Shown here one piece after another: positions 1 through 64,000 of a stretch of 64,000 nucleotides of DNA (position 1 is its first letter; each line of letters opens with the position of its first letter). A program made the position numbers and the translations under genes. Below the pieces are notes generated by a model. That model was not told where the DNA came from. It was given only the letters and a program-made list of their open reading frames with translations, and ran no database searches. The stretch covers positions 186,001 through 250,000 of the forward strand of contig NZ_CP089391.1 of the NCBI RefSeq assembly GCF_027594865.1. Reading direction: 5' to 3'. The DNA is from Bradyrhizobium xenonodulans. GTDB taxonomy: Bacteria > Pseudomonadota > Alphaproteobacteria > Rhizobiales > Xanthobacteraceae.

Positions 1-122
1 ATCATTGCGCGCATCAACCCGGCGGTAACGAGTTTCCTTTACGCTCTGCAAACCATAAGGCCCATGAGTCCCGACATGAGTTCGTGGGGACAGTTCCCAA
101 GTGGCCCGGCGAGTAGAGTGTC

Positions 123-596
123 ATGTTGCGTTTCAAGATCCTGGCCTCGGTTGTTCCCCTGCTGGCCGCCGCGGTGTTCGCCCGCAGCGAGGTCGGAGCG
201 GTCTCGCATCCCTGCATCGCGCTGGGCGACACCTCGGTCGAGCTGACCTCCCTGTTCTGGACGGCCGGCGTCCATGTCGCCTTCACCGACGATCTGTCGC
301 GGGCCACGGTGCGGGTTCAGATCACCGACGATCCGGACGCCGCGGACTTCGCGGTCGTCGACGACGGCCTCGGCTCTGAACCCGACTCCTGCCAGGCAAA
401 TCCGGCGACACGTCTCATCACCATTGCCGCGCAACCGGTCGACGGCGGACCGGTCATTTACCTCTCCACCGACGGTCCGGCCGATTACCGCATCTATGTG
501 CGCTCGAAGACGTTCTCCCAGCGCGAGGCGGCAGCCCTGATCGTCGGCGCCCATGGCGGCCAACGCCCGCTCCGGCTCCAGGCCGCCTCGCTTTGA
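123..596 (+). CDS. Secreted hypothetical protein
   Basis: A 157-residue protein starting at an ATG, with a basic then hydrophobic N-terminus (MLRFKILASVVPLLAAAVFA) that reads as a Sec signal peptide, so it is probably periplasmic or outer-membrane associated. The mature part has two cysteines (in SHPCIALG and PDSCQAN) that could form a disulfide, and alternates beta-like stretches. I recognise no domain. Codon use resembles its neighbours, so it looks native. It stands alone, 122 bp before the hybrid kinase gene, in the same direction. Function unknown; being a real gene is likely, its role is not inferable. Confidence 0.7.
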   Translation: MLRFKILASVVPLLAAAVFARSEVGAVSHPCIALGDTSVELTSLFWTAGVHVAFTDDLSRATVRVQITDDPDAADFAVVDDGLGSEPDSCQANPATRLITIAAQPVDGGPVIYLSTDGPADYRIYVRSKTFSQREAAALIVGAHGGQRPLRLQAASL

Positions 597-718
597 GGCA
601 TTAAGAACTCGCTAACCCTGTTTGGAGGCCGAACCAAAGCCTCAAGCTGTTCGCAAGGTCGGCGAGACATCGTCGCAGCCGGCGGCGGGGTTTCGGACAA
701 GAGTCGGGGTCGGTGACG

Positions 719-2944
719 ATGGGTCGGACGTTCCGGATCAAGGTGCGCATGCGCCGCTTCAGGCGGCAGCATCCCCGCATCGCCTTCGCGATCCGCTCCT
801 TCATGATCTTCTCGGCCACATTCGGCGGCGCCTACGGGTTCGTCTCCGGCAGCCGGTCCGAAAATTCCGGTTACGATCCCAACACCTTTGCGATCGGCGC
901 GAGCTTCCTGTTCGCCCTCGCCTGCCTCGGCCTCGCCACGCTCAGCATGCGGCTGCGCTTCGTCAACAAGCGCCTGCGCGCGCTGGCCGCTCACAACGAG
1001 GCGCTGATCGACCGCAACTGGGAACTGAAGGAAGCGGAAGAGCGCGCCCGCAGCCTGTTCGAGCAGCAGGGCGATCTGATCGTACTGCGTGACCATCAGG
1101 GCCGCATCACCTTTGCCAACGAGGCCTATTGCGCGCTCGCAGCACAAAAGCGTACTGCGCTGGTCGGCACGCGGTTCGACTTCGACGTGCTGGAGCAGGG
1201 CGACAGCGCCCGCGAAAGCAACGGCACGCGCATTCACGACCAGAGGATCACAACTCCGCTCGGCGCGCGCTGGATCGCCTGGCGCGAGGGTTATGTCCGA
1301 CTCGATGCCGGCCAGCCCGCGGAGCTGCAGAGCGTCGGACGGGACGTCACCGACCGCACCGAGACCGAACGCGCGCTGTCGGACGCGCGCGACCAGGCCG
1401 ACGCCGCCAACCGCGCCAAGTCGCGCTTCCTGGCGATGGCCTCGCACGAGATCCGCACGCCGCTCAACGGCATCATCGGCATGGGCGGCCTGTTGCTCGA
1501 CACCACGCTGACACCGGAACAGACGACCTATGCGCGGGCGGTGAAGACCTCCGGCGAAGCACTGATGGCGCTGATCGAGGAGCTGCTCGACTATTCCAAG
1601 ATCGAGGCCGGCAAGCTCGATCTCGAGCAGCGTCCTTTCCCGCTCTCCACCCTGGTCGAAGAGATCACCGAGCTGCTCGCACCGCGCGCGCAGGCGAAGA
1701 CGCTCGAGATCGCAGCCTATGTCGACGAGCGCCTGCCGCTCGAGGTCGTCGGCGATGTCGCCCGGTTGCGCCAGGTGCTGCTCAACCTCGCCGGCAACGC
1801 CATCAAGTTCACCGCGACCGGCGGCGTCGCGCTGATCGTCGAACCCGGTATCTGGCCGAACGAGATCAGCTTCCTGGTGCGCGACACCGGCATCGGCATC
1901 GCGCCCGAAGCGCAGACGCGTATCTTCCGTGAGTTCGAGCAGGCCGACGAGCGGATCGCACGCACCTATGGCGGCACCGGGCTCGGCCTTCCCATCAGCG
2001 AACGCATCGTCAAGCGCATGGGCGGCCGTATCACCCTTACGAGCGAGCCGGGCAAGGGTTCGACCTTCGAGGTCGCGATCCCGCTCGCGCCATCGCAAAC
2101 CGACGCGGGACAGACGGCGTTCCCGAGCCCTGACCTCACCGGCAAGTCGATCCTCTTGATCGCCGACGGCATCGAGGCCTCGCTGATTGCGCGGCGGCTG
2201 GAGCGCTGGGGCGGCCAGACCTGCCTGGTCTCGGATGCTTCGGTCGCCGAGGCGCTGCTGCCGGAGCGCTCCTGGCATGCGGTGCTGGTCGACCGCGCGA
2301 TCGGTCCTGCGATTGCAGATCATGTTGGCGACGTCGCGCGCGCGCATGCGGCGCAGCGGCTGGTGCTGCTGACGTCGAGCTCGCGCCATGAAAAACTCTC
2401 CGCGGCCTTCACCGGCTTTCTGGTCAAGCCGCTGCGTGCGGCTTCGCTCGCCGCCCGTCTGGCGCTGACGCCGGAGGTGGCCTCGCCCGAGCTCGCGCCG
2501 GAGCCGCCGGCTGAAACCGCGAGCGCAACACCGGCGAAAGGCCTGTCGATCCTCGTCGCCGAGGATAACGAGATCAACGCGCTGTTGATGCGCTCGCTGC
2601 TGACAAAACTCGGCCATCGCGTCGTCATCGCCGTCCATGGCGAGGCCGCGCTGGAATCCTGGCTCGCCGCGTCGTCCGCCGGCACGCCCTACGATCTCGT
2701 GCTGATGGACATCCAGATGCCGCAACTCGACGGCATCGAGACGACAAAACGCATCCGCGCCCATGAGGCCGCCACCGACGGCCACCACACGCCGATCCTG
2801 GCGCTCACCGCCAACACGCTGGTGGAGGATCGCTATGCCTGCTTCGAGGCAGGCATGAACGGATTTCTGATCAAGCCGCTCGATCGCGACAAGCTGGAAG
2901 AGGCGGTTGCCGGGCTGGCGGCCTCACGGCATCCGGCGATCTGA
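719..2944 (+). CDS. Membrane hybrid sensor histidine kinase with PAS and two receiver domains
   Basis: About 741 residues. Two hydrophobic segments near the N-terminus (roughly residues 22-45 and 60-80) anchor it. They are followed by a short coiled coil, a PAS-type sensor (about 105-220), and a HisKA domain with phospho-acceptor His243 in [11 protein letters not shown]. The ATPase domain keeps the N box (NLAGNAIKF), G1 (DTGIGI) and G2 ([10 protein letters not shown]). Two receiver-like domains follow. The first keeps an aspartate near 525 and a lysine in FLVKPL but has only one residue of the usual acidic pair. The second is canonical, with EDN, Asp664 in LMDIQMP, and LIKPL. ATG at 719 is preferred over the in-frame GTG at 713 because GGGG at 706-709 spaces well to it. 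No response-regulator gene is adjacent, so the partner is unknown. Transfer to an Hpt or separate regulator is inferred from the architecture. Confidence 0.9.
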
Positions 2945-3047
2945 TCCAGAGTTCCACGGGAACTCATCTCGCCCGGCAATCGATAATTGAAATCGACCGC
3001 GTGGCACGTCACCATCCTCCGGGGCATTTGCAATAGAGGATTTGCGC

Positions 3048-3677
3048 ATGAACGTGCTTTGCCGCCTCGCCGCCATTGTCCTTCTCTGTGGGTTCACCCA
3101 AGCCGCCGCAGCCGATACGCCGGACCTGATCGCCTCGCTCACGCAAGGCGGCTACGTCCTGGTGTTTCGGCACACCGCGACCGACGACAGCCAAAAGGAT
3201 GTCTACCCCTTCAAGTTCGACGACATGAGCGCCCAGCGTCAGCTCAGTGAAAAAGGCAGGGACATGGCGCGCCGGATCGGGACCGCGGTCAAGGAACTCG
3301 CGATCCCGGTCGGTGATGCCTACAGCAGCCGGCTGAACCGCGCGATCGAGGCCGGCAGGCTGATCTCCGGCCAGGAGGTCAAGCCGGTCGATGCGCTGAC
3401 GGACAGCAGCAATGCCAGCGCGTCGGGAATGGCAAACCCGACCGGCGCAAATGCAAAGGCCGGGCAGGCCGTGCGTCAGCTCGTCGATTCGCCTCCGAAA
3501 GCCGGCACCAACAATTTCCTGATCACCCACAAGACGAACATCGCCGATGCTTTTGGCAAGGAGGCCGGTGACGTGCAGGAAGGCGAGGCCTTCGTTTACC
3601 GGGCCAGCGGTTCCGGCCCGGCCAGCTTTGCGGGGCGCATCAAGCCTGCGGATTGGATTGCCAAGGCCGGCAAGTGA
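3048..3677 (+). CDS. Periplasmic histidine phosphatase family protein
   Basis: 209 residues from the ATG at 3048, which has AGAGGA eight bases upstream; an in-frame TTG at 3042 is less likely. The N-terminus (MNVLCRLAAIVLLCGFTQAAAAD) is a Sec signal peptide, placing the enzyme in the periplasm. LVFRHTATDD corresponds to the RHG phosphohistidine motif, with Thr replacing Gly, and ITHKTN near residue 165 supplies the second catalytic histidine. SSRLNRAIEAGR matches the phosphatase motif that follows the nucleophile region. The fold and a phosphoester-hydrolase role are supported; the substrate is unknown. It is monocistronic and converges with a small zinc-ribbon gene 8 bp away. Confidence 0.8.
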   Translation: MNVLCRLAAIVLLCGFTQAAAADTPDLIASLTQGGYVLVFRHTATDDSQKDVYPFKFDDMSAQRQLSEKGRDMARRIGTAVKELAIPVGDAYSSRLNRAIEAGRLISGQEVKPVDALTDSSNASASGMANPTGANAKAGQAVRQLVDSPPKAGTNNFLITHKTNIADAFGKEAGDVQEGEAFVYRASGSGPASFAGRIKPADWIAKAGK

Positions 3678-3685
3678 GCCCTCGG

Positions 3686-3925
3686 CTATGCGGCGTGAGC
3701 AAGAAAACGCGGCGCAGAGAGCTTATCCGGTGGTCCTCGGGTGCCTTTGAACACGGTGTCCGTCTGCGCTGCACGCTTGCAATGCGGGCAGACGAAGAGA
3801 TGCGCGATGATTGGAACCGGCTCGTCCGCGAGCAGTTCGGAGCGGTACCACCTCATCTCGATATGGCAATCCGGGCATGTCGGCGCTTCGAGCTGTTCCG
3901 CCGCGCTTCTGAGACGATCAACCAT
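3686..3925 (-). CDS. Small zinc-ribbon protein
   Basis: A 79-residue protein with two CxxC pairs, CPDC near residue 17 and CPHC near residue 47, which is the signature of a treble-clef or zinc-ribbon fold. It begins at an ATG with a GAGGGG ribosome-binding site about five bases upstream. It lies downstream of coaA in the same direction, with about 100 bp between, and ends 8 bp from the convergent phosphatase gene. No catalytic motif is present; it may bind nucleic acid or protein. It is supported as a gene by the RBS and the paired cysteines; function is unknown. Confidence 0.6.
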   Translation of the reverse strand: MVDRLRSAAEQLEAPTCPDCHIEMRWYRSELLADEPVPIIAHLFVCPHCKRAAQTDTVFKGTRGPPDKLSAPRFLAHAA

Positions 3926-4027
3926 GGGCCCCTCGCGTTGTCGAAGGCCATAACGGAATACCCTTTGTCAGTCTGCAACAAAAGACACTCAGCCTGAAAA
4001 ATTAAAGGGCCCCACCCACCGGCGCGA

Positions 4028-4984
4028 TTACAGCCTTCGCAGCGCCACGCTCGCCACCGTATGGTCCGCGCCCTTCTTCAGGATCAGCGTCGCGCGGGGA
4101 CGGGTTGGCAGGATGTTGTCCTCGAGATTGGCGAGGTTGGTGCGTTCCCAGATCGCGATCGCCGTGGCGGTGGCTTCCTCGTCCGACAACAGCGCATAGC
4201 GGTTGAAGTAGGATTTTGGATTGGTGAACGCGGTGTCGCGCAGCGCCAGGAACCGCTTGATGTACCATTGCCGCAGTGCCGCCTCGTCGGCATCGATATA
4301 GACCGAGAAATCGAAGAAGTCGGAGACGACGGGCACCGCCTTGCCGTCGCGCGGCAGCTTGCCGGTTTGCAGAACGTTGACGCCCTCGACGATCAGGATG
4401 TCGGGCTGGTCGATCTCGGCCCACTGGTTCGGCACGATGTCATAGGTCAAATGCGAATAGACCGGTGCGCGCACATGGCGGCGGCCGGACTTGATATCGG
4501 AGAGGAAGCCGAGCAGCAGCGGCAGGTCGTAGCTTTCGGGAAAACCCTTCTTCTGCATGATGCCCTGCCGCTCGAGCACGGCATTGGGATACAGAAATCC
4601 GTCGGTGGTGATCAGCTCGACCTTCGGCCGCGGCGACCAGCGCGCCAGCAACGCCTGGAGCACGCGGGCGGTGGTGGATTTCCCGACCGCGACCGAGCCG
4701 GCGACGCCGATGATGTAGGGCACCTTGCGGTCGCGGATGTCAAGGAACTGGCGTTCCGCATAATACAGCCGCTGCATCGCATCGACATAGATCGAGAGCA
4801 GGCGCGACAGCGGCAGATAAATGTCCTCGACTTCCTTGAGATCGAGGCGATCGTGCAGCGAACGCAGCCGGTCGAATTCACCCGGCTCCAGCGTCATCGG
4901 CGTGTCGTCACGCAGGCGCGCCCACTGCTCGCGCGTATAAACGCGGTACGGATTATACTGCTGCTCGGGTGCGCGGATATCCAT
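4028..4984 (-). CDS. coaA: Type I pantothenate kinase
   Basis: 318 residues, the usual length for bacterial type I pantothenate kinase, which phosphorylates pantothenate with ATP in the first step of coenzyme A synthesis in the cytoplasm. The P-loop GSVAVGKS is at residues 96-103. TTDGFLYPN, the [10 protein letters not shown] segment and the [10 protein letters not shown] segment are family blocks. [12 protein letters not shown] precedes the C-terminal domain. It is the last recognisable gene of the minus-strand his cluster, 28 bp after hisE, so it is probably co-transcribed with it. coaE, for the last CoA step, lies at 17.6 kb. Start and identity are secure. Confidence 0.97.
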
Positions 4985-5012
4985 GACGCCGCCTTCTCCG
5001 TTACGATCTCAG

Positions 5013-5339
5013 CTAGTTTCCGCCCTTGCGGGACGCCTTCTCTTCCAACCCAGACATATTCGTGCGCTTGTCCAGCGCCGCTTCCACCTCTTCCAGCTTT
5101 ACGCCGCGGGCCTTGAGCAGCACAAGGAAGTGGTAGAGCAGGTCGGCACTTTCGGCGATCAGATGCGCGCGATCGTTTTCGACTGCTGCGATTACGGTTT
5201 CGACTGCTTCCTCACCGAACTTCTTGGCGCAATGCTCGGCGCCCTTGTCCAGAAGCTTGCGGGTATAGGACGCTTCGCCGCCGGCCGCCGCGCGGGCGTC
5301 GATGGTCTCGGCCAGATCGTGGATCGTGAAACGCGGCAT
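5013..5339 (-). CDS. hisE: Phosphoribosyl-ATP pyrophosphatase
   Basis: 108 residues from the ATG at 5339 (MPRFTIHDL); an in-frame extension upstream lacks the family sequence. HisE removes pyrophosphate from phosphoribosyl-ATP, the second step of histidine synthesis. Conserved all-alpha MazG-fold blocks are visible: YTRKLLDKG, KKFGEEAVETVIAA with the metal-binding glutamates, and ESADLLYHFLVLL. It follows hisF by 79 bp and precedes coaA by 28 bp on the same strand. hisI is not fused to it and is not in the window. Confidence 0.96.
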   Translation of the reverse strand: MPRFTIHDLAETIDARAAAGGEASYTRKLLDKGAEHCAKKFGEEAVETVIAAVENDRAHLIAESADLLYHFLVLLKARGVKLEEVEAALDKRTNMSGLEEKASRKGGN

Positions 5340-5418
5340 ACAGGATACTCGGAAAATGCACCCGGCTGGACGAGCCGGTCCCTGACGGCTCATTTAGCAT
5401 TTTTATGAACCGGAGTCG

Positions 5419-6195
5419 TCAGGCATCCAGGCGCATGGCCAGTCCGCGCCGAGCCATGTGCTCCTTGGCTTCGCGGATGGTGAATTCCCCGAAATGGAAG
5501 ATCGAGGCGGCCAGCACAGCCGTGGCGTGTCCATCGCGGATGCCGTCGACGAGATGATCGAGATTGCCGACGCCGCCCGAGGCGATCACGGGCACGGGAA
5601 CGCTGTCGGCGATCGCCCGGGTCAGCGGGATGTCGAACCCCTGCCTTGTACCGTCGCGATCCATCGAGGTGAGCAGGATCTCACCGGCACCGAGCGAGAC
5701 CACTTCCTGGGCATATTCGATGGCGTCGATGCCGGTCGAGTTGCGGCCGCCATGGGTAAAGATCTCCCAGCGCTCGCCACCGCCCGCGCGCTTGACCCGC
5801 TTGGCGTCGATCGCGACCACAACGCATTGCTCACCGAACTTCTCGGCGGCTTCCTTGACGAACTCGCGCCGCGACACCGCGGCGCTGTTGATCGAGACCT
5901 TGTCCGCGCCGGCGCGCAGCAGCGTCTTGATGTCGTCCACCTTGCGCACGCCGCCACCGACGGTCACAGGCATGAAGCAGGCCTCGGCGGTACGCCTGAC
6001 CACATCAAGCATGATGCCGCGGTTCTCATGGGTCGCGGTGATGTCGAGGAAGGTGAGCTCGTCGGCACCGGCGGCATCATAGGCGATGGCGGCTTCGACG
6101 GGGTCACCGGCGTCGCGCAGATCGACGAAATTGACTCCCTTGACGACCCGGCCGTCCTTGACGTCGAGGCAGGGGATCACGCGCACCTTGAACAT
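5419..6195 (-). CDS. hisF: Imidazole glycerol phosphate synthase, cyclase subunit
   Basis: 258 residues forming a (beta/alpha)8 barrel. HisF uses ammonia delivered by HisH to convert PRFAR to imidazole glycerol phosphate and AICAR. The catalytic aspartates lie in [13 protein letters not shown] near residue 11 and VVAIDAKR near residue 130. The phosphate-binding strands VTVGGGVR and VIASGGVG are intact. It begins 3 bp after hisA ends, so the two are translationally close. HisH, its glutaminase partner, is encoded just upstream in the same operon. Confidence 0.97.
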
Positions 6196-6198
6196 GTG

Positions 6199-6945
6199 TC
6201 AGCTCCTGCGCGCGTCGCGGATCAAGGTGAGGGCGGCGGCGGGATCGAGCCGGCCGTCATAGAGCGCGCGGCCGGCGATCGCACCGGCGAGCTTCCTTGC
6301 GCGCGGCGTCAGCATGGCTTTCACGTCCTCGATCGAGGCGAGGCCACCGGAGGCGATCACGGGAATCGAGATCGCGTCGGCGAGCGCAATGGTCGCATCG
6401 AGATTCAGTCCCTTGAGCAGACCGTCGCGCGCGATGTCGGTGAAGATGATGGCGGCAACGCCGGCATCCTCGAAACGCTGTGCGATCTCCAGCACCGTCA
6501 CCTGCGACGTCTCGGCCCAGCCCTCGACGGCGACCTTGCCGTCGCGGGCATCGAGCCCGACCGCGACGCGGCCGGGGAATTTTTTGGCCGCAGCCTTCAC
6601 CAGTTCGGGATCGCGCACCGCGGCGGTGCCGATGATGACGCGGCTGATGCCCTTGTCGAGCCAGGCTTCGACGGTCGCGAGATCGCGAATGCCGCCGCCG
6701 AGCTGCACCGGGATCTTGATCGCCTTCAGCATCGCCTCGACGGCCTGCGCATTGACAGGCTTGCCGGCAAAGGCACCGTCGAGATCGACGACGTGGAGAT
6801 ACTCAAAGCCCTGCTCGACGAAGCTCTGCGCCTGCGCGGCGGGATTGAGGTTGAACACGGTCGCGCGCGCCATGTCGCCTTGCTCGAGGCGCACGCACTG
6901 GCCGTTCTTGAGGTCAATAGCGGGAAAGAGAATCACGGTTTCCAT
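6199..6945 (-). CDS. hisA: Phosphoribosylformimino-5-aminoimidazole carboxamide ribotide isomerase
   Basis: 248 residues, a half-barrel-duplicated (beta/alpha)8 enzyme that isomerises ProFAR to [19 protein letters not shown] carries the first catalytic aspartate near residue 10, and [10 protein letters not shown] carries the second catalytic region. Glycine-rich phosphate loops ([17 protein letters not shown]) are intact. Its start overlaps the end of hisH by 13 bp and its end is 3 bp before hisF, which suggests translational coupling of HisH, HisA and HisF in the order they act. Confidence 0.97.
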
Positions 6946-7583
6946 CGCAAAAAGTTCGAGATCAGGGCCAGGCCGAAACGCTGACTCTTCTCGGGGTGGA
7001 ATTGCGTGCCGATGGCGGTGTCCTTCGCGACGATCGCGGTGACAGGCCCGCCGTAGTCGGCGCGCGCGAGCACGTCCGCCTCGTTGGCGACGTTGAGGTG
7101 GTAGGAGTGCACGAAATAGGCGTGCTGGCCCTTGGGGCCGAGCGGCAGCTTGTTCAGCACCGGATGCTCGCGCAGCACCTCGAGCGTGTTCCAGCCCATG
7201 TGCGGGATCTTCAGGCTCTCATCGCGCGGCGTGATCTTCTCGACGTCGCCGCCGATCCAGTTCAGGCCGTCCGTCGTGACATGCTCCTTGCCACGGCTCG
7301 CCATCAGCTGCATGCCGACACAGATGCCGAAGAAGGGCCGCGCCTTGACACGCACCGCCTCGGTGATCGCCTCGACCATGCCGTTGACGGCGTCCAGGCC
7401 GCGCCGGCAATCGGCAAAGGCGCCGACGCCCGGCAGCACCAGACGGTCAGCTTCATAGGCCTGGTCCGGATCGCTGGTGACGAAGACCTTTTGCGGATTT
7501 TCGAGGCTGCGCGCGGCGCGCTCGAACGCCTTCGCGGCGGAATGCAGATTACCGGAACCGTAATCGATGATGGCGACGCTCAT
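6933..7583 (-). CDS. hisH: Imidazole glycerol phosphate synthase, glutaminase subunit
   Basis: 216 residues starting [15 protein letters not shown]. HisH is the class I glutamine amidotransferase that feeds ammonia to HisF. The nucleophile cysteine is in [11 protein letters not shown] (near residue 89) and the His/Glu pair is in [12 protein letters not shown] near residues 195-200. The start codon overlaps the stop of the upstream DUF2628 gene by four bases (ATGA at 7580-7583), and the 3' end overlaps hisA by 13 bp. The open frame continues upstream without a start resembling the family, so this ATG is chosen. Confidence 0.97.
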
Positions 7584-8110
7584 CTTGACCCTCCCGGTTC
7601 TGGAAACAACCCAATGATGCCGCCGGCCGGAATCGGCGGCGGATTCGAAAATGGCTGACCCGGCACACCGCGGGTCGGCGGCGGACCGCCGCGGTCGACG
7701 GCCCATTGATCGTTGACGATGCCGTGCTGCTTCTGACTCCAGCGCTCGAAGAAGCGACGTTCGGCGGTGTCCTCGTCGTCGGCAACGACGACATCGAGCT
7801 GACGCCATTTGCCGCGCGACAGCGTCCAGCGGCGCAGGCTCGAGGCCTCGAAGCCCATCAGCAGCGCGACGATGAGATCGGCGAAGAAGATCGACGAGCG
7901 TCCGACGCCGAGGCTGGACAGCCCGGCGTTGAACGCGGCCACGAAGATCAGATAGCCGATCAGCGCCAGCCACAGCCTATTCCACAGCAGCCAGAGCGGG
8001 CCGAAGATCATCGCCCAGAAATGGAAGCCGTCGCGTACGAACACGAACTTGTCGGTCGCGCGCAGATCGGCTCCGGCAGGGGAGGGAGCATGAACTGTGT
8101 AGACAGGCAT
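7580..8110 (-). CDS. DUF2628-type membrane protein inside the his operon
   Basis: 176 residues with two or three central hydrophobic segments ([26 protein letters not shown] split over residues 31-56, and a segment around 70-90), an aromatic-rich entry motif typical of DUF2628 proteins, and a C-terminal tail rich in proline and glycine ([17 protein letters not shown]). It sits between hisB and hisH, overlapping hisH by four bases, so it is made from the his transcript. No enzymatic motif is visible. A direct role in histidine synthesis is not known; the placement appears conserved in related rhizobia as far as I recall. Confidence 0.8.
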
Positions 8111-8167
8111 GGTGATGCCCCGTTCTCTGAATTCAGTGATAGGCGGCGCGTGCCGCCGGCCGAGAGG

Positions 8168-8761
8168 TCAGCCGCCGAGCGAGCCCTTGGTGGACGGGAT
8201 TTCGCCCACAGCCTTCGGATCGATCGCGACCGCAGTGCGCAGCGCCCGCGCCAGACCCTTGAAGCAGGACTCGGCGATATGGTGGCTGTTATCGCCATAT
8301 AGGGTCTCGACGTGGAGAGTCACGCCGGCGTTGATGGCGAAGGCCTGGAACCATTCGCGCACCAGCTCGGTGTCGAACTCACCGATCTTGTCGCGGGGGA
8401 ATTCGGCCTTGAACACCAGGAACGGGCGGCCCGAGATGTCGATGACCACGCGCGACAGCGTCTCGTCCATGGGCATGTGCACGCCGGCATAGCGGGTGAT
8501 GCCCGCCATATTGCCGAGCGCCTGCCTGACCGCCTGGCCGAGCGCGATGCCGGTGTCTTCGGTGGTATGGTGATAATCAATGTGCAAATCGCCCACCGCC
8601 TTGACCGTGAGGTCGATGCGGGAATGGCGAGCGAGGAGATCGAGCATATGGTCGAAAAAGCCGATGCCGGTCGCGATATTGGCCACGCCGGTGCCATCGA
8701 GGTTCACGGAGACCTCGATGTCGGTTTCCTTGGTCTTGCGCTTGATCGTCGCGGTGCGCAT
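8168..8761 (-). CDS. hisB: Imidazoleglycerol-phosphate dehydratase
   Basis: 197 residues from the ATG at 8761 ([13 protein letters not shown]); the open frame extends 19 codons upstream without family sequence. HisB dehydrates imidazole glycerol phosphate to imidazole acetol phosphate. The duplicated metal-binding motifs DYHHTTED (near 67) and DNSHHIAE (near 165), and FFDHML near 41, are present. It is monofunctional, without the phosphatase domain of enteric HisB. It is the first gene of the minus-strand his operon and diverges from hslV across a 190-bp gap. Confidence 0.96.
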
Positions 8762-8907
8762 TGAAAAGCGGTTTCCATTCTGGTTTTGGACCGAAAACGC
8801 CGGTCTTTTAACAGCCAAATGACGCCTTCGCTACTGCGGGAACGGCCGGCCGGGCCTCTACTTCTGCCTATGGTGAGCGAAATGGGCCCGGAGCGGCCCG
8901 TTGTACG

Positions 8908-8923
8908 GTCGGTCTTGACCGAC
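8908..8923. promoter_or_regulatory. Perfect 16-bp palindrome upstream of hslV
   Basis: GTCGGTC, TT, GACCGAC form a perfect inverted repeat with 7-bp arms, 28 bp before the hslV ATG and in the hisB/hslV divergent gap. The size and position suit a dimeric repressor site. It also contains CTTGACC, which resembles the -35 half of a heat-shock promoter, but I find no convincing -10 partner. The repressor is unknown. Confidence 0.4.
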
Positions 8924-8951
8924 TAAATCAGGCCGGACAACGAGGTATTTC

Positions 8952-9512
8952 ATGCAGGATTCCCAAAACAGCTCGCCGGGCTGGCACGGCACCACGATTT
9001 TGACGGTCCGCAAGGGCGACAAGGTGGTGGTCGGCGGCGACGGCCAGGTCTCGATCGGCCAGACCGTGATCAAGTCCAACGCCAAAAAGGTCCGGAAGCT
9101 CGGCAAGGGCGACGTCATTGGCGGCTTTGCCGGCGCCACGGCCGACGCCTTCACGCTGTTTGAGCGGCTGGAATCCAAACTCGAGCAATATCCGGGGCAA
9201 TTGACCCGGGCCGCAGTCGAGCTGGCCAAGGACTGGCGCACCGACCGCTATTTGCGGCGGCTGGAGGCCATGATGATCGTGGCCGACAAGGACGTCTCCC
9301 TGGTGCTGACAGGCACCGGCGACGTGCTGGAGCCCGAGGCCGGCGTGATGGCGATCGGCTCCGGCGGCAACTACGCCCTGGCGGCCGCGAGGGCTCTGAT
9401 CGACACCGACAAGGACGCCGAGACCATCGTCCGCCGCTCCCTCGACATCGCCGCCGACATCTGCGTCTACACCAACCGCAATCTGACCATCGAAAGCCTG
9501 GCGACCGGCTAG
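8952..9512 (+). CDS. hslV: ATP-dependent protease subunit HslV
   Basis: 186 residues. HslV is the dodecameric peptidase of the HslUV (ClpYQ) cytoplasmic protease. The N-terminal threonine nucleophile is in [10 protein letters not shown], exposed after removal of a propeptide of about 13 residues, a longer leader than the single Met of E. coli Hsl[23 protein letters not shown] and [16 protein letters not shown] are family blocks. hslU, for its ATPase partner, lies 1.15 kb downstream in the same direction, after two interposed genes. The next gene begins 3 bp after the stop, indicating one transcript. Confidence 0.97.
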
Positions 9513-9515
9513 GCC

Positions 9516-10001
9516 ATGGCGCCCGCCTACACCTTCCGCCCGATGACGACGGCCGATCTGCCAATGATCAGGCGGTGGCTGGGCGAGGCGCATGTGCGGG
9601 AATGGTGGGGCGATCCGGACGAGCAGTTTGCGCTGGTCAGCGGCGATCTGATTGAGCCCGCAATAGACCAGTTCATCGTGTTGGCCGGAGACAAGCCGTT
9701 CGGCTATCTTCAATGCTACCGCCTGACCGCCTGGAATACGGGGTTCGGGCCGCAACCGGAGGGTACGCGTGGGATCGACCAGTTCATCGGCGAAAGCGAC
9801 ATGATCGCGCGCGGCCTCGGCTCGACGTTCATCCGCGCGTTTGTCGACGAGCAGCTGCGGAACGGCCTGCCGCGGATCGTGACCGATCCGGACCCGCTGA
9901 ACCAGCGTGCCGTGCGCGCCTATGAGAAGGCAGGTTTTATCCGTGACCGCATGGTCGAGACCCCGGATGGACCGGCGCTGCTGATGGTGCGCGAGCCGTG
10001 A
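9516..10001 (+). CDS. GNAT acetyltransferase, AAC(6')-like
   Basis: 161 residues with a GNAT fold of the Acetyltransf_8/AAC(6') subgroup. [16 protein letters not shown] opens the domain, REWWGDP and DQFIVL follow, and the CoA-binding part is [35 protein letters not shown] is the C-terminal GNAT motif. The chemistry would be acetyl transfer from acetyl-CoA to an amine; aminoglycoside, polyamine or protein substrates all remain possible. It is wedged between hslV (3 bp away) and a DUF2585 gene (4-bp overlap), so it is co-expressed with the protease. No sign of recent transfer. Confidence 0.85.
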
Positions 10002-10615
10002 CGCTGGCGAGCACACACGAGAGCAGGGTCGCAGTCCCGCCGCTCGCCTGGGCCGGCATCGCGCTGCTGCTATTGGCGCTGCAGGCCTCGATCCTGCTTG
10101 CGATGGGACGGGTGCCGATCTGCACCTGCGGTTATGTCAAGCTGTGGCACGGCGTGGTGAACAGCTCGGAGAACTCGCAGCACATCGCCGACTGGTACAC
10201 CTTCTCGCACATCCTGCACGGCTTCCTGTTCTACGGACTGACCTGGCTGCTGTTCGCGCGGCTGCCGTTGCTGCGACTGTCCTGGCCGGCACGGCTGATC
10301 ATCGCCATGCTGATCGAAGGCGCCTGGGAAATCGTCGAGAACTCGCCCTTCATCATCGAGCGCTACCGCGCCGGCACGATCTCGCTGGACTATTTCGGCG
10401 ACAGCATCGTCAACTCGGTCTCCGACAATCTGGCCATGATGCTGGGTTTCCTCGCCGCACGCGTGCTGCCGGTATCGGCGACGGTCCTGCTCGGACTCGC
10501 CTTCGAAATCATGCTGGCGCTCCACATTCGCGACAATCTGACGCTCAACATATTGATGCTGATCCATCCGATCGATGCCGTAAAACAATGGCAATTGGGG
10601 CCGCCCATCATCTGA
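9998..10615 (+). CDS. DUF2585 family membrane protein
   Basis: 205 residues from a GTG that overlaps the previous stop (GTGA at 9998-10001), indicating translational coupling. At least four hydrophobic helices are visible (near residues 14-36, 70-90, 95-110 and 145-175). Between them are conserved polar stretches: [48 protein letters not shown] and [14 protein letters not shown]. These acidic and histidine-rich motifs at the membrane face suggest metal or lipid headgroup chemistry, but the family function is unknown. Its place between hslV and hslU suggests a shared stress regulon. Confidence 0.85.
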
Positions 10616-10664
10616 CCTAAAATGCAGCTTGTCCTTGCCCGCCTCCCGCCCTAGCTAAACAGAC

Positions 10665-11969
<1,305 letters not shown>

Positions 11970-11997
11970 TTTTGGGCGGTCGCGCTATGGATGCGGC

Positions 11998-13122
11998 GTG
12001 ACCGCACGTATCCTGCAAAATCCCTGGCGACTGCTGCTCGCGATCAACGCGGCGGTCATTGTCGGCGTGTTCGTCCACAAGATCCAGTTGCCGCCTTACG
12101 TCCCCTACATCCACCTTCTCGTCGACTACCATTTCGGCTTCATCAAGCGCGCGCTGATCGGGGCGATCGTCGCGCTGTTCATAGACAAGGTGCCGGTCTG
12201 GCTGGTGTTCGCGCTCGGCGGCGTGACCTGGCTGGTGACGCTTGGCCTCTATGCAAGACTATTCCAGAAGACGTTCGGCTTCACCGCGAAGACATTGCCG
12301 CTGTTCGTCTTCATCGGGGGCTCGCCGTTCTTCCTGAAGAATTTCATGCACACGCTCGGCCATTTCGACATCTATGGCTGCGCGCTGGCACTCATCCTGC
12401 TGCTGATGCCGGCGGGCTCATTGCTGTTCGTCGCTTTGGCCGCGCTGTTCTCGATCATCCTCGTGCTGATCCATCACATCCATCTCCTGATGTATGTGCC
12501 GACGATCATCACCATCGTCGTGATGAGGCACTACCTCGCTTACGGCTGCAATCGCAGCAACATGGCCTTCGGTGTCGCCGCCCTCACGGTCGTCTCCGCA
12601 CTGTTCTTCGCGGCGCAGTTCCTGGGAACGATGCCGATCCCGCAAGCTGATTTCGTCGCCCATCTGAAGACCCGGATGGCCGATCCGTCCCGCACCGATC
12701 TGCTGCAGTTCGCCTACATCTGGTATCAGCCGCTGGCGAAGGAAATTTCCGACACCTGGGGCCGCCTGCCGCACAACATCCTCGGCGTGCCCGTGTTCGC
12801 GCTGCTGATCTGGCTGCACACGCCGCTCTGGCGCGTCTTCGCGAACCTTGTCGGCGCGCTCGCAAGCGATCTGCACCGCCGCCTCGTCGTCGCGGCACTG
12901 ATCGGCATCAGCCTCGCCTATCTCGTGATGTTCGCGATGGTGTTCGACTATTCGCGCTGGATCTCGAACTGGGCGGTCTGCATGTTCCTGATCCTGCATG
13001 CGGTGAAGATGCTGCCTGCCGCGCGCGAGACGACGCTAATTCCGGAGGAGGATCGGAAGACCAACATCTTCGGCCTGATCATCACATTGATCCCTCGCGT
13101 CGGAATCGTCCGGCCGTTCTAA
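11998..13122 (+). CDS. Polytopic membrane protein of unknown function
   Basis: 374 residues beginning with GTG at 11998 (MTARILQNPWRLLLAINAAVIVG). Eight to ten hydrophobic segments run the length of the protein, with a short charged C-terminal tail (ARETTLIPEEDRK). A loop near residues 35-55 (PPYVPYIHLLVDYHFGFIKRALIGA) is aromatic and basic. I cannot assign a transporter or enzyme family. It starts 28 bp after hslU and may be read from the same transcript. It converges with the Smr gene, overlapping by four bases. Confidence 0.75.
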   Translation: MTARILQNPWRLLLAINAAVIVGVFVHKIQLPPYVPYIHLLVDYHFGFIKRALIGAIVALFIDKVPVWLVFALGGVTWLVTLGLYARLFQKTFGFTAKTLPLFVFIGGSPFFLKNFMHTLGHFDIYGCALALILLLMPAGSLLFVALAALFSIILVLIHHIHLLMYVPTIITIVVMRHYLAYGCNRSNMAFGVAALTVVSALFFAAQFLGTMPIPQADFVAHLKTRMADPSRTDLLQFAYIWYQPLAKEISDTWGRLPHNILGVPVFALLIWLHTPLWRVFANLVGALASDLHRRLVVAALIGISLAYLVMFAMVFDYSRWISNWAVCMFLILHAVKMLPAARETTLIPEEDRKTNIFGLIITLIPRVGIVRPF

Positions 13123-13709
13123 GATCTCGCGCGGCGGATCCGCACATAAAGCGCGCCCTCGCCGCCATGTCCGATACCAGCCTCCTCAAATCCAACCACC
13201 AAGGCGCGGAATTCCGGCAGGCTCAGCCATTCAGGCACCTGACGGCGCAGCACGCCGCTCTCGCCGCCGCTGCGCCCCTTGCCGGTGATGACGAGCACGA
13301 AGGTCAGGCCGTCATGATGAGCGCGGTGCAGGAAGCCGGACAGGGCCCGATGGGCGCGCATCTGGGTCATGCCGTGCAGATCGAGCCGCGCCTCGATCTC
13401 GCTGCGGCCGCGTGACAGCTTTGTGCGCTCGCGCTTGCCGAGCGGCGCCAGCGGCGGGATGGCCGGTTTTGCCGCGCGCGGCGCCGGCGCAGCAGGGATC
13501 GGACGCGGCGATGGCGCGGTCCGCGGGACCGGCGCTGCGGGTGAAGGCTCCGTGCGCGGCGCGGCTTGCGCCTTCGCCACGCGATGCTTCCGCAGCGGCT
13601 TCACCTGTCTTGCGACCGTATCCCACAGCTCGCGCTCCTCTTCGCTCAGCGCGCGGCGGCGCGGCGAGGGGCGAGGCTCCAGCACGGGCGGACGGGACGA
13701 TCGCTTCAT
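13119..13709 (-). CDS. Smr/MutS2-type domain protein
   Basis: 196 residues. The first half is a low-complexity Pro/Ala/Arg linker (residues 45-95). The C-terminal half is an Smr domain with the hallmark LDLHGMTQMRAH (near 108-119) and the glycine-rich VITGKGRSGGESGVLR. Smr domains are nucleases or RNA-binding modules; stand-alone versions in proteobacteria are linked to ribosome rescue or nucleic-acid cleavage. Its ATG overlaps the mltA stop by four bases (13706-13709), so Smr is translated with MltA. This neighbourhood with mltA and the Tim44-like gene is common near alphaproteobacterial origins. Confidence 0.9.
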   Translation of the reverse strand: MKRSSRPPVLEPRPSPRRRALSEEERELWDTVARQVKPLRKHRVAKAQAAPRTEPSPAAPVPRTAPSPRPIPAAPAPRAAKPAIPPLAPLGKRERTKLSRGRSEIEARLDLHGMTQMRAHRALSGFLHRAHHDGLTFVLVITGKGRSGGESGVLRRQVPEWLSLPEFRALVVGFEEAGIGHGGEGALYVRIRRARS

Positions 13710-15295
13710 TGCTGGTCGGAACGACGATTCACGCGCTTGCGCTGTTCGCGGTCGGGCTTGATGTTGGGACGCGGCTCCGGCAGCGGCACCGGGCTCGCCA
13801 CCGAAACGGCGGCATCTTTGGCTTGTGGCACGGCCGACGAAGCCACGCCAGCCTTCACCGGTTCAGCCTTGCTGGGCTCGGCGGGCTTCGCCGCAGCCGC
13901 CGTGTTCTTTGGATCCTTCGCGGGATCGGTCTGCGGAGACAGCTTTGCGATCTTCTCGGACGGTCGCGGGTCCGGCACCGGCAGCCGCGCACCGCGCACG
14001 GAGGGGTCGAGGCCCTTCGGCACCAACATGACGAAGTGCATGGGGTGGCGCAGCCGTCCCGAGACCCGGCCGGCTTCCTGACCGGCGCCGAAATAGAGAT
14101 CGGCGCGCGCAGGACCGATGATGGCCGAGCCGGTATCCTGCGCGATCATCAGCCGATGGAATGGCGTCTTGGCGCGTTCGGAATCGATCGGCAGCTCGCC
14201 CTCGATGAAGAACGGGGTGCCGTAGACATGCAGCGCCTTGTCGACCGCGATCGAGCGGCCGGCGGTCAGCGGAATGCCTTGCGCGCCCACCGCCTCCTCC
14301 TTGTCGGAGAGATTGACCTCGCGGAAGAAGATATAGGAGCGGTTCTGGCGCCGCAGATCCTTGGCACCGTCAGGATTCTGCGCCATCCACTCCCTGATCT
14401 TCTGCATCGACATCTCTTCCTTCGGAATGATGCCGCGCTCGATCAAAACGCGCCCGACGGCGGTGTAGGGATAGCCGTTATAGGCGTCATAATTGAGCCG
14501 GACCGTGCCGCCGTCATCGAATTTGATCCGCGCCGAGCCCTGGATCTGGGCGAACAGCAGATCGGTCGGGTCCTTCAGCCAGGCGATCTCCAGTCCGCGG
14601 CCGGCGATCTTGCCGTCCTCGATCTCGCCGCGATCGTAATAGGGCACGAGCTTGCGGCGGCCGATCTTGCGATAGACCGGCCCCTTGTTGGGCAGGCTGA
14701 CCGAATCCTGCTTGTAGCCGCGCACGAACAGGTTCGAGGGCCGGCGATAGACCGGCACGTTGAAGATATCGGTCTGCGTGCGCGATCCCTCGAGCACCGG
14801 CTCATAATAGCCGGTGACGAAACCATCGGGCTCGCCGAGCCGCGATATCCGCAGCGGCGCAAAATTCTCCTCGAAGAAGCTCTTTGCTTTGGCGTCGTCG
14901 GTGAGCTCGAGCGATTTGGCGGCCCGGCAGGGCTCGCTCAAGGAGCCAGCCAGCGCCTTCGGTTCAGCCGCGACGGTCTGCGCGTTGATCGTCCGGCAGC
15001 TCGCACGGAACGTCTTGTAGGCGGCGAGATGATTGTCGTCGCTCCAGCCCTTCACATCCGCCCAGGCCAGCGGCAGATATTGCGCGCCGGGGATCTCGAA
15101 CGGCAGGGGAAGCTGCGGATAGGGCAACGCCCGCGGCGGGGCCGCAGGCAGTTCCGGACGATGATGATGATGGCTGCGATAGTGGCGCCGCGCCGCCTCG
15201 GCGCCGAGCGAAAACGACGACAGCGCGACGGCACCTGCGCAAAGCGCCGTCGCGCTGGTCTTCAGAAAATTCTTAATTCGCGCTTCCGGTGCCAA
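13706..15295 (-). CDS. mltA: Membrane-bound lytic murein transglycosylase A
   Basis: 529 residues, longer than enteric MltA because of a Lys/Pro/Ala-rich C-terminal tail after residue 430. It cleaves peptidoglycan glycan strands to 1,6-anhydromuramyl ends. The N-terminus has a signal peptide (NFLKTSATALCAGAVALSS) without a clear lipobox. The MltA barrel is followed by a 3D domain with the catalytic aspartate in QDTGSAIIGPARADLYFG. The start is a TTG at 15295, inside the end of the Tim44-like gene (23-bp overlap); no ATG is available before the signal peptide. Translational coupling is likely. Confidence 0.92.
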   Translation of the reverse strand: MAPEARIKNFLKTSATALCAGAVALSSFSLGAEAARRHYRSHHHHRPELPAAPPRALPYPQLPLPFEIPGAQYLPLAWADVKGWSDDNHLAAYKTFRASCRTINAQTVAAEPKALAGSLSEPCRAAKSLELTDDAKAKSFFEENFAPLRISRLGEPDGFVTGYYEPVLEGSRTQTDIFNVPVYRRPSNLFVRGYKQDSVSLPNKGPVYRKIGRRKLVPYYDRGEIEDGKIAGRGLEIAWLKDPTDLLFAQIQGSARIKFDDGGTVRLNYDAYNGYPYTAVGRVLIERGIIPKEEMSMQKIREWMAQNPDGAKDLRRQNRSYIFFREVNLSDKEEAVGAQGIPLTAGRSIAVDKALHVYGTPFFIEGELPIDSERAKTPFHRLMIAQDTGSAIIGPARADLYFGAGQEAGRVSGRLRHPMHFVMLVPKGLDPSVRGARLPVPDPRPSEKIAKLSPQTDPAKDPKNTAAAAKPAEPSKAEPVKAGVASSAVPQAKDAAVSVASPVPLPEPRPNIKPDREQRKRVNRRSDQQ

Positions 15296-15980
15296 CCAGC
15301 TTCCAGTTTGGATCGCGAGAGGTGATGTCGCGGGCGAAAGTCCAGATGTCGGTGATGTCGGCCACCGTATCGGCGCTGCCGTCGACGATGTTGCCGGTCT
15401 TGTCTCGGGTGGCCGAGATCATCTGCGAGACGAAGCGAATGGTGAGCTGGGCGGTGCGATCGCGCAACTCGGCACCGACGAGCTCGGCCTTGTCGATCGA
15501 GACGAAGCGCGTTTCGGTCTTCTGCTCGTTCTTCTCGCGCTCCTTGATGGCGGCGTCGAAGCTGTCATAGACGTCCGACGACAACAGGTCGCGCAGCGCG
15601 CGGCGGTCGCCATTGGCGAAGGCCAGCACGATCATCTCATAGGCGCCGCGGGCGCCCGAGATGAAATGGCGCGGATCGAAGGTGGAATCCTTGTCCACGA
15701 TGGCATCGAGACCCTGGGCCAGCGCCGTGCCCGGCTCGGTCAGGCCCTTCCAGCGATCGGAGGGCGGGGCCGGCTCGGCTGCCGGCGCCAGCGGGGCCTG
15801 ATCGATCACCTTGCCCGGCATGGTCACGACGTTCTTGTCCTGGGCACCCCCCAGCGCATTCCGGGCGGCGGTGCGGTCGAACGGCGGCCGTTCGTTCCCC
15901 GTCCGCTGGCCCAGCACGCTGCGCAGCCTCAGAAAGATGAAGACCGCCAGCGCCAGGAAGATGATGGTGTAGATGTCCAC
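15273..15980 (-). CDS. Tim44-like domain protein
   Basis: 235 residues from the GTG at 15980 (VDIYTIIFLALAVFIFLRLR), which gives the single N-terminal membrane helix typical of bacterial Tim44-like proteins; the frame is open further upstream but without family sequence. The Tim44/TimA domain fills residues 90-235, with GARGAYEMIVLAFANGDRRALRDLL and the C-terminal ITDIWTFARDITSRDPNWKLV. It probably sits in the inner membrane facing the cytoplasm. Function in bacteria is not settled. It leads the Tim44-mltA-Smr transcription unit and diverges from secB. Confidence 0.9.
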   Translation of the reverse strand: MDIYTIIFLALAVFIFLRLRSVLGQRTGNERPPFDRTAARNALGGAQDKNVVTMPGKVIDQAPLAPAAEPAPPSDRWKGLTEPGTALAQGLDAIVDKDSTFDPRHFISGARGAYEMIVLAFANGDRRALRDLLSSDVYDSFDAAIKEREKNEQKTETRFVSIDKAELVGAELRDRTAQLTIRFVSQMISATRDKTGNIVDGSADTVADITDIWTFARDITSRDPNWKLVGTGSAN

Positions 15981-16398
15981 GTCGTATTCGCTTTCTGGTC
16001 TTCGCGAGAAGGGGCCGTCTCGAAGGGATCGTCGCCGGGGAAAATCAATCCGGCCAGTAGACCGTTCCATACCGGAACGGCAAGTCTACATCACCATTTA
16101 AGGTCCGCGCGTCTGGTCCTCGGGATGTAGGCACGAAATCTTGCCCGGCCAATGGCGCCTTTTGGCACAGCACCGAGTGTAGCGCGTTTTATGCTTAAGG
16201 GGAAACCCGATCCTGCCCGGAAATCGCGCATCTTCAATCGTTTAAGCCGTGATTTGGTGGAATGACCGGGGTGAACGTCACAGTTGTGGCCGCGGCTTGG
16301 ATTCCCCGCCCGGGACCGTTCGTCCTTGTGGAACGAGGCGGCCCTATGTTAGCCAACCGCCGCGAAATTCAGCCCCATTCGGGTAAGGAGAGACTCTC
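15981..16398. other. Divergent intergenic region Tim44/secB
   Basis: 418 bp without a convincing gene; fxsA, often found between these genes in alphaproteobacteria, is absent. It must hold both promoters. Toward secB, CTTGTGG at 16325-16331 and CCCTATGTT at 16342-16350 loosely resemble a heat-shock promoter, with a spacer one base shorter than the usual range; this is weak. A strong Shine-Dalgarno (AAGGAGA) precedes secB. No hairpin terminator seen. Confidence 0.4.
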
Positions 16399-16884
16399 AT
16401 GACCAACGGTAACGGCACCCCTCCCGAGGCGGCCCAGGCTCCCCAGCTCAACGTGCTGGCGCAGTACACCAAGGACCTTTCGTTCGAAAACCCGAACGCG
16501 CCGACCTCGCTCCAGCAGCAGGGCCAGCCGCCCCAGATCAACATCCAGATTAATGTCAGCGCCAACAACCTCAGCGATACCGAGTTCGAGGTGACGCTGT
16601 CGGTCGAGGGCAAGGCCGAAACCGCCGGCAAGATCATGTTCTCGTTCGAGCTCGCCTACGCCGGCGTGTTCCGCATCGCCAATGTGCCGAAGGAGAACCT
16701 GCATCCGCTGGTCATGATCGAGTGCCCGCGCCTGCTGTTCCCGTTCGCCCGCGAGATCATCGCGACCGCGGTGCGCGACGGCGGGTTCCCGCCCCTGATG
16801 CTGGATCCAGTCGACTTCGTCGGTCTCTACCGTCAGAACATGGAGCGGCAAATGGCCGCCGGTGGCCAGGCAGGCCAAGCCTGA
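16399..16884 (+). CDS. secB: Protein-export chaperone SecB
   Basis: 161 residues. SecB is a homotetrameric cytoplasmic chaperone that holds preproteins unfolded and hands them to Sec[19 protein letters not shown] near residues 19-36 is the family entry motif. The antiparallel strands [12 protein letters not shown] and FEVTLSVEG follow, and [32 protein letters not shown] is the C-terminal signature region. AAGGAGA is well spaced to the ATG. It converges with dnaQ, with only 6 bp between the stops. Confidence 0.97.
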
Positions 16885-16890
16885 TCAGGT

Positions 16891-17607
16891 TTAACCAGCC
16901 GGAGGCGCGGCTGGAGCGGGCAGGAACTCGTTCCAGATCGCCTTGTCGCCGAGCGTTGCGATGAAGGCCCGATGGGCGTCGCGCTCGGCATCGGAAATCC
17001 GCGGCGCAAGCGGCACCAGCCGCTGCCGCCGCGGCGCATCCCCAATCGCATTGACGCGAATCTCTTCGCTCTCCGAAGCCAGAAGCAGCTGCGACTGCCG
17101 CGCCCCGACCAGGTCGACATAGACTTCAGCGAGCAACTCGGCGTCGAGCAGCGCGCCGTGCTTGGTGCGGCGTGAATTGTCGATCGAATAGCGCGAGCAG
17201 AGATCGTCGAGCCGGTTCGACACGCCGGGATGCTTGCGCCGCGCCAGCAGCAACGTATCGACCAGCCGGTCGCGCGGAATCGCCGCGCGCTTGATGCGGT
17301 CCAACTCGGCATTGATGAAGCTAATGTCGAACGAAGCGTTGTGGATCACCAGCGGCGCATCGCCGATGAACTCCAGAAACGCGTCGACGACCTCGTGGAA
17401 CAGCGGCTTGGTCGACAGGAATTCGGCCGACAGCCCGTGCACCGCAAAGGCTTCCGCCGGCATGTCCCTCTCAGGGTTGATATAGACGTGATACGTCTGT
17501 CCCGTCGGCATGCGGTTCAGCATCTCGACGCAGCCGATTTCGACCAGCCGATCCCCGCGGAGCGGATCGAGGCCAGTGGTTTCGGTGTCGAGAACGATTT
17601 CACGCAT
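16891..17607 (-). CDS. dnaQ: DNA polymerase III epsilon subunit (proofreading exonuclease)
   Basis: 238 residues. Epsilon is the 3'-5' exonuclease of the replicase core. All DEDDh residues are visible: Asp and Glu in VLDTETTGLDP (residues 5-11), Asp in IHNASFDISF (near 94), and the HxxxxD pair in KHGALLDAELLAEVY (near 148). A C-terminal tail after residue 180 would carry the polymerase-alpha clamp-binding segment. It is last in a minus-strand unit PPSR-maf-coaE-dnaQ with gaps of 8, 23 and 29 bp, the standard order beside the alphaproteobacterial origin. Confidence 0.96.
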   Translation of the reverse strand: MREIVLDTETTGLDPLRGDRLVEIGCVEMLNRMPTGQTYHVYINPERDMPAEAFAVHGLSAEFLSTKPLFHEVVDAFLEFIGDAPLVIHNASFDISFINAELDRIKRAAIPRDRLVDTLLLARRKHPGVSNRLDDLCSRYSIDNSRRTKHGALLDAELLAEVYVDLVGARQSQLLLASESEEIRVNAIGDAPRRQRLVPLAPRISDAERDAHRAFIATLGDKAIWNEFLPAPAAPPAG

Positions 17608-17636
17608 GATTTGAAACGCCGTGTGAGGGCGGCGAA

Positions 17637-18236
17637 TCAGGCGCGCCGCTGCGGCATCTTAACGACCTCAGCCAGGATGTGCGTGATTTGGGCGCGCACC
17701 GGTTCAAGTCCGTGTGACGTATCCACTACGAAATCGGCCCGCTTGCGCTTCTCGGCATCCGGCGTCTGCTTGGCAATGATGGCATCGAGCTTGGCTTCGT
17801 CCATCGTGCCCCGCGCCAGAACCCGCTCGCGCTGGAGTTCCGGTGAGGTCGAGACCACGACCACGGCGTCAACCCGCTTCTCGCCGCCGGTTTCGAACAG
17901 CAGCGGGATGTCGAGCACCACGACCGGCGCCTTGGCCGCTTCCGCATCGGCGAAGAATTTTTGCCGGGAGGCGCCGAGCATGGGGTGAACGATCAGCTCG
18001 AGCTGCTTGATCGCGGCGGGATCGTGCACGACGCGGGCCGACAATTTGGAACGATCGACCTTGCCGTTTACGGTGGTGCCGGGGAAGGCGGCTTCGATCG
18101 CCGGCGCGGCTTCACCCTCATAGAGCTGATGCACGGCGGCATCAGCGTCGTAGACGGGCACGCCGGCCTCCGCGAACAGTTTTGCGGTGGTGGATTTGCC
18201 CATCCCGATCGAGCCGGTCAGTCCCACGATCCGCAT
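17637..18236 (-). CDS. coaE: Dephospho-CoA kinase
   Basis: 199 residues. CoaE phosphorylates the 3'-hydroxyl of dephospho-CoA, the last step of CoA synthesis. The P-loop [15 protein letters not shown] is at the N-terminus, AVHQLYEG is the lid entry, and LIVHPMLG and [11 protein letters not shown] are family blocks. It lies 29 bp upstream of dnaQ and 23 bp after maf. aroE, which separates maf and coaE in Caulobacter and Sinorhizobium, is not here. Confidence 0.96.
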
Positions 18237-18259
18237 CAGTGCCCAGCCTCGTCTAGCAT

Positions 18260-18868
18260 CTACACCGCAACTAGCCGTTCGCGCCGCAGGAACGCAAGCA
18301 ACGGCAGCAGCGGCAGGCCGAGAATGGTGAAATGGTCGCCCTCGATACGCTCGAATAAATGGATGCCGAGACCTTCGAGCTGATAGGCGCCGACACTTGT
18401 GGTCACGGCATCGCCGGCGGCATCGAGATAGGCCGAAAGCTCGGCGTCGGTCATAGCTCGCATGGTCATACGGGCGACCGAGACGTCCTCGAAAGCAATT
18501 TTGCCATCTCGCGCCACGGCCACGGCGGAATTCAGCTCGTGGCAGTTGCCGGCGAGATCACGCAATTGCGCCAACGCCTGTGCGCGGCCGGCGGGCTTGT
18601 TGAAAAGACGATCGCCGAGAGCCAGCGTCTGGTCGGCGCCAATCACGTAGCTTCCCGGACGATGGACCGATACCGCCTTCGCCTTCTCGCGCGCCAGCAG
18701 CAGGCCGATCTCGCGTGGGTTCGAGAGTCTGGAGGCAGTCTGAATGGCGCGCTCGTCGATGTCAGCGGTAATCGCCTCGAATTCGAGCCCGGCATTGGCG
18801 AGCAGCGTTTTGCGCGCGCTGCTTTGGGAAGCCAGAATCAACGGAGACCTGCCGAGCCACAGACTCAT
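18260..18868 (-). CDS. maf: Maf family nucleotide pyrophosphatase
   Basis: 202 residues. Maf proteins hydrolyse nucleoside triphosphates, including modified or non-canonical nucleotides, to monophosphates. [14 protein letters not shown] is the N-terminal signature, ADIDERA the substrate loop, [12 protein letters not shown] the catalytic segment with the aspartate, and [18 protein letters not shown] the C-terminal motif. This divergent Maf subgroup is typical of rhizobia beside the origin. It lies between PPSR (8 bp) and coaE (23 bp). The exact nucleotide preferred is not deducible. Confidence 0.92.
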
Positions 18869-18876
18869 CGCCGAAA

Positions 18877-19716
18877 CTATTCCGTTGGCCGATGACGCTG
18901 GCGGTCACTGTAGAGCTTCATGATCGCCGCCGCGGTTTCCTCGATCGAGCGCCGCGTGACGTCGAGCAGCGGCCAATCGTGCTTGGCGCTCAGCTTGCGG
19001 GCGAACGCGACCTCCTCAGTGACCGACTGTTTGTCGGTGTAGGTGTCGCTGCCGGAATCGGCCCCCATCGAGAGCAGGCGATTCTGACGGATCTGGATCA
19101 GGCGTTCCGGCGTCGCGTGCAGGCTCACCACCAACGGCCGTGTCAGCTTCTCCAATTGCTCGGGCACCGGGATGCCCGGCACCAGCGGCACGTTGGCGGT
19201 GCGGATGCCGCGATTGGCCAGATAAATCGACGTCGGCGTCTTCGAGGTACGGGACACGCCGACCAGCACCACGTCAGCATCGTCGAGGCCTTCGACATGC
19301 TGACCATCGTCATGGATCATCGTGTAGTTCAGCGCATCGATGCGCTTGAAATATTCGGCATTGAGGACGTGCTGGGCACCGACGCGGCCCGTGGTCGCTG
19401 CTCCAAGATAGGCTTCGAACAATTGCATCACCGGCCCGATGATCGAGAGGCTCGGAACGTTGATCCCCTTGCACTTGTCCTCGAGCCTGGAGACCAGATC
19501 TTTTTCCAGCAGCGTGAACAGCACGATGCCCGGCGCCTCCTCAATCTCATCGAGCACACGATCGAGCTGCTTCTGGCTGCGCACCAGCGGATAGACATGC
19601 TCGACCGGGGTCACGTTGGCGTACTGCGCGGCAACGGCGCGCGCGACCGTGATCAGCGTCTCACCGGTGGAGTCGGAGACGAGGTGCAGATGGAAATAAT
19701 TGTTCGAGGTCGGCAC
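18877..19716 (-). CDS. ppsR: Pyruvate,phosphate dikinase/PEP synthase regulatory protein
   Basis: 279 residues from a GTG at 19716. This DUF299 bifunctional serine/threonine kinase and Pi-dependent pyrophosphorylase switches PPDK or PEP synthase off and on, using ADP as phosphate donor. [11 protein letters not shown] is the N-terminal signature and [21 protein letters not shown] carries the P-loop. [14 protein letters not shown] is a further family block. Its homologue is the gene next to the replication origin in Caulobacter and Rickettsia (RP001), so it marks the left edge of the candidate origin here. First gene of its transcription unit. Confidence 0.95.
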
Positions 19717-20018
19717 AAAATCCCTTTGTATGGAGTCGGTGTGGTTTGTGGATTTCTGTGGACCTTAACCTCTCGGAAAGGGTTGTGCGACACCAGGGGC
19801 GGGACAAGTGCCAATTTTCTTCACACCACTGCCCGTCTGAACAAGTCCGGCTGCCTCCTGAGAGGGAAACGGGATTGCGCGGACAACCCCCTTGATAAGC
19901 TGCCGACAGAAACGCGCAAGCCCTTGAAGCTGGCTGACTTATGGGAAGCGGGGCAGAGCTGTCGGGATATGTTGATGGATGTGAACAAGCGCGCGTGAAC
20001 GTGCGGACGGAATTGTGT

Positions 20019-20068
20019 GAGTCCAATCCACGGTCACATAGACTCAAACCTTAAGAATCTAAGATTCT
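20019..20068. promoter_or_regulatory. Cluster of four GANTC sites with perfect inverted repeat
   Basis: GAGTC at 20019, GACTC at 20041, GAATC at 20055 and GATTC at 20063 fall within 49 bp. The last two lie in the two arms of a perfect inverted repeat, AGAATCT, A, AGATTCT (20054-20068). GANTC is the target of the cell-cycle methylase CcrM in alphaproteobacteria. A random sequence would have about one per 256 bp. A fifth site is at 19733. The cluster sits in the candidate oriC. Confidence 0.6.
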
Positions 20069-20115
20069 AGATTTGAGGAAGGCGCTACGGACGGATATGT
20101 GTGCAGGGTAAGACC

Positions 20116-20130
20116 TTAACGAGTTCTTAC
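20116..20130 (+). promoter_or_regulatory. CtrA-like binding motif in candidate oriC
   Basis: TTAA, seven bases, TTAC matches the CtrA consensus TTAA-N7-TTAA at seven of eight positions. It is 46 bp upstream of the hemJ ATG and inside the candidate origin, where CtrA sites repress replication in Caulobacter. GTAAGA and TCTTAC also form an inverted repeat at 20108-20130. A single site is suggestive only. Confidence 0.35.
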
Positions 20131-20175
20131 TATCCCCAGCGGTCCCTGCACGGGGCAGAAATCCGGGCCCGAAAA

Positions 20176-20610
20176 ATGTTCGAAGACGTCTATCTCTGGA
20201 TCAAGGCGCTGCATGTGATCGCGGTCATCTCCTGGATGGCCGGCATGCTCTATCTGCCGCGGCTGTTCGTTTATCACTCCGAGGCCGAGATCGGCTCAAA
20301 ACAGTCGGAAACGTTCAAGGTGATGGAACGCCGGCTACTCAAGACGATCATCAACCCCGCCATGATCGTCACCTGGCTCGCCGGACTTTATCTGGCTTGG
20401 TCCGGCCACTGGTTCTCGTTCGGCTGGCTGCACGTAAAACTGGCACTGGTCCTGGCGATGTCCGCGGTCCACGGCTTTTTTTCCCGCTGGCTGAAGGATT
20501 TCGCCGCCGACCGGCGCCCGCGGAGCCAGAAATTCTATCGGATTATCAACGAGGTGCCGACTGTCCTGATGATTTTCATCGTCATCATGGTGATCGTGAA
20601 GCCGTTCTAG
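20176..20610 (+). CDS. hemJ: Protoporphyrinogen oxidase HemJ
   Basis: 144 residues from the ATG at 20176 (MFEDVYLWIKALHVIAVISW); the frame extends 25 codons upstream into the origin region without family sequence. HemJ is the quinone-linked inner-membrane enzyme that oxidises protoporphyrinogen IX in heme synthesis. Four hydrophobic helices, the conserved histidine in KALHVIAV and WMAGMLYLPRLFVYH are diagnostic. It lies on the right flank of the candidate origin, where hemE is usual in other alphaproteobacteria. The rho gene follows after 248 bp with its own promoter. Confidence 0.9.
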   Translation: MFEDVYLWIKALHVIAVISWMAGMLYLPRLFVYHSEAEIGSKQSETFKVMERRLLKTIINPAMIVTWLAGLYLAWSGHWFSFGWLHVKLALVLAMSAVHGFFSRWLKDFAADRRPRSQKFYRIINEVPTVLMIFIVIMVIVKPF

Positions 20611-20644
20611 GCAGCAATCGTGAACGATCGCTCAGCGCTTCGGC

Positions 20645-20673
20645 TTGCGGAGTGGGAAGCGATTTTCTATATT
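20645..20673 (+). promoter_or_regulatory. Probable sigma-70 promoter of rho
   Basis: TTGCGG at 20645-20650 and TATATT at 20668-20673 are separated by exactly 17 bp. The -10 matches TATAAT at five of six positions; the -35 matches TTGACA at three. Transcription would start near 20680, giving a leader of about 180 nt before rho, which is in keeping with the autoregulated long leaders of rho genes. Inferred from sequence only. Confidence 0.45.
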
Positions 20674-20858
20674 AGCGCTATCCCACCCAACGCAGGCGGA
20701 TGTGGTTGTGTCTGAGCTTTCCAGAGGCCGGACACCGCATCAGGTTTGAAGCCTCATCGGCACTTAACCTTGCCAGACCTGCGGACCTTATCTTCTCACG
20801 TCCGCATTTCAGAGCCTCCTCGCACCCCCTCCCAAGGTTACCCCACAGGACCACCCCA

Positions 20859-22124
<1,266 letters not shown>

Positions 22125-22144
22125 GTGCGGTGCAACAAGGCATC

Positions 22145-22175
22145 AGAGGGCGCCTCCGGGCGCCCTCTTTCTTTT
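22145..22175 (+). terminator. Intrinsic terminator after rho
   Basis: AGAGGGCGCC (22145-22154) and GGCGCCCTCT (22159-22168) pair perfectly over 10 bp around a TCCG loop and are followed by TTCTTTT. It lies 20 bp after the rho stop, so the mRNA for Rho itself ends by a Rho-independent signal. Confidence 0.9.
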
Positions 22176-22439
22176 GTGCACCTTTGCTGCGGAGACAAAG
22201 CAGCATGGCAGCCGGGCCGAGTACAAATCCGGTTTTTCATGAAGGTGTTGATATATTTCGATAATTCTTGACTTAAGCTCGTCGGTCTATTCCGGGCGCA
22301 TAGTCTTCTGCAGCAAAATGCTGCACTATATGCTGCATCGCAATATGGCTATTGCTGCGAGTCAGAGCGCAACAAAACGAAGTCGGCAAGGTCTCGAATG
22401 GGACGTTTGCGTTTTCTTCGCCAGCCGGACAAATAGGCC
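22176..22439. other. AT-richer gap upstream of mnmE with TGCTGCA repeats
   Basis: 264 bp with no supported gene and lower GC than its surroundings. TGCAGCA (22309-22315) and TGCTGCA (22319-22325) form a perfect hairpin with a three-base loop. TGCTGCA recurs at 22331-22337 and, as TGCTGCG, at 22353-22359. These could be a regulator site for mnmE or a structured leader. No clear -35/-10 pair was found. Confidence 0.4.
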
Positions 22440-23795
22440 ATGCATCCGCGAGACCAGACCATCTTTGCGCTGTCGTCCGGCCGTGCGCCGAGTGCGATTG
22501 CCGTGGTGCGTGTCTCGGGCCCGCAGGCCGGTCTGGTGTTGACGACGCTCGCGGGCAAATTGCCGGCGCCGCGGCAGGCCAGCCGTCGGCTGCTCCACGA
22601 TGGCGGCGGCCAGCCGATTGACGACGCAGTCGTGCTCTGGTTTCCGGGGCCGGGAAGTGCGACCGGCGAGGACATCGCCGAATTCCACGTTCATGGCGGC
22701 CGCGCCGTGCTGTCGGCGCTCCTCGCCGCGATTTCTTTAATTCCGAATACACGTGCAGCCGAGCCGGGCGAGTTCACGCGGCGCGCCTTCGAGAACGGCA
22801 AGCTCGACCTCACCGAAGCCGAGGGCCTCGACGATCTCATCCACGCCGACACTGACCGCCAGCGTCGCCAGGCGCTGCGGCAGTTGCAAGGCCTGCTCGG
22901 TGATCGCGCGCGTGATTGGCGCGAGCGGATTATCGCGGCGTCGGCCTTGATCGAAGCCGGCATCGATTTTTCCGATGAGGGCGATGTGCCGGCCGAATTG
23001 AGAGCGCCGGCGGTCAAGGCGATCAGAGCGTTGCATGATGAAATTATAAAAGTCCTTGCGGCACAGGGACATTCCGAACGTTTGCGTGACGGCCTGGTGG
23101 TTGCGATCGCCGGCGAACCGAACGTCGGCAAGTCGACGTTGATCAATCAGCTCGCCCGCCGCGATGTCGCAATCGTCTCGCCGTACGCCGGCACCACGCG
23201 CGACGTGATCGAGGTGCAGCTCGATCTCGACGGCTATCCGGTCACGGTGATCGACACGGCCGGCATTCGCGAGACCGACGACCCCGTCGAGCAAGAGGGC
23301 GTGCGGCGGGCGAAAGCGCGCGCCGAAGATGCGGATCTCGTGCTGTGGTTGGTCGAGGGAGAGCAGGCCGTCACTCCGGACGCGCTGCCGTCACTTCGGA
23401 GTTCCGGGGAGGATGATGGGTCCTTCGGTCAGGTCTGGATCGTGCGCAACAAGATTGATCTGAGCCAAGCCAGGGTCGCCGGGTCGCGGGGCGAGTTCGG
23501 AATCTCGGCGAGCCGGGGCGACGGCATCCCCGAGCTGGTCGAGGGGCTCGTGAAATTTGCGGCCGAGTTTTTCGGAGCCAGTGAGGGCGCCGTGGTGACC
23601 CGAGCCCGCCAGCGAGATCTGTTGAGCCGGGCATCAGAGAGCTTGCGCCGGAGTCTGGAGCTTGTAGAAGACGGCGAAGAGCTTGCCGCCGAGGAGCTGC
23701 GCGCCGCCGCTTATGCCCTAGGCCGGCTGCTTGGCCGGGTGGACGTCGAGGACGTCCTGGGGGCCATTTTCCAGAAATTCTGTATTGGGAAGTAG
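22440..23795 (+). CDS. mnmE: tRNA uridine-5-carboxymethylaminomethyl modification GTPase
   Basis: 451 residues. MnmE, with MnmG, makes the cmnm5 modification at wobble uridine 34 of several tRNAs. The N-terminal domain ([10 protein letters not shown], then [12 protein letters not shown]) binds the formyl-folate. The central helical domain holds a G domain with G1 GEPNVGKST at 225-233, G2 in AGTTRDV, G3 in DTAGIRET and G4 in NKID. The protein ends in FCIGK, with the conserved catalytic cysteine four residues from the end. Its partner gene mnmG is next, separated by a 488-bp gap that carries parS sites. Confidence 0.97.
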
Positions 23796-23838
23796 CGCTA
23801 GTACTACATTGTAGAACTAGGCCTTGTTCCATTTCTTG

Positions 23839-23854
23839 TGTTTCACGTGAAACG
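23839..23854. promoter_or_regulatory. parS site 1
   Basis: TGTTTCACGTGAAACG contains the perfect 14-bp palindrome GTTTCACGTGAAAC, the conserved ParB-nucleation site of chromosomal ParABS systems. It lies in the mnmE-mnmG gap, about 3.7 kb from the candidate origin and 4.1 kb from parB. Confidence 0.95.
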
Positions 23855-23867
23855 TGGATGGGACCGT

Positions 23868-23883
23868 TGTTTCACGTGAAACG
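23868..23883. promoter_or_regulatory. parS site 2
   Basis: TGTTTCACGTGAAACG again, with a perfect 14-bp core, 29 bp (centre to centre) from site 1. The close pair would let two ParB clamps load side by side. Noncoding position between mnmE and mnmG. Confidence 0.95.
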
Positions 23884-23960
23884 ACGCCTCGGCCCTTTGG
23901 TGCCATCTGCCGATCCGGGAGCAGTGACAGTCGAGGATGATAGGTTTCGCTCCCAATCCC

Positions 23961-24049
23961 CGTCGTTGCGAGGGGTCTAAGCGACGAAGCTATCCGGACT
24001 GCCCGAAGCAGAGGGATTCTGGATTGCCTTCACTACGCTCGCAATAACG
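23961..24049. repeat. Dispersed repeat with imperfect terminal inverted repeats
   Basis: CGTCGTTGCGAG (23961-23972) faces CTCGCAATAACG (24038-24049), matching at 10 of 12 positions. The internal GATTCTGGATTGC is shared with the element at 28970-29050, so the two belong to one family. Such REP-like hairpins are common in Bradyrhizobium intergenic regions. No coding capacity. Confidence 0.7.
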
Positions 24050-24121
24050 AGGCGGCAGCGGTGTTTTCGCGGAACAGCACCCGCGGAGCGGTAGAACCCC
24101 ATACCACGCTGCCAGCGATTT

Positions 24122-24137
24122 CGTTTCACGTGAAACA
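24122..24137. promoter_or_regulatory. parS site 3
   Basis: CGTTTCACGTGAAACA with a perfect 14-bp core. It lies 162 bp before the mnmG start, downstream of a dispersed hairpin repeat. Confidence 0.95.
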
Positions 24138-24212
24138 GCAATCCGTTCAATAACCTTTCTACTGTGCATGGGGTTGTTTTCGCGAAAATGTATTCCGGGG
24201 CTTCGCTTGCCC

Positions 24213-24228
24213 CGTTTCACGTGAAACA
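24213..24228. promoter_or_regulatory. parS site 4
   Basis: CGTTTCACGTGAAACA with a perfect core, 56 bp before the mnmG ATG. It may overlap the mnmG leader or promoter, so ParB binding could influence mnmG expression. Confidence 0.95.
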
Positions 24229-24283
24229 TGCGCCTCACAGTTTCCACTTCCGGCTTTCCCGGCTCTGGGATAGAAGTCCGCCC

Positions 24284-26164
24284 ATGCGCACAGAGCGAGA
24301 GAGTTTCGACGTCATCGTCATCGGCGGCGGCCATGCCGGCTGTGAGGCTGCGTCTGCGGCTGCCCGGATGGGCGCGACGACTGCTCTGGTGACGCATCGG
24401 TTCTCCACAGTCGGCGCAATGTCCTGCAACCCCGCCATTGGCGGTCTCGGCAAGGGTCATCTGGTCCGCGAAATCGATGCGCTCGATGGTCTGATGGGCC
24501 GGGTCGGCGATGCCGGCGGCATCCAGTTTCGCGTGCTCAATCGGCGCAAAGGTCCCGCTGTACGTGGTCCTCGTGCCCAGGCCGATCGGAAGCTCTATGC
24601 CGCCGCGATGCAGACGGCGATCCAGGAGACCGGGGGTCTGTTCGTCATCGAAGGCGAAGCCGACGAGCTGACCGTGGTTGACGGACGGGTGACCGGACTC
24701 CGCCTGGCGGACGGTCGTGAGCTGCGGGCAGGGGCCGTCGTCGTCACCACCGGGACCTTTCTCCGCGGACTGATCCATCTCGGTGAGAAGAACTGGCCCG
24801 CCGGCCGGGTTGGCGAGGCGCCTGCGATGGGTCTTTCCAGCTCCTTCGAGCGTGCCGGCTTCACCCTGGGACGGCTCAAGACCGGCACACCGCCGCGTCT
24901 GGACGGCACCACGATCGACTGGTCCGCAGTCGAGATGCAGCCCGGAGACGAGCCGCCGGAGCCGTTCTCGGTCATGACGGAGCGGATCACGACCCCGCAG
25001 ATCCAGTGCGGCATCACCCGGACCACCGCCGCGACCCATGAGGTGATCCGGGCCAATGTCCATCGCTCGCCGATGTACTCGGGCCAGATCAAGAGCAGCG
25101 GTCCCCGCTATTGCCCCTCGATCGAGGACAAGATCGTCCGCTTCGGCGATCGCGACGGGCACCAGATCTTCCTTGAGCCAGAGGGGCTCGACGACAGCAC
25201 GGTCTATCCCAACGGCATCTCGACCTCGCTGCCGGAGGAGGTTCAGCTCGCGATCCTCGCCACCATCCCGGGTCTGGAGGGGGTGAAGATGGTCCGTCCG
25301 GGCTATGCCATCGAATACGACCATATCGATCCTCGGGAGCTCGATCCGACCCTGCAGACCAAGCGTCTGCGCGGTCTGTTCCTGGCCGGACAGATCAACG
25401 GGACCACCGGATACGAAGAAGCTGCTGGGCAGGGCATTGTGGCGGGCCTCAATGCGGCACTCTCCGCTAGCGGCGGCCTGCTGACGGTATTCGACCGGGC
25501 CGACGGCTATCTCGGCGTGATGATCGACGATCTCGTCACCCGCGGCATCAGCGAGCCCTATCGGATGTTCACCTCGCGGGCCGAGTACCGGCTGACGCTG
25601 CGGGCCGACAATGCCGACCAGCGCCTGACCGAGAAGGGCATTGCCCTCGGATGTGTCGGCAATGCCCGGACCCAGCATCACCGCGCCAAGATGGGCGCCC
25701 TGAACGCGGCTCGGATGTTGTCGAAGTCGCTCACGATCACCCCGAACGAGGCGATCAAGCACGGGCTGTCCCTGAACCGGGATGGCCAGCGCCGCTCGGC
25801 CTTCGAGCTGTTGGCCTATCCCGATATCGGCTGGAGCCAGGTCCGTGCCATTTGGCCGGAGCTATCCGCCATCGATCCCGTCATCGCCACCCACCTCGAG
25901 ATCGACGCGAAGTACGATGTCTATCTGGAGCGCCAGAGCGCCGACGTCGAAGCCTTCCGACGCGACGAAGGGATGGTGCTGTCGGAGGTCGATTACCAGC
26001 AGGTCCCCGGTCTCTCCAATGAAGTGCGGGCCAAGCTGGAGAAGGCACGACCGTTTACGGTCGGCCAGGCTGGCCGGATCGACGGCATGACGCCGGCGGC
26101 GCTCGGCATCCTCGCGGCCTATCTCCGCCGTGAGGCGCGGAAGATCTCCAAGGCAATCGCATAG
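24284..26164 (+). CDS. mnmG: tRNA uridine-5-carboxymethylaminomethyl modification enzyme, FAD subunit
   Basis: 626 residues from the ATG at 24284 ([19 protein letters not shown]); an open upstream extension reads through a parS site and is not family-like. MnmG binds FAD and NADH and works with MnmE on tRNA wobble uridines. [10 protein letters not shown] at residues 14-23 is the dinucleotide-binding motif. [23 protein letters not shown] and [11 protein letters not shown] are MnmG signatures, and GTPPRLDG and [15 protein letters not shown] follow. The C-terminal helical domain binds MnmE. It ends 1 bp before parS site 5 and rsmG follows. Confidence 0.97.
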
Positions 26165-26165
26165 G

Positions 26166-26181
26166 CGTTTCACGTGAAACA
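26166..26181. promoter_or_regulatory. parS site 5, overlapping the rsmG start
   Basis: CGTTTCACGTGAAACA with a perfect core, one base after the mnmG stop codon. The GTG at 26174 inside the palindrome is the most upstream usable start codon of rsmG, so segregation site and gene start may be the same DNA. Confidence 0.95.
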
Positions 26182-26947
26182 GCGCGGACCGGGCGGGGAC
26201 AGACCGCTATTGCGACGACCCAGAGCGGGTGAGGGCGCCGCTCGTCAATCCGAGCCCGCGCCGGCCAGACCGAAGATCGACAAGGCCAGCGCCAACGATC
26301 AGGCGCTCGATTCCATCATCGCCGCCGACAAGATCGCAGCGTTGAAGCTCGCCCCCGTTTCACATGAAACGGGGGAGCGGCTCGATCGCTACATCGCATT
26401 GCTGCGGGAGTGGCAGGCCAAGACTAATCTGGTCGCGCCCTCGACCCTCCCGCACCTGTGGACCCGGCACATCGCCGACTCACTTCAGCTCGTCGATCTC
26501 GCGCCATCGGCAAAACGCTGGGCCGACCTCGGCAGCGGCGGCGGCTTTCCCGGTGTCGTCTTGGCCTGCGCCATGGCCGGAGCGCCCAATGCCAGCGTCC
26601 ATCTCGTCGAGCGAATCGCCAAGAAGGCGGCCTTCCTGCGCGAAGCCATCCGCGTCACCGCATCACCGGGGGTCGTACATCTTGCTGAGATCGGGGATAA
26701 TGTGGATAGAATCACTGGCCCCGTCGATTGCGTCACCGCGCGTGCGCTGGCTCCGCTACATCAACTCATCGGCTTTGCGGAGCCGCTGATGCGCCAGGGC
26801 GCAAAGGCGCTATTTCCTAAGGGTCAAGATGTAGAGGCTGAATTGACCGAAGCCGCTAAATATTGGAATATTCAGCCGCAACTCCACCGAAGCCGGACAG
26901 GCGACGGTTGGATCGTCGAGCTGACGTCCGTCGAACGGCGCGGGTGA
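26174..26947 (+). CDS. rsmG: 16S rRNA (guanine-527-N7)-methyltransferase
   Basis: Up to 257 residues from the GTG at 26174, about 50 more than E. coli RsmG. RsmG uses SAM to methylate G527 of 16S rRNA; loss gives low-level streptomycin resistance. ALLREWQAKTNLVAPSTL, WADLGSGGGFPGVVLA (SAM-binding) and VTARALAPL are diagnostic. Residues 1-45 are low-complexity and family-poor. A later start, for example the TTG at 26342 giving about 201 residues, is possible. The gene contains parS site 5 at its 5' end and a degenerate parS inside. Start uncertain, identity secure. Confidence 0.93.
   Translation: MKQRGPGGDRPLLRRPRAGEGAARQSEPAPARPKIDKASANDQALDSIIAADKIAALKLAPVSHETGERLDRYIALLREWQAKTNLVAPSTLPHLWTRHIADSLQLVDLAPSAKRWADLGSGGGFPGVVLACAMAGAPNASVHLVERIAKKAAFLREAIRVTASPGVVHLAEIGDNVDRITGPVDCVTARALAPLHQLIGFAEPLMRQGAKALFPKGQDVEAELTEAAKYWNIQPQLHRSRTGDGWIVELTSVERRG
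26357..26370. promoter_or_regulatory. Degenerate parS site inside rsmG
   Basis: GTTTCACATGAAAC differs from the parS core at one of 14 positions. It is flanked by CCCCC and GGGGG, which extend the inverted symmetry to 24 bp. It is read in frame as part of PVSHETG. It could be a lower-affinity ParB site or a decayed copy. Confidence 0.55.
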
Positions 26948-26975
26948 GGCATTCAGGGGTGAGTGGGGAATTTCG

Positions 26976-27842
26976 ATGACCGTGATTGACGAGCCGAAGC
27001 AAGAACAGGCCCCAGAACCGACCAGCGACGTTCCGCATGGCCACCCGCGCATCCTGGCGTTGGCGAACCAAAAGGGCGGGGTGGGTAAAACAACCACAGC
27101 GATCAATCTCGGCACAGCGCTCGCCGCGATTGGCGAGCGCGTCCTGATCGTCGATCTCGATCCGCAGGGCAACGCCTCGACCGGCCTCGGCATCGACCGC
27201 CGCAACCGCTCCTGCTCGACCTACGACGTGCTGATCGGCGAATCGAGCTTGCGCGAAGCGGTGGTGTCGACCGCGGTGCCGCGGCTGCACATCGCGCCCT
27301 CGACCATGGATCTCTCAGGTCTCGAACTCGAGCTCGGCACCACGCCCGGCCGCGCTTTCAAGCTGCGCGATGCGATCGGCGCGCTCAACAACAATGTCTC
27401 GCCCGACGCCGACTACACCTATGTGCTGATCGACTGCCCGCCCTCGCTCAATTTGCTCACCGTGAACGCGATGGCTGCCTCCGATGCGATCCTGGTGCCG
27501 CTGCAATGCGAGTTCTTCGCGCTCGAAGGTCTGTCGCAACTGCTGCAGACGGTGGAGCAGGTGCGCTCGACGCTCAATCCGAACCTGTCGATCCACGGCA
27601 TCGTGCTGACCATGTTCGACTCGCGCAACAATCTCTCGAACCAGGTCGTCGCCGACGTCAGGCAGTTCATGGGCGAGAAGGTCTACAAGACCATGATCCC
27701 GCGCAACGTGCGCATCTCGGAGGCGCCGTCCTACGGCAAGCCGGTGCTGGTCTACGATCTCAAATGCGTCGGCAGCGAAGCCTATTTGCGGCTCGCCACC
27801 GAAGTGATCCAGCGCGAGCGCGAGTTGCGCGTCACGCATTGA
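26976..27842 (+). CDS. parA: Chromosome partitioning ATPase ParA
   Basis: 288 residues. ParA is the DNA-bound Walker-type ATPase whose gradient moves ParB-parS complexes to the new pole. The deviant Walker A KGGVGKTT is at residues 33-40. VDLDPQGNASTGLG is the A' motif, and YVLIDCPPSLNLLTVNA carries Walker B. A 20-residue acidic, proline-containing N-terminal extension precedes the core. It starts 28 bp after rsmG. A hairpin repeat separates it from parB. Confidence 0.97.
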   Translation: MTVIDEPKQEQAPEPTSDVPHGHPRILALANQKGGVGKTTTAINLGTALAAIGERVLIVDLDPQGNASTGLGIDRRNRSCSTYDVLIGESSLREAVVSTAVPRLHIAPSTMDLSGLELELGTTPGRAFKLRDAIGALNNNVSPDADYTYVLIDCPPSLNLLTVNAMAASDAILVPLQCEFFALEGLSQLLQTVEQVRSTLNPNLSIHGIVLTMFDSRNNLSNQVVADVRQFMGEKVYKTMIPRNVRISEAPSYGKPVLVYDLKCVGSEAYLRLATEVIQRERELRVTH

Positions 27843-27851
27843 AGAGGCCGT

Positions 27852-27931
27852 GGGTGGGCAAAGGCGTCTTCGCCGTGCCCACCATCTTCCGCACATAACC
27901 AACTGGTGGGCACGCTTCGTTTTGCCCACCC
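27852..27931. repeat. Hairpin repeat between parA and parB
   Basis: A left arm at 27852-27884 (GGGTGGGCAAAG onward, ending GTGCCCACCA) faces a right arm at 27904-27931 (TGGTGGGCACGC onward, ending TTTGCCCACCC). Each arm is itself partly palindromic. It resembles a dispersed Bradyrhizobium repeat that encodes nothing. It lies 10 bp after the parA stop, where it could modulate the parA/parB expression ratio. Confidence 0.65.
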
Positions 27932-27982
27932 TACGACAATTCAGTTCTGGAGTGCGCTCAAGTGAATCCAAGGGAGCTGGCG

Positions 27983-28870
27983 ATGGCCGACGAAGCGCGT
28001 TCGCGACTGGGCCGGGGTCTTGCAAGTCTGATCGGTGACGTCGGCGGCGAGGCTCAGCATGTCGATCGTCCGCGCGCGCAGCGCAAGGTGCCGATCGAAT
28101 TCATCAAGCCCAATCCGCGCAACCCGCGCCGCACCTTTTCGGACGCGGAGCTGAAGGAGCTCAGCGATTCGATCCGGCAGCATGGCGTGATCCAGCCGAT
28201 CGTGGTGCGTCCGGTGAAGGGCGCCCAGGATCGCTTCGAGATCATCGCCGGCGAACGGCGCTGGCGTGCCTCGCAAATGGCCGGCCTGCACGAAGTGCCA
28301 ATCGTCCCGGTCGACATCAGCGACAGCGATGCGCTGGAGTTCGCGATCGTCGAGAACGTGCAGCGCGAAGACCTCAACCCGATGGAAGAGGCGCTGGGCT
28401 ATCACGCGCTCGCCAACGAGTTCAAACGCAGCCAGGACGACATCGCAAAAGTCGTCGGCAAGAGCCGCAGCCACATCGCCAACATGATGCGGCTGACGAA
28501 ACTGCCGACGGAGGTGCAGGCCCTGATCACGAGCGGCGAGCTGACGGCCGGCCACGCCCGCGCGCTGATCGGCGTGCCCGATCCGCTCGCATCCGCGAGG
28601 CGCATCGTCGAGGAAGGTCTCAACGTCCGCCAGGCCGAGGCGCTCGCGCATGAAGAAGGCGTGCCCGAGCGCAAGCCGCAGAAGGCGCGCGCGACCGGCG
28701 GCAAGGAAAAGGACCCCGACACGATCGATCTCGAGAAGCGCGTCAGCGATGCGCTTGGTCTCAAGGTCACCGTCAATCACCGCGATCCCGGCGGCTCGGT
28801 CCAGATCAACTACCGTAACCTCGATCAGCTCGACGAGGTGATGAAGCGGCTCGCGAAGGGCGCGCTGTAG
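27983..28870 (+). CDS. parB: Chromosome partitioning protein ParB
   Basis: 295 residues from the ATG at 27983, which has AGGGAG well placed upstream; an in-frame GTG at 27962 would add seven residues. ParB binds parS, closes as a CTP-dependent clamp and spreads. RLGRGLASLIGD at the N-terminus is the ParA-contacting segment. GERRWRAS at residues 90-97 is the CTP-binding motif, and QDDIAKVVGKSRSHIANMMRL (151-171) is the helix-turn-helix. The C-terminal dimerisation domain ends at residue 295. Its parS sites lie 1.6-4.1 kb upstream. Confidence 0.97.
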   Translation: MADEARSRLGRGLASLIGDVGGEAQHVDRPRAQRKVPIEFIKPNPRNPRRTFSDAELKELSDSIRQHGVIQPIVVRPVKGAQDRFEIIAGERRWRASQMAGLHEVPIVPVDISDSDALEFAIVENVQREDLNPMEEALGYHALANEFKRSQDDIAKVVGKSRSHIANMMRLTKLPTEVQALITSGELTAGHARALIGVPDPLASARRIVEEGLNVRQAEALAHEEGVPERKPQKARATGGKEKDPDTIDLEKRVSDALGLKVTVNHRDPGGSVQINYRNLDQLDEVMKRLAKGAL

Positions 28871-28969
28871 GCCAAGCCCTCGAGTCTTCGCCAAACCGCT
28901 CCCTGTGGTTACGGATCCCCGCGTTCGCGGGCATGACAGTGAGTGTGTGGTGCGCATCTGCTTCCACGT

Positions 28970-29050
28970 CGTCATTACAAGCGTCGCGAAGCAATCCAGA
29001 ATCTTTCCGCGGTGGGACTCTGGATTGCCTCGCTGCGCTTTGCAATGACG
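28970..29050. repeat. Dispersed hairpin repeat between parB and holA
   Basis: CGTCATTACAAG at the left end faces GCAATGACG at the right end, and GCAATCCAGAATC faces GACTCTGGATTGC inside, giving a long imperfect hairpin. It belongs to the same family as 23961-24049. It lies between the convergent parB and holA genes and may act as a bidirectional transcript end. A second short GC-rich repeat (around 28913-28938) precedes it. Confidence 0.7.
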
Positions 29051-29067
29051 GTGGAGAGAGTAGCGGT

Positions 29068-30096
29068 TCAGCCCCGCCGCTTCGCATTCGCGGCGATGGC
29101 CATCAGTGTGCGCTGGGCGATCGCGGCGGCTAGCGTCGATTGCTTGCGGGTATCGAGCGCGGCAGTCGCGAGCTGCTCGATGATGGCGGCAAGCCGCGCC
29201 ACGTTGAAATTGCGCAGCGCCGTTTCGACCGCCGGCTTTCGCGAAAAATGCAGGCGCGGATAGCCGCCTTCGAGCACGGCGGAGGCCGGCGTGCCGTCGG
29301 CGATCGCGAGCGCGGATTTATGCAGCCACGCCGCCTGGCGCTGCGCGGCGGAGATGATCACGCCGGGATAGGTGCCGGCAATCATGGCCTTGGCGAACTC
29401 GGTCTCGACGATATCGGGCCGGCCGGCGAAGGCGCCGTCGACGATCGGATCGAGCTTCAGCTCAGACGCGTCGGCGACCACGGACATGACGTCATCAAGC
29501 GTGATCTCGCCCTTGCCATGCGCATAGAGCGTCAGCTTGCGCAGCTCGTTGCGCGAGGCCTGGCGGTCGCCGCCGAGGAACGACATCAGCGCCGCGCGGG
29601 CGTCCTGCGCGATGCGCAAATTGGCGATGCGGAGCTCGTCTTCCATCAGCTTGGCGAGGTCGCGCTCGGTGTCCGGATAGCAGCCGATCGCAACGGCCGT
29701 CTTGGCCTTCTCGCAGGCCTTGCGCAGCGGCGATTCCGGCCGCAGCTCGCCGGCCTCGATCACGATGCGGCAATCCCTCACGCTCATCTCCGCCAGCGTG
29801 TCGACACCGCTGGCAAAGCTGCGCGAGCCGGCGCGGATGCGGATGGCGCGGCGGCCGCCGAACAGCGGCACCGTCATGGCTTCGTCGACGAGACGCGACG
29901 GTTCGGCGGAGAGCTCGTCGCCATCGAGCTTCACGAGCGAGAAGGGATCGTTGGGATCGTCCACGGCCGAAGCAATCAGTGCATCGGCGCGCTCGCGCAC
30001 GAGGCCGGCGTCGGGACCGTAGAGCAGGATGATCGGACGGCCCGCATCGGGACGGGCAAGAAAGGCGTCGATCTCTTTTCCGCGCAGCGCGACCAT
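29068..30096 (-). CDS. holA: DNA polymerase III delta subunit
   Basis: 342 residues from the ATG at 30096 (MVALRGKEIDAFLARPD); the frame is open 43 codons upstream through a hairpin repeat and is not family-like there. Delta is the clamp-opening wrench of the clamp loader. PIILLYGPDAGLVRERADAL opens the first domain, LVDEAMTVPLFGGRRAIRIR the second, and FLGGDRQASRNELRKLTLYA is a typical domain III segment. It lies downstream of lptE in the leuS-lptE-holA order seen in many proteobacteria. Confidence 0.93.
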   Translation of the reverse strand: MVALRGKEIDAFLARPDAGRPIILLYGPDAGLVRERADALIASAVDDPNDPFSLVKLDGDELSAEPSRLVDEAMTVPLFGGRRAIRIRAGSRSFASGVDTLAEMSVRDCRIVIEAGELRPESPLRKACEKAKTAVAIGCYPDTERDLAKLMEDELRIANLRIAQDARAALMSFLGGDRQASRNELRKLTLYAHGKGEITLDDVMSVVADASELKLDPIVDGAFAGRPDIVETEFAKAMIAGTYPGVIISAAQRQAAWLHKSALAIADGTPASAVLEGGYPRLHFSRKPAVETALRNFNVARLAAIIEQLATAALDTRKQSTLAAAIAQRTLMAIAANAKRRG

Positions 30097-30109
30097 GTTG
30101 CCTGGGTTC

Positions 30110-30134
30110 GTCACTCCGGGCGCCCCGGAATGAC
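30110..30134. repeat. Short hairpin repeat between lptE and holA
   Basis: GTCACTCCGGG and CCCCGGAATGAC form an imperfect hairpin in the 46-bp gap between the lptE stop and the holA start. It resembles dispersed GTCATTCCGGGG-type repeats of Bradyrhizobium. Being 14 bp from the holA ATG, it may affect holA translation. Confidence 0.6.
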
Positions 30135-30142
30135 AGGATGAA

Positions 30143-30694
30143 TTACGTGCCTGCAGTGAAGAACGAGGCGAGCCGGGTCGTGATGTTCTCGGCGATCTCG
30201 TTGGCAGCACGATCCTCCGCATCACGTATCGCGCGGTTGCGGCCGAAACGCTGATAGGAGCCGGGCATGTCGTACGACACGCGCGAGAACGTCGTACCGG
30301 TCATCACCGACTTGCCGCTGACGACCTCGATCAGATTGTACTGGGCGTCGATGCCGTAGTTCTCACTGCTCGGCAGGCCGGTGTTGGGATCGACGATCAG
30401 CGATGACTTGCTGCTTGCAAAGCGGATCTCGAGGCGATGGGTCGGCGGCATGCCGGTGGCCGTGCCGTAGAGCTTGAAGGCGAGGGCGTTGCGGACCTCG
30501 ACGCCGACGCGAGCCTCGCGGGAGGCGTTCGCCTTGGTGATCGGCGGCAGGTCGACCCCCATCAGCTTCTCGCGCAGGCCGGGGGTGCCGTCGGTACGCT
30601 CGGCGTACATCGGCTGGAAGCAGCCAGCCGTCAGCGCCGCCAGTGCGGCCACCGCGAGCAAGCGGGCTGCGATACGGATCCTAGCCGACAACAT
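30143..30694 (-). CDS. lptE: LPS-assembly lipoprotein LptE
   Basis: 183 residues with a lipoprotein signal peptide ending in the lipobox LTAGC (cysteine near residue 25). LptE plugs the LptD barrel in the outer membrane and helps insert lipopolysaccharide. The body has the alternating strands of the LptE fold ([40 protein letters not shown]) and ends with a helix rich in Glu and Arg. Its start overlaps the leuS stop by 14 bp, suggesting coupling; holA follows. Confidence 0.9.
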
Positions 30695-33305
30695 TCACGA
30701 TCCTCTTGGGGACGATAATCACCTTGCGGACGGGTTTGCCGTCCAGGGCCAGTTTTACCGCATCGAGGGCCAAAACGGCAGTCTCGATTTCCGGATTCTG
30801 GGCCGCTGTTGCAACTGTGACCTCACCCCGCTTCTTGCCGTTGACCTGAACCACCAGGGTCACGCTGTCTTCCACCAGCAAATCGCGTTCGATTTGGGGC
30901 CAATCGGCCTCCGAAACCAGCCCGCTGTGACCCAGAACCTGCCAGCACTCCTCGGCCAGGTGCGGCATCATCGGGGAGAACAGCTGGACTAGGATCTGGC
31001 TGGCCTCCCGGATCGCCCAGGCGAGATCGGGCGCCGGCTGGCCGGGCCGCTGGAGCACCTCCGAAAACGCATTGGTGAATTCGCGGATATGGGCGAGGCA
31101 GACGTTGAAGTGCAGCCGCTCGACGCCGGTGGTGACCTTGTCGAGCGCGCCATGGGCGGCCTTGCGCAGGGCGATCGCATCCCCGCCGAACGAGGCCGGT
31201 CGGGCCGCGGGGGCACCCTTGCCGAGTTCCATGGCATCGTTCACCAGCCGCCACAGCCGCTGCACGAAACGCGAAGCGCCCTGGACGCGTTCGTCGCTCC
31301 AGATCACGTCGCGGTCGGGCGGGGAGTCCGACAGCATGAACCAGCGGGCGACGTCGGCGCCGTAGGTCGCGATGATGTCGTCGGGGTCGACCGTGTTCTT
31401 CTTCGACTTCGACATCTTCTCGATCGGACCGATCGTGACGTCTTCGCCTGTGCTCAGCAGCGTCGCGCGGCGTCCGTTGCCGCCGACCTCGATCTTCACC
31501 TCGGCCGGCTGCACCCAGCTGCCGTCGGTCTTCTGGTAGGTCTCGTGCACCACCATGCCCTGCGTGAACATGCCCGCGAACGGCTCGTCCAGTGCGATGT
31601 GCCCGGTCGCCTTCATCGCACGGGTGAAGAAGCGGCTGTAGAGCAGATGCAGGATCGCGTGCTCGACGCCGCCGATATACTGGTCGACCGGCAGCATCCG
31701 GTTGGCGACTGAAGGCGTCGTCGGTGCGTTCTCGTTCCAGGGATCGGTGAAGCGCGCAAAATACCAGGACGAATCCACGAAGGTGTCCATGGTGTCGGTT
31801 TCGCGCTGGGCCTTGCCGCCGCATTTGGGACAGGTGACGTGCTTCCAGGTCGGATGATGATCGAGCGCGTTGCCCGGCTTGTCGAAGCTCACATCCTCCG
31901 GCAGCACCACCGGCAGGTCGGCATCCGGCACCGGCACCACGTCGCACTTCGGGCAATGGATGACCGGAATCGGACAGCCCCAATAGCGCTGGCGCGAAAT
32001 GCCCCAGTCGCGCAGGCGGAAATTGACCTGACGCTCGCCGACCGGCGCGTTGCCGCGCAGCTCGTTTTCAAGGCGTTTTGCGACCTCGTCCTTGGCCTGA
32101 TCGATGGTCATGCCGTCGAGGAAGCGCGAATTGATCATGCGGCCGTCACCGTCATAGGCGGTGTCGGTGATGACGAACGATTTCGGATCCTGGCCCTCGG
32201 GACAGACGACCGGCGTATTGCCGAGGCTGTACTTGTTGACGAAGTCGAGGTCGCGCTGGTCGTGCGCCGGGCAGCCGAAGATCGCGCCGGTGCCGTATTC
32301 CATCAGCACGAAGTTGGCGACATAGACCGGCAGCTTCCAGGAGGGATCGAACGGGTGCACCGCGCGGATGCCAGTGTCGAAACCCTGCTTCTCCGCGGTG
32401 TCGATGATTGACTGCGCGGTGCCGATCTTCTTGATGTCGGCGATGAACTCCGCAAGCTTCGGGTTCTTCGCGGCGGCCGCCTGCGCCAGCGGATGATCCG
32501 CCGAGATCGCCATGAATTTCGCGCCGAACAGCGTGTCGGGGCGCGTCGTGAAAATCTTCAGCTCGCTCTCGCCGGCGGGCGTGGTCGCCTGATCCAGCGC
32601 GAAGCGGACCAGCAACCCTTCCGAGCGACCGATCCAGTTGCGCTGCATCAGCCGCACCTTGTCGGGCCAGCGGTCGAGCCCATCCAGCGCGGACAGCAGC
32701 TCTTGCGAGTACTTCGTGATCTTGAAGACCCACTGGCTCATTTCCCGCTGTTCGACAACGGCACCCGAGCGCCAGCCGCGGCCGTCGATCACCTGCTCGT
32801 TGGCGAGCACGGTCATGTCGACCGGATCCCAGTTGAGCTTGCGCTTCTCACGCTCGGCGAGGCCCGCGGCGAGCATGTCCAGAAACATCTTCTGCTGATG
32901 CTTGTAATAGCTGGGATCGCAGGTCGCGAATTCGCGTGACCAGTCCAGCGACAGCCCGATTGAGCGGAGCTGCTTCTTCATCGCGGCGATGTTGTCGTAG
33001 GTCCAGGCCTTCGGCGCGACCTTGCGCTCGATCGCGGCGTTCTCGGCCGGCAGGCCGAACGCGTCCCAGCCCATCGGGTGCAGCACGTTGAATCCCTTGG
33101 CGCGCATGAAGCGGGCCAGCACGTCGCCGAGGGTGTAGTTGCGGACATGGCCGATATGGATGCGCCCGGACGGGTAGGGGAACATCTCGAGCACATAGTA
33201 TTTCGGCCGCGAATCGTCGTTTCGGGAGACGAAGATCGCCTGCTGGTCCCAGGTAGCCTGCCAGCGCGGTTCGGCGTCGCGGGCGTTGTAGCGTTCGGAG
33301 GTCAT
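30681..33305 (-). CDS. leuS: Leucyl-tRNA synthetase
   Basis: 874 residues from the ATG at 33305 ([15 protein letters not shown]). LeuRS charges tRNA-Leu and edits mischarged products. The class I HIGH motif appears as [14 protein letters not shown] near residues 42-55, and KMSKSKKN is at 630-637. The CP1 editing domain with its threonine-rich and [15 protein letters not shown] segments is intact. A zinc-type CPKC pair is present (HCPKCD and CPKCGGK). The frame is open upstream to 33467 but that stretch is a structured leader, not protein. First gene of leuS-lptE-holA. Confidence 0.98.
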
Positions 33306-33364
33306 GGAATCGTTGGGTTTTTCGTGGATTCGGCCGTCTAAAGACGGCGGACTAGGCCATAAAA

Positions 33365-33415
33365 GTCCTCGGGGGGTCAATGGGTTGCCGCAGCCGAGGA
33401 CCCTTCCCCTGCGGC
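33365..33415 (-). promoter_or_regulatory. Interlocked double hairpin in the leuS leader
   Basis: Reading the leuS strand, four arms occur in order: GCCGCAG, GTCCTCGG, CTGCGGC, CCGAGGAC. The first pairs perfectly with the third and the second with the fourth, so the helices are either mutually exclusive or a pseudoknot. The last arm is followed by TTTTA, and the leuS ATG lies 59 bases further on. This is the layout of an attenuator or riboswitch-like leader. No known class is recognised, and GC-rich chance pairing remains possible. Confidence 0.4.
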
Positions 33416-33499
33416 TCCCCATAACTACCGAGGCCGCCGTTGGGCCGGGATTAAGGGCTCGATGCAAGTTCGCGGCTGACCAGAACCCCGAATATCCCG

Positions 33500-33619
33500 A
33501 TGGACGCCAGCTTCGACGATCCCGATGACGACCACGCCGTGTCCATTGCCGGACAGGCGATGCGGCGCGATCGCGTGGTAACGGAGATCGAGCGCGATCG
33601 CGCCGGAGCAGCGGGCTAG
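33500..33619 (+). CDS. Possible small protein, 39 residues
   Basis: ATG at 33500 to TAG at 33617-33619 encodes an acidic-then-basic peptide ([14 protein letters not shown], later [13 protein letters not shown]). It diverges from leuS and abuts the convergent cyclase gene with no gap. No clear Shine-Dalgarno sequence precedes it and no family is recognised. Codon use looks genuine, but at this length chance is plausible. The rest of the 33306-33619 gap holds the leuS leader. Confidence 0.3.
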
Positions 33620-35317
33620 TTAACCCGCCATCGCGATTTCGGCCGCGCCGTTGTCGATCACGAGGATGCCGTGCTCGACGACCTTGTTGCGGCCGCGGTG
33701 CTTGGCGGCGTAGAGCGCGGCGTCGGCGGCTTCGATGAGATCGCCGGGACGCAGGGTCTCGTTGGGCTTCGTCGCGGCAACGCCGATCGAGACGGTGACG
33801 ATCATATGGGCCGAGGTGATGTGCGGCAGGCAGAGCTTCAGCACGGCCGCGCGCGCCTGCTCACCGATCTCGACGGCGCGCGTCACGTCGGTGTTCGGCA
33901 GCAGCAGGCAGAACTCCTCGCCGCCATAGCGCGCCGCAAAGCCCATCGTGTCGGCGGCGATACCGGAGAGCGATTCGCCGAGCCGGGTCAGGCACGAATC
34001 GCCTTCGAGATGGCCGTAGGTGTCGTTGAACAGCTTGAAGTGATCGACGTCGATCATCAGGAGCGCGAGGTCGCTGCCATATTGCTGCGCGCGCATCCAT
34101 TCGAAGTCGAGCCGGCTCTGGAAGCCGCGGCGATTGGCAAGGCCCGACAGCATGTCGATCGAGGCCATCACGGTCAGGCGGTCGTTGCTCGCGATCAGCT
34201 CGCGCTCGCGCTGGCTGAGCTGCGCGGCCATCGCGTTGAACGCGCGGGCGAGCGGCACGAACTCGGCCGGTAGCCGGTTGCGCGCGGCGCGCGCCGACAG
34301 GTCGCCTTCGCCGAGACGCTTGGCCATGTCCGCGAGCATTTCGATCGGCTTGATCACGAGCTTCTCGGCGGCGATCAGCGCACCGAGCAGGACGAACAGG
34401 ACGACGAAGGCGAGCTGGAGATAGGCGGTGCGGATGTCGCGGCTGACCGCCGCGGACACCTTGTCCTCGTCGATGCTGGCGATCAGGCGGGCGTTAGTAC
34501 CGGCGATGCGGATATAGCTGACCGCGCGGCGCGAGCCGTCGGCGGCGAGGAAGGAGAGCGAACCTTCGTCCTGGTCCGAGCGCAGCGCCTTGTCGGCGAT
34601 TGCCGACATCAGCGGCATGTTGTCGAGGGGACGGCCGATCGCGCTGTGCTGGTCGGCGGGTGCTGCCAGCACGGTGCCGGCGCTGTCGACCAGCACGGCG
34701 GTGATGCCGGCGCGGCCGCCGAGATTGCTCATGACCTTCGACATCCAGTCGAGGTTCACGGTGGCGAGCACGACGGCATCCGCGACGCCGCTGAAGGCGG
34801 ACACCGGGTAAACCGCCATGACGGTCGGCGACGGCACCGGCCGCGACAGAATGAAATCGCTCAGCACGAACCGGCCGGTTTCCTGCGCCTGCTGGAAGTA
34901 AGGCCGGTCGCTGAGGTCGAGGCCGACATACATGTTGTTGGTGGCGCACTGGATGCGTCCGTCCTGGCCGGCGATCAACAGCGTGCGGATCCAGGGAAGG
35001 TTCGACGGCAGACTCGCGCGCAGCACGTCACAGCTCTTGCTGATGCCGCCGGCGGAGGCGCGGATGAAGGCTTCCGATTTCAGGATGGTCTCGACCGACG
35101 AGATCACTTCGCGCTGCGCATCGGCGCTATGCCTGGCGATGGTGGTGAATTCGGCCGCGGCCTGCGCGATTTGCTTTGCGCGCGTGTCCTCGAGCGAACG
35201 GACGCGCTCGAACATCAAGGGCGTCACCAGAATCACCGCGAGCAACGCAAGCCGCGCCCGGATTCCGAGAACCTGCTTGAGTTTCGCTCGTTTGCGGTTG
35301 AAACTGATGTTTGCCAT
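33620..35317 (-). CDS. Membrane diguanylate cyclase with Cache and HAMP domains
   Basis: 565 residues. A membrane helix near residues 20-37 is followed by a periplasmic double-Cache-type sensor (about 50-290), a second helix (about 300-322), a HAMP domain (325-375) and a GGDEF domain. The active site is intact as [12 protein letters not shown] (GGEEF at 465-469), preceded by [17 protein letters not shown]. No RxxD inhibitory site is obvious five residues before GGEEF. It should make c-di-GMP in response to an extracytoplasmic ligand, which is unknown. Monocistronic. Confidence 0.93.
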
Positions 35318-35426
35318 CTTCGCGACCCACCCCGTGTGCCAAGGTAAAGCGAAGGGTTCAAAAACTCTTTCTTGAACTCGGTAAAATTAGAAATAGCACC
35401 GCAACAATCAGTCTCGATTCGACGTC

Positions 35427-36116
35427 ATGACAGAAGAAAGCGCCGCGCCGGTAACCGGCCATTCACCTAACGCGCTCGCCGCGGTCGAAGCCGAAATTGC
35501 ACGCGCCTGCAAGGAAGCGCGGCGGGATCGTGCCTCCGTGACGTTGATCGCGGTATCCAAGACGTTCGCCGCCGATGCAATTACCCCGATAATCGACGCC
35601 GGACAGCGCGTATTTGGCGAGAATCGGGTGCAGGAGGCCAAAGCCAAGTGGCCTGGGTTAACGTCCGCTCACTCCGGTATCGCGTTGCATCTGATCGGGC
35701 CGCTGCAATCCAACAAGGCGAAAGAGGCCGTCGCGTTGTTCGATGCCATCCATTCGGTTGACCGCCCGAGCATTTGCCAAGCGTTAGCCAAGGAAATCGA
35801 ATCCCAGAAAAAGCACCCGGAACTGTTCGTCCAGATCAATATCGGCGAGGAGCCGCAGAAGGCCGGCATCGCCCCCGGTGAAGCCGATGCCTTCATCGCG
35901 AGCTGCCGCGACAGCTACGGGCTGACGATCTCCGGCTTGATGTGCATCCCGCCGGTCGACGAGCCGCCGGCAGCCCATTTCGCACTGACCGCCAAGATCG
36001 CCGCGCGCAACGGATTGAAGAATCTCTCAATGGGCATGAGCGCGGATTTTGCGACGGCGATCATGCTAGGTGCCACCCATGTGCGGGTGGGAAGCGCGAT
36101 CTTCGGGCATAGATAG
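35427..36116 (+). CDS. YggS-type pyridoxal phosphate-binding protein
   Basis: 229 residues, the normal size. YggS/PLPBP proteins bind PLP without known catalysis and keep vitamin B6 and amino-acid pools in balance. The PLP lysine is in LIAVSKTF near residue 45, FGENRVQEA and LHLIGPLQSNKAKEAV are signatures, and MGMSADFATAIMLGATHVRVGSAIFG closes the barrel. It stands alone between a divergent cyclase gene and a convergent hydratase gene, with a hairpin terminator immediately downstream. Confidence 0.95.
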   Translation: MTEESAAPVTGHSPNALAAVEAEIARACKEARRDRASVTLIAVSKTFAADAITPIIDAGQRVFGENRVQEAKAKWPGLTSAHSGIALHLIGPLQSNKAKEAVALFDAIHSVDRPSICQALAKEIESQKKHPELFVQINIGEEPQKAGIAPGEADAFIASCRDSYGLTISGLMCIPPVDEPPAAHFALTAKIAARNGLKNLSMGMSADFATAIMLGATHVRVGSAIFGHR

Positions 36117-36118
36117 TT

Positions 36119-36144
36119 GTCGTCCCTGCGAACGCAGGGACGAC
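36119..36144. terminator. Palindromic hairpin between convergent yggS-type and hydratase genes
   Basis: GTCGTCCCTGCG and CGCAGGGACGAC pair perfectly over 12 bp. It begins 3 bp after one stop codon and ends 18 bp before the other. There is no long T-run, so it may protect 3' ends or act as a weak bidirectional terminator. Confidence 0.65.
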
Positions 36145-36161
36145 GGCGAAGGGTGGAGCGC

Positions 36162-36941
36162 CTACACAAACCCCACCGACACCTTCCCCAGCACGCCGAA
36201 ATCCACCTCGAAGCGATCGCCGGCCTGGATCGGCAGCGGCGGATGGCACGTGCCTGTGGTCACCACCTCCCCTGCCCGCAAGGTGATGCCGAGCCCGCGC
36301 AGCTCATTGGCGAGCCACGTAAGCGCGACACGGGGATCGCCGAGCACGTTCCCGCCGTGGCCGACATAATGCTGGCCGCGCAGCGTGATCTGCGGCCGTT
36401 CCTCGACGAGATCCATGGCTCGCCAGTTCGCAGTCGTCGGTGCGCCCAGCACGAACAGATGTGCGCAGGCGTTGTCGGCGATGAGCTGCGCCTCGCCGGC
36501 ACTGGCGAAATCGACAAAGCGCGAATCCGGAATCTCGATTGCGGGATGAAAGCTGCCTGTCGCGGCGAGGACCTCGTCCACGCTGTACGGCGACGCACGC
36601 GGTGGCAGATCGCGCCCCATGCGGAAAGCGAACTCGGGCTCGCCGACGCGCATCTCGTTACCCTTCATCGACGCCGTGCCGCCATCGGCAATCACGGTGT
36701 CGCTCATGATGCGGCCGGCCAGCGGTCCCGTGACGTTGATATGCTTCTGTCCGGATTCGCTCGTCGCCGCGATCTTCCAGCCGAACAATTGTCCGAGCGA
36801 TGGCGTTTCGAGCGCGGCCTGGATGGCGTAGCCATCGGCGCGGCTCCGCGGGCGCGGCTCCAGCGCGTCAAGCTTGGTGCCGTCGCGCCAATGTTTGGCC
36901 AGGACGCGAGAAGCGTCGGCGATCTGATCCTTGTCGAGCAT
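36162..36941 (-). CDS. 2-keto-4-pentenoate hydratase-like protein
   Basis: 259 residues of the fumarylacetoacetate hydrolase superfamily, MhpD/hydratase branch. GWKIAATSESGQKHINVTGPLAG matches the substrate-entry region. The metal-binding acidic residues are in RVGEPEFAFRMGRDL and HPAIEIPDSRF, and LGDPRVALTWLANEL is also conserved. Such enzymes hydrate 2-hydroxypenta-2,4-dienoate in meta-cleavage pathways or decarboxylate related keto acids. No other meta-cleavage gene is nearby, so the true substrate is open. It is followed by an L,D-transpeptidase gene 6 bp downstream end to start on the opposite side of transcription, that is, the transpeptidase lies upstream. Confidence 0.82.
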   Translation of the reverse strand: MLDKDQIADASRVLAKHWRDGTKLDALEPRPRSRADGYAIQAALETPSLGQLFGWKIAATSESGQKHINVTGPLAGRIMSDTVIADGGTASMKGNEMRVGEPEFAFRMGRDLPPRASPYSVDEVLAATGSFHPAIEIPDSRFVDFASAGEAQLIADNACAHLFVLGAPTTANWRAMDLVEERPQITLRGQHYVGHGGNVLGDPRVALTWLANELRGLGITLRAGEVVTTGTCHPPLPIQAGDRFEVDFGVLGKVSVGFV

Positions 36942-36947
36942 GAGCCC

Positions 36948-37541
36948 TCACCCGATGATGATTCTTGTTCTTGGTCCCAGCCGCCGCAGCAATTGCAGCA
37001 TTGCCGCCTTGGTCATCGAGACGCAGCCCGCAGTCGGCCCGAAATTGTCGCGGGCCAGGTGCAGGAATACGGCGCTGCCGCGCCCGGCGATGCGCGGTCT
37101 GGTGTTGTGGTCGATTTCGATGATGAAGTCATAGAGTTGGTCGGCCCGCTTGAGCCGGTCGCCGCCCTGCTCCCGATCGAGCCGGATCGGCTGATTATAA
37201 TGGCGGTCGCTCGGGTCCTCGCACCAGGCGTCCGTGTCGCCGATGGCCCGCGCCGGTAAAAAGGTCTGCGGCCGGCTGTGGCGGTCGCCCCGCCACCACA
37301 ATTGCCTGGGACGGAAGCTGCCCCTGGGCGTGCCGCCATCGCCCTCGCGCTTGTTGGCCAAAATACCGCCGCGTCCCAGCGCCACCGGAATTGTCAGGTG
37401 TCCGGCCGTCAGCCAGCCCCGGCGCGGATTCCCGGCGGCAGGCTTAACGCGGATCGTTGACAGCGGTCCGGCGCTTCGATTCCTGGTGTAACTGACTGAC
37501 ACGGCTTTATTTTTCATGCGAAAATGCGATGTCGAATTCAT
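36948..37541 (-). CDS. L,D-transpeptidase (YkuD) family protein
   Basis: Up to 197 residues; a second ATG at 37517 would shorten it by eight. YkuD enzymes form 3-3 crosslinks or anchor proteins in peptidoglycan. The catalytic signature is VFLHLARDNFGPTAGCVSM, with the histidine and the nucleophile cysteine 12 residues apart, and GRGGILANKREGDGGTPRGSF is the typical entry. A standard signal peptide is not evident, which is common in this short subgroup. It lies immediately upstream of the hydratase gene on the same strand (6-bp gap) and diverges from the response regulator gene. Confidence 0.88.
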   Translation of the reverse strand: MNSTSHFRMKNKAVSVSYTRNRSAGPLSTIRVKPAAGNPRRGWLTAGHLTIPVALGRGGILANKREGDGGTPRGSFRPRQLWWRGDRHSRPQTFLPARAIGDTDAWCEDPSDRHYNQPIRLDREQGGDRLKRADQLYDFIIEIDHNTRPRIAGRGSAVFLHLARDNFGPTAGCVSMTKAAMLQLLRRLGPRTRIIIG

Positions 37542-37720
37542 TACAGGACATTCATCGAAACGGCCCGCGATTTTGAGTTAGAGTGGTTCTGGCTTGAGAA
37601 TCGGTAACAGCCCACTACTTCAACACGAACAACAATAATAACGGCGACCCCTAAACTTCCCCTCTCGGCTGGGTGCAGCATGGATGCGCGCCGCGCCGGA
37701 CCCCAAAAGGATGACCCCCT

Positions 37721-38407
37721 ATGGCCAATGCCCGCAAGATCCTCATCGTGGATGACGATACCGATCTGCGCGATACGTTGGTGGAGCAATTATCGCTGCA
37801 CGAAGAATTCGAAGCCTCCGCCGTCGATACCGGCGCCAAGGGTGCGAGCGCCGCGAAGGCCAATGCCCCCGATCTCGTTTTGATGGATGTCGGCCTGCCC
37901 GACACCGATGGCCGCGAGGTGGTCCGTTCCTTGCGCAAGGGTGGCTTCAAGGCCCCGATCATCATGCTCACCGGGCATGACACCGATTCCGACACCATTT
38001 TGGGGCTGGAATCCGGCGCCAACGATTATGTCGCAAAGCCCTTCCGCTTCGCCGTGCTGCTGGCCCGTATCCGCGCCCAGCTCCGCCAGCACGAAGCCAG
38101 CGAAGACGCGGTGTTCTCGGTCGGCCCCTACTCCTTCCGTCCCGGCTCGAAGATGCTGACGGCGGCCAATGCGCGCAAGGTCCGGCTCACCGAGAAGGAA
38201 ACGGCGATCCTTCGCTTCCTCTACCGGGCCGGCCAGATGCCGGTCTCGCGCGAGACCCTGCTCCAGGAGGTCTGGGGCTACAATTCCGGCGTCACCACCC
38301 ACACGCTGGAAACCCATATCTACCGCCTTCGCCAGAAGATCGAGAAGGACGCCGCCAACCCGGAAATCCTGGTCACGGAAGCCGGTGGCTACAAGCTGGT
38401 GCCGTGA
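37721..38407 (+). CDS. OmpR-family response regulator
   Basis: 228 residues. The receiver has the acidic triad (VDDD at residues 10-13), phospho-acceptor Asp56 in LMDVGLP, and the lysine in VAKPF. The C-terminal winged helix includes RLTEKETAILRFLYR and the recognition region TTHTLETHIYRLRQKIE. AAAGGATG precedes the ATG at 37721. No histidine kinase gene is adjacent, so it is an orphan regulator in this window. An essential CenR-like role is possible from its alphaproteobacterial look but cannot be shown. Confidence 0.93.
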   Translation: MANARKILIVDDDTDLRDTLVEQLSLHEEFEASAVDTGAKGASAAKANAPDLVLMDVGLPDTDGREVVRSLRKGGFKAPIIMLTGHDTDSDTILGLESGANDYVAKPFRFAVLLARIRAQLRQHEASEDAVFSVGPYSFRPGSKMLTAANARKVRLTEKETAILRFLYRAGQMPVSRETLLQEVWGYNSGVTTHTLETHIYRLRQKIEKDAANPEILVTEAGGYKLVP

Positions 38408-38465
38408 TACGCTTCAGGGGCGTGCGAATCGTTTTAGATCGCGTGCCTTTGAGCCTCGGACCTGA

Positions 38466-38909
38466 ATGTCAATCGACGACGACGTAGCGCTTCTCGAGCG
38501 TGTCCCGACACTGCGCCTGTTGGGAGACGCCTCGCTGCGCATGTTGGCGATCGGCTCCGAGCAGCGTAATTTCGTCCGCGGCGACATCCTGTTCAATCTC
38601 GGCGACGACGCCGATGCCGGCTTCGTGGTCCAGCGCGGCGCCTTTCGCGTCGATGACGGCGCCGGCGCGGAAATGATCGCCGGTCCCGGCGCGCTGATCG
38701 GCGAGCTAGCACTGGTGGTGCCGATGAAGCGGCCGTCGAGCGCGATCGCGCTGGAGCATGCCTCCGTCATCCGCGTTGCGCGCAGCCTGTTCCAGCGCGT
38801 GCTCGAAAGCGATCCCGCCGCCGCCGTTCGCTTGCGCGATGAATTCGCGGTGCGCTCCAGCCAGATTGCCAGCGATATCCTGATGGCGGGCGCGAAGCTG
38901 ACGTCGTGA
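38466..38909 (+). CDS. Cyclic nucleotide-binding domain protein
   Basis: 147 residues made almost wholly of one cNMP-binding beta-roll (DILFNLGDDADAGFVVQRGAFRV and GALIGELALVVPMKRPSSAIALEHASVIRV), the latter matching the phosphate-binding cassette. No DNA-binding or kinase domain is attached. It starts 58 bp after the response regulator gene in the same direction, so the two may be co-expressed. Ligand (cAMP, cGMP or none) and output are unknown. Confidence 0.85.
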   Translation: MSIDDDVALLERVPTLRLLGDASLRMLAIGSEQRNFVRGDILFNLGDDADAGFVVQRGAFRVDDGAGAEMIAGPGALIGELALVVPMKRPSSAIALEHASVIRVARSLFQRVLESDPAAAVRLRDEFAVRSSQIASDILMAGAKLTS

Positions 38910-38914
38910 GTGAT

Positions 38915-39023
38915 CCCTCATGGTGAGGAGGCGCGTCAGCGCCGTCTCGAACCATGAAGGCCCAAGTATCGCCTGCGGCCCATCCTTCGAGACGCGCGCG
39001 AGCGCGCTCCTCAGAATGAGGGC
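38915..39023. repeat. Dispersed paired repeat
   Basis: CCCTCATGGTGAGGAG at the left end faces CTCCTCAGAATGAGGG at the right end, with TCTCGAACCATGAAGG and CCTTCGAGACGCG between them. The whole reads as a long imperfect inverted repeat. It fills the gap between the cNMP gene and the convergent xth gene. It matches a type of intergenic repeat common in Bradyrhizobium genomes. Confidence 0.65.
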
Positions 39024-39043
39024 GTCCGGCGTGGCTGCCGGTA

Positions 39044-39859
39044 CTACACCTCCAGCGTCACCGTCACCGGGACATGGTCCGAAGGCCGCTCCCAGCTCCG
39101 CGCGTCGCGCAGGATCTTGAAATCGCTGACCGCATCCTTCAGCGCGCGCGAGACCCAGATGTGGTCGAGCCTCCGGCCGCGATCGCCGACGGTCCAGTCG
39201 GCAGAGCGATAGCTCCACCACGTATAGACCTTCTCCGACATCGGGATGCGCTCGCGCGCGACGTCGACCCATTCGCCGGCTTCGAGCGCCGCCTTGAGCT
39301 TCTCGGTTTCGACGGGCGTGTGCGAGACCACCTTCAGAAGCTGCTTGTGCGACCAGACGTCATTTTCGTGCGGCGCGACGTTGAGATCGCCGACCAGGAT
39401 GTGGCGATCCTCGCCGCGCGGATGCAGCGGCTCGCACGCCTTCATCTCGTCGAGGAAGCGAAGCTTGTGGTCGAACTTCTCGTTCAGCGCGGGATCGGGA
39501 ATGTCGCCGCCGGCGGGCACGTAGAAATTATGCAGCACCAGCGGCTTTGCGATATTGGCCTTCTCGCCGAACGACACCGAGATATGGCGCGAATCCACCT
39601 TGTCGCAGAAGGTGCGGATGTCCGTGGATTCGAACGGAATCCTCGAGACGATGGCGACGCCGTGATAGCCCTTCTGCCCGTTCAGCGCGACATGCTCATA
39701 GCCGAGCCGCTTGAAACGCTTCAGCGGAAAGGCATCGTCGATGCACTTGGTTTCCTGAAGGCACAGTACGTCCGGCCGCGCGCTCTTGAGAAACTTCGCG
39801 ACCAGGTCGATGCGCAGCCGCACCGAATTGATGTTCCAGGTTGTCAGGGAAAAACGCAT
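39044..39859 (-). CDS. xth: Exodeoxyribonuclease III
   Basis: 271 residues. This EEP-family enzyme is a 3'-5' exonuclease and AP endonuclease in base-excision repair. TWNINSVRLR begins the fold, the metal-binding glutamate is in LCLQETKC, GDLNVAPHENDV holds the active-site Asp/Asn pair, and RLDHIWVS and SDHVPVTVTL hold the terminal catalytic Asp-His. Complete and monocistronic. The symbol follows general family usage (xthA). Confidence 0.95.
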   Translation of the reverse strand: MRFSLTTWNINSVRLRIDLVAKFLKSARPDVLCLQETKCIDDAFPLKRFKRLGYEHVALNGQKGYHGVAIVSRIPFESTDIRTFCDKVDSRHISVSFGEKANIAKPLVLHNFYVPAGGDIPDPALNEKFDHKLRFLDEMKACEPLHPRGEDRHILVGDLNVAPHENDVWSHKQLLKVVSHTPVETEKLKAALEAGEWVDVARERIPMSEKVYTWWSYRSADWTVGDRGRRLDHIWVSRALKDAVSDFKILRDARSWERPSDHVPVTVTLEV

Positions 39860-39889
39860 GAGGGATGCGTCTTAGCATGGATTGGCGCG

Positions 39890-40040
39890 GGGCAAATGCT
39901 TGTCCACAACGAGCTCTCGCAGGGAGGGCAAAGCGACTTGTCCGCCGTAGCTCGAAGAGCGAAGGCGGAAGCGTGCCCGCGAGGCTTGCCATGAGGTGGA
40001 GAGATGGTGGCACGGCGCAAGTGCGCCTTTGCCCACTCTA
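39890..40040. repeat. Repeat-rich gap between xth and the lolA-like gene
   Basis: CTTGTCCGCCGTAGCTCG followed by AAGAGCGAAGGCGGAAG resembles a dispersed Bradyrhizobium repeat, and CACGGCGCAAGTGCGCCTTTGCCCA follows as a second segment. No reading frame here looks real. It separates genes on the same strand. Confidence 0.45.
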
Positions 40041-40052
40041 AGACGACGTTGC

Positions 40053-40865
40053 CTATCCCGGCGACGGGCCGTAATTGGTGAAATCGATCTTGAACATGCT
40101 GGGGTCGAGCTTCTTGCTCGTGTCCAGATTGTAGACCGCGAACGTAGTGTCGTAGCCCTGCGGGTCGGTGACGGTCCACTGCTTCAACTGGCCGTCCTTG
40201 GCGCCGAGCATCAGCAGGAGGCGGCTGGTGCCGACCAGGGCCTGCTTCTCCTCGATGGTGACGCTGATGAAGAGGTCGTCGGCCGAAACGCTGATGACGT
40301 TGGTGTCCCTCATCAGGTCGATGCGGTCAGACAAGAGGAAGCGCAGCGGCGTCTGCGACAGCGGATAGACGTCCTGCGTCGCGAGCTTGCGGTCGCGCAC
40401 CACCAGCGAGGATCCGTCGGCGACGATGTCGATCGGGCTCGGCGCGTCATATTCGACGCGCATCTTGCCCGGCTTCTGGATGTAGAAATCGCCCTGCGTC
40501 TTGCTGCCGTCGGGGCCGACCTGGACGAAATTTCCGACCAGCGTCTGGAGCGACGACAGATAGGCGCTGACCCTGGCCGCCTGCGCCTTCTGGTTGGCAT
40601 CGAAGGTCTGGAAGATGCTGCTCGGCACGTTGCGGCGCGGATCCGGGATGACCGGATTCGGCGGCGTCTGAGTCGCGCCGGTGATTGCGGGCCCGCCGGC
40701 GGACGCACCGCCATCGCGGCCCTTCGGCGCGGGTCTTGGCACGGGCACGGTCTGCGCGAACGACGCAGCAGTCGCCATCGCGGCAGTGACGAGAAGCACG
40801 CAGGCCACGCGCGCGCTTCGCGCGACGATGGTGGCAGCGAATCGAATGTCCGGATGTCTGATCAA
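40053..40865 (-). CDS. LolA-like outer-membrane lipoprotein carrier protein
   Basis: 270 residues from a TTG at 40865, chosen because AGGA lies seven bases upstream and it leads into a signal peptide (VARSARVACVLLVTAAMATA); a TTG at 40913 is also in frame but has no ribosome-binding site. LolA carries lipoproteins across the periplasm from LolCDE to the outer membrane. The beta-fold blocks LQTLVGNFVQVGPDGSKTQGDFYIQKPGKMRVEYD, then PSPIDIVADGSSLVVRDRK, are typical of alphaproteobacterial versions. A proline-rich linker follows the signal. Located just downstream of ftsK. Confidence 0.85.
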   Translation of the reverse strand: MIRHPDIRFAATIVARSARVACVLLVTAAMATAASFAQTVPVPRPAPKGRDGGASAGGPAITGATQTPPNPVIPDPRRNVPSSIFQTFDANQKAQAARVSAYLSSLQTLVGNFVQVGPDGSKTQGDFYIQKPGKMRVEYDAPSPIDIVADGSSLVVRDRKLATQDVYPLSQTPLRFLLSDRIDLMRDTNVISVSADDLFISVTIEEKQALVGTSRLLLMLGAKDGQLKQWTVTDPQGYDTTFAVYNLDTSKKLDPSMFKIDFTNYGPSPG

Positions 40866-40959
40866 CGCGTCGTCCTGTGTGGCTGGGCGCCTTTTTAGCG
40901 TGATTTCGGGCAAAAGCAGATAACGATTTCGCGTGAAATTTCGTTTGAGGCCCCTCGCC

Positions 40960-43440
40960 TCACATATGGCTGTCTTCTTCCTCGACCAGAATCTCGCGTT
41001 TGCCGGCGTGGTTGGCGGGGCCGACGATGCCTTCGAGTTCCATCCGCTCCATCAGCGACGCCGCGCGGTTGTAGCCGATCTGGAGCCGGCGCTGGATGTA
41101 GCTGGTCGAGGCCTTGCGGTCGCGTTTGACGATGGCAACGGCCTGTTGGAATAAATCGCCGCCGCCATCCGCGCCCATGCCGCTGGCGTCGAACACGGCG
41201 CCGCCGTCCTCGTCCTCGGTGGGCTCTTCGGCCGTGACTGCTTCGAGGTATTCGGGCTGGCCTTGCGTCTTGAGGTGACGCACCACCTTCTCGACTTCCT
41301 CGTCCGAGGCAAAAGGTCCGTGCACGCGGCTGATGCGGCCGCCGCCGGCCATGTAGAGCATGTCGCCCTGGCCGAGCAGCTGCTCGGCGCCCATCTCGCC
41401 CAAAATGGTGCGGCTGTCGATCTTGGACGTCACCTGGAAGGCGATGCGGGTCGGGAAGTTCGCCTTGATGGTGCCGGTGATGACGTCGACCGATGGACGC
41501 TGCGTCGCGAGGATCACGTGCAGGCCGGCAGCGCGCGCCATCTGCGCGAGACGCTGCACCGCGCCTTCGATGTCCTTGCCGGCGACCATCATCAGGTCGG
41601 CCATTTCGTCGACGATGATGACGATGTAGGGCAGCGGATCGAGCGAGAGCTTCTCTTCCTCGTAGATCGCCTTGCCGGTCTCCTTGTCGAAGCCGGTGTG
41701 CACCGTGCGGGTCGGCTCCTCGCCCTTGGCCTTTAATTCGAGCAGGCGCGTGTTGTAGCCGTCGATGTTGCGCACACCGAGCTTGGCCATGTTCTTGTAG
41801 CGCTCTTCCATCTCGCGCACGGCCCATTTCAGCGCGACCACCGCCTTCTTCGGGTCGGTCACGACGGGCGTGAGCAGATGGGGAATGCCGTCATAGACGG
41901 AGAGTTCGAGCATCTTCGGATCGACCATGATCAGCCGGCACTGATCGGGGCGCAGCCTGTAGACCAGGCTGAGGATCATGGTGTTGATCGCGACCGATTT
42001 ACCGGAGCCGGTGGTGCCGGCGATCAGCATATGCGGCGTGCGCGCGAGGTCGATGATGACGGGGTCGCCACCGATGGTCTTGCCGAGGCAGAGCGGCAGC
42101 TTCGCAACCGTGTCGGTCGCTTCCTTTGCGATCAGCAGTTCGCGCAAGTAGACCTTTTCACGATGCGCGTTCGGCAGCTCGATGCCGATCGCGTTGCGGC
42201 CGGGGACGACGGCGACGCGTGCCGACAATGCGCTCATCGAGCGGGCGATGTCGTCAGCAAGGCCAATCACGCGCGACGACTTGATGCCGGGCGCCGGCTC
42301 CAGCTCGTACAGAGTGACCACGGGACCCGGATTGGCCTTCACGATCTCGCCGCGTACGCCGAAGTCCTGGAGCACGCCTTCGAGCGAGCGCGAATTGGCT
42401 TCCAGCTCGGTCTTGCTGAGCGGCTGGCGATCACCGGCCTTGGGCGCGGCCAGCACGGAGACGGACGGAAGCTCGAACTTGTCGGAGGATTTCTTGGAGG
42501 CGGCCTTCGGTGCAGCCTTCTTGCGCGGAGCGCGCGCGGCCGGCTCCTCTTCCTCCTCCTCGTCGACTTCCTCTTCTTCGTGCTCGTCCTCGTAGTCTTC
42601 GTCTTCGGCCTGCGGCGAGATCGAAGGCGCAGCGCGGCCGCCACCGAGATTCGGCTCCTGGCGGCTGAATGCAACGGCCTTGGTCTTCGGTCCGCTCGAG
42701 ACCAGCGAACGGTAAGCGGCACCACACAGCCAGATCAGCCGCGCCTTGGTGCTCATCAGCGCATGGAACAGCCAGCCGAGCGACACCGAGCCGCGATCGC
42801 TCGCGTCGTCCTCGTCGAGCGGCTTGTCGTCGTCCTCGATCTCCGCGAGCTCGTCGTCATGCGCGCGTGCGCCAAGGCCACAGGCGATCAGGAAGGTCGC
42901 GGCCATCGCGGCGAACAGGATCGTGCCCAGCACGATGCGATAGATCGTGCCGGGCGGTCCGAAAATCACCGCGGGCGCGCGCACCAGGGCATCGCCGACC
43001 ACGCCGCCGAGGCCGGTCGGCAGCGGCCAGGCGCCGCCATGCGGCCAGCAGCTGACGAAGCCCGCGGCGATCACCGTGCAGAGAATCCAGGAGCCGAGCC
43101 GCAGCGCCTCGCGGTCGAACGGGCGATGGGTCATCATGCGCCAGCCCCAGACCGCGACGGTCAGGACCAGCATGATCGCGCCGAGCCCGAGGATCTGCAT
43201 CGCAAGGTCGGCGCCGATCGCGCCGGCATAGCCGAGGATGTTGCGGATCGGCCGCGAGGTCGCGTGGCTGAGGCTTGGATCCTGCACCGACCAGGTCATC
43301 AGCGCCGCCGAGGCGACGCCCGACAGCCCGATCAGCCCGAGCCCGGTGAGCTCGCGCATACGCCGCGCCAGCCCCTCTCGGATCGAGAGCGGCAGATGGC
43401 CGACCAGTGGAATGACACGTTCGATTGCCGACATGCTCAT
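40960..43440 (-). CDS. ftsK: DNA translocase FtsK
   Basis: 826 residues. FtsK pumps DNA at the septum, unlinks chromosome dimers with XerCD and aids division. Four membrane helices occupy residues 30-190. An acidic linker follows (about 200-330, with runs of Asp/Glu encoded near 42550-42610), then the motor with Walker A GTTGSGKS near residue 480 and Walker [15 protein letters not shown]. The C-terminal gamma winged helix ([23 protein letters not shown]) reads KOPS. It begins 9 bp after the aminotransferase gene, on the same strand. Confidence 0.97.
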
Positions 43441-43449
43441 GGGCCCCGC

Positions 43450-44658
43450 CTAACCCAGAGTCTCGACCAGGCGGTGCAGCGCTGCCGCCGTGGTCTCGCC
43501 ATCCTGAACCAGTGCGAGGCGAATGTAGCCCGCGCCCGGATTGAATCCGTCAGGCTGCTGCCGCGCCAAAAAGCTGCCGGGCACCACGCGCACGCCTGCT
43601 TCCTTGAAGAGTTTTAGACACACCGACACGTCGTCGCCGAGCTCGGATGTGTTGAGCCAGACGCAGAAGCCGGCGTCGGGCCGGCGATAGCCGTAACGAT
43701 TGCCGATGATCTGGTCGGCGAGGTCGAACTTGATCCGGTAGAGTCTCCGGTTCTCCTCGACATGCGCTTCGTCGCCATAGGCAACGGTCGCGACATGCTG
43801 AAGCGGCACCGGCACCTGCGGCGCTGCGATGTTGCGCAGCTCGAGGAACATGCCGATGAGCTTCTTGTCGCCGGCGGCGAAGCCGACCCGCAGGCCCGGC
43901 AGGTTGGAGCGCTTCGACAGCGACTGGAACGCAACCACGCGGGTGAAGTCGGGGCCGGCGCATTCCAGCGCGCTGCCCGGCGCCTCGCGGGTGTAGATCT
44001 CCGAATAGCACTCGTCGCTGAGGATCACGAAGCCGTAGCGGTCGGCGAGCTGCTTCAGGCGCTTGAAATAGTGGGGCTTGGCGACCGAGCCTTGCGGATT
44101 GGCGGGCGAGGCCAGATAGAACGCCACCGTGCGGGCCAGCGTCGCTTCGTCGATGGCGTCGAGATCGGGCAGGAAACCGTTTTCGACCGTGGTCGGCAGA
44201 TAGACCGGCTCGCAGGCCGCGGCGCGGGCGCCGGCGCCATAGACCGGATAGAACGGATTCGGCATCAGGATGGCGGGCTTGCCGGGCTTCGGGCCGACAT
44301 AGCGCGCGGCCGCGATCGCGGCGAGGAACAGCCCCTCGCGGCTGCCATTGAGCACCAGAATTTCGCTCATGGGATCGAGGGGCCGCGGCAGCTTGAAGCG
44401 CGACGACAGCCAGGCGCCGGCTGCCTTGCGGAACGGCTCGGTGCCCTGGTTCATCGGGTAACGGCCGAAATCGGCGATGTGCTTGGCCAGCACCGGGCCG
44501 ACGAAGTCAGGGACGGGATGCTGAGGCTCGCCGACGGCAAGCGAAATCAAGGGTTTGCCCGGCTGATGCGGCACCAAGAGCTCGTTCAGCCGGACGAAGG
44601 GCGAGCGCTCGCCATCGGAGCTTCCACTGGCCTGCGGCGCACGGGATGAAGCGGTCAT
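43450..44658 (-). CDS. PLP-dependent class I/II aminotransferase, DapC-like
   Basis: 402 residues from the ATG at 44658 (MTASSRAPQASG); in-frame starts up to 44703 exist. Fold type I aminotransferase with NGSREGLFLAAIAAARY (cofactor phosphate cup), YLASPANPQGSVA, ILSDECYSEIY and the PLP-lysine motif SLSKRSNLPGLRVG. The sequence resembles N-succinyldiaminopimelate aminotransferases of the lysine/peptidoglycan pathway in alphaproteobacteria; substrate is inferred. It lies upstream of ftsK with a 9-bp gap, so the two are likely co-transcribed. Confidence 0.88.
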   Translation of the reverse strand: MTASSRAPQASGSSDGERSPFVRLNELLVPHQPGKPLISLAVGEPQHPVPDFVGPVLAKHIADFGRYPMNQGTEPFRKAAGAWLSSRFKLPRPLDPMSEILVLNGSREGLFLAAIAAARYVGPKPGKPAILMPNPFYPVYGAGARAAACEPVYLPTTVENGFLPDLDAIDEATLARTVAFYLASPANPQGSVAKPHYFKRLKQLADRYGFVILSDECYSEIYTREAPGSALECAGPDFTRVVAFQSLSKRSNLPGLRVGFAAGDKKLIGMFLELRNIAAPQVPVPLQHVATVAYGDEAHVEENRRLYRIKFDLADQIIGNRYGYRRPDAGFCVWLNTSELGDDVSVCLKLFKEAGVRVVPGSFLARQQPDGFNPGAGYIRLALVQDGETTAAALHRLVETLG

Positions 44659-44833
44659 GACCATTCTGGACGCCAGCACTCTTGGAACAGCCGGTCGCAC
44701 CAAGGCGCCGGCGGGAAGCGGTTCAGTTCACCATAGATAGGGCGAGGTTAAGACGCGATTAACCATCGGCGGGCGGGCCCGTCCAGAGCGGGAATAATGA
44801 GGCCGGATAACAACGGGATGCGGGGCCTTCTAG

Positions 44834-44855
44834 CCTCTCCCGCTTGCGGGAGAGG
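44834..44855. repeat. Perfect palindromic hairpin
   Basis: CCTCTCCCGC, TT, GCGGGAGAGG is a 10-bp perfect inverted repeat in the gap between the GFA gene and the aminotransferase gene. It matches a common GC-rich extragenic hairpin type of Bradyrhizobium and could stabilise or end the GFA transcript. Confidence 0.6.
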
Positions 44856-44884
44856 TCGGCACAAAGCGCTGGGTGGTCGCCGGC

Positions 44885-45289
44885 TTAGTGCCCCGGCAGC
44901 TTCTCGAACGTCGTCATGCCCGCGGGGATCGCGTGAAACTCCTGCTTGTCGCAGGTGTAGATCGCCATTTGCGGCTCGAACTGTTTTGGCTCGTCCAGCG
45001 TGCCGACCTTCAGGATCGCCGCAGGCAGACCCGGAACCTTGGTCACCAGATGGGTGCCGCATTCGGCGCAGAATTCGCGCGTGACGGCGCGCTCGAGGTC
45101 CTTGCGCGTGAACTGCTTAGGTTGCCCGGTGATGTAGCTGAAGCCGGCCGCCGGCATCGCGATGAAGGTGTTGGGCGCGCCGCCCGAGATGTACTGGCAC
45201 TCGCGGCAATGACACTGGGCCTGCATCATTGCATCGCCTTCGGCGACATAGCGCACTTCGCCGCAATAGCATCCGCCTTCCAAACGCAT
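44885..45289 (-). CDS. GFA family (glutathione-dependent formaldehyde-activating type) protein
   Basis: 134 residues with the zinc-binding cysteines of the GFA fold: GGCYCGEVRY near residue 7, CHCRECQYISGG near 27 and FCAECGTHL near 74. Founding members help glutathione react with formaldehyde, but most short homologues have no proven substrate. It is flanked by hairpins on both sides and is probably monocistronic. Identity of the fold is firm, function is not. Confidence 0.88.
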   Translation of the reverse strand: MRLEGGCYCGEVRYVAEGDAMMQAQCHCRECQYISGGAPNTFIAMPAAGFSYITGQPKQFTRKDLERAVTREFCAECGTHLVTKVPGLPAAILKVGTLDEPKQFEPQMAIYTCDKQEFHAIPAGMTTFEKLPGH

Positions 45290-45375
45290 GACGACCTCCC
45301 GATTGTTGTTCTTGTGGCCGATATTTCTGCGCCGACGGTGCGGAATGGCAATCTTTTTCTTCGCCCCGGCTTCTT

Positions 45376-45430
45376 GTTTGACGCGTTTTCTTTACGCGAA
45401 CCGGGATCCACTTCGCTCGAAAACGCTTTG
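45376..45430 (-). repeat. 55-bp dispersed repeat, copy A
   Basis: The stretch contains GACGCGTTTTCTTTACGCG, then CCACTTCGCTCGAAAACGCT. It is the near-exact reverse complement of copy B at 50636-50690, with only about three substitutions over some 52 bases. It has an internal GCGTTTTC-type inverted symmetry. It lies beside the first amtB terminator. Confidence 0.8.
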
Positions 45431-45436
45431 TCGGAT

Positions 45437-45472
45437 CAAAAAGAAAGGGGCTCCAACTTGCGCTGGAGCCCC
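45437..45472 (-). terminator. Intrinsic terminator of glnK-amtB (first copy)
   Basis: On the minus strand GGGGCTCCA, an eight-base loop and TGGAGCCCC form a 9-bp stem followed by TTTCTTTTTGAT. It lies about 84 bp after the amtB stop and should end the glnK-amtB transcript. Confidence 0.88.
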
Positions 45473-45555
45473 TCGACGGTCTGGGCATTGCCGGGTATGT
45501 GCCCGAACCGTAGTTGTGGACGCGGCCTCCGAAGACGCCGCGTCCGGGAGGAGAG

Positions 45556-47004
45556 TTACATGTTGTAGGCGCGCTCGGTGTGCTCGGTGATGTCGAGGCC
45601 TTCACGCTCGCTCTCGACATTGGCGCGCAGGCCAACGATCACATCGACGACCTTGTAGAGGATCGCCGAACCGATGCCCGACCACACCAGCGTGGTGCCG
45701 ACGCCCCAGAGCTGGGCGATCATCTGCGTGGCGAAGTCGTAATCGGCAACCTTCGGCGGGATCGCGGTGTAGTCCATGATGCCGGCGCCGCCGAGAGCGG
45801 GATTGACGAGAATGCCGGTGCCGAGAGCGCCGACGATGCCACCGACGCAGTGCACGCCGAACACGTCGAGGCTGTCATCGTAGCCGAGCGCGTTCTTCAC
45901 GACGGTGCAGAAGAACAGGCAGACCACGCCGACCACCAGGCCGAGGACGATCGCACCCATCACACCGGCGAAGCCGGCGGCTGGCGTGACGGCCACGAGA
46001 CCCGCGACGGCGCCGGAGATGACGCCGAGCACCGACGGGTGACCCTTGATGATCCACTCCGCGAACATCCACGACAGCGCGGCGGCTGCGGTGGCGACGA
46101 AGGAGTTGGTCATGGCGAGGGCAGCGCCGCCATTGGCTTCGAGGTTGGAGCCGGCGTTGAAGCCGAACCAGCCGACCCAGAGCAGCGAGGCGCCGATCAT
46201 CGACATGGTCAGCGAGTGCGGAGCCATCAGCTCCTTGCCGTAGCCGACGCGCTTGCCGATCAGGAGAGCACCGACGAGACCTGCGATGCCGGCGTTGATG
46301 TGCACCACGGTGCCGCCTGCGAAGTCGATCGCGCCCTTCTTGAAGATCCAGCCGGCGTCGGCGTTGACCTCGTCGAGCTTGGCCTGTGCCGCGGTCTTCG
46401 CCGCCGCGTCAGTAGCGGCAGCCAGAGCCTTGGCTGCGTCCTGGATCAGATCCGGGCCGGGCCAGTACCAGACCATGTGCGCGATCGGGAAGTAGATCAG
46501 CGTGACCCAGAGCGGGATGAACAGGGCGATCGCCGCGAACTTCATGCGCTCGGCGAAGGCGCCGACGATGAGGGCGGGCGTGATCGCCGCGAAGGTCATC
46601 TGGAAGCACATGTAGATGAGCTCCGAGATGTTGGCGTCGACCGAGAAGGTCGCGGCCTTCGAGTCGGTGGTGACGCCCATCATGAAGGCCTTGGAGAAGC
46701 CGCCGATGAAGTCGGAGCCGCCGGTGAAGGCGAGGCTGTAGCCGTACACGGCCCAGATCACGGTGACGACGCAGACGGTGTAGAACACCTGCATCAGGAC
46801 GGAGAGCATGTTCTTGGAGCGGACGAGGCCGCCGTAGAACAGCGCGAGGCCGGGGATCGTCATCAACAGCACGAGCACTGTCGATGTCAGCATCCAGGCG
46901 TTGTCTCCCTTGTTGACCGTTGGCTCGGCATAGGCCGCGGTCGCAGCGAACATGCCGACTGCGAGAGCCGCCAATCCCGCGCCATAGGGACGCTTAAACG
47001 TCAT
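45556..47004 (-). CDS. amtB: Ammonium transporter AmtB (first copy)
   Basis: 482 residues from the ATG at 47004 (MTFKRPYGAGLAALAVG), starting with a signal peptide. AmtB is a trimeric inner-membrane ammonium channel gated by GlnK. Eleven helices, the twin pore histidines (GGTVVHINAG and VFGVHCVGG) and DDSLDVFGVH are present. An extra Ala/Asp-rich segment of about 35 residues (from PGPDLIQDAAKAL to KGAIDFAGG) is inserted in a loop before the first pore histidine and is absent from the second copy. glnK lies 37 bp upstream. Nitrogen-limitation control through sigma-54 is likely. Confidence 0.96.
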   Translation of the reverse strand: MTFKRPYGAGLAALAVGMFAATAAYAEPTVNKGDNAWMLTSTVLVLLMTIPGLALFYGGLVRSKNMLSVLMQVFYTVCVVTVIWAVYGYSLAFTGGSDFIGGFSKAFMMGVTTDSKAATFSVDANISELIYMCFQMTFAAITPALIVGAFAERMKFAAIALFIPLWVTLIYFPIAHMVWYWPGPDLIQDAAKALAAATDAAAKTAAQAKLDEVNADAGWIFKKGAIDFAGGTVVHINAGIAGLVGALLIGKRVGYGKELMAPHSLTMSMIGASLLWVGWFGFNAGSNLEANGGAALAMTNSFVATAAAALSWMFAEWIIKGHPSVLGVISGAVAGLVAVTPAAGFAGVMGAIVLGLVVGVVCLFFCTVVKNALGYDDSLDVFGVHCVGGIVGALGTGILVNPALGGAGIMDYTAIPPKVADYDFATQMIAQLWGVGTTLVWSGIGSAILYKVVDVIVGLRANVESEREGLDITEHTERAYNM

Positions 47005-47041
47005 TTTATTCACTCCTGATTGGATAAGGTTGAGCGCGAAA

Positions 47042-47380
47042 TCAAAGGGCCGCGGCATCGGCCTCGCCGGTGCGGATGCGAACCGCGTGGTCGAGGTTGA
47101 TGACGAAGATCTTGCCGTCACCGATCTGTCCGGTTTTCGCGGCGGACGTGATGGCGTCGATGGTCTTGTCGACCTGGTCGGAGGCGACAGCGACTTCGAT
47201 CTTGATCTTGGGCAGGAAGCTCACGGCATATTCGGCACCGCGATAGATTTCCGTATGGCCTTTCTGGCGGCCATATCCCTTGACTTCCGTCACCGTAAGA
47301 CCGTGAACGCCGATGGCGGTCAGGGCGTCACGGACTTCTTCCAGCTTGAATGGCTTGATAATCGCCATAACAATTTTCAT
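47042..47380 (-). CDS. glnK: PII signal protein GlnK (first copy)
   Basis: 112 residues, canonical PII. It senses 2-oxoglutarate, ATP and ADP, is uridylylated by GlnD, and plugs AmtB when nitrogen is ample. The T-loop [19 protein letters not shown] carries the uridylylated Tyr51, and the B and C loops ([11 protein letters not shown]) bind nucleotide. It is the first gene of the glnK-amtB operon with a candidate sigma-54 promoter 105 bp upstream. It differs from the second copy at about 20 positions. Confidence 0.97.
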   Translation of the reverse strand: MKIVMAIIKPFKLEEVRDALTAIGVHGLTVTEVKGYGRQKGHTEIYRGAEYAVSFLPKIKIEVAVASDQVDKTIDAITSAAKTGQIGDGKIFVINLDHAVRIRTGEADAAAL

Positions 47381-47484
47381 GGGTCCTATCCCCGCTTGGC
47401 CCGGTCCGGACGTGGCCGGGCGTTTCTCGACTGGTTCGCCACGAGGGAGAAGTTCACTACGCGGGCACAGCCGGGACCCTTAGA

Positions 47485-47500
47485 ATCAAATGCCGTGCCA
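47485..47500 (-). promoter_or_regulatory. Candidate sigma-54 promoter of glnK-amtB
   Basis: On the minus strand TGGCACG, four bases, TTGAT matches the RpoN consensus TGGCACG-N4-TTGCW except for A in place of C in the -12 element. The position, 105 bp upstream of the glnK ATG, suits NtrC/RpoN control. The altered -12 base lowers confidence. Confidence 0.5.
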
Positions 47501-47631
47501 GATCGGACGGCTTGCCTAACGGACTATGAAAGCGGGTGTTTTCGCGTTTGACGCGTATTGCGGTGCAGTGCGCTATTACGCCGCGCTTAAAACGTAGTCA
47601 CGCCTGATCAAAATGCGAGCACGACAGGCCT

Positions 47632-47657
47632 CCGACACAATGTTGCTCATGTGTCGG
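47632..47657. repeat. Inverted repeat in the glnK/clpP gap
   Basis: CCGACACA and TGTGTCGG pair perfectly around a 10-base loop. It lies in the 443-bp region between glnK (start 47380) and the clpP-like gene (end 47824) that also holds the sigma-54 candidate and a small open frame. It could be a regulator site or part of a small RNA. Nothing else is evident in the region. Confidence 0.4.
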
Positions 47658-47692
47658 GCAGTGCGATGGTAATTAAGTAGGGAGATCGCCCT

Positions 47693-47806
47693 ATGGGACG
47701 CTTCTCCGAGCTGCGAAATATTCAGCTCCTGAAGCTCGTGCTCATCGGATGCGCGCAAGGACGACCGGGTCGCGTGAGCAAATCTCGCCGAAAGGTATCC
47801 AGCTGA
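47693..47806 (+). CDS. Possible small protein, 37 residues
   Basis: ATG at 47693 to TGA at 47804-47806 encodes MGRFSELRNIQLLKLVLIG followed by a basic tail. GGAG lies eight bases upstream of the ATG, an acceptable ribosome-binding site. The peptide is mildly hydrophobic then strongly basic. It converges with the clpP-like gene 17 bp away. No family is recognised and chance cannot be excluded. Confidence 0.25.
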   Translation: MGRFSELRNIQLLKLVLIGCAQGRPGRVSKSRRKVSS

Positions 47807-47823
47807 GGGCCGATGTCGGACCG

Positions 47824-48426
47824 TCAGGCGGCGTCGCGCGCTGCAAAGACCCGATCGACCAATCCCCATTCCACCCCCTGCTGTGCGGTCATGAAGTGGT
47901 CGCGGTCCAGGGTCCGTTCGACTTCCGCCTCGGAGCGCCCGCAATGCTGCGCATAGAGCCGGATGAGGCGCCGCTTGGTCTCCTGCATTTCGTTGGCGTG
48001 GATCAGGATGTCGGAGGCCTGGCCCTGGAAGCCGCCGAGCGGCTGATGCACGTGGAGGCTGGCATTGGGGAGTGCGGCCCGGTGCCCGGGCTCGCCGGCC
48101 ATCAGCAGGAACGAGCCCATCGAGCGCGCGGTGCCCATGCACAGCGTATGAACCGGCGCCTTGATGAACTGCATGGTGTCGTACATCGCAAGGCCAGAGG
48201 TGACCACGCCGCCATAGGAATTGATGTAGAGATTGATCGGCTTGTTCGGATTGTCTGCCTCCAGGAACAAGAGCTGCGCGCAGACGAGGCCCGACATCGC
48301 ATCATTGACCTCGCCGTTGAGGAAGATGATGCGCTCGCGCAGCAGCCGCGAATAGATGTCGAAGGATCGTTCGCCGCGGGCGGATTGTTCGACGACCATA
48401 GGGACGAGCTGAAGCATGTCGCGCAT
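47824..48426 (-). CDS. ClpP-family protease subunit, divergent paralogue
   Basis: 200 residues with the ClpP fold. The serine lies in [19 protein letters not shown] (Ser102), where most ClpP have GQAASMGA, and the catalytic histidine is in [11 protein letters not shown] (His127). The aspartate region is [40 protein letters not shown] is the oligomer handle region. It has no clpX or clpA neighbour, so it is a secondary paralogue that may pair with another ClpP ring. Its place beside nitrogen genes is unexplained. GTARSMG is an unusual active-site variant, but the triad residues appear present. Confidence 0.9.
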
Positions 48427-48473
48427 CGGCGACCTCCATGTCTGCAGGTGATGAAGTCTGTTTGCTCTTAGTC

Positions 48474-48543
48474 GAGCATGATCTTTTCGGAAAACCGCTT
48501 CACGCTTTGCGCTAGCGCGGCCCTTCGGGTCCGGATCATGCTC
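48474..48543. repeat. Dispersed repeat with GAGCATGATC ends
   Basis: GAGCATGATC (48474-48483) and GATCATGCTC (48534-48543) are perfect 10-bp inverted ends, with CTTTTCGGAAAACCGC next to the left end. This matches a frequent Bradyrhizobium extragenic repeat. Its right end supplies the first base of the SRPBCC stop codon, so the repeat abuts or truncates that gene. Confidence 0.7.
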
Positions 48544-48896
48544 TAGGCTGCCAGCATCAGGCAGCAGTTGGTGTTGGCGGGCTGTGGCAGTTTCGCGAGG
48601 TCGTCGCAGGCTTGCTGGACGATGCGAACGCGGGTGCCGCCGTCTTCGTTCGGCTCGATCCGGAAGGTGACGTGGCTTTCGCGAAACGGCGGCTCGGAAT
48701 CGCGAAGGCGGTAACTCACCTCTTCGCCTGTGACCGATGATTCCGGCTCGGCGCGCGCAAGATCGGAATCCGGCAGCCAGCGCTCGCGCAGGGCCGGAAT
48801 GGTGACGGCGCGCCAGACCTTTGCCGGCGGCGCATCGAAATCAAATTCGAGCACCAGGTTTGCATCGGGACAATCAGTCTTCGCTGCGTCGCTCAT
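48543..48896 (-). CDS. SRPBCC (AHSA1-like) domain protein
   Basis: 117 residues, short for the family (usually 140-160). [29 protein letters not shown] is the typical START/Bet v1-like opening, and [22 protein letters not shown] the second half. The last helix is cut short and ends in [10 protein letters not shown] just where a dispersed repeat begins, suggesting a repeat insertion replaced the natural C-terminus. It follows the ArsR gene by 12 bp; ArsR-SRPBCC pairs are common, and the ligand is usually unknown. Confidence 0.85.
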
Positions 48897-48908
48897 TGAT
48901 CCAGATCC

Positions 48909-49223
48909 TTATTGATCCATGTCCTTCAAGAGATCGGCGAGCGCTTCCATGCGCTTCGGCCAATAGGCGCGGTAGCGCGCAAGCCATGTCCCGATGGTTG
49001 CGATCCCGTCCGGGTCGACCTCGTAGTTCACGAAGCGGCCCTGGCGCTGTTCACGCACCAGGCCTGCCGCGCGCAGCACCGAAAGATGCTGCGACATCGC
49101 CGGTTGGCTGATCTCCAATCCGTCGCGCAAAGCGCTGGCATTCAGGCTGCCGCCAGCGAGCTTCTCAAAGACCTTTCGGCGCGTCGGGTCGGCCAGTGCC
49201 TTGAAGATGTCGGCTTCGATCAT
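48909..49223 (-). CDS. ArsR-family transcriptional repressor
   Basis: 104 residues of a winged helix of the SmtB/ArsR type (ADIFKALADPTRRKVFEKLAGG, with recognition helix SQPAMSQHLSVLRAAGLV). There are no cysteine metal motifs, so it likely senses something other than a metal. It is cotranscribed with the SRPBCC gene, a pairing in which the ArsR represses the two-gene unit. A perfect 11-bp-arm palindrome sits three bases upstream of its start and overlaps the predicted promoter, indicating autorepression. Confidence 0.92.
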   Translation of the reverse strand: MIEADIFKALADPTRRKVFEKLAGGSLNASALRDGLEISQPAMSQHLSVLRAAGLVREQRQGRFVNYEVDPDGIATIGTWLARYRAYWPKRMEALADLLKDMDQ

Positions 49224-49225
49224 GA

Positions 49226-49258
49226 CAACACATAAGCATGTACTTATGTGTTGCGCAA
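49226..49258 (-). promoter_or_regulatory. ArsR operator overlapping its own promoter
   Basis: CAACACATAAG and CTTATGTGTTG are perfect 11-bp inverted arms with a six-base spacer (49226-49253). On the minus strand TTGCGC (49258-49253) and TTATGT (49235-49230) are spaced by 17 bp, so the operator covers the spacer and -10. Transcription would begin within a few bases of the ATG at 49223, a leaderless mRNA. Confidence 0.7.
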
Positions 49259-49262
49259 GCCT

Positions 49263-50564
49263 TTACTGAAGCGCCTCGCCGTGCTGCGAGATGTCGAGCC
49301 CTTCAAGCTCGTGCTCGCGCGAAACGCGCAAGGGCACGAACAGGGCGACCAGCTTGAGCAGGATGAAGCTCACGCCCGCCGCCCAGACGAAGGTGACGGC
49401 AACCCCATAGAGTTGGATCAGAAGCTGCTGCGGATGGCCCTCGACCAGGCCGGCGGTGCCGCCGATCGCGCTGGTGGCGAACACGCCGGCCAGCAGCGTG
49501 CCGGTCAAGCCGCCGATGCCGTGGACGCCGAACACGTCGAGCGAATCGTCATAGTTGAAGCGGTGCTTCAGCCAGGTGCAGGCCCAGTAGCAGACCGCCC
49601 CCGCAACCACGCCGATGACGATGCCATGCCACGGCGCGACGAAGCCCGAGGCCGGCGTGATGGTGCCGAGGCCCGCCACCGCGCCGGAGATCATGCCGAG
49701 CACCGAAGGCTTGCGCCGCGTCGACCATTCGATCGCGCCCCAGGTCAGCGCGCCGGAGCAGGCCGCAAGATGCGTCGCGATGATCGCCAGCACCGCGCGC
49801 GAATTGGCCGCGCCCGCCGAGCCGCCGTTGAAGCCGAACCAGCCGACCCACAACAGGCCGGTGCCCATCACCGCCAGCGACAGATCGAACGGCGAGAGAT
49901 TTTCGGTGCCGTAACCGTGCCGGCGCCCCATCACCTTCGCGGCGACGAGGCCGGCGGTGCCGGCCGACAGATGCACGACGAGGCCGCCGGCGAAATCCAG
50001 CACGCCCATGCTGGCGAGGAACCCGCCGCCCCACACCCAATGCGCCAGTGGAATGTAGACGAAGATGAACCACGCGACCGAGAAGACGAGATAGGCGGAG
50101 AATCGCATCCGGTCGGCAACCGAGCCCGCGACCAACGCAACCGTGATGATGGCAAACGTCATCTGGTACAGCATGAACAGCGCTTCCGGGATCGTCTTCG
50201 CCGCCGGGTTGACGCTGTCCATGGTCATGCCGGCGAGAAACCAGCGGTCGAGCGAGCCGATCCACGGACCATCGCCGACGAAGCAGAGCGAATAGCCGAA
50301 CGCGACCCAGAGAATGGAGATGATCGTCACCGCGGCAAGGCTTTGCGCCATGGTCGCGAGCACGTTCTTCTTGCGCACCATGCCGGAGTAGAACAGGGCA
50401 AGGCCGGGGATCGTCATCATCAGCACCAGCGCGGTGGCGACGATCATCCAGGCGGTGTCGGCGGTGTTGATCTCGGAGGCCGCGGCATGCGCAGGCGCGG
50501 CCATGATCGACATAAATCCGACCGGCGCAGCCATAACGGCTGCGCGGCGCAACAATCCCGCCAT
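49263..50564 (-). CDS. amtB: Ammonium transporter AmtB (second copy)
   Basis: 433 residues from the ATG at 50564, preceded by GGGGGAAA. It has a signal peptide, eleven helices and the twin pore histidines (GGLVVHLSAG and VFGVHGIGG). It lacks the Ala/Asp-rich insertion of the first copy and is about 49 residues shorter. Its C-terminal tail (SREHELEGLDISQHGEAL) keeps the GlnK-contact motif. It follows the second glnK by 132 bp, a gap that contains copy B of the 55-bp repeat. Its stop codon lies 10 bp from the arsR operator. Confidence 0.95.
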   Translation of the reverse strand: MAGLLRRAAVMAAPVGFMSIMAAPAHAAASEINTADTAWMIVATALVLMMTIPGLALFYSGMVRKKNVLATMAQSLAAVTIISILWVAFGYSLCFVGDGPWIGSLDRWFLAGMTMDSVNPAAKTIPEALFMLYQMTFAIITVALVAGSVADRMRFSAYLVFSVAWFIFVYIPLAHWVWGGGFLASMGVLDFAGGLVVHLSAGTAGLVAAKVMGRRHGYGTENLSPFDLSLAVMGTGLLWVGWFGFNGGSAGAANSRAVLAIIATHLAACSGALTWGAIEWSTRRKPSVLGMISGAVAGLGTITPASGFVAPWHGIVIGVVAGAVCYWACTWLKHRFNYDDSLDVFGVHGIGGLTGTLLAGVFATSAIGGTAGLVEGHPQQLLIQLYGVAVTFVWAAGVSFILLKLVALFVPLRVSREHELEGLDISQHGEALQ

Positions 50565-50635
50565 GTCATTTCCCCCAGCATAGAAATTACGTCGCACGCT
50601 GTGGCGTCGTTGCCCGGTGCGATCGAAGGTCTATC

Positions 50636-50690
50636 AGAGCGTTTTCGAGCGAAGTGGATACCGGTTCGCGTGAAGAAAACGCGTCAAAAC
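50636..50690 (+). repeat. 55-bp dispersed repeat, copy B
   Basis: AGAGCGTTTTCGAGCGAAG, then GGATACCGGTTCGCGTG and AAGAAAACGCGTCAAAAC. It is the inverted counterpart of copy A at 45376-45430. It sits 6 bp after the second glnK stop, between glnK and amtB, and so may separate their expression. Confidence 0.8.
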
Positions 50691-50696
50691 AAAAAT

Positions 50697-51086
<390 letters not shown>

Positions 51087-51284
51087 TCAATCTGGCATCT
51101 TTCCGGGCAGATGGCATAAAAAACTTGCAGATTGAAGCGGAAAAACGTTTGGCCATGGGCGGTCATGTGAACGGCCGCCTCTGTACAGGGCAGCCGTTCA
51201 TCCTTCACAATGCATTTTTGGCATGGATGCGGTGAACCCAACCGTCCCGGCCGGTACATAAGTATGTTTGAGGGGGGACGCTTC

Positions 51285-52190
51285 ATGGCGAGTTGGTTCT
51301 ACGCATCCGAGGGCAAGCAGCAGGGGCCCTATCCGGAGGGGCAATTCCGCGACCTGGTCGCGCAGGGAATCGTCCGCCCGGATACGCTGGTGTGGTCCGA
51401 GGGCATGGCCGGCTGGCAGAAGGCCGCCGAGATCCCTGGCCTGATCGGCGGCGGCGGTGCCCCCCCGATGATGCCGGCGGGCGGCCCGCCGATGATGAGC
51501 GGCGGTGGCTATGCCGGCAGCGGCTACGCTGGTGGCGGCGGAGGAGGATCGCTGGCGGTCGATTTCGGCATCCTCGAGTTCACCTGGCGCACGCTCGTGT
51601 TGGCGATCGGCTCATGCTTCGTCATTCCGGTGCCGTGGCTGTTCGTCTGGTACACGAAATGGATCGTGCCCTGCGTCAAAGTCCCCGGGCGACCCAATCT
51701 CAGCTTCACCGGCAATGCGATGACGCTGGTGCCCTGGTTCTTCGGCTTCATCGTTCTGGCGATCGCGCTCGGCTTCATCGGCAGCCAGCTATTGAGTAAT
51801 CTGCTGTTCATCGTGCAGATCGTGCTCTACTGGCTCCTGATCAAATGGATGGTCGCGAACCTTGCCTCCAACGGGCAGCCGCTCGGCTTGAGCTTCTCCG
51901 GCTCGGTCTGGGCTTATATCGGCTGGAACCTGTTGTTCGCGATTTCGATCATCACCATCATCGGCTGGGCCTGGGTCGCTGCGGCGCAGATGCGCTGGTT
52001 CTGCCGTGGCATCGAGGGCACGCGCCGCGAGATCTTGTTCAAGGGCAGTGGTCTCGACATTCTTTGGCGCGGCATCGTGGCTGCGATCCTGTGCAGCCTC
52101 CTCATCCCGATCCCGTGGGTGTATCGCTGGATCATGAACTGGTTCGCGTCGCAGACCGAGCTCGCGCCGCGCGGATCGCTCCAGGCCTGA
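51285..52190 (+). CDS. GYF-domain membrane protein
   Basis: 301 residues from the ATG at 51285, with GGGGGG upstream. Residues 1-50 form a GYF_2-type domain (WFYASEGKQQGPYPEGQFRDLVAQGIVRPDTLVWSEGM split around the conserved GPY). A Gly/Pro/Met-rich linker follows (55-115), then a DUF898-like membrane part with six or so helices. GYF_2 domains bind proline-rich partners in the cytoplasm. Function unknown. It diverges from the second glnK and is closed by a strong hairpin. Confidence 0.82.
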   Translation: MASWFYASEGKQQGPYPEGQFRDLVAQGIVRPDTLVWSEGMAGWQKAAEIPGLIGGGGAPPMMPAGGPPMMSGGGYAGSGYAGGGGGGSLAVDFGILEFTWRTLVLAIGSCFVIPVPWLFVWYTKWIVPCVKVPGRPNLSFTGNAMTLVPWFFGFIVLAIALGFIGSQLLSNLLFIVQIVLYWLLIKWMVANLASNGQPLGLSFSGSVWAYIGWNLLFAISIITIIGWAWVAAAQMRWFCRGIEGTRREILFKGSGLDILWRGIVAAILCSLLIPIPWVYRWIMNWFASQTELAPRGSLQA

Positions 52191-52198
52191 TTTGAAAG

Positions 52199-52228
52199 GC
52201 TCCAAGCGCGATCCGTCGCGCTTGGAGC
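52199..52228. terminator. 12-bp-stem hairpin between convergent genes
   Basis: GCTCCAAGCGCG and CGCGCTTGGAGC pair perfectly around a six-base loop. It fills the 40-bp space between the GYF-protein stop and the tesB stop. No T-run follows on either strand, but the position suits a bidirectional transcript end. Confidence 0.75.
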
Positions 52229-52230
52229 GA

Positions 52231-53094
52231 TCAGGATCTTCGCTCGCGCACGGAGCCTTCCTGCGCGACGGAGGCGACCAGCGTGCCGTCGGGCTTGAAG
52301 ATCGAGCCGCGCGTCAAGCCGCGGCCTGATCGCGCGCTCGGCGAATCCTGCGCGTAGAGCAGCCATTCGTCGGCGCGGAACGGGCGGTGAAACCACATCG
52401 CGTGGTCGAGGCTCGCCGGCATCATGCGCTTGTCGAACAGCGTCCGGCCGTAGCGCGCCATGATCGCGTCGAGCAGCGAGAAGTCCGACGCGTAGGCCAG
52501 CGCGCACATGTGCAGCGCCGGATCGTCCGGCAGCGTCGCTGCGGTCTTGATCCAGACGTGAATGCGGCCGTCGTCGATTTTCTGGCCGAAGTAGCGGCCG
52601 AGCTCGACCGGGCGCAGCTCGATCGGTCGATCGGATTCATAGTAGCGGCGGATGAACTCCGGCATCTCGCGGAACATCGGCTGCTTCGCCACCTCCTCTG
52701 CGGTGAGTTTTTCCGGCGGCGGCACGTCGGGCATCTTGTCCTGATGGTCGAACGCGCTCTCCTCGTCGGTGTGGAACGACACCATGATCGAGAAGATCGC
52801 GTTGCCGTGCTGGATCGCGGTGACGCGGCGGGTCGAATAGCTCTTGCCGTCGCGCAGGCGCTCGACCTGGTAGATGATCGGGATCTGCGGGTCGCCCGGC
52901 AAGATGAAATAGCAGTGCAGCGAATGCGGCAGCCGGCCCTCGACGGTGCGGCAGGCTGCAACCATTGCCTGCCCGATCACCTGCCCGCCGAACACGCGCT
53001 GCCAGCTCGTCTTCGGGCTGTTGCCTCGGAAGAGATTCACCTCGAGCTGTTCGAGGTCGAGAATCGAGATCAGGTCGATCAGGCCTTTGGACAT
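52231..53094 (-). CDS. tesB: Acyl-CoA thioesterase II
   Basis: 287 residues with a double hot-dog fold. TesB hydrolyses medium- and long-chain acyl-CoA to free fatty acid and CoA. The first hot dog contains VFGGQVIGQAMVAACRTV and LHCYFILPGD. The catalytic triad region is visible as ASDFSLLDAI (Asp), RGLTRGSIF (Thr) and VASVAQEG (Gln). HTDEE and HAMWFHRPFRADEWLLY are further family blocks. Monocistronic, diverging from the monooxygenase gene. Confidence 0.95.
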   Translation of the reverse strand: MSKGLIDLISILDLEQLEVNLFRGNSPKTSWQRVFGGQVIGQAMVAACRTVEGRLPHSLHCYFILPGDPQIPIIYQVERLRDGKSYSTRRVTAIQHGNAIFSIMVSFHTDEESAFDHQDKMPDVPPPEKLTAEEVAKQPMFREMPEFIRRYYESDRPIELRPVELGRYFGQKIDDGRIHVWIKTAATLPDDPALHMCALAYASDFSLLDAIMARYGRTLFDKRMMPASLDHAMWFHRPFRADEWLLYAQDSPSARSGRGLTRGSIFKPDGTLVASVAQEGSVRERRS

Positions 53095-53241
53095 GATGGT
53101 GCTTTCTCGCCGTCGAACCGGACCTCATCTCTTCGAGACGCTCCGGAATGACACATTGGGCCAGTTCCGCCCTTGTTTCACCGCACTGTTTCGCCCAGCT
53201 ATAGTCTGCTAGCAAGACCAAGAATTGACTGGGATTTTGGT

Positions 53242-54462
53242 ATGTCGGTACAGGGTAGCATTGTCATTGGCGGCGGCGCGTTTGCAGGACTGGCGCTGGC
53301 CCTGGCGTTGCGCCAGGGGCTCGGGCCCGAGATTCCCGTCATCGTCGCCGACCCTGCGCTCAGCACCCGCCCGAGCCGCGATCCGCGCGCGACCGCGATC
53401 GTGGCGGCCTGCCGCCGCCTGTTCGAGGCGATCGGCGCCTGGGACGACGTCAGGGGGGAGGCGCAGCCGATCCTCGACATGGTCGTCACCGATTCCAAGC
53501 TGGAGGACGCGACCCGTCCGGTGTTCCTGAATTTTGCCGGCGACGTCGCGCCGGGCGAGCCCTTCGCGCATATGGTCGAGAACCGCCGCCTGATCGATGC
53601 GCTGGTGGTGCGTGCCGAGGCCGAGGGCATTGATCTGCGCGCCACCACCGTGTCGTCCTACGATGCGCGCGCCGAGGGCATCGACGTGACGCTCGGCGAT
53701 GGCAGCGTCATCGCAGCCAGCCTATTGGTCGCCGCTGACGGCGCGCGGTCAAAACTGCGCGAGCGCGCCGGCATCATCACCCATGGCTGGGAGTACGACC
53801 AGTCCGGCATCGTCGTCACCGTCGGCCATGAGCGCGATCACGAGGGCCGCGCCGAAGAGCACTTTCTGCCCGCAGGTCCGTTCGCGATCCTGCCGCTATC
53901 CGGCAAGCGGTCGTCGCTGGTCTGGACCGAGCGCCGAGCTGAGGCTGCGCGCATCATCGCGCTCGGCGACGAGCAATTTCACGGCGAGCTCGAGCAACGC
54001 TTCGGTCTGCATCTCGGCGAGGTGAAGGCACTCGACAAGCCGCGCGCGTTTCCGCTGTCCTATTTCGTCGCGCGCTCCTTCATCGCCGAGCGCCTCGCGC
54101 TGGTCGGCGATTCCGCCCATGTCATTCACCCCATTGCGGGCCAGGGGCTCAATATGGGGCTGAAGGACGTCGCGGCGCTCGCCGAAGTCGTGGTCGATGC
54201 CGCGCGGCTCGGCATAGATCTCGGCGGCGCCGACGTGCTCGAGCGCTACCAGCGCTGGCGCCGCTTCGACACCATGGCGATGGGGGTTGCCACCAACTCG
54301 CTGAACTTCCTGTTCTCCAACCAGTCGACCTTGCTGCGCACCGTGCGCGACATCGGCCTCGGCCTCGTCGACCGTGCCCCGCCGCTGAAGAACCTCTTTA
54401 TCCGCCAGGCGGCCGGGCTGACGGGCGAAGTGCCGCGGCTGTTGAAGGGCGAGGCGTTGTAG
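53242..54462 (+). CDS. UbiH/UbiF-family FAD monooxygenase
   Basis: 406 residues from the ATG at 53242 (MSVQGSIVIGGGAFAGLALALAL). Class A flavoprotein hydroxylase: the FAD GxGxxG-type motif at residues 8-16, the DG motif in LLVAADGARSKLRERAG, and GDSAHVIHPIAGQGLNMGLKDVAALAE near 290-313. This last signature is typical of ubiquinone-pathway hydroxylases (UbiH, UbiF, UbiL). Which ring position it hydroxylates cannot be told from the sequence. It is followed by the convergent small Trm112-like gene. Confidence 0.9.
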   Translation: MSVQGSIVIGGGAFAGLALALALRQGLGPEIPVIVADPALSTRPSRDPRATAIVAACRRLFEAIGAWDDVRGEAQPILDMVVTDSKLEDATRPVFLNFAGDVAPGEPFAHMVENRRLIDALVVRAEAEGIDLRATTVSSYDARAEGIDVTLGDGSVIAASLLVAADGARSKLRERAGIITHGWEYDQSGIVVTVGHERDHEGRAEEHFLPAGPFAILPLSGKRSSLVWTERRAEAARIIALGDEQFHGELEQRFGLHLGEVKALDKPRAFPLSYFVARSFIAERLALVGDSAHVIHPIAGQGLNMGLKDVAALAEVVVDAARLGIDLGGADVLERYQRWRRFDTMAMGVATNSLNFLFSNQSTLLRTVRDIGLGLVDRAPPLKNLFIRQAAGLTGEVPRLLKGEAL

Positions 54463-54510
54463 CGGGCGAATGGCGAATAAAATCTATTCGCCACTCCCTA
54501 TTCGTCCTCT

Positions 54511-54708
54511 TCAATCGATCTTCCGCGCCTCTTCCGGCAACATGATCGGGATGCCGTCGCGAATCGGATAAGCGAGCTTGGCGCTGCGCGAGATCAGCTC
54601 CTGCTTTGCGGAATCGAACTCCAGCGGGCCCTTGGTCAACGGGCAAACCAGAATCTCCAGCAATTTGGGATCGACGCTGTTTTCGGGGCGTTCGGTAGGC
54701 GCGTTCAT
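54511..54708 (-). CDS. Trm112/YcaR-like protein
   Basis: 65 residues from the ATG at 54708, with GGAGA upstream. [21 protein letters not shown] and [21 protein letters not shown] match the UPF0434/Trm112 fold, which in other systems activates methyltransferases. Only one cysteine of the zinc site remains, as in most bacterial versions. It starts 61 bp after the TetR gene on the same strand and converges with the monooxygenase gene. Confidence 0.93.
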
Positions 54709-54769
54709 TGTGGTCTCCGGCGATTGCCTGCCTCTAGCACAGAAAGATGTGGCCGCCCACCGCGTCGCC

Positions 54770-55300
54770 TCAGGCAGAGACCATCCGCAGGATCTCGTCG
54801 AGCAGATCCTGGAGCCGTGCCGCCGGCACCGGCGTGCCCGACAGGGCAAAACCGAGAAATGTCCAGTACAGGATCTGCGCACGCGCCTGCGCCACCGGCG
54901 GCGCGAGTCCCCGCATGGTCAGTAACGTTGCGATATAGTCGATCCTGCGGCGGTCGATCGCGCGGACCGCGCCTTGCGCGGCCGTATCGAACGCCGCCCA
55001 GTTGCGCACGGCGCGCTCGAGATCGAGCCGCGCGCCAAAGGAACGCCGCAGCAACGCCTCGAGCGGCTCGTCACCGGCGGCCTCGACGTCGGCAATGATC
55101 TGCTCGGCTGCGATGTCACGCCAGCGTTTCAGCACGGCCGCGTGGAACGCGCCGAGATCGGCGAAGTGCCAATAGAAGCTGCCGCGCGACACGCCCATGG
55201 CCTTGGCGAGCGGATCGGCCTTCAGCGCCGTAAAGCCGCTTTTGGCGAGCGCCTTCAATCCCTCCTTGATCCAGTCGTCGGCGGTGAGCTGTTCCGTCAT
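54770..55300 (-). CDS. TetR-family transcriptional regulator
   Basis: 176 residues from the ATG at 55300 ([19 protein letters not shown]). The N-terminal helix-turn-helix [30 protein letters not shown] is classic TetR. The rest is an all-helical ligand and dimer domain. The ligand is unknown. The gene diverges from a row of membrane protein, crotonase and NAD(P)-binding genes, with two matching palindromes in the shared gap, so it very likely controls that row and itself. Confidence 0.93.
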
Positions 55301-55319
55301 CTCGGTTCCCAAAATTCGA

Positions 55320-55337
55320 CCATACACTAATGTATTG
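55320..55337. promoter_or_regulatory. TetR operator 1
   Basis: ATACA, CTAA, TGTAT forms a 5-bp-arm palindrome within CCATACACTAATGTATTG. It is a partial match to operator 2, lying 20 bp from the TetR start, and would control the regulator's own transcription. Confidence 0.6.
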
Positions 55338-55364
55338 ACAGGCGGCGCACCAGCGCCTATCTCA

Positions 55365-55382
55365 CCATACACATATGTATGG
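55365..55382. promoter_or_regulatory. TetR operator 2
   Basis: CCATACA, CATA, TGTATGG is a perfect 18-bp palindrome with 7-bp arms, centred 45 bp from operator 1 and 24 bp before the divergent membrane-protein start. Position and shared sequence with operator 1 mark it as a TetR binding site. Confidence 0.7.
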
Positions 55383-55405
55383 GCAATGTTCGGGGAGCTT
55401 TGACG

Positions 55406-55756
55406 ATGCGTGATCTCCTGCTCCAGTGCGCCGGTGTCCTGACCATTGCCGTGGCTCTCATCCACGGCTACCTCGGCGAGGCCAAGGTCTTTGTCCGCGC
55501 CACCATCGAGCCGGAGCGGCTCCGCACCCTGATCCGGCTGGTCTGGCAAGCCTCGACCGTCGCCTGGATCGGCGGCGGCATGCTGCTGATCGCGGCGCCC
55601 TGGATGGGCTCGGAGCCGGCGCGCCACTGGATCGTCGTCACCATGGCTTGTGTGTTCGGCTTCTCGGCTCTCGCCAACGCATGGGCCACGCGCGGCCGGC
55701 ATTTCGGCTGGATGGCGCTCAGTGCCGTCGTCGCGATGGCGGTCGCCGGTTACTGA
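55406..55756 (+). CDS. Small four-helix membrane protein
   Basis: 116 residues from the ATG at 55406, with GGGGAG upstream; an ATG at 55379 lies inside operator 2 and is less likely. Four hydrophobic segments are seen (near residues 5-20, 43-63, 70-88 and 95-114), with a charged loop EAKVFVRATIEPERLRTLIRL between the first two. No family recognised. It heads a probable operon with the crotonase and NAD(P)-binding genes under the divergent TetR regulator. Confidence 0.75.
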   Translation: MRDLLLQCAGVLTIAVALIHGYLGEAKVFVRATIEPERLRTLIRLVWQASTVAWIGGGMLLIAAPWMGSEPARHWIVVTMACVFGFSALANAWATRGRHFGWMALSAVVAMAVAGY

Positions 55757-55789
55757 ACTCGCCGATCCGAGCCACAAAGGAGAAGCACG

Positions 55790-56593
55790 ATGACCGATCG
55801 TATTCGGCTGACCATCGAGGACGGCGTCGCCCGTGTCCAGCTGAACCGTCCCGACAAGATGAATGCGCTCGACCCCGAGATGTTCGCGGCAATCATTGCA
55901 GCCGGCACGCAGCTCGGTCAGCACAAGGACGTCCGCGCAGTCGTGCTCTCCGGCGAAGGGCGCGCATTCTGCGCGGGTCTCGATCTCGATCGACTGCTGG
56001 CAACGACAAGCGGCGAGCCATTGATCCCGTCCGTCGATCTGACACGCCGAACCCATGGCATCGCGAACTATGCCCAGCATCTGGTCTGGCTGTGGCGCGA
56101 GCTGCCCGTGCCTGTGATTGCCGCAGTGCATGGCGTTGCCTTCGGCGGCGGTTTCCAGCTCGCGCTCGGTGCCGACCTGCGCTATCTCGCGCCCGGAACG
56201 AAGCTCGCGATCATCGAGGCCAAATGGGGCCTGGTCCCCGACATGTGCGGCACGCAACTGATGCGACACCTCGCGCGTGAGGATGTCGTGCGCGAGTTGA
56301 CCTATACCGGGCGGGTCTTTTCGGCCGAAGAGGCGCTCGCCTACGGCTTTGCGACGCAGCTTGCCGATGATCCCGTGGCGGCGGCCCTCGCGACTGCGCG
56401 CGAAATTGCAGGCCGCAGCCCCGATGCGATCCGGGCGGCCAAGCGGTTGCTCAATCTGTCCGCGACTTGCGATGTGGCGGCTGGTCTCGCCGCGGAGACC
56501 GCCGAACAGGCGACGCTGCTCGGCGCGCCCAATCATGTCGAAGCGGTCAGAAGCAATCTCGAGGATCGCGCACCGCGATGGAGCCACGCATGA
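55790..56593 (+). CDS. Enoyl-CoA hydratase/isomerase (crotonase) family protein
   Basis: 267 residues with AAAGGAG before the ATG. Crotonase fold: the oxyanion-hole segments VVLSGEGRAFCAGLDLDRLL and GVAFGGGFQLALGADLRYLA are intact, and AIIEAKWGLVPDMCGTQLMRHLA is the catalytic helix region. The Glu pair of true hydratases is not evident at both positions, so isomerase or another CoA-ester reaction is possible. It overlaps the next gene by four bases and lies 33 bp after the membrane-protein gene. Confidence 0.88.
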   Translation: MTDRIRLTIEDGVARVQLNRPDKMNALDPEMFAAIIAAGTQLGQHKDVRAVVLSGEGRAFCAGLDLDRLLATTSGEPLIPSVDLTRRTHGIANYAQHLVWLWRELPVPVIAAVHGVAFGGGFQLALGADLRYLAPGTKLAIIEAKWGLVPDMCGTQLMRHLAREDVVRELTYTGRVFSAEEALAYGFATQLADDPVAAALATAREIAGRSPDAIRAAKRLLNLSATCDVAAGLAAETAEQATLLGAPNHVEAVRSNLEDRAPRWSHA

Positions 56594-57402
56594 CGCTGAC
56601 GCTCGTGACCGGCGGCACCGGCCATCTCGGCCGCGACATCGTCGATCGTCTCGTTCGTGACGGGCGTCGCGTCCGGGTGTTTGCACGATCGCCGAGCACG
56701 CGATCGGACGTCGATTGGGCGATCGGCGATCTGGCCACAGGTGTCGGGTTGCGGGAAGCGCTGCATGACGTCGACACGGTCATCAATGCCGCGACCTACT
56801 CGCCGATCGCGCGGCGGGGCGGCGTGCGGCCGATAGATTTTTTCAGGTCACCCTCGGCCGTCGATGTCGAAGGTACCGAGCGGCTGCTGTCGCTCAGTGG
56901 CAAGGCCGAGGTGCGGCACTTCCTCCATGTCTCGATCGTTGGCCTGGACGAGGCGACCCTGCCCTACGCACGGGTCAAGCTCGCCGGCGAGCGTCTGGTG
57001 CGTGCCTCCAACCTGCCGTGGTCCGTCGTTCGCGCGATGCCGTTCTATTATCTGCTCGACAAGCTGCTCGCGGGCCTCGTCTGGCTTCCGCTATGGCCGA
57101 CGCCGACGACGCTGTTCAATCCCGTCGACACGTCCGACGTTGCCGACCACGTCGTGGCTTGCGCCTTCGACGGGCAGCGCGGCGAGCGCCCGGAGATTGG
57201 CGGCCCGGAAGATCTCGACCTTGTCGCCTTTGCTCGTCAATATCAGGATGCGAGGAGGCTGCACCGAAAAATCCTGCCGATCGGCCTTTCGGAGGCGAAG
57301 GCGCGCGGCATGGGATTTGTCGTCAGCCAGGGCGTGCGTGGGCGTCTCGCCTGGGCAGACTGGCTGCAGCGAAATGCCCCGGGATCGCGAAGCGCGGCCT
57401 GA
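56590..57402 (+). CDS. NAD(P)-binding atypical SDR / NmrA-like protein
   Basis: 270 residues from the ATG at 56590, overlapping the crotonase stop by four bases; an ATG at 56578 is also in frame. TLVTGGTGHLGRDIVDRL is the Rossmann nucleotide motif, VINAATYSP the substrate pocket and LPYARVKLAGERLVRAS the YxxxK pair. Atypical SDR of the NmrA/NDUFA9-like type: it may be a redox sensor or a reductase. It ends the TetR-linked operon. Confidence 0.85.
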   Translation: MTLTLVTGGTGHLGRDIVDRLVRDGRRVRVFARSPSTRSDVDWAIGDLATGVGLREALHDVDTVINAATYSPIARRGGVRPIDFFRSPSAVDVEGTERLLSLSGKAEVRHFLHVSIVGLDEATLPYARVKLAGERLVRASNLPWSVVRAMPFYYLLDKLLAGLVWLPLWPTPTTLFNPVDTSDVADHVVACAFDGQRGERPEIGGPEDLDLVAFARQYQDARRLHRKILPIGLSEAKARGMGFVVSQGVRGRLAWADWLQRNAPGSRSAA

Positions 57403-57625
57403 TGCAACCGGCGAGGTCGGCAACCTGTCCCCAGCCGTGAGGCGTAAGGCCGCAGCAATCCGCCAAAGGTACCATGCGCACGGAGAGCGCTGATCTTTTC
57501 GGGCTCGTTAGAACGACTCTAAGGCCAACTGACGCTGAACCGGATTGACTTCATCATCTCCTTTGCTTCCTTCGGTGCGCGCTACGCGGCCCCGCGCAGC
57601 ACACACGACAGAGGAGGAGACGTTC

Positions 57626-57904
57626 GTGAAGGTCATTCGTGTAGTTGCCATTGCACTGACGATCGGGATTGGCATGGGATCGGCCGCCATGGCCGACGGA
57701 TTCAAGGACTGCACCAAGCTCGACAAGGCGTCGTGGAAGCCGGCGAGCGAAGCCGAAGCCAAGGCCAAGGCGCTCGGCTACGAGGTGCGGCGATCCAAGA
57801 TTGAAGGTTCGTGCTACGAGGTCTATGGCGTCAAGGAAGGCAAGCTTTACGAGCTGTTCTACAGCCCCGAAGATCTCACCCTGAAGCACACCATCGCCAA
57901 GTGA
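57626..57904 (+). CDS. Small periplasmic PepSY-like protein
   Basis: 92 residues from a GTG at 57626, preceded by GAGGAGGAG. A signal peptide (VIRVVAIALTIGIGMGSAAMA) leads to a mature domain of about 70 residues with EAEAKAKALGYEVRRSKIEGSCYEVYGVKEGKLYELFYSPEDL, the beta/alpha pattern of a PepSY-like fold. It is followed 48 bp later by a cytochrome b561-type gene, a common pairing in which the small protein accompanies the membrane cytochrome. Confidence 0.82.
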   Translation: MKVIRVVAIALTIGIGMGSAAMADGFKDCTKLDKASWKPASEAEAKAKALGYEVRRSKIEGSCYEVYGVKEGKLYELFYSPEDLTLKHTIAK

Positions 57905-57952
57905 GCCGCGCAAGGTGATCTGCGCCAGGTAATTGATTGGGATGGTTCCGGC

Positions 57953-58546
57953 TTGATCGATGAAGCGGTGCCAGAAGCGCGCGGGGCGTCCGAGAGGGCC
58001 CCCGCGCATCGACCTGCATCCCGGACGGTCGGGGTCTGGGACCTCCCGCTACGCCTCTGGCACTGGGCCCTCGCGGCCAGCATTCTGGCTGCGTGGTTCA
58101 CGCCCACCGTGTATGACGGTCTGCACCGCATCGTCGGTTACACGGTGCTCGTGCTCCTGGCCTTCCGTCTGATCTGGGGTTTTTGGGGAAGCCGCTATTC
58201 GCGCTTTCGCATGGTCGGTGCCAGGCTTCGTGCCGCACCGCGTTATCTCTGGAATCTGCGCCGCGGCATGACGGGCCGCTATATCGGGCTCAATCCTGCC
58301 GGCACCCTGATGCTGGTGGCGCTGCTGCTGGCGATCGCGGTGTCGGCGATCACAGGTGCGATGTCGGTGACCGCCACCTTCTTCGGCGTCTGGTGGGTCG
58401 AGGATACCCACGCCGTCGCATCGGACGCCGTCATCGTGCTGGCCGTACTGCATGTCCTGGGCGTGGTGCTGATGGGACTTGTCCAGCGCGAGAACCTGAT
58501 CCGCGCGATGATCACCGGACGCAAGCGCATCCGCAATCGGCTCTAG
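57953..58546 (+). CDS. Cytochrome b561-family membrane protein
   Basis: 197 residues from a TTG at 57953; GTG at 57968 is an alternative and neither has a strong ribosome-binding site. Four helices carry heme-ligand histidines: LRLWHWALAASILAAWF, LHRIVGYTVLVLLAFRL, and VLAVLHVLGVV. DLPLRLWHW is the family entry motif. The protein should transfer electrons between quinone and a periplasmic partner, perhaps the upstream PepSY protein. The stop codon is followed by 34 further in-frame coding-like codons. Confidence 0.86.
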   Translation: MIDEAVPEARGASERAPAHRPASRTVGVWDLPLRLWHWALAASILAAWFTPTVYDGLHRIVGYTVLVLLAFRLIWGFWGSRYSRFRMVGARLRAAPRYLWNLRRGMTGRYIGLNPAGTLMLVALLLAIAVSAITGAMSVTATFFGVWWVEDTHAVASDAVIVLAVLHVLGVVLMGLVQRENLIRAMITGRKRIRNRL

Positions 58547-58549
58547 ACA

Positions 58550-58651
58550 TTCCTGGCCGACCACTATGCGCGCTCCCGGCTGGTGCAGGACCGAAGCTAC
58601 ACCGTCATCTACAAGCGCTCGGCAAGCTTCAAATTGCGCGAACCGCGTTAA
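58550..58651 (+). pseudogene. In-frame coding-like remnant after the cytochrome stop
   Basis: After the TAG at 58544-58546, the same frame continues as FLADHYARSRLVQDRSYTV, then IYKRSASFKLREPR, ending in TAA at 58649-58651. It has no start codon. It could be the degraded end of another gene, or a readthrough extension of the cytochrome. No family is recognised. Confidence 0.3.
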
Positions 58652-58747
58652 CCTGCCGATAAGCATGCAATCAGGCACGGCACAAAATTAACGCGAAGGC
58701 TGGTTAGCCCGGTCACCATCGACAATATTGCCGATGGAGCAGCCTGG

Positions 58748-61249
58748 ATGTTCCGTGTTTTGTCTTGCCTTACCGTTGAGCACGATTGGCGGCTGGTCCT
58801 GCTTGCCGGCCTGGTCTGCTTCGTCGCGAGTATCGTTGCCGTCAGCATCTTTCATCGCGCGATCGCAGCGCGCGCCAGAACACGATTGATCTGGATCGCG
58901 ATTGCCGGCGCTGCCATCGGGTACGGGATCTGGGCAACGCATTTCGTCGCGATGCTCGCCTACGAGCCCGGCGTTACGACCGGCTACGGAATCGTGTTGA
59001 CGGCGCTTTCGCTTGCTGCGGCAATGCTGCTGACGTCGGGGGGCTTCGGCGTTGCAGTCGGCGATACCGGCCGGTGGCGCGCAGCGGCAGGCGGCGTCAT
59101 CGTCGGCGGCGGCATTGCCAGCATGCACTATCTCGGAATGTGGGCACTCGAAGTGCCGGGTCGCGTCACATGGTCAGTGGACCTGGTGTTCGTCTCGATC
59201 ATCCTGGGAATGTGTCTGGGCTATGCAGCGCTGGCCGTCGCACTCAGGTACCAGGACCATTGGGGTACGCTGGCAGCGGCAGTCCTGCTGACACTCGCTA
59301 TCGTGTCGCATCACTTCACGGCTATGGGTGCCGTGCAGATCGTTCCAGATCCGACGCGTGCGACAGACACCCTGTCTCTTTCTCCGACTTTCCTCGCACT
59401 TGCTATCGCCGGCGTGGCGCTTTCAGTGCTCGGGATGAGCCTGATCGGCGTCCTGGCCGATCGCCGCCTGGCAGTCAGAACCGCCAAGTTCGAGGGGATC
59501 ATCAGCCAGCTTTCGACCGCCCGGCAGCAGCTCGAAGGCTCACAAAAAGAACTGCAACAACAGAAGCTCATGCTGGACACGGCGATCGACCACATGGTCG
59601 AGGGCCTCTGCATGTTCGACGCCGAGAAGCGGCTTGTCGTCTGCAACGAGCGTTATGCCCTGCTCTATCGGCTGCCGCCGGAGCTGCTGAGGACGGGGAC
59701 GTCGCATACCGACATCATCAGGCATCGTATCGTGAAGGGAATCCTCAAGGGCGACCCCAGCGAGGGCGCTGCCGAGCAATTCATCTCGAAGCTGGCCGCG
59801 TTGCCGTTCGATGCAGTCTCGAGCAGAATCGACGAGTTTGCGGATGGTCGGTTGATCTGCGTGACGCGACAACCAATGGCCGGTGGCGGATGGGTGGCCA
59901 CGCATCTCGACGTTACCGAGCAACGCCGGTCCGAGGCCAAGATTACTCATATGGCACAACACGATGCGCTGACCGATCTGCCGAATCGCGTGCTGCTCCG
60001 CGAGCGGATGGAGCATGCCATTGCGGTTACGCGCAACGGCGGCGTCGACCTGGCCGTGCTCATGCTCGACCTCGATCGCTTCAAGGAAGTCAACGACACG
60101 CTTGGTCATCCGACGGGCGATTCCCTGCTGCGCGCCGTTGCCGCACGTCTGCGCGAATGCACCACGGAAACAGCGTTGATCGCTCGACTGGGCGGCGACG
60201 AGTTCGCCGTGATCGATTACGTAACCAACCCGGCCGTGGAGGCCGCCGCGCTTGCAGAGAACATCAAAAAGGCGCTGTGCGAGCCGTTCGATCTCGGCGA
60301 TCACCGGGTCACGGTAGGCACCAGCATCGGCATTGCCATCGCGCCGCGCGATGGCAACGATTCCGACGTGATCATGAAGAGCGCGGATCTCGCCCTCTAC
60401 TCGGCCAAGAGTGGTGGACGTGGCGCATTCCGCTTCTTCGAGCCGGAACTCGACGAGCTCATGCACGCGCGCCGCAATCTGGAAAGGGACATGCGCAAGG
60501 CGCTTGCGCAGGGCGAATTCGAGCTCCACTACCAGCCGTTCGTGGACGTCGAGAGCGGCCAAGCCTGCGGTTTCGAGGCGTTGCTGCGGTGGCATCATCC
60601 CGAGCGCGGTCTGGTCTCGCCTGCCGAATTCATTCCCCTTGCGGAGGAAACCGGCCTGATCCTGCCCCTGGGCGAATGGGTGTTGAGAGCCGCCTGCGCC
60701 GAGGCAGCCAAGTGGCCTCCCGCTCTGACGATCGCAATCAATCTGTCTCCCGCTCAGTTCAGGAGCAAGGACCTCGTCTCGATCATTGTCGGCGCCCTGG
60801 CAGCCTCGGGGATCGCGCCGCAAAGGCTCGAGCTCGAGGTGACCGAGACCGTCATCATGCATGACAGCGAAGCGGTGTTCGCAGCCCTCGGGAAGCTGCG
60901 CGAACTCGGCGTGCGAATTGCCCTCGATGATTTCGGCACGGGCTATTCGTCGCTGAGCTTCTTGCAGAGATTTCCATTCGACAAGGTCAAGATCGATCGC
61001 AGCTTCGTCAGCGAGCTCTCCAGAAAAAAGGGCGAGGCGCATCGGATTGCCCGTGCCGTGGTCGCCTTCGCCGTCAGCCTCGGCAAGACGACGACGGCCG
61101 AAGGCGTCGAAACCGCCGAGCAGCTGGACATTCTGCGCGAGGAAGGCTGTGCTGAGGCGCAGGGCTACTACTTCAGCCGGCCGATGCCTGCTTCCAGTAT
61201 CCCGCAACTGGCGCAGCGAAAGGCCGAAACAGCCGTTTATGCCGCCTAG
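58748..61249 (+). CDS. MHYT-PAS-GGDEF-EAL cyclic di-GMP protein
   Basis: 833 residues. The N-terminal MHYT domain has seven membrane helices with three motif copies (THFVAM, MHYLGM, HHFTAMGA) thought to bind copper and sense a diatomic gas. A coiled coil and PAS domain (about 265-400) precede a GGDEF domain with LGGDEF (482-486 for GGDEF) and an EAL domain with FEALLRW (610-612), DDFGTGYSS and TTAEGVET. Both catalytic motifs are intact, so it could make or degrade c-di-GMP; net activity is unknown. Codon use is normal. Monocistronic. Confidence 0.96.
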   Translation: MFRVLSCLTVEHDWRLVLLAGLVCFVASIVAVSIFHRAIAARARTRLIWIAIAGAAIGYGIWATHFVAMLAYEPGVTTGYGIVLTALSLAAAMLLTSGGFGVAVGDTGRWRAAAGGVIVGGGIASMHYLGMWALEVPGRVTWSVDLVFVSIILGMCLGYAALAVALRYQDHWGTLAAAVLLTLAIVSHHFTAMGAVQIVPDPTRATDTLSLSPTFLALAIAGVALSVLGMSLIGVLADRRLAVRTAKFEGIISQLSTARQQLEGSQKELQQQKLMLDTAIDHMVEGLCMFDAEKRLVVCNERYALLYRLPPELLRTGTSHTDIIRHRIVKGILKGDPSEGAAEQFISKLAALPFDAVSSRIDEFADGRLICVTRQPMAGGGWVATHLDVTEQRRSEAKITHMAQHDALTDLPNRVLLRERMEHAIAVTRNGGVDLAVLMLDLDRFKEVNDTLGHPTGDSLLRAVAARLRECTTETALIARLGGDEFAVIDYVTNPAVEAAALAENIKKALCEPFDLGDHRVTVGTSIGIAIAPRDGNDSDVIMKSADLALYSAKSGGRGAFRFFEPELDELMHARRNLERDMRKALAQGEFELHYQPFVDVESGQACGFEALLRWHHPERGLVSPAEFIPLAEETGLILPLGEWVLRAACAEAAKWPPALTIAINLSPAQFRSKDLVSIIVGALAASGIAPQRLELEVTETVIMHDSEAVFAALGKLRELGVRIALDDFGTGYSSLSFLQRFPFDKVKIDRSFVSELSRKKGEAHRIARAVVAFAVSLGKTTTAEGVETAEQLDILREEGCAEAQGYYFSRPMPASSIPQLAQRKAETAVYAA

Positions 61250-61261
61250 GTGCTTGGATCC

Positions 61262-61939
61262 TCACTGCAACGGCGGATCGCCGCTGGTGCGCTTCTTCGC
61301 GAGGTCCATCTCGGTGACCGCGATCAAGATCTCGGCGCGGGTCTTCAGGTCCATCGCCTCCAGCATGGCCTGCTTTTCCGCCGGGCCGTAGGGCGACATC
61401 ATCGCCAGTGCGTTGACGAGCGCTTCATTGGGTGCGCTCTCGACGCCCTCCCAGTCGACCTTGAGATTGTTGGCTTTCAGGAAATCGGCCAGCACCGCCA
61501 GCAGCGCCTCGCGATCGACCTCGTCCTCGCCCATGCGTGCCGTAAAATCGTCGACGAAGGCGAAGAAATCGACCTTGCACTGCCGGTATGCAGTCAGCAC
61601 TTCGAGCTCCTCGACCACCCTGAAGCGAGAGACGCCGGTGAGCTCGAGGATGTAGCGGCCGTCGCCGGATTCGGCGAGCTGGGTGATGCGGCCGACGCAG
61701 CCGACGCTGAACAGCGCCGGCTTGTCGGAATTCTTCGGCGAATGCGCGACGTCAGGCTGGATCATGCCGATCAGGCGATGGCCGTCGCGGAGGGAATCGT
61801 CGACCATCGATAGATAGCGCGGCTCGAAGATGTTGAGCGGCATCTGGCCGCGGGGCAGCAAGAGCGCGCCGGGCAGCGGAAACACCGGAATGATCTCCGG
61901 CAGGTCGGCGGGTCCGCGATATTCGATGTTGATCGGCAT
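61262..61939 (-). CDS. Lon N-terminal (LonSB) domain protein
   Basis: 225 residues of a stand-alone Lon substrate-binding domain without ATPase or protease parts. IPVFPLPGALLLPRGQMPLNIFEPRYLSMVDD is the domain signature, and GCVGRITQLAESGDGRYILELTGVSRFRV follows. A helical C-terminal half ends in LKTRAEILIAVTEMDL. Such proteins may deliver or sequester substrates. It lies 30 bp downstream of the CnoX-type gene on the same strand, a conserved pairing in rhizobia as I recall it. Confidence 0.93.
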   Translation of the reverse strand: MPINIEYRGPADLPEIIPVFPLPGALLLPRGQMPLNIFEPRYLSMVDDSLRDGHRLIGMIQPDVAHSPKNSDKPALFSVGCVGRITQLAESGDGRYILELTGVSRFRVVEELEVLTAYRQCKVDFFAFVDDFTARMGEDEVDREALLAVLADFLKANNLKVDWEGVESAPNEALVNALAMMSPYGPAEKQAMLEAMDLKTRAEILIAVTEMDLAKKRTSGDPPLQ

Positions 61940-61969
61940 CTGGTCCCTGCGTCGCTTTGCGGCCTGCGT

Positions 61970-62893
61970 CTACGAAAACAGGATCGTCGATAACCGCTTG
62001 CGGCCCTCGACGGTTGCATCATCCATGCTGCCCCAGGCCTCGAAGAACTGCACCAGCTGCTTGCGGGCGCCGTCGTCGTTCCATTTGCGGTCGCGCTTGA
62101 TGATCGCGAGCAGCTGCTCGGTGGCGGCTGCGCGATTACCTTGCGCATTCAGCGCCGTGGCAAGATCGAATCGCGCCTGATGGTCGAGCGGGTTTGCGGC
62201 GACTTTCTGTTCCAGCTCGGCGACCGGTCCGAGCTGTTCCGCCTGCTCGGCGAGATCGATCGCGGTCTGCACGGCCTTCACCGCGGGATCGTTGCGCTTG
62301 GATTCCGGCACCATGGCGAGCGTCTGCTTGGCCTGCTCCATCGCACCGGAGACCGCGTAGCATTTTGCGAGGCCCGCGAGCGCTGCGATGTTGGTCGCAT
62401 CATGCTGGAGCGCTTCGGCGTAGATCTGCGCGGCCGCGGCGGCATCGCCCTCGGCGAGCACGGCATCGGCTTCCTGCACGATCTCGGCGACATTGACCTC
62501 GCCGGGCGCGGTCACGCCCTTGGTCAGCTTCTCGATGAAGGCGTTGAGCTGGCTCTCCGGCACCGCGCCCATGAAGCCGTCGGCCGGCTGGCCGTTGACG
62601 AAGGCGATCACGGCCGGGATCGACTGGATGCCCATCTGGCCCGGGATCGCCGGGTGCTGGTCGATGTTCATCTTGACCAGCTTGACCTTGCCCTTGGCCG
62701 CCTTGACCGCCTTTTCCAGGAGGGGGGTCAGTTGCTTGCAGGGGCCGCACCACTCCGCCCAGAAGTCGATCAGCACCGGCTGGCGCTTCGATTCCTCGAT
62801 GACGTCCTTCATGAAGCTCTGGGTGGTGGTGTCCTTGATCAGATCGGCCGCAGCCGGGCCCGGCGCTCCGTTACCCTGGTCGATGATCGTCAC
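61970..62893 (-). CDS. Thioredoxin-like co-chaperone CnoX (YbbN)
   Basis: 307 residues from a GTG at 62893. The N-terminal thioredoxin domain has LIDFWAEWCGPCKQLTPLL with CGPC at 49-52, an active redox motif, unlike E. coli CnoX, which lacks a resolving cysteine pair. The C-terminal two-thirds are TPR-like helices (EGDAAAAAQIYAEALQHD, PLDHQARFDLATALNAQGN). CnoX holds chlorine-damaged proteins for GroEL/DnaK. It is cotranscribed with the LonSB gene downstream. Confidence 0.93.
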   Translation of the reverse strand: MTIIDQGNGAPGPAAADLIKDTTTQSFMKDVIEESKRQPVLIDFWAEWCGPCKQLTPLLEKAVKAAKGKVKLVKMNIDQHPAIPGQMGIQSIPAVIAFVNGQPADGFMGAVPESQLNAFIEKLTKGVTAPGEVNVAEIVQEADAVLAEGDAAAAAQIYAEALQHDATNIAALAGLAKCYAVSGAMEQAKQTLAMVPESKRNDPAVKAVQTAIDLAEQAEQLGPVAELEQKVAANPLDHQARFDLATALNAQGNRAAATEQLLAIIKRDRKWNDDGARKQLVQFFEAWGSMDDATVEGRKRLSTILFS

Positions 62894-63168
62894 GGGATCC
62901 CCTCGTCTGATGTCTGGAATGGCGGGTCTTTAGCACGTCGCCATCACATATGCTTCGCTGTCGGCCCTAAAATTGGGCCGGGGCGGCCGAATTTCAATCC
63001 ATGGGCGCCGATTCGGCGGTTCCGGAGCGTTTTCGGGCCAATTGGTCGCATTCGAGGTCCATTTAGGGCTCCAGATTGCGAATTGATGCTGCCGGTAGCT
63101 GTTGCATTCCCCTCCCGCTTTTGGCATACGACAGCCGTTGCCGGCGCGTCACGCGACCGACACAGGAT
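62894..63168. other. Gap between CnoX gene and tRNA-Gly
   Basis: 275 bp with no supported gene. It must hold the promoter for the minus-strand CnoX operon and for the tRNA. I see no strong hairpin or recognisable operator. Confidence 0.5.
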
Positions 63169-63243
<75 letters not shown>

Positions 63244-63320
63244 ATTTTTTCCCAGAGCATCCAGCCAAATCAGGTCGGGCCGTGGTTTTCCACGCCGCTG
63301 GCGGCTGTATGGGGTTTGCA

Positions 63321-64000
63321 ATGACAATTCTGGTCACCGGCAGCGCCGGCCACCTCGGCGAGGCGATTCTGCGGACGCTTCGCGGGCGCCGGTCACCTGT
63401 GCATGGGGTCGATCTGACACCATCGCCCTTCACCGATGCGGTCGGCTCCATTGTGGATCCGGGTTTCGTCCGGCGCCAGATGGACGGCGTCACCGCGGTC
63501 ATCCACACCGCGACGCTGCACAAGCCGCATGTGGGAACCCACAGCAAGCAAGACTTCGTCGACACCAACGTCACCGGGACGCTCAACCTGCTCGAGGCGG
63601 CCGTGGCCGCCGGCGTGAAGAGCTTCGTCTTCACCAGCACCACCAGCGCGTTCGGCTCGCAGCTCCGGCCGGAGGCGGGACAGGCCGCGGTGTGGGTCAC
63701 CGAGGATCTGCCGCCGGTGCCGAAGAACATCTACGGCACGACCAAGCTGATGGCGGAGACGCTGTGCGAGCTGTTCTTTCGCGAGCGCAGTCTGCGGGTC
63801 GTCATCCTTCGGACCTCGCGGTTCTTTCCGGAGGACGACGACGATCCCGCGATGCGGTCGGCCTACCCCTTGGACAATGTGCAGGCCAACGAGCTGCTCT
63901 ATAGGCGGCTGGATATAGCGGACGCGGTGAGCGCCCATCTGCTTGCCGTCGAGTGCGCGCCGAAGATCGGCTTTGGGCGTTACATCGTCTCGGCCACCAG
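63321..64000 (+). CDS. NAD-dependent epimerase/dehydratase, 3' end beyond window
   Basis: At least 226 residues, open to the window edge, so partial. The ATG at 63321 is used; another lies in frame at 63309. Extended SDR fold: TILVTGSAGHLGEAIL is the NAD-binding motif, VIHTATLHKPHVGTHS the substrate site, FTSTTSAFGS holds the catalytic Ser/Thr and NIYGTTKLMAETL the YxxxK pair. It resembles nucleotide-sugar or UDP-glucose-4-epimerase-like enzymes; the substrate is unknown. It starts 78 bp after the tRNA gene. Confidence 0.85.
   Translation, partial: MTILVTGSAGHLGEAILRTLRGRRSPVHGVDLTPSPFTDAVGSIVDPGFVRRQMDGVTAVIHTATLHKPHVGTHSKQDFVDTNVTGTLNLLEAAVAAGVKSFVFTSTTSAFGSQLRPEAGQAAVWVTEDLPPVPKNIYGTTKLMAETLCELFFRERSLRVVILRTSRFFPEDDDDPAMRSAYPLDNVQANELLYRRLDIADAVSAHLLAVECAPKIGFGRYIVSAT

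Follow-up and report, generated by a model that had tools for sequence, protein, structure and literature searches.

Where replication of the Bradyrhizobium xenonodulans chromosome begins is a question raised by a short gap between ppsR and hemJ, which an original prediction, built on gene order and motif content, had put forward as the chromosomal origin, oriC. The gap lies in a 64,000-nt window (the whole stretch of DNA analysed here), which covers bases 186,001-250,000 of the genome, one contig of 8,276,659 bp with dnaA at its beginning. In the parts of the cited papers available to us, the origin of Caulobacter and Rickettsia is described as bounded by hemE and the RP001/DUF299 homologue (PMC1914354), and for the Bradyrhizobiaceae Ori-Finder 2008 places an oriC containing TGTTTCACGTGAAACA beside gidA/mnmG and proposes TGTTTCACG as the DnaA box, a proposal made for ten genomes that also sets the oriC by the switch of the GC-disparity curve (PMC2275245). 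The genome paper of Oligotropha OM5 applied this rule (PMC3091675), GC skew together with signature sequences served to predict an origin for Bradyrhizobium sp. S23321 (PMC4036050), and a 2026 paper reports that some annotated DoriC origins mismatch the true ones (PMC13342612). The main text of Ori-Finder 2022 mentions neither TGTTTCACG nor Bradyrhizobium, and in the titles and partial abstracts covered by our searches we found no relocation of the Bradyrhizobiaceae origin to the ppsR-hemJ gap. That an origin sits at this place by synteny is already known from other alphaproteobacteria; what seems new within these searches is the hemE-less arrangement, the spacing architecture and a likely mistake in the printed rule of the family. 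Arguing from the sequence, we put the probability that the ppsR-hemJ gap is the chromosomal oriC of B. xenonodulans at about 85%.

Both the coordinates and the NCBIfam profiles agree with the 459-bp gene-free gap and the flanking gene order that had been predicted. On the ppsR side, NCBIfam profiles support a PpsR-family protein, Maf, CoaE, DnaQ and SecB; on the hemJ side they support HemJ, Rho, MnmE and MnmG, followed by RsmG and a ParB domain. The two genes that bound the gap form a divergent pair, and the dnaA gene, at genome base 22, is 206 kb away. The best named matches of PpsR are from Bradyrhizobium, led by B. nitroreducens TSA1 at 99%, with the organism's own genome possibly omitted from the comparison. 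A scan of positions 18800-24800 against Rfam returned two matches, both under the gathering scores. The gap, its flanks and its motifs are, in window coordinates:

19717..20175 (genome 205,717-206,175), no strand: the ppsR-hemJ gap, proposed oriC, gene-free, 459 bp
18877..19716, minus strand: ppsR (DUF299/COG1806 family), NCBIfam NF003742 over cut-off, start at 19716
20176..20610, plus strand: hemJ, TIGR00701 over cut-off, start at 20176
19747..19762, minus strand: weaker DnaA-box-like pair, AAATCCACA then TCCACA (TGTGGATTTCTGTGGA on the plus strand), the first word with two mismatches
19817..19825, plus strand: DnaA box 1, TTCTTCACA, one mismatch to TTATNCACA
19980..19988, minus strand: DnaA box 2, TTGTTCACA, one mismatch to TTATNCACA
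20041..20080, no strand: AT-rich element, candidate unwinding site, with GANTC at 20041, 20055 and 20063
20116..20130, plus strand: CtrA-like site of doubtful role, one mismatch

We measured the DnaA box content of the gap against 54,674 windows of 459 nt, taken in 50-nt steps from part of the same genome. Boxes 1 and 2, which are in inverted orientation, lie within one mismatch of TTATNCACA, and at least two such boxes occur in 0.15% of the background windows; at up to two mismatches the gap holds five words, a number reached by 0.76%. It is the pair rather than the single box that is informative, because one-mismatch boxes across the 64-kb window are about as frequent as expected (10 versus 10.6). 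The region from -557 to +420 kb has 200 predicted intergenic gaps with a length of 200 nt or more, and only two of them carry at least two one-mismatch boxes, namely ppsR-hemJ (two) and rpsT-dnaA (four). The AT-richest 60 nt of the gap, starting at about 20017-20022, are 61.7% AT, which 0.12% of 60-nt windows reach, and five GANTC sites compare with 0.76 expected at the genome rate of 1.65 per kb. The box-like words, AT-rich stretch and GANTC sites on which the original prediction drew are thus all present above background, and the gap combines the box cluster of a DnaA-dependent oriC with a putative unwinding element at a set place.

The CtrA-like motif that had been listed alongside them is present, at 20116, but with a single site carrying one mismatch it is weak as an argument for an origin and leaves CtrA unsupported as the main regulator. 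No IHF-like site within one mismatch was found in the gap, and the combination of one CtrA-like site and zero IHF-like sites is evidence against Caulobacter-style CtrA control. Elsewhere in the window, a perfect TTAA-N7-TTAA CtrA-like site lies at 44748-44762, and the window as a whole has six CtrA-like sites within one mismatch versus 1.25 expected, a count that no shuffle reached.

The comparison across Bradyrhizobium covered 25 genus genomes (own included) and 81 loci (own plus 80 from named records), which together gave 105 distinct gap sequences, 100 of them measurable over all segments; the segment statistics omit L197, L198, L231 and L246, where the box pair is present and GACTCAAA absent, and L159, where GACTCAAA is present and the box pair absent. 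At least two one-mismatch DnaA boxes are found in the gap in 25/25 genus genomes and 81/81 Bradyrhizobium-type loci, and the box 1/box 2 pair itself is present in 104 of the 105 gaps, all except L159. The distance between the two boxes hardly varies in the 81 loci (163 bp in 62, 164 in 13, 162 in 5 and 153 in 1). Over the 100 measurable gaps, the ppsR start lies 84-113 bp from box 1 (100 in 80 gaps, SD 5.1), box 1 lies 153-164 bp from box 2 (163 in 79, SD 1.1), box 2 lies 60-71 bp from GACTCAAA (61 in 93, SD 1.0), and GACTCAAA lies 97-190 bp from the hemJ start (SD 15.6), where some of the spread may reflect start-codon choice because aligned start positions were used. Part of the constancy must be kinship, since the ppsR start-box 1 segment also has a modal length (80/100) and many records are close kin. 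What counts is that the inner segments have a narrower spread than the flanking ones, and a tight core within looser flanks suits a putative nucleoprotein machine better than it would a pair of back-to-back promoters.

Other elements of the gap are kept to varying degrees. The 9-mer of the first word of the weak pair occurs in 92% of the 105 gaps and the pair pattern in 78/81 loci, AGACTCAAACC is present in 77/81, and every one of the 81 gaps has 3-7 GANTC sites. The AT maximum falls no more than 30 nt from GACTCAAA in all 77 loci that carry it; in L171-L173, where the gaps may lie outside the covered sequence, GACTCAAA was not found. The CtrA-like pattern TTAA-N7-TTA[AC], in 65/81 loci, is not kept in the more distant sequences. 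Compared with seven distant loci (L247-L253), the ppsR-hemJ gap shows an identity of 0.47-0.53, hemJ-rho 0.69-0.72, rho-mnmE 0.28-0.47 and mnmE-mnmG 0.18-0.30; L246, at 0.81, was left out of these ranges. What is conserved is the blocks and their spacing; over its full length the ppsR-hemJ gap is not the most strongly conserved of its neighbourhood. The L246 record, titled Frankia sp. RB7, has a Bradyrhizobium-type locus and a PpsR 93% identical to that of the window, and is probably a mislabelled or contaminated assembly.

The synteny with Caulobacter and Rickettsia that had been invoked for this gap holds for one side of the gap, which adjoins ppsR, the RP001 (DUF299/COG1806) homologue; the usual neighbour hemE, about which the original prediction says nothing, is missing and is found at genome 1,739,033 instead. 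In a family sample, 60 of 61 genomes match a 701-bp query, mostly via its coding flanks, and the AT-rich block (query 391-505) is also matched in 9/59 same-family genomes of other genera. By the match coordinates, the distance between ppsR and hemJ is about 0.4-0.6 kb in some genera; in many others it is about 1.4-1.6 kb. We read the coding content of the extra kilobase in two loci outside the family, L169 and L170, which belong to other families of the order: it encodes HemE (TIGR01464 over cut-off), situated between the gap and hemJ as in the Caulobacter/Rickettsia arrangement. From this gene order, the ppsR-hemJ gap is most likely the hemE-ppsR gap after loss of hemE, which ties it to the Caulobacter/Rickettsia origin. 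The L169 and L170 gaps are almost completely covered, and each contains a single box within one mismatch and no pair; the paired-box module is therefore shown only within Bradyrhizobium. The lack of a pair in these two hemE-bearing outgroup gaps counts against the oriC reading, as does the absence of hemE from the locus.

The published rule points to a different gap, about 4 kb to the right, and the following features bear on it (the mnmG start that bounds this gap is the start chosen for the profile search):

23796..24283, no strand: mnmE-mnmG gap, the place favoured by the 2008 rule, with parS at 23840, 23869, 24123 and 24214
26167..26180, no strand: fifth parS site, between mnmG and rsmG, exact core
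26976..28870, plus strand: parA-parB, likely binders of the parS sites; ParB TIGR00180 over cut-off, ParA below curated cut-offs

The genome has five copies of the exact core GTTTCACGTGAAAC, of which four are in the mnmE-mnmG gap and the fifth precedes rsmG; all lie 3.7-6 kb right of the ppsR-hemJ gap and next to parAB, so that parS sites and parAB together lie within about 3.7-8 kb of it. The core 16-mer of these palindromes is what we take to be the classical parS consensus. The ParA candidate has matches to ParA-type families, all below curated cut-offs, and ParB is close to Caulobacter ParB (6t1f), with which it shares the GKSR and GHAR motifs; in the available part of one report, R173 and G201 of the Caulobacter protein are described as absolutely conserved in ParB (PMC7383237). 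By sequence and context, with a palindromic core near parAB and a parS-type ParB, the mnmE-mnmG and mnmG-rsmG palindromes are parS sites. At least some parS sites lie within 7 kb of the ppsR-hemJ gap in 10/11 complete genus genomes, a count that includes G004, and two of the five G010 sites, only with contig ends joined; in none of the 81 loci does the ppsR-hemJ gap itself contain a parS core.

An oriC in the mnmE-mnmG (gidA) gap, with TGTTTCACG as the DnaA box of the family, is what Ori-Finder 2008 proposes for its ten Bradyrhizobiaceae genomes (PMC2275245), and the proposal has been used for Oligotropha OM5 (PMC3091675); according to the available text it also lies beside the switch of the GC-disparity curve, although skew cannot separate the mnmE-mnmG from the ppsR-hemJ gap, because the two are only about 4 kb apart. 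The ppsR-hemJ gap does not have the TGTTTCACGTGAAACA palindrome next to gidA that defines this oriC. We compared the mnmE-mnmG gap in 75 loci, it being unmeasurable in 6 of the 81. There, 338 of 358 TGTTTCACG halves lie within full parS palindromes adjoining parAB, whose ParB keeps the GKSR and GHAR motifs, and all six examined among the remaining 20 are near-palindromes. A DnaA box within one mismatch is absent from the B. xenonodulans mnmE-mnmG gap and from 72/75 loci, the gap length ranges from about 150 to 700, and its identity to the seven distant loci is the low one given above. The AT maximum is higher in the ppsR-hemJ than in the mnmE-mnmG gap in 61 of the 75 loci, equal in 10 and lower in 4. 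With the TGTTTCACG words in parS palindromes and DnaA boxes lacking in 72/75 gaps, we rejected the mnmG-adjacent origin, which we regard as very improbable. In one genome (G010), contig 1 starts about 120 bp ahead of a parS site in the mnmE-mnmG-equivalent region (bases 1-220); its base 1 was perhaps set by an origin predicted at that region.

GC skew was computed contiguously from -557 to +420 kb and sampled over 20 of every 80 kb for the rest, so that the stretches 0.42-0.8 and 7.3-7.72 Mb are represented by sampled skew only. The minimum that the original prediction had looked for at the gap does fall close by in the contiguous curve, at 199,283, 6.4 kb from the gap (keto minimum at 197,888), but it is weak: 299 of 5,000 block shuffles were as deep, the bootstrap interval is very wide, and the sampled curve round the circle, with its peak at about 4.0-4.1 Mb, dips a little further at 0.56-0.64 Mb than it does at 0.16-0.24 Mb. 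A two-slope fit places the change at -263 kb, again with a very wide interval, and this and the weak skew count against the oriC reading. A k-mer strand classifier, correct on 66, 63 and 62 of 77 held-out 20-kb stretches for k=4, 6 and 8, showed no clear change point. Neither predicted gene-strand bias nor fourfold-site skew reached a minimum near the ppsR-hemJ gap, and 60 polar octamers scored together gave a minimum at 295,579.

The KOPS-like octamer GGGCAGGG is distributed 110:9 on the leading strand in training stretches without the origin region and flips between 4.019 and 4.084 Mb in the sampled stretches, marking the terminus; it is a handy marker of both origin and terminus in Bradyrhizobium. 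In B. xenonodulans, 25 of 26 such sites between -556 and +168 kb point leftward, a polarity that puts dnaA, at 0, in the left arm, and in G021, where dnaA is at 738 kb, the sites either side of it are likewise mostly leftward.

This polarity bears directly on an origin at dnaA, in the rpsT-dnaA gap, as in many non-alphaproteobacterial bacteria. The 600 nt upstream of dnaA contain no DnaA box, but the full 1.25-kb gap (genome -1,252 to 0; about 15,407-16,659 in L108) has four within one mismatch, more than the two of the ppsR-hemJ gap, which makes dnaA a serious rival and counts against the oriC reading; part of the gap is also matched in 25/25 genus genomes. Against this, no polarity change occurs at dnaA, since the KOPS-like sites on both sides of it are mostly leftward, and those between dnaA and the ppsR-hemJ gap run 34 left to 13 right in five genomes. 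At dnaA the cumulative GC skew stands 1,646 higher than at its minimum, about 210 kb separate dnaA from the parS sites, the region matches in 0/16 other genomes of the order, and its boxes are possibly explained by dnaA autoregulation. The DnaA of B. xenonodulans keeps the GGRDHTTV motif, which fits ordinary DnaA boxes, and the distance from dnaA to the ppsR-hemJ gap is 195-234 kb in 11/11 genomes. On strand polarity, GC skew, parS distance and the lack of a match in the 16 other genomes of the order, we rejected dnaA as the origin and give it very little credence.

A further reading takes the gap for no more than the shared regulatory region of two divergent genes, its boxes serving transcription control, with the origin elsewhere, perhaps 100-130 kb to the right. 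Promoters probably do lie in the gap, because ppsR and hemJ are divergent, and it is not until about 125 kb to the right of the gap that the KOPS-like polarity settles, which counts against the oriC reading: in five genomes, sites no more than 10 kb to the right are rightward in 11 of 11 cases, those at 10-125 kb are leftward in 20 of 25 and rightward in five as tabulated (for G021 the tabulated sites stop 26 kb to the right of the gap, without the rightward sites 1,014,979 and 1,047,214), and those beyond are mostly rightward. Since these sites are, we infer, largely inherited by shared descent, the five genomes are not independent and come nearer to one observation. Cumulative GC skew rises from -2,312 at 200 kb to -1,155 at 340 kb, as a right arm should, all exact parS cores are beside the ppsR-hemJ gap, and only it and rpsT-dnaA hold at least two boxes among the 200 intergenic gaps. 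This reading is, on this balance, highly unlikely. Over genome positions of about 216-330 kb (window about 30,000 onward), the KOPS-like polarity mostly runs the wrong way and the GC skew is right-arm-like.

Together, the box enrichment, the spacing kept in 80/81 loci, the nearby parS sites and parAB and the synteny with hemE-bearing relatives make the ppsR-hemJ gap the best-supported candidate for oriC. If so, the two inverted boxes (19817 and 19980) would be bound by DnaA, as would weaker ones like those at 19747-19762; their constant separation of about 163 bp would give the bound DNA one defined shape, and DnaA would melt the AT-rich GANTC element 61 bp past box 2, allowing helicase loading and the departure of two forks. 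Re-initiation may be gated by CcrM methylation at the GANTC sites, and ParAB, acting at the parS sites that lie 3.7-6 kb to the right, would segregate the origin once it has been copied. What is observed here is the sequences with their enrichment, spacing and neighbours; DnaA binding, unwinding, initiation and a part played by methylation are predicted from motifs.

Taking these readings jointly, we think it probable that the 2008 rule mistook a centromere for the origin, and that the true Bradyrhizobium oriC, related to the Caulobacter origin but without hemE, is organized as a fixed module of the weak pair, inverted boxes 163 bp apart and, 61 bp further on, an AT-rich element open to methylation. 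Carrying no more than one CtrA site, such a module would be fired and reset differently from that of Caulobacter. The module and parS comparison covers Bradyrhizobium alone and the 2008 rule the Bradyrhizobium/Rhodopseudomonas/Nitrobacter family. Origin coordinates feed read-coverage estimates of growth rate, replichore analyses and genome numbering; if the 2008 rule marks the centromere, coordinates derived from it miss the origin by about 4 kb, and its 'species-specific DnaA box' is mistaken. Short as this distance is, the correction would alter what to clone, footprint and mutate in work on replication control in Bradyrhizobium, and it would extend to relatives of the genus if the reading holds there. 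The fixed 163/61-bp geometry offers a concrete, testable model of an alphaproteobacterial origin nearly free of CtrA sites.

Set beside known systems, the ppsR-hemJ gap shares its neighbourhood with the Bradyrhizobiaceae oriC of 2008, about 4 kb away, but is a different intergenic gap with a different DnaA box. The mnmE-mnmG and mnmG-rsmG palindromes, with their parS-like core beside parAB, resemble a bacterial parS centromere of the ParABS type, a likeness that belongs to the neighbour of the proposed origin and not to the gap itself. Relative to the origins of Caulobacter crescentus (Cori) and Rickettsia prowazekii, the Bradyrhizobium locus differs in being without hemE and in its inverted box pair at fixed spacing, absent from the two outgroup gaps; and whereas the Caulobacter-type origin has, in the available description, five CtrA sites and one IHF site, the gap has one CtrA-like site and no IHF-like site. 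In Caulobacter, parS is reported to lie about 8 kb from the origin, in the part of the report available (PMC5815017). The likeness to these origins consists in the position on the same side of the COG1806/ppsR homologue, in hemE-hemJ-rho downstream in relatives, and in DnaA boxes, an AT-rich stretch and GANTC sites with parS a few kilobases off.
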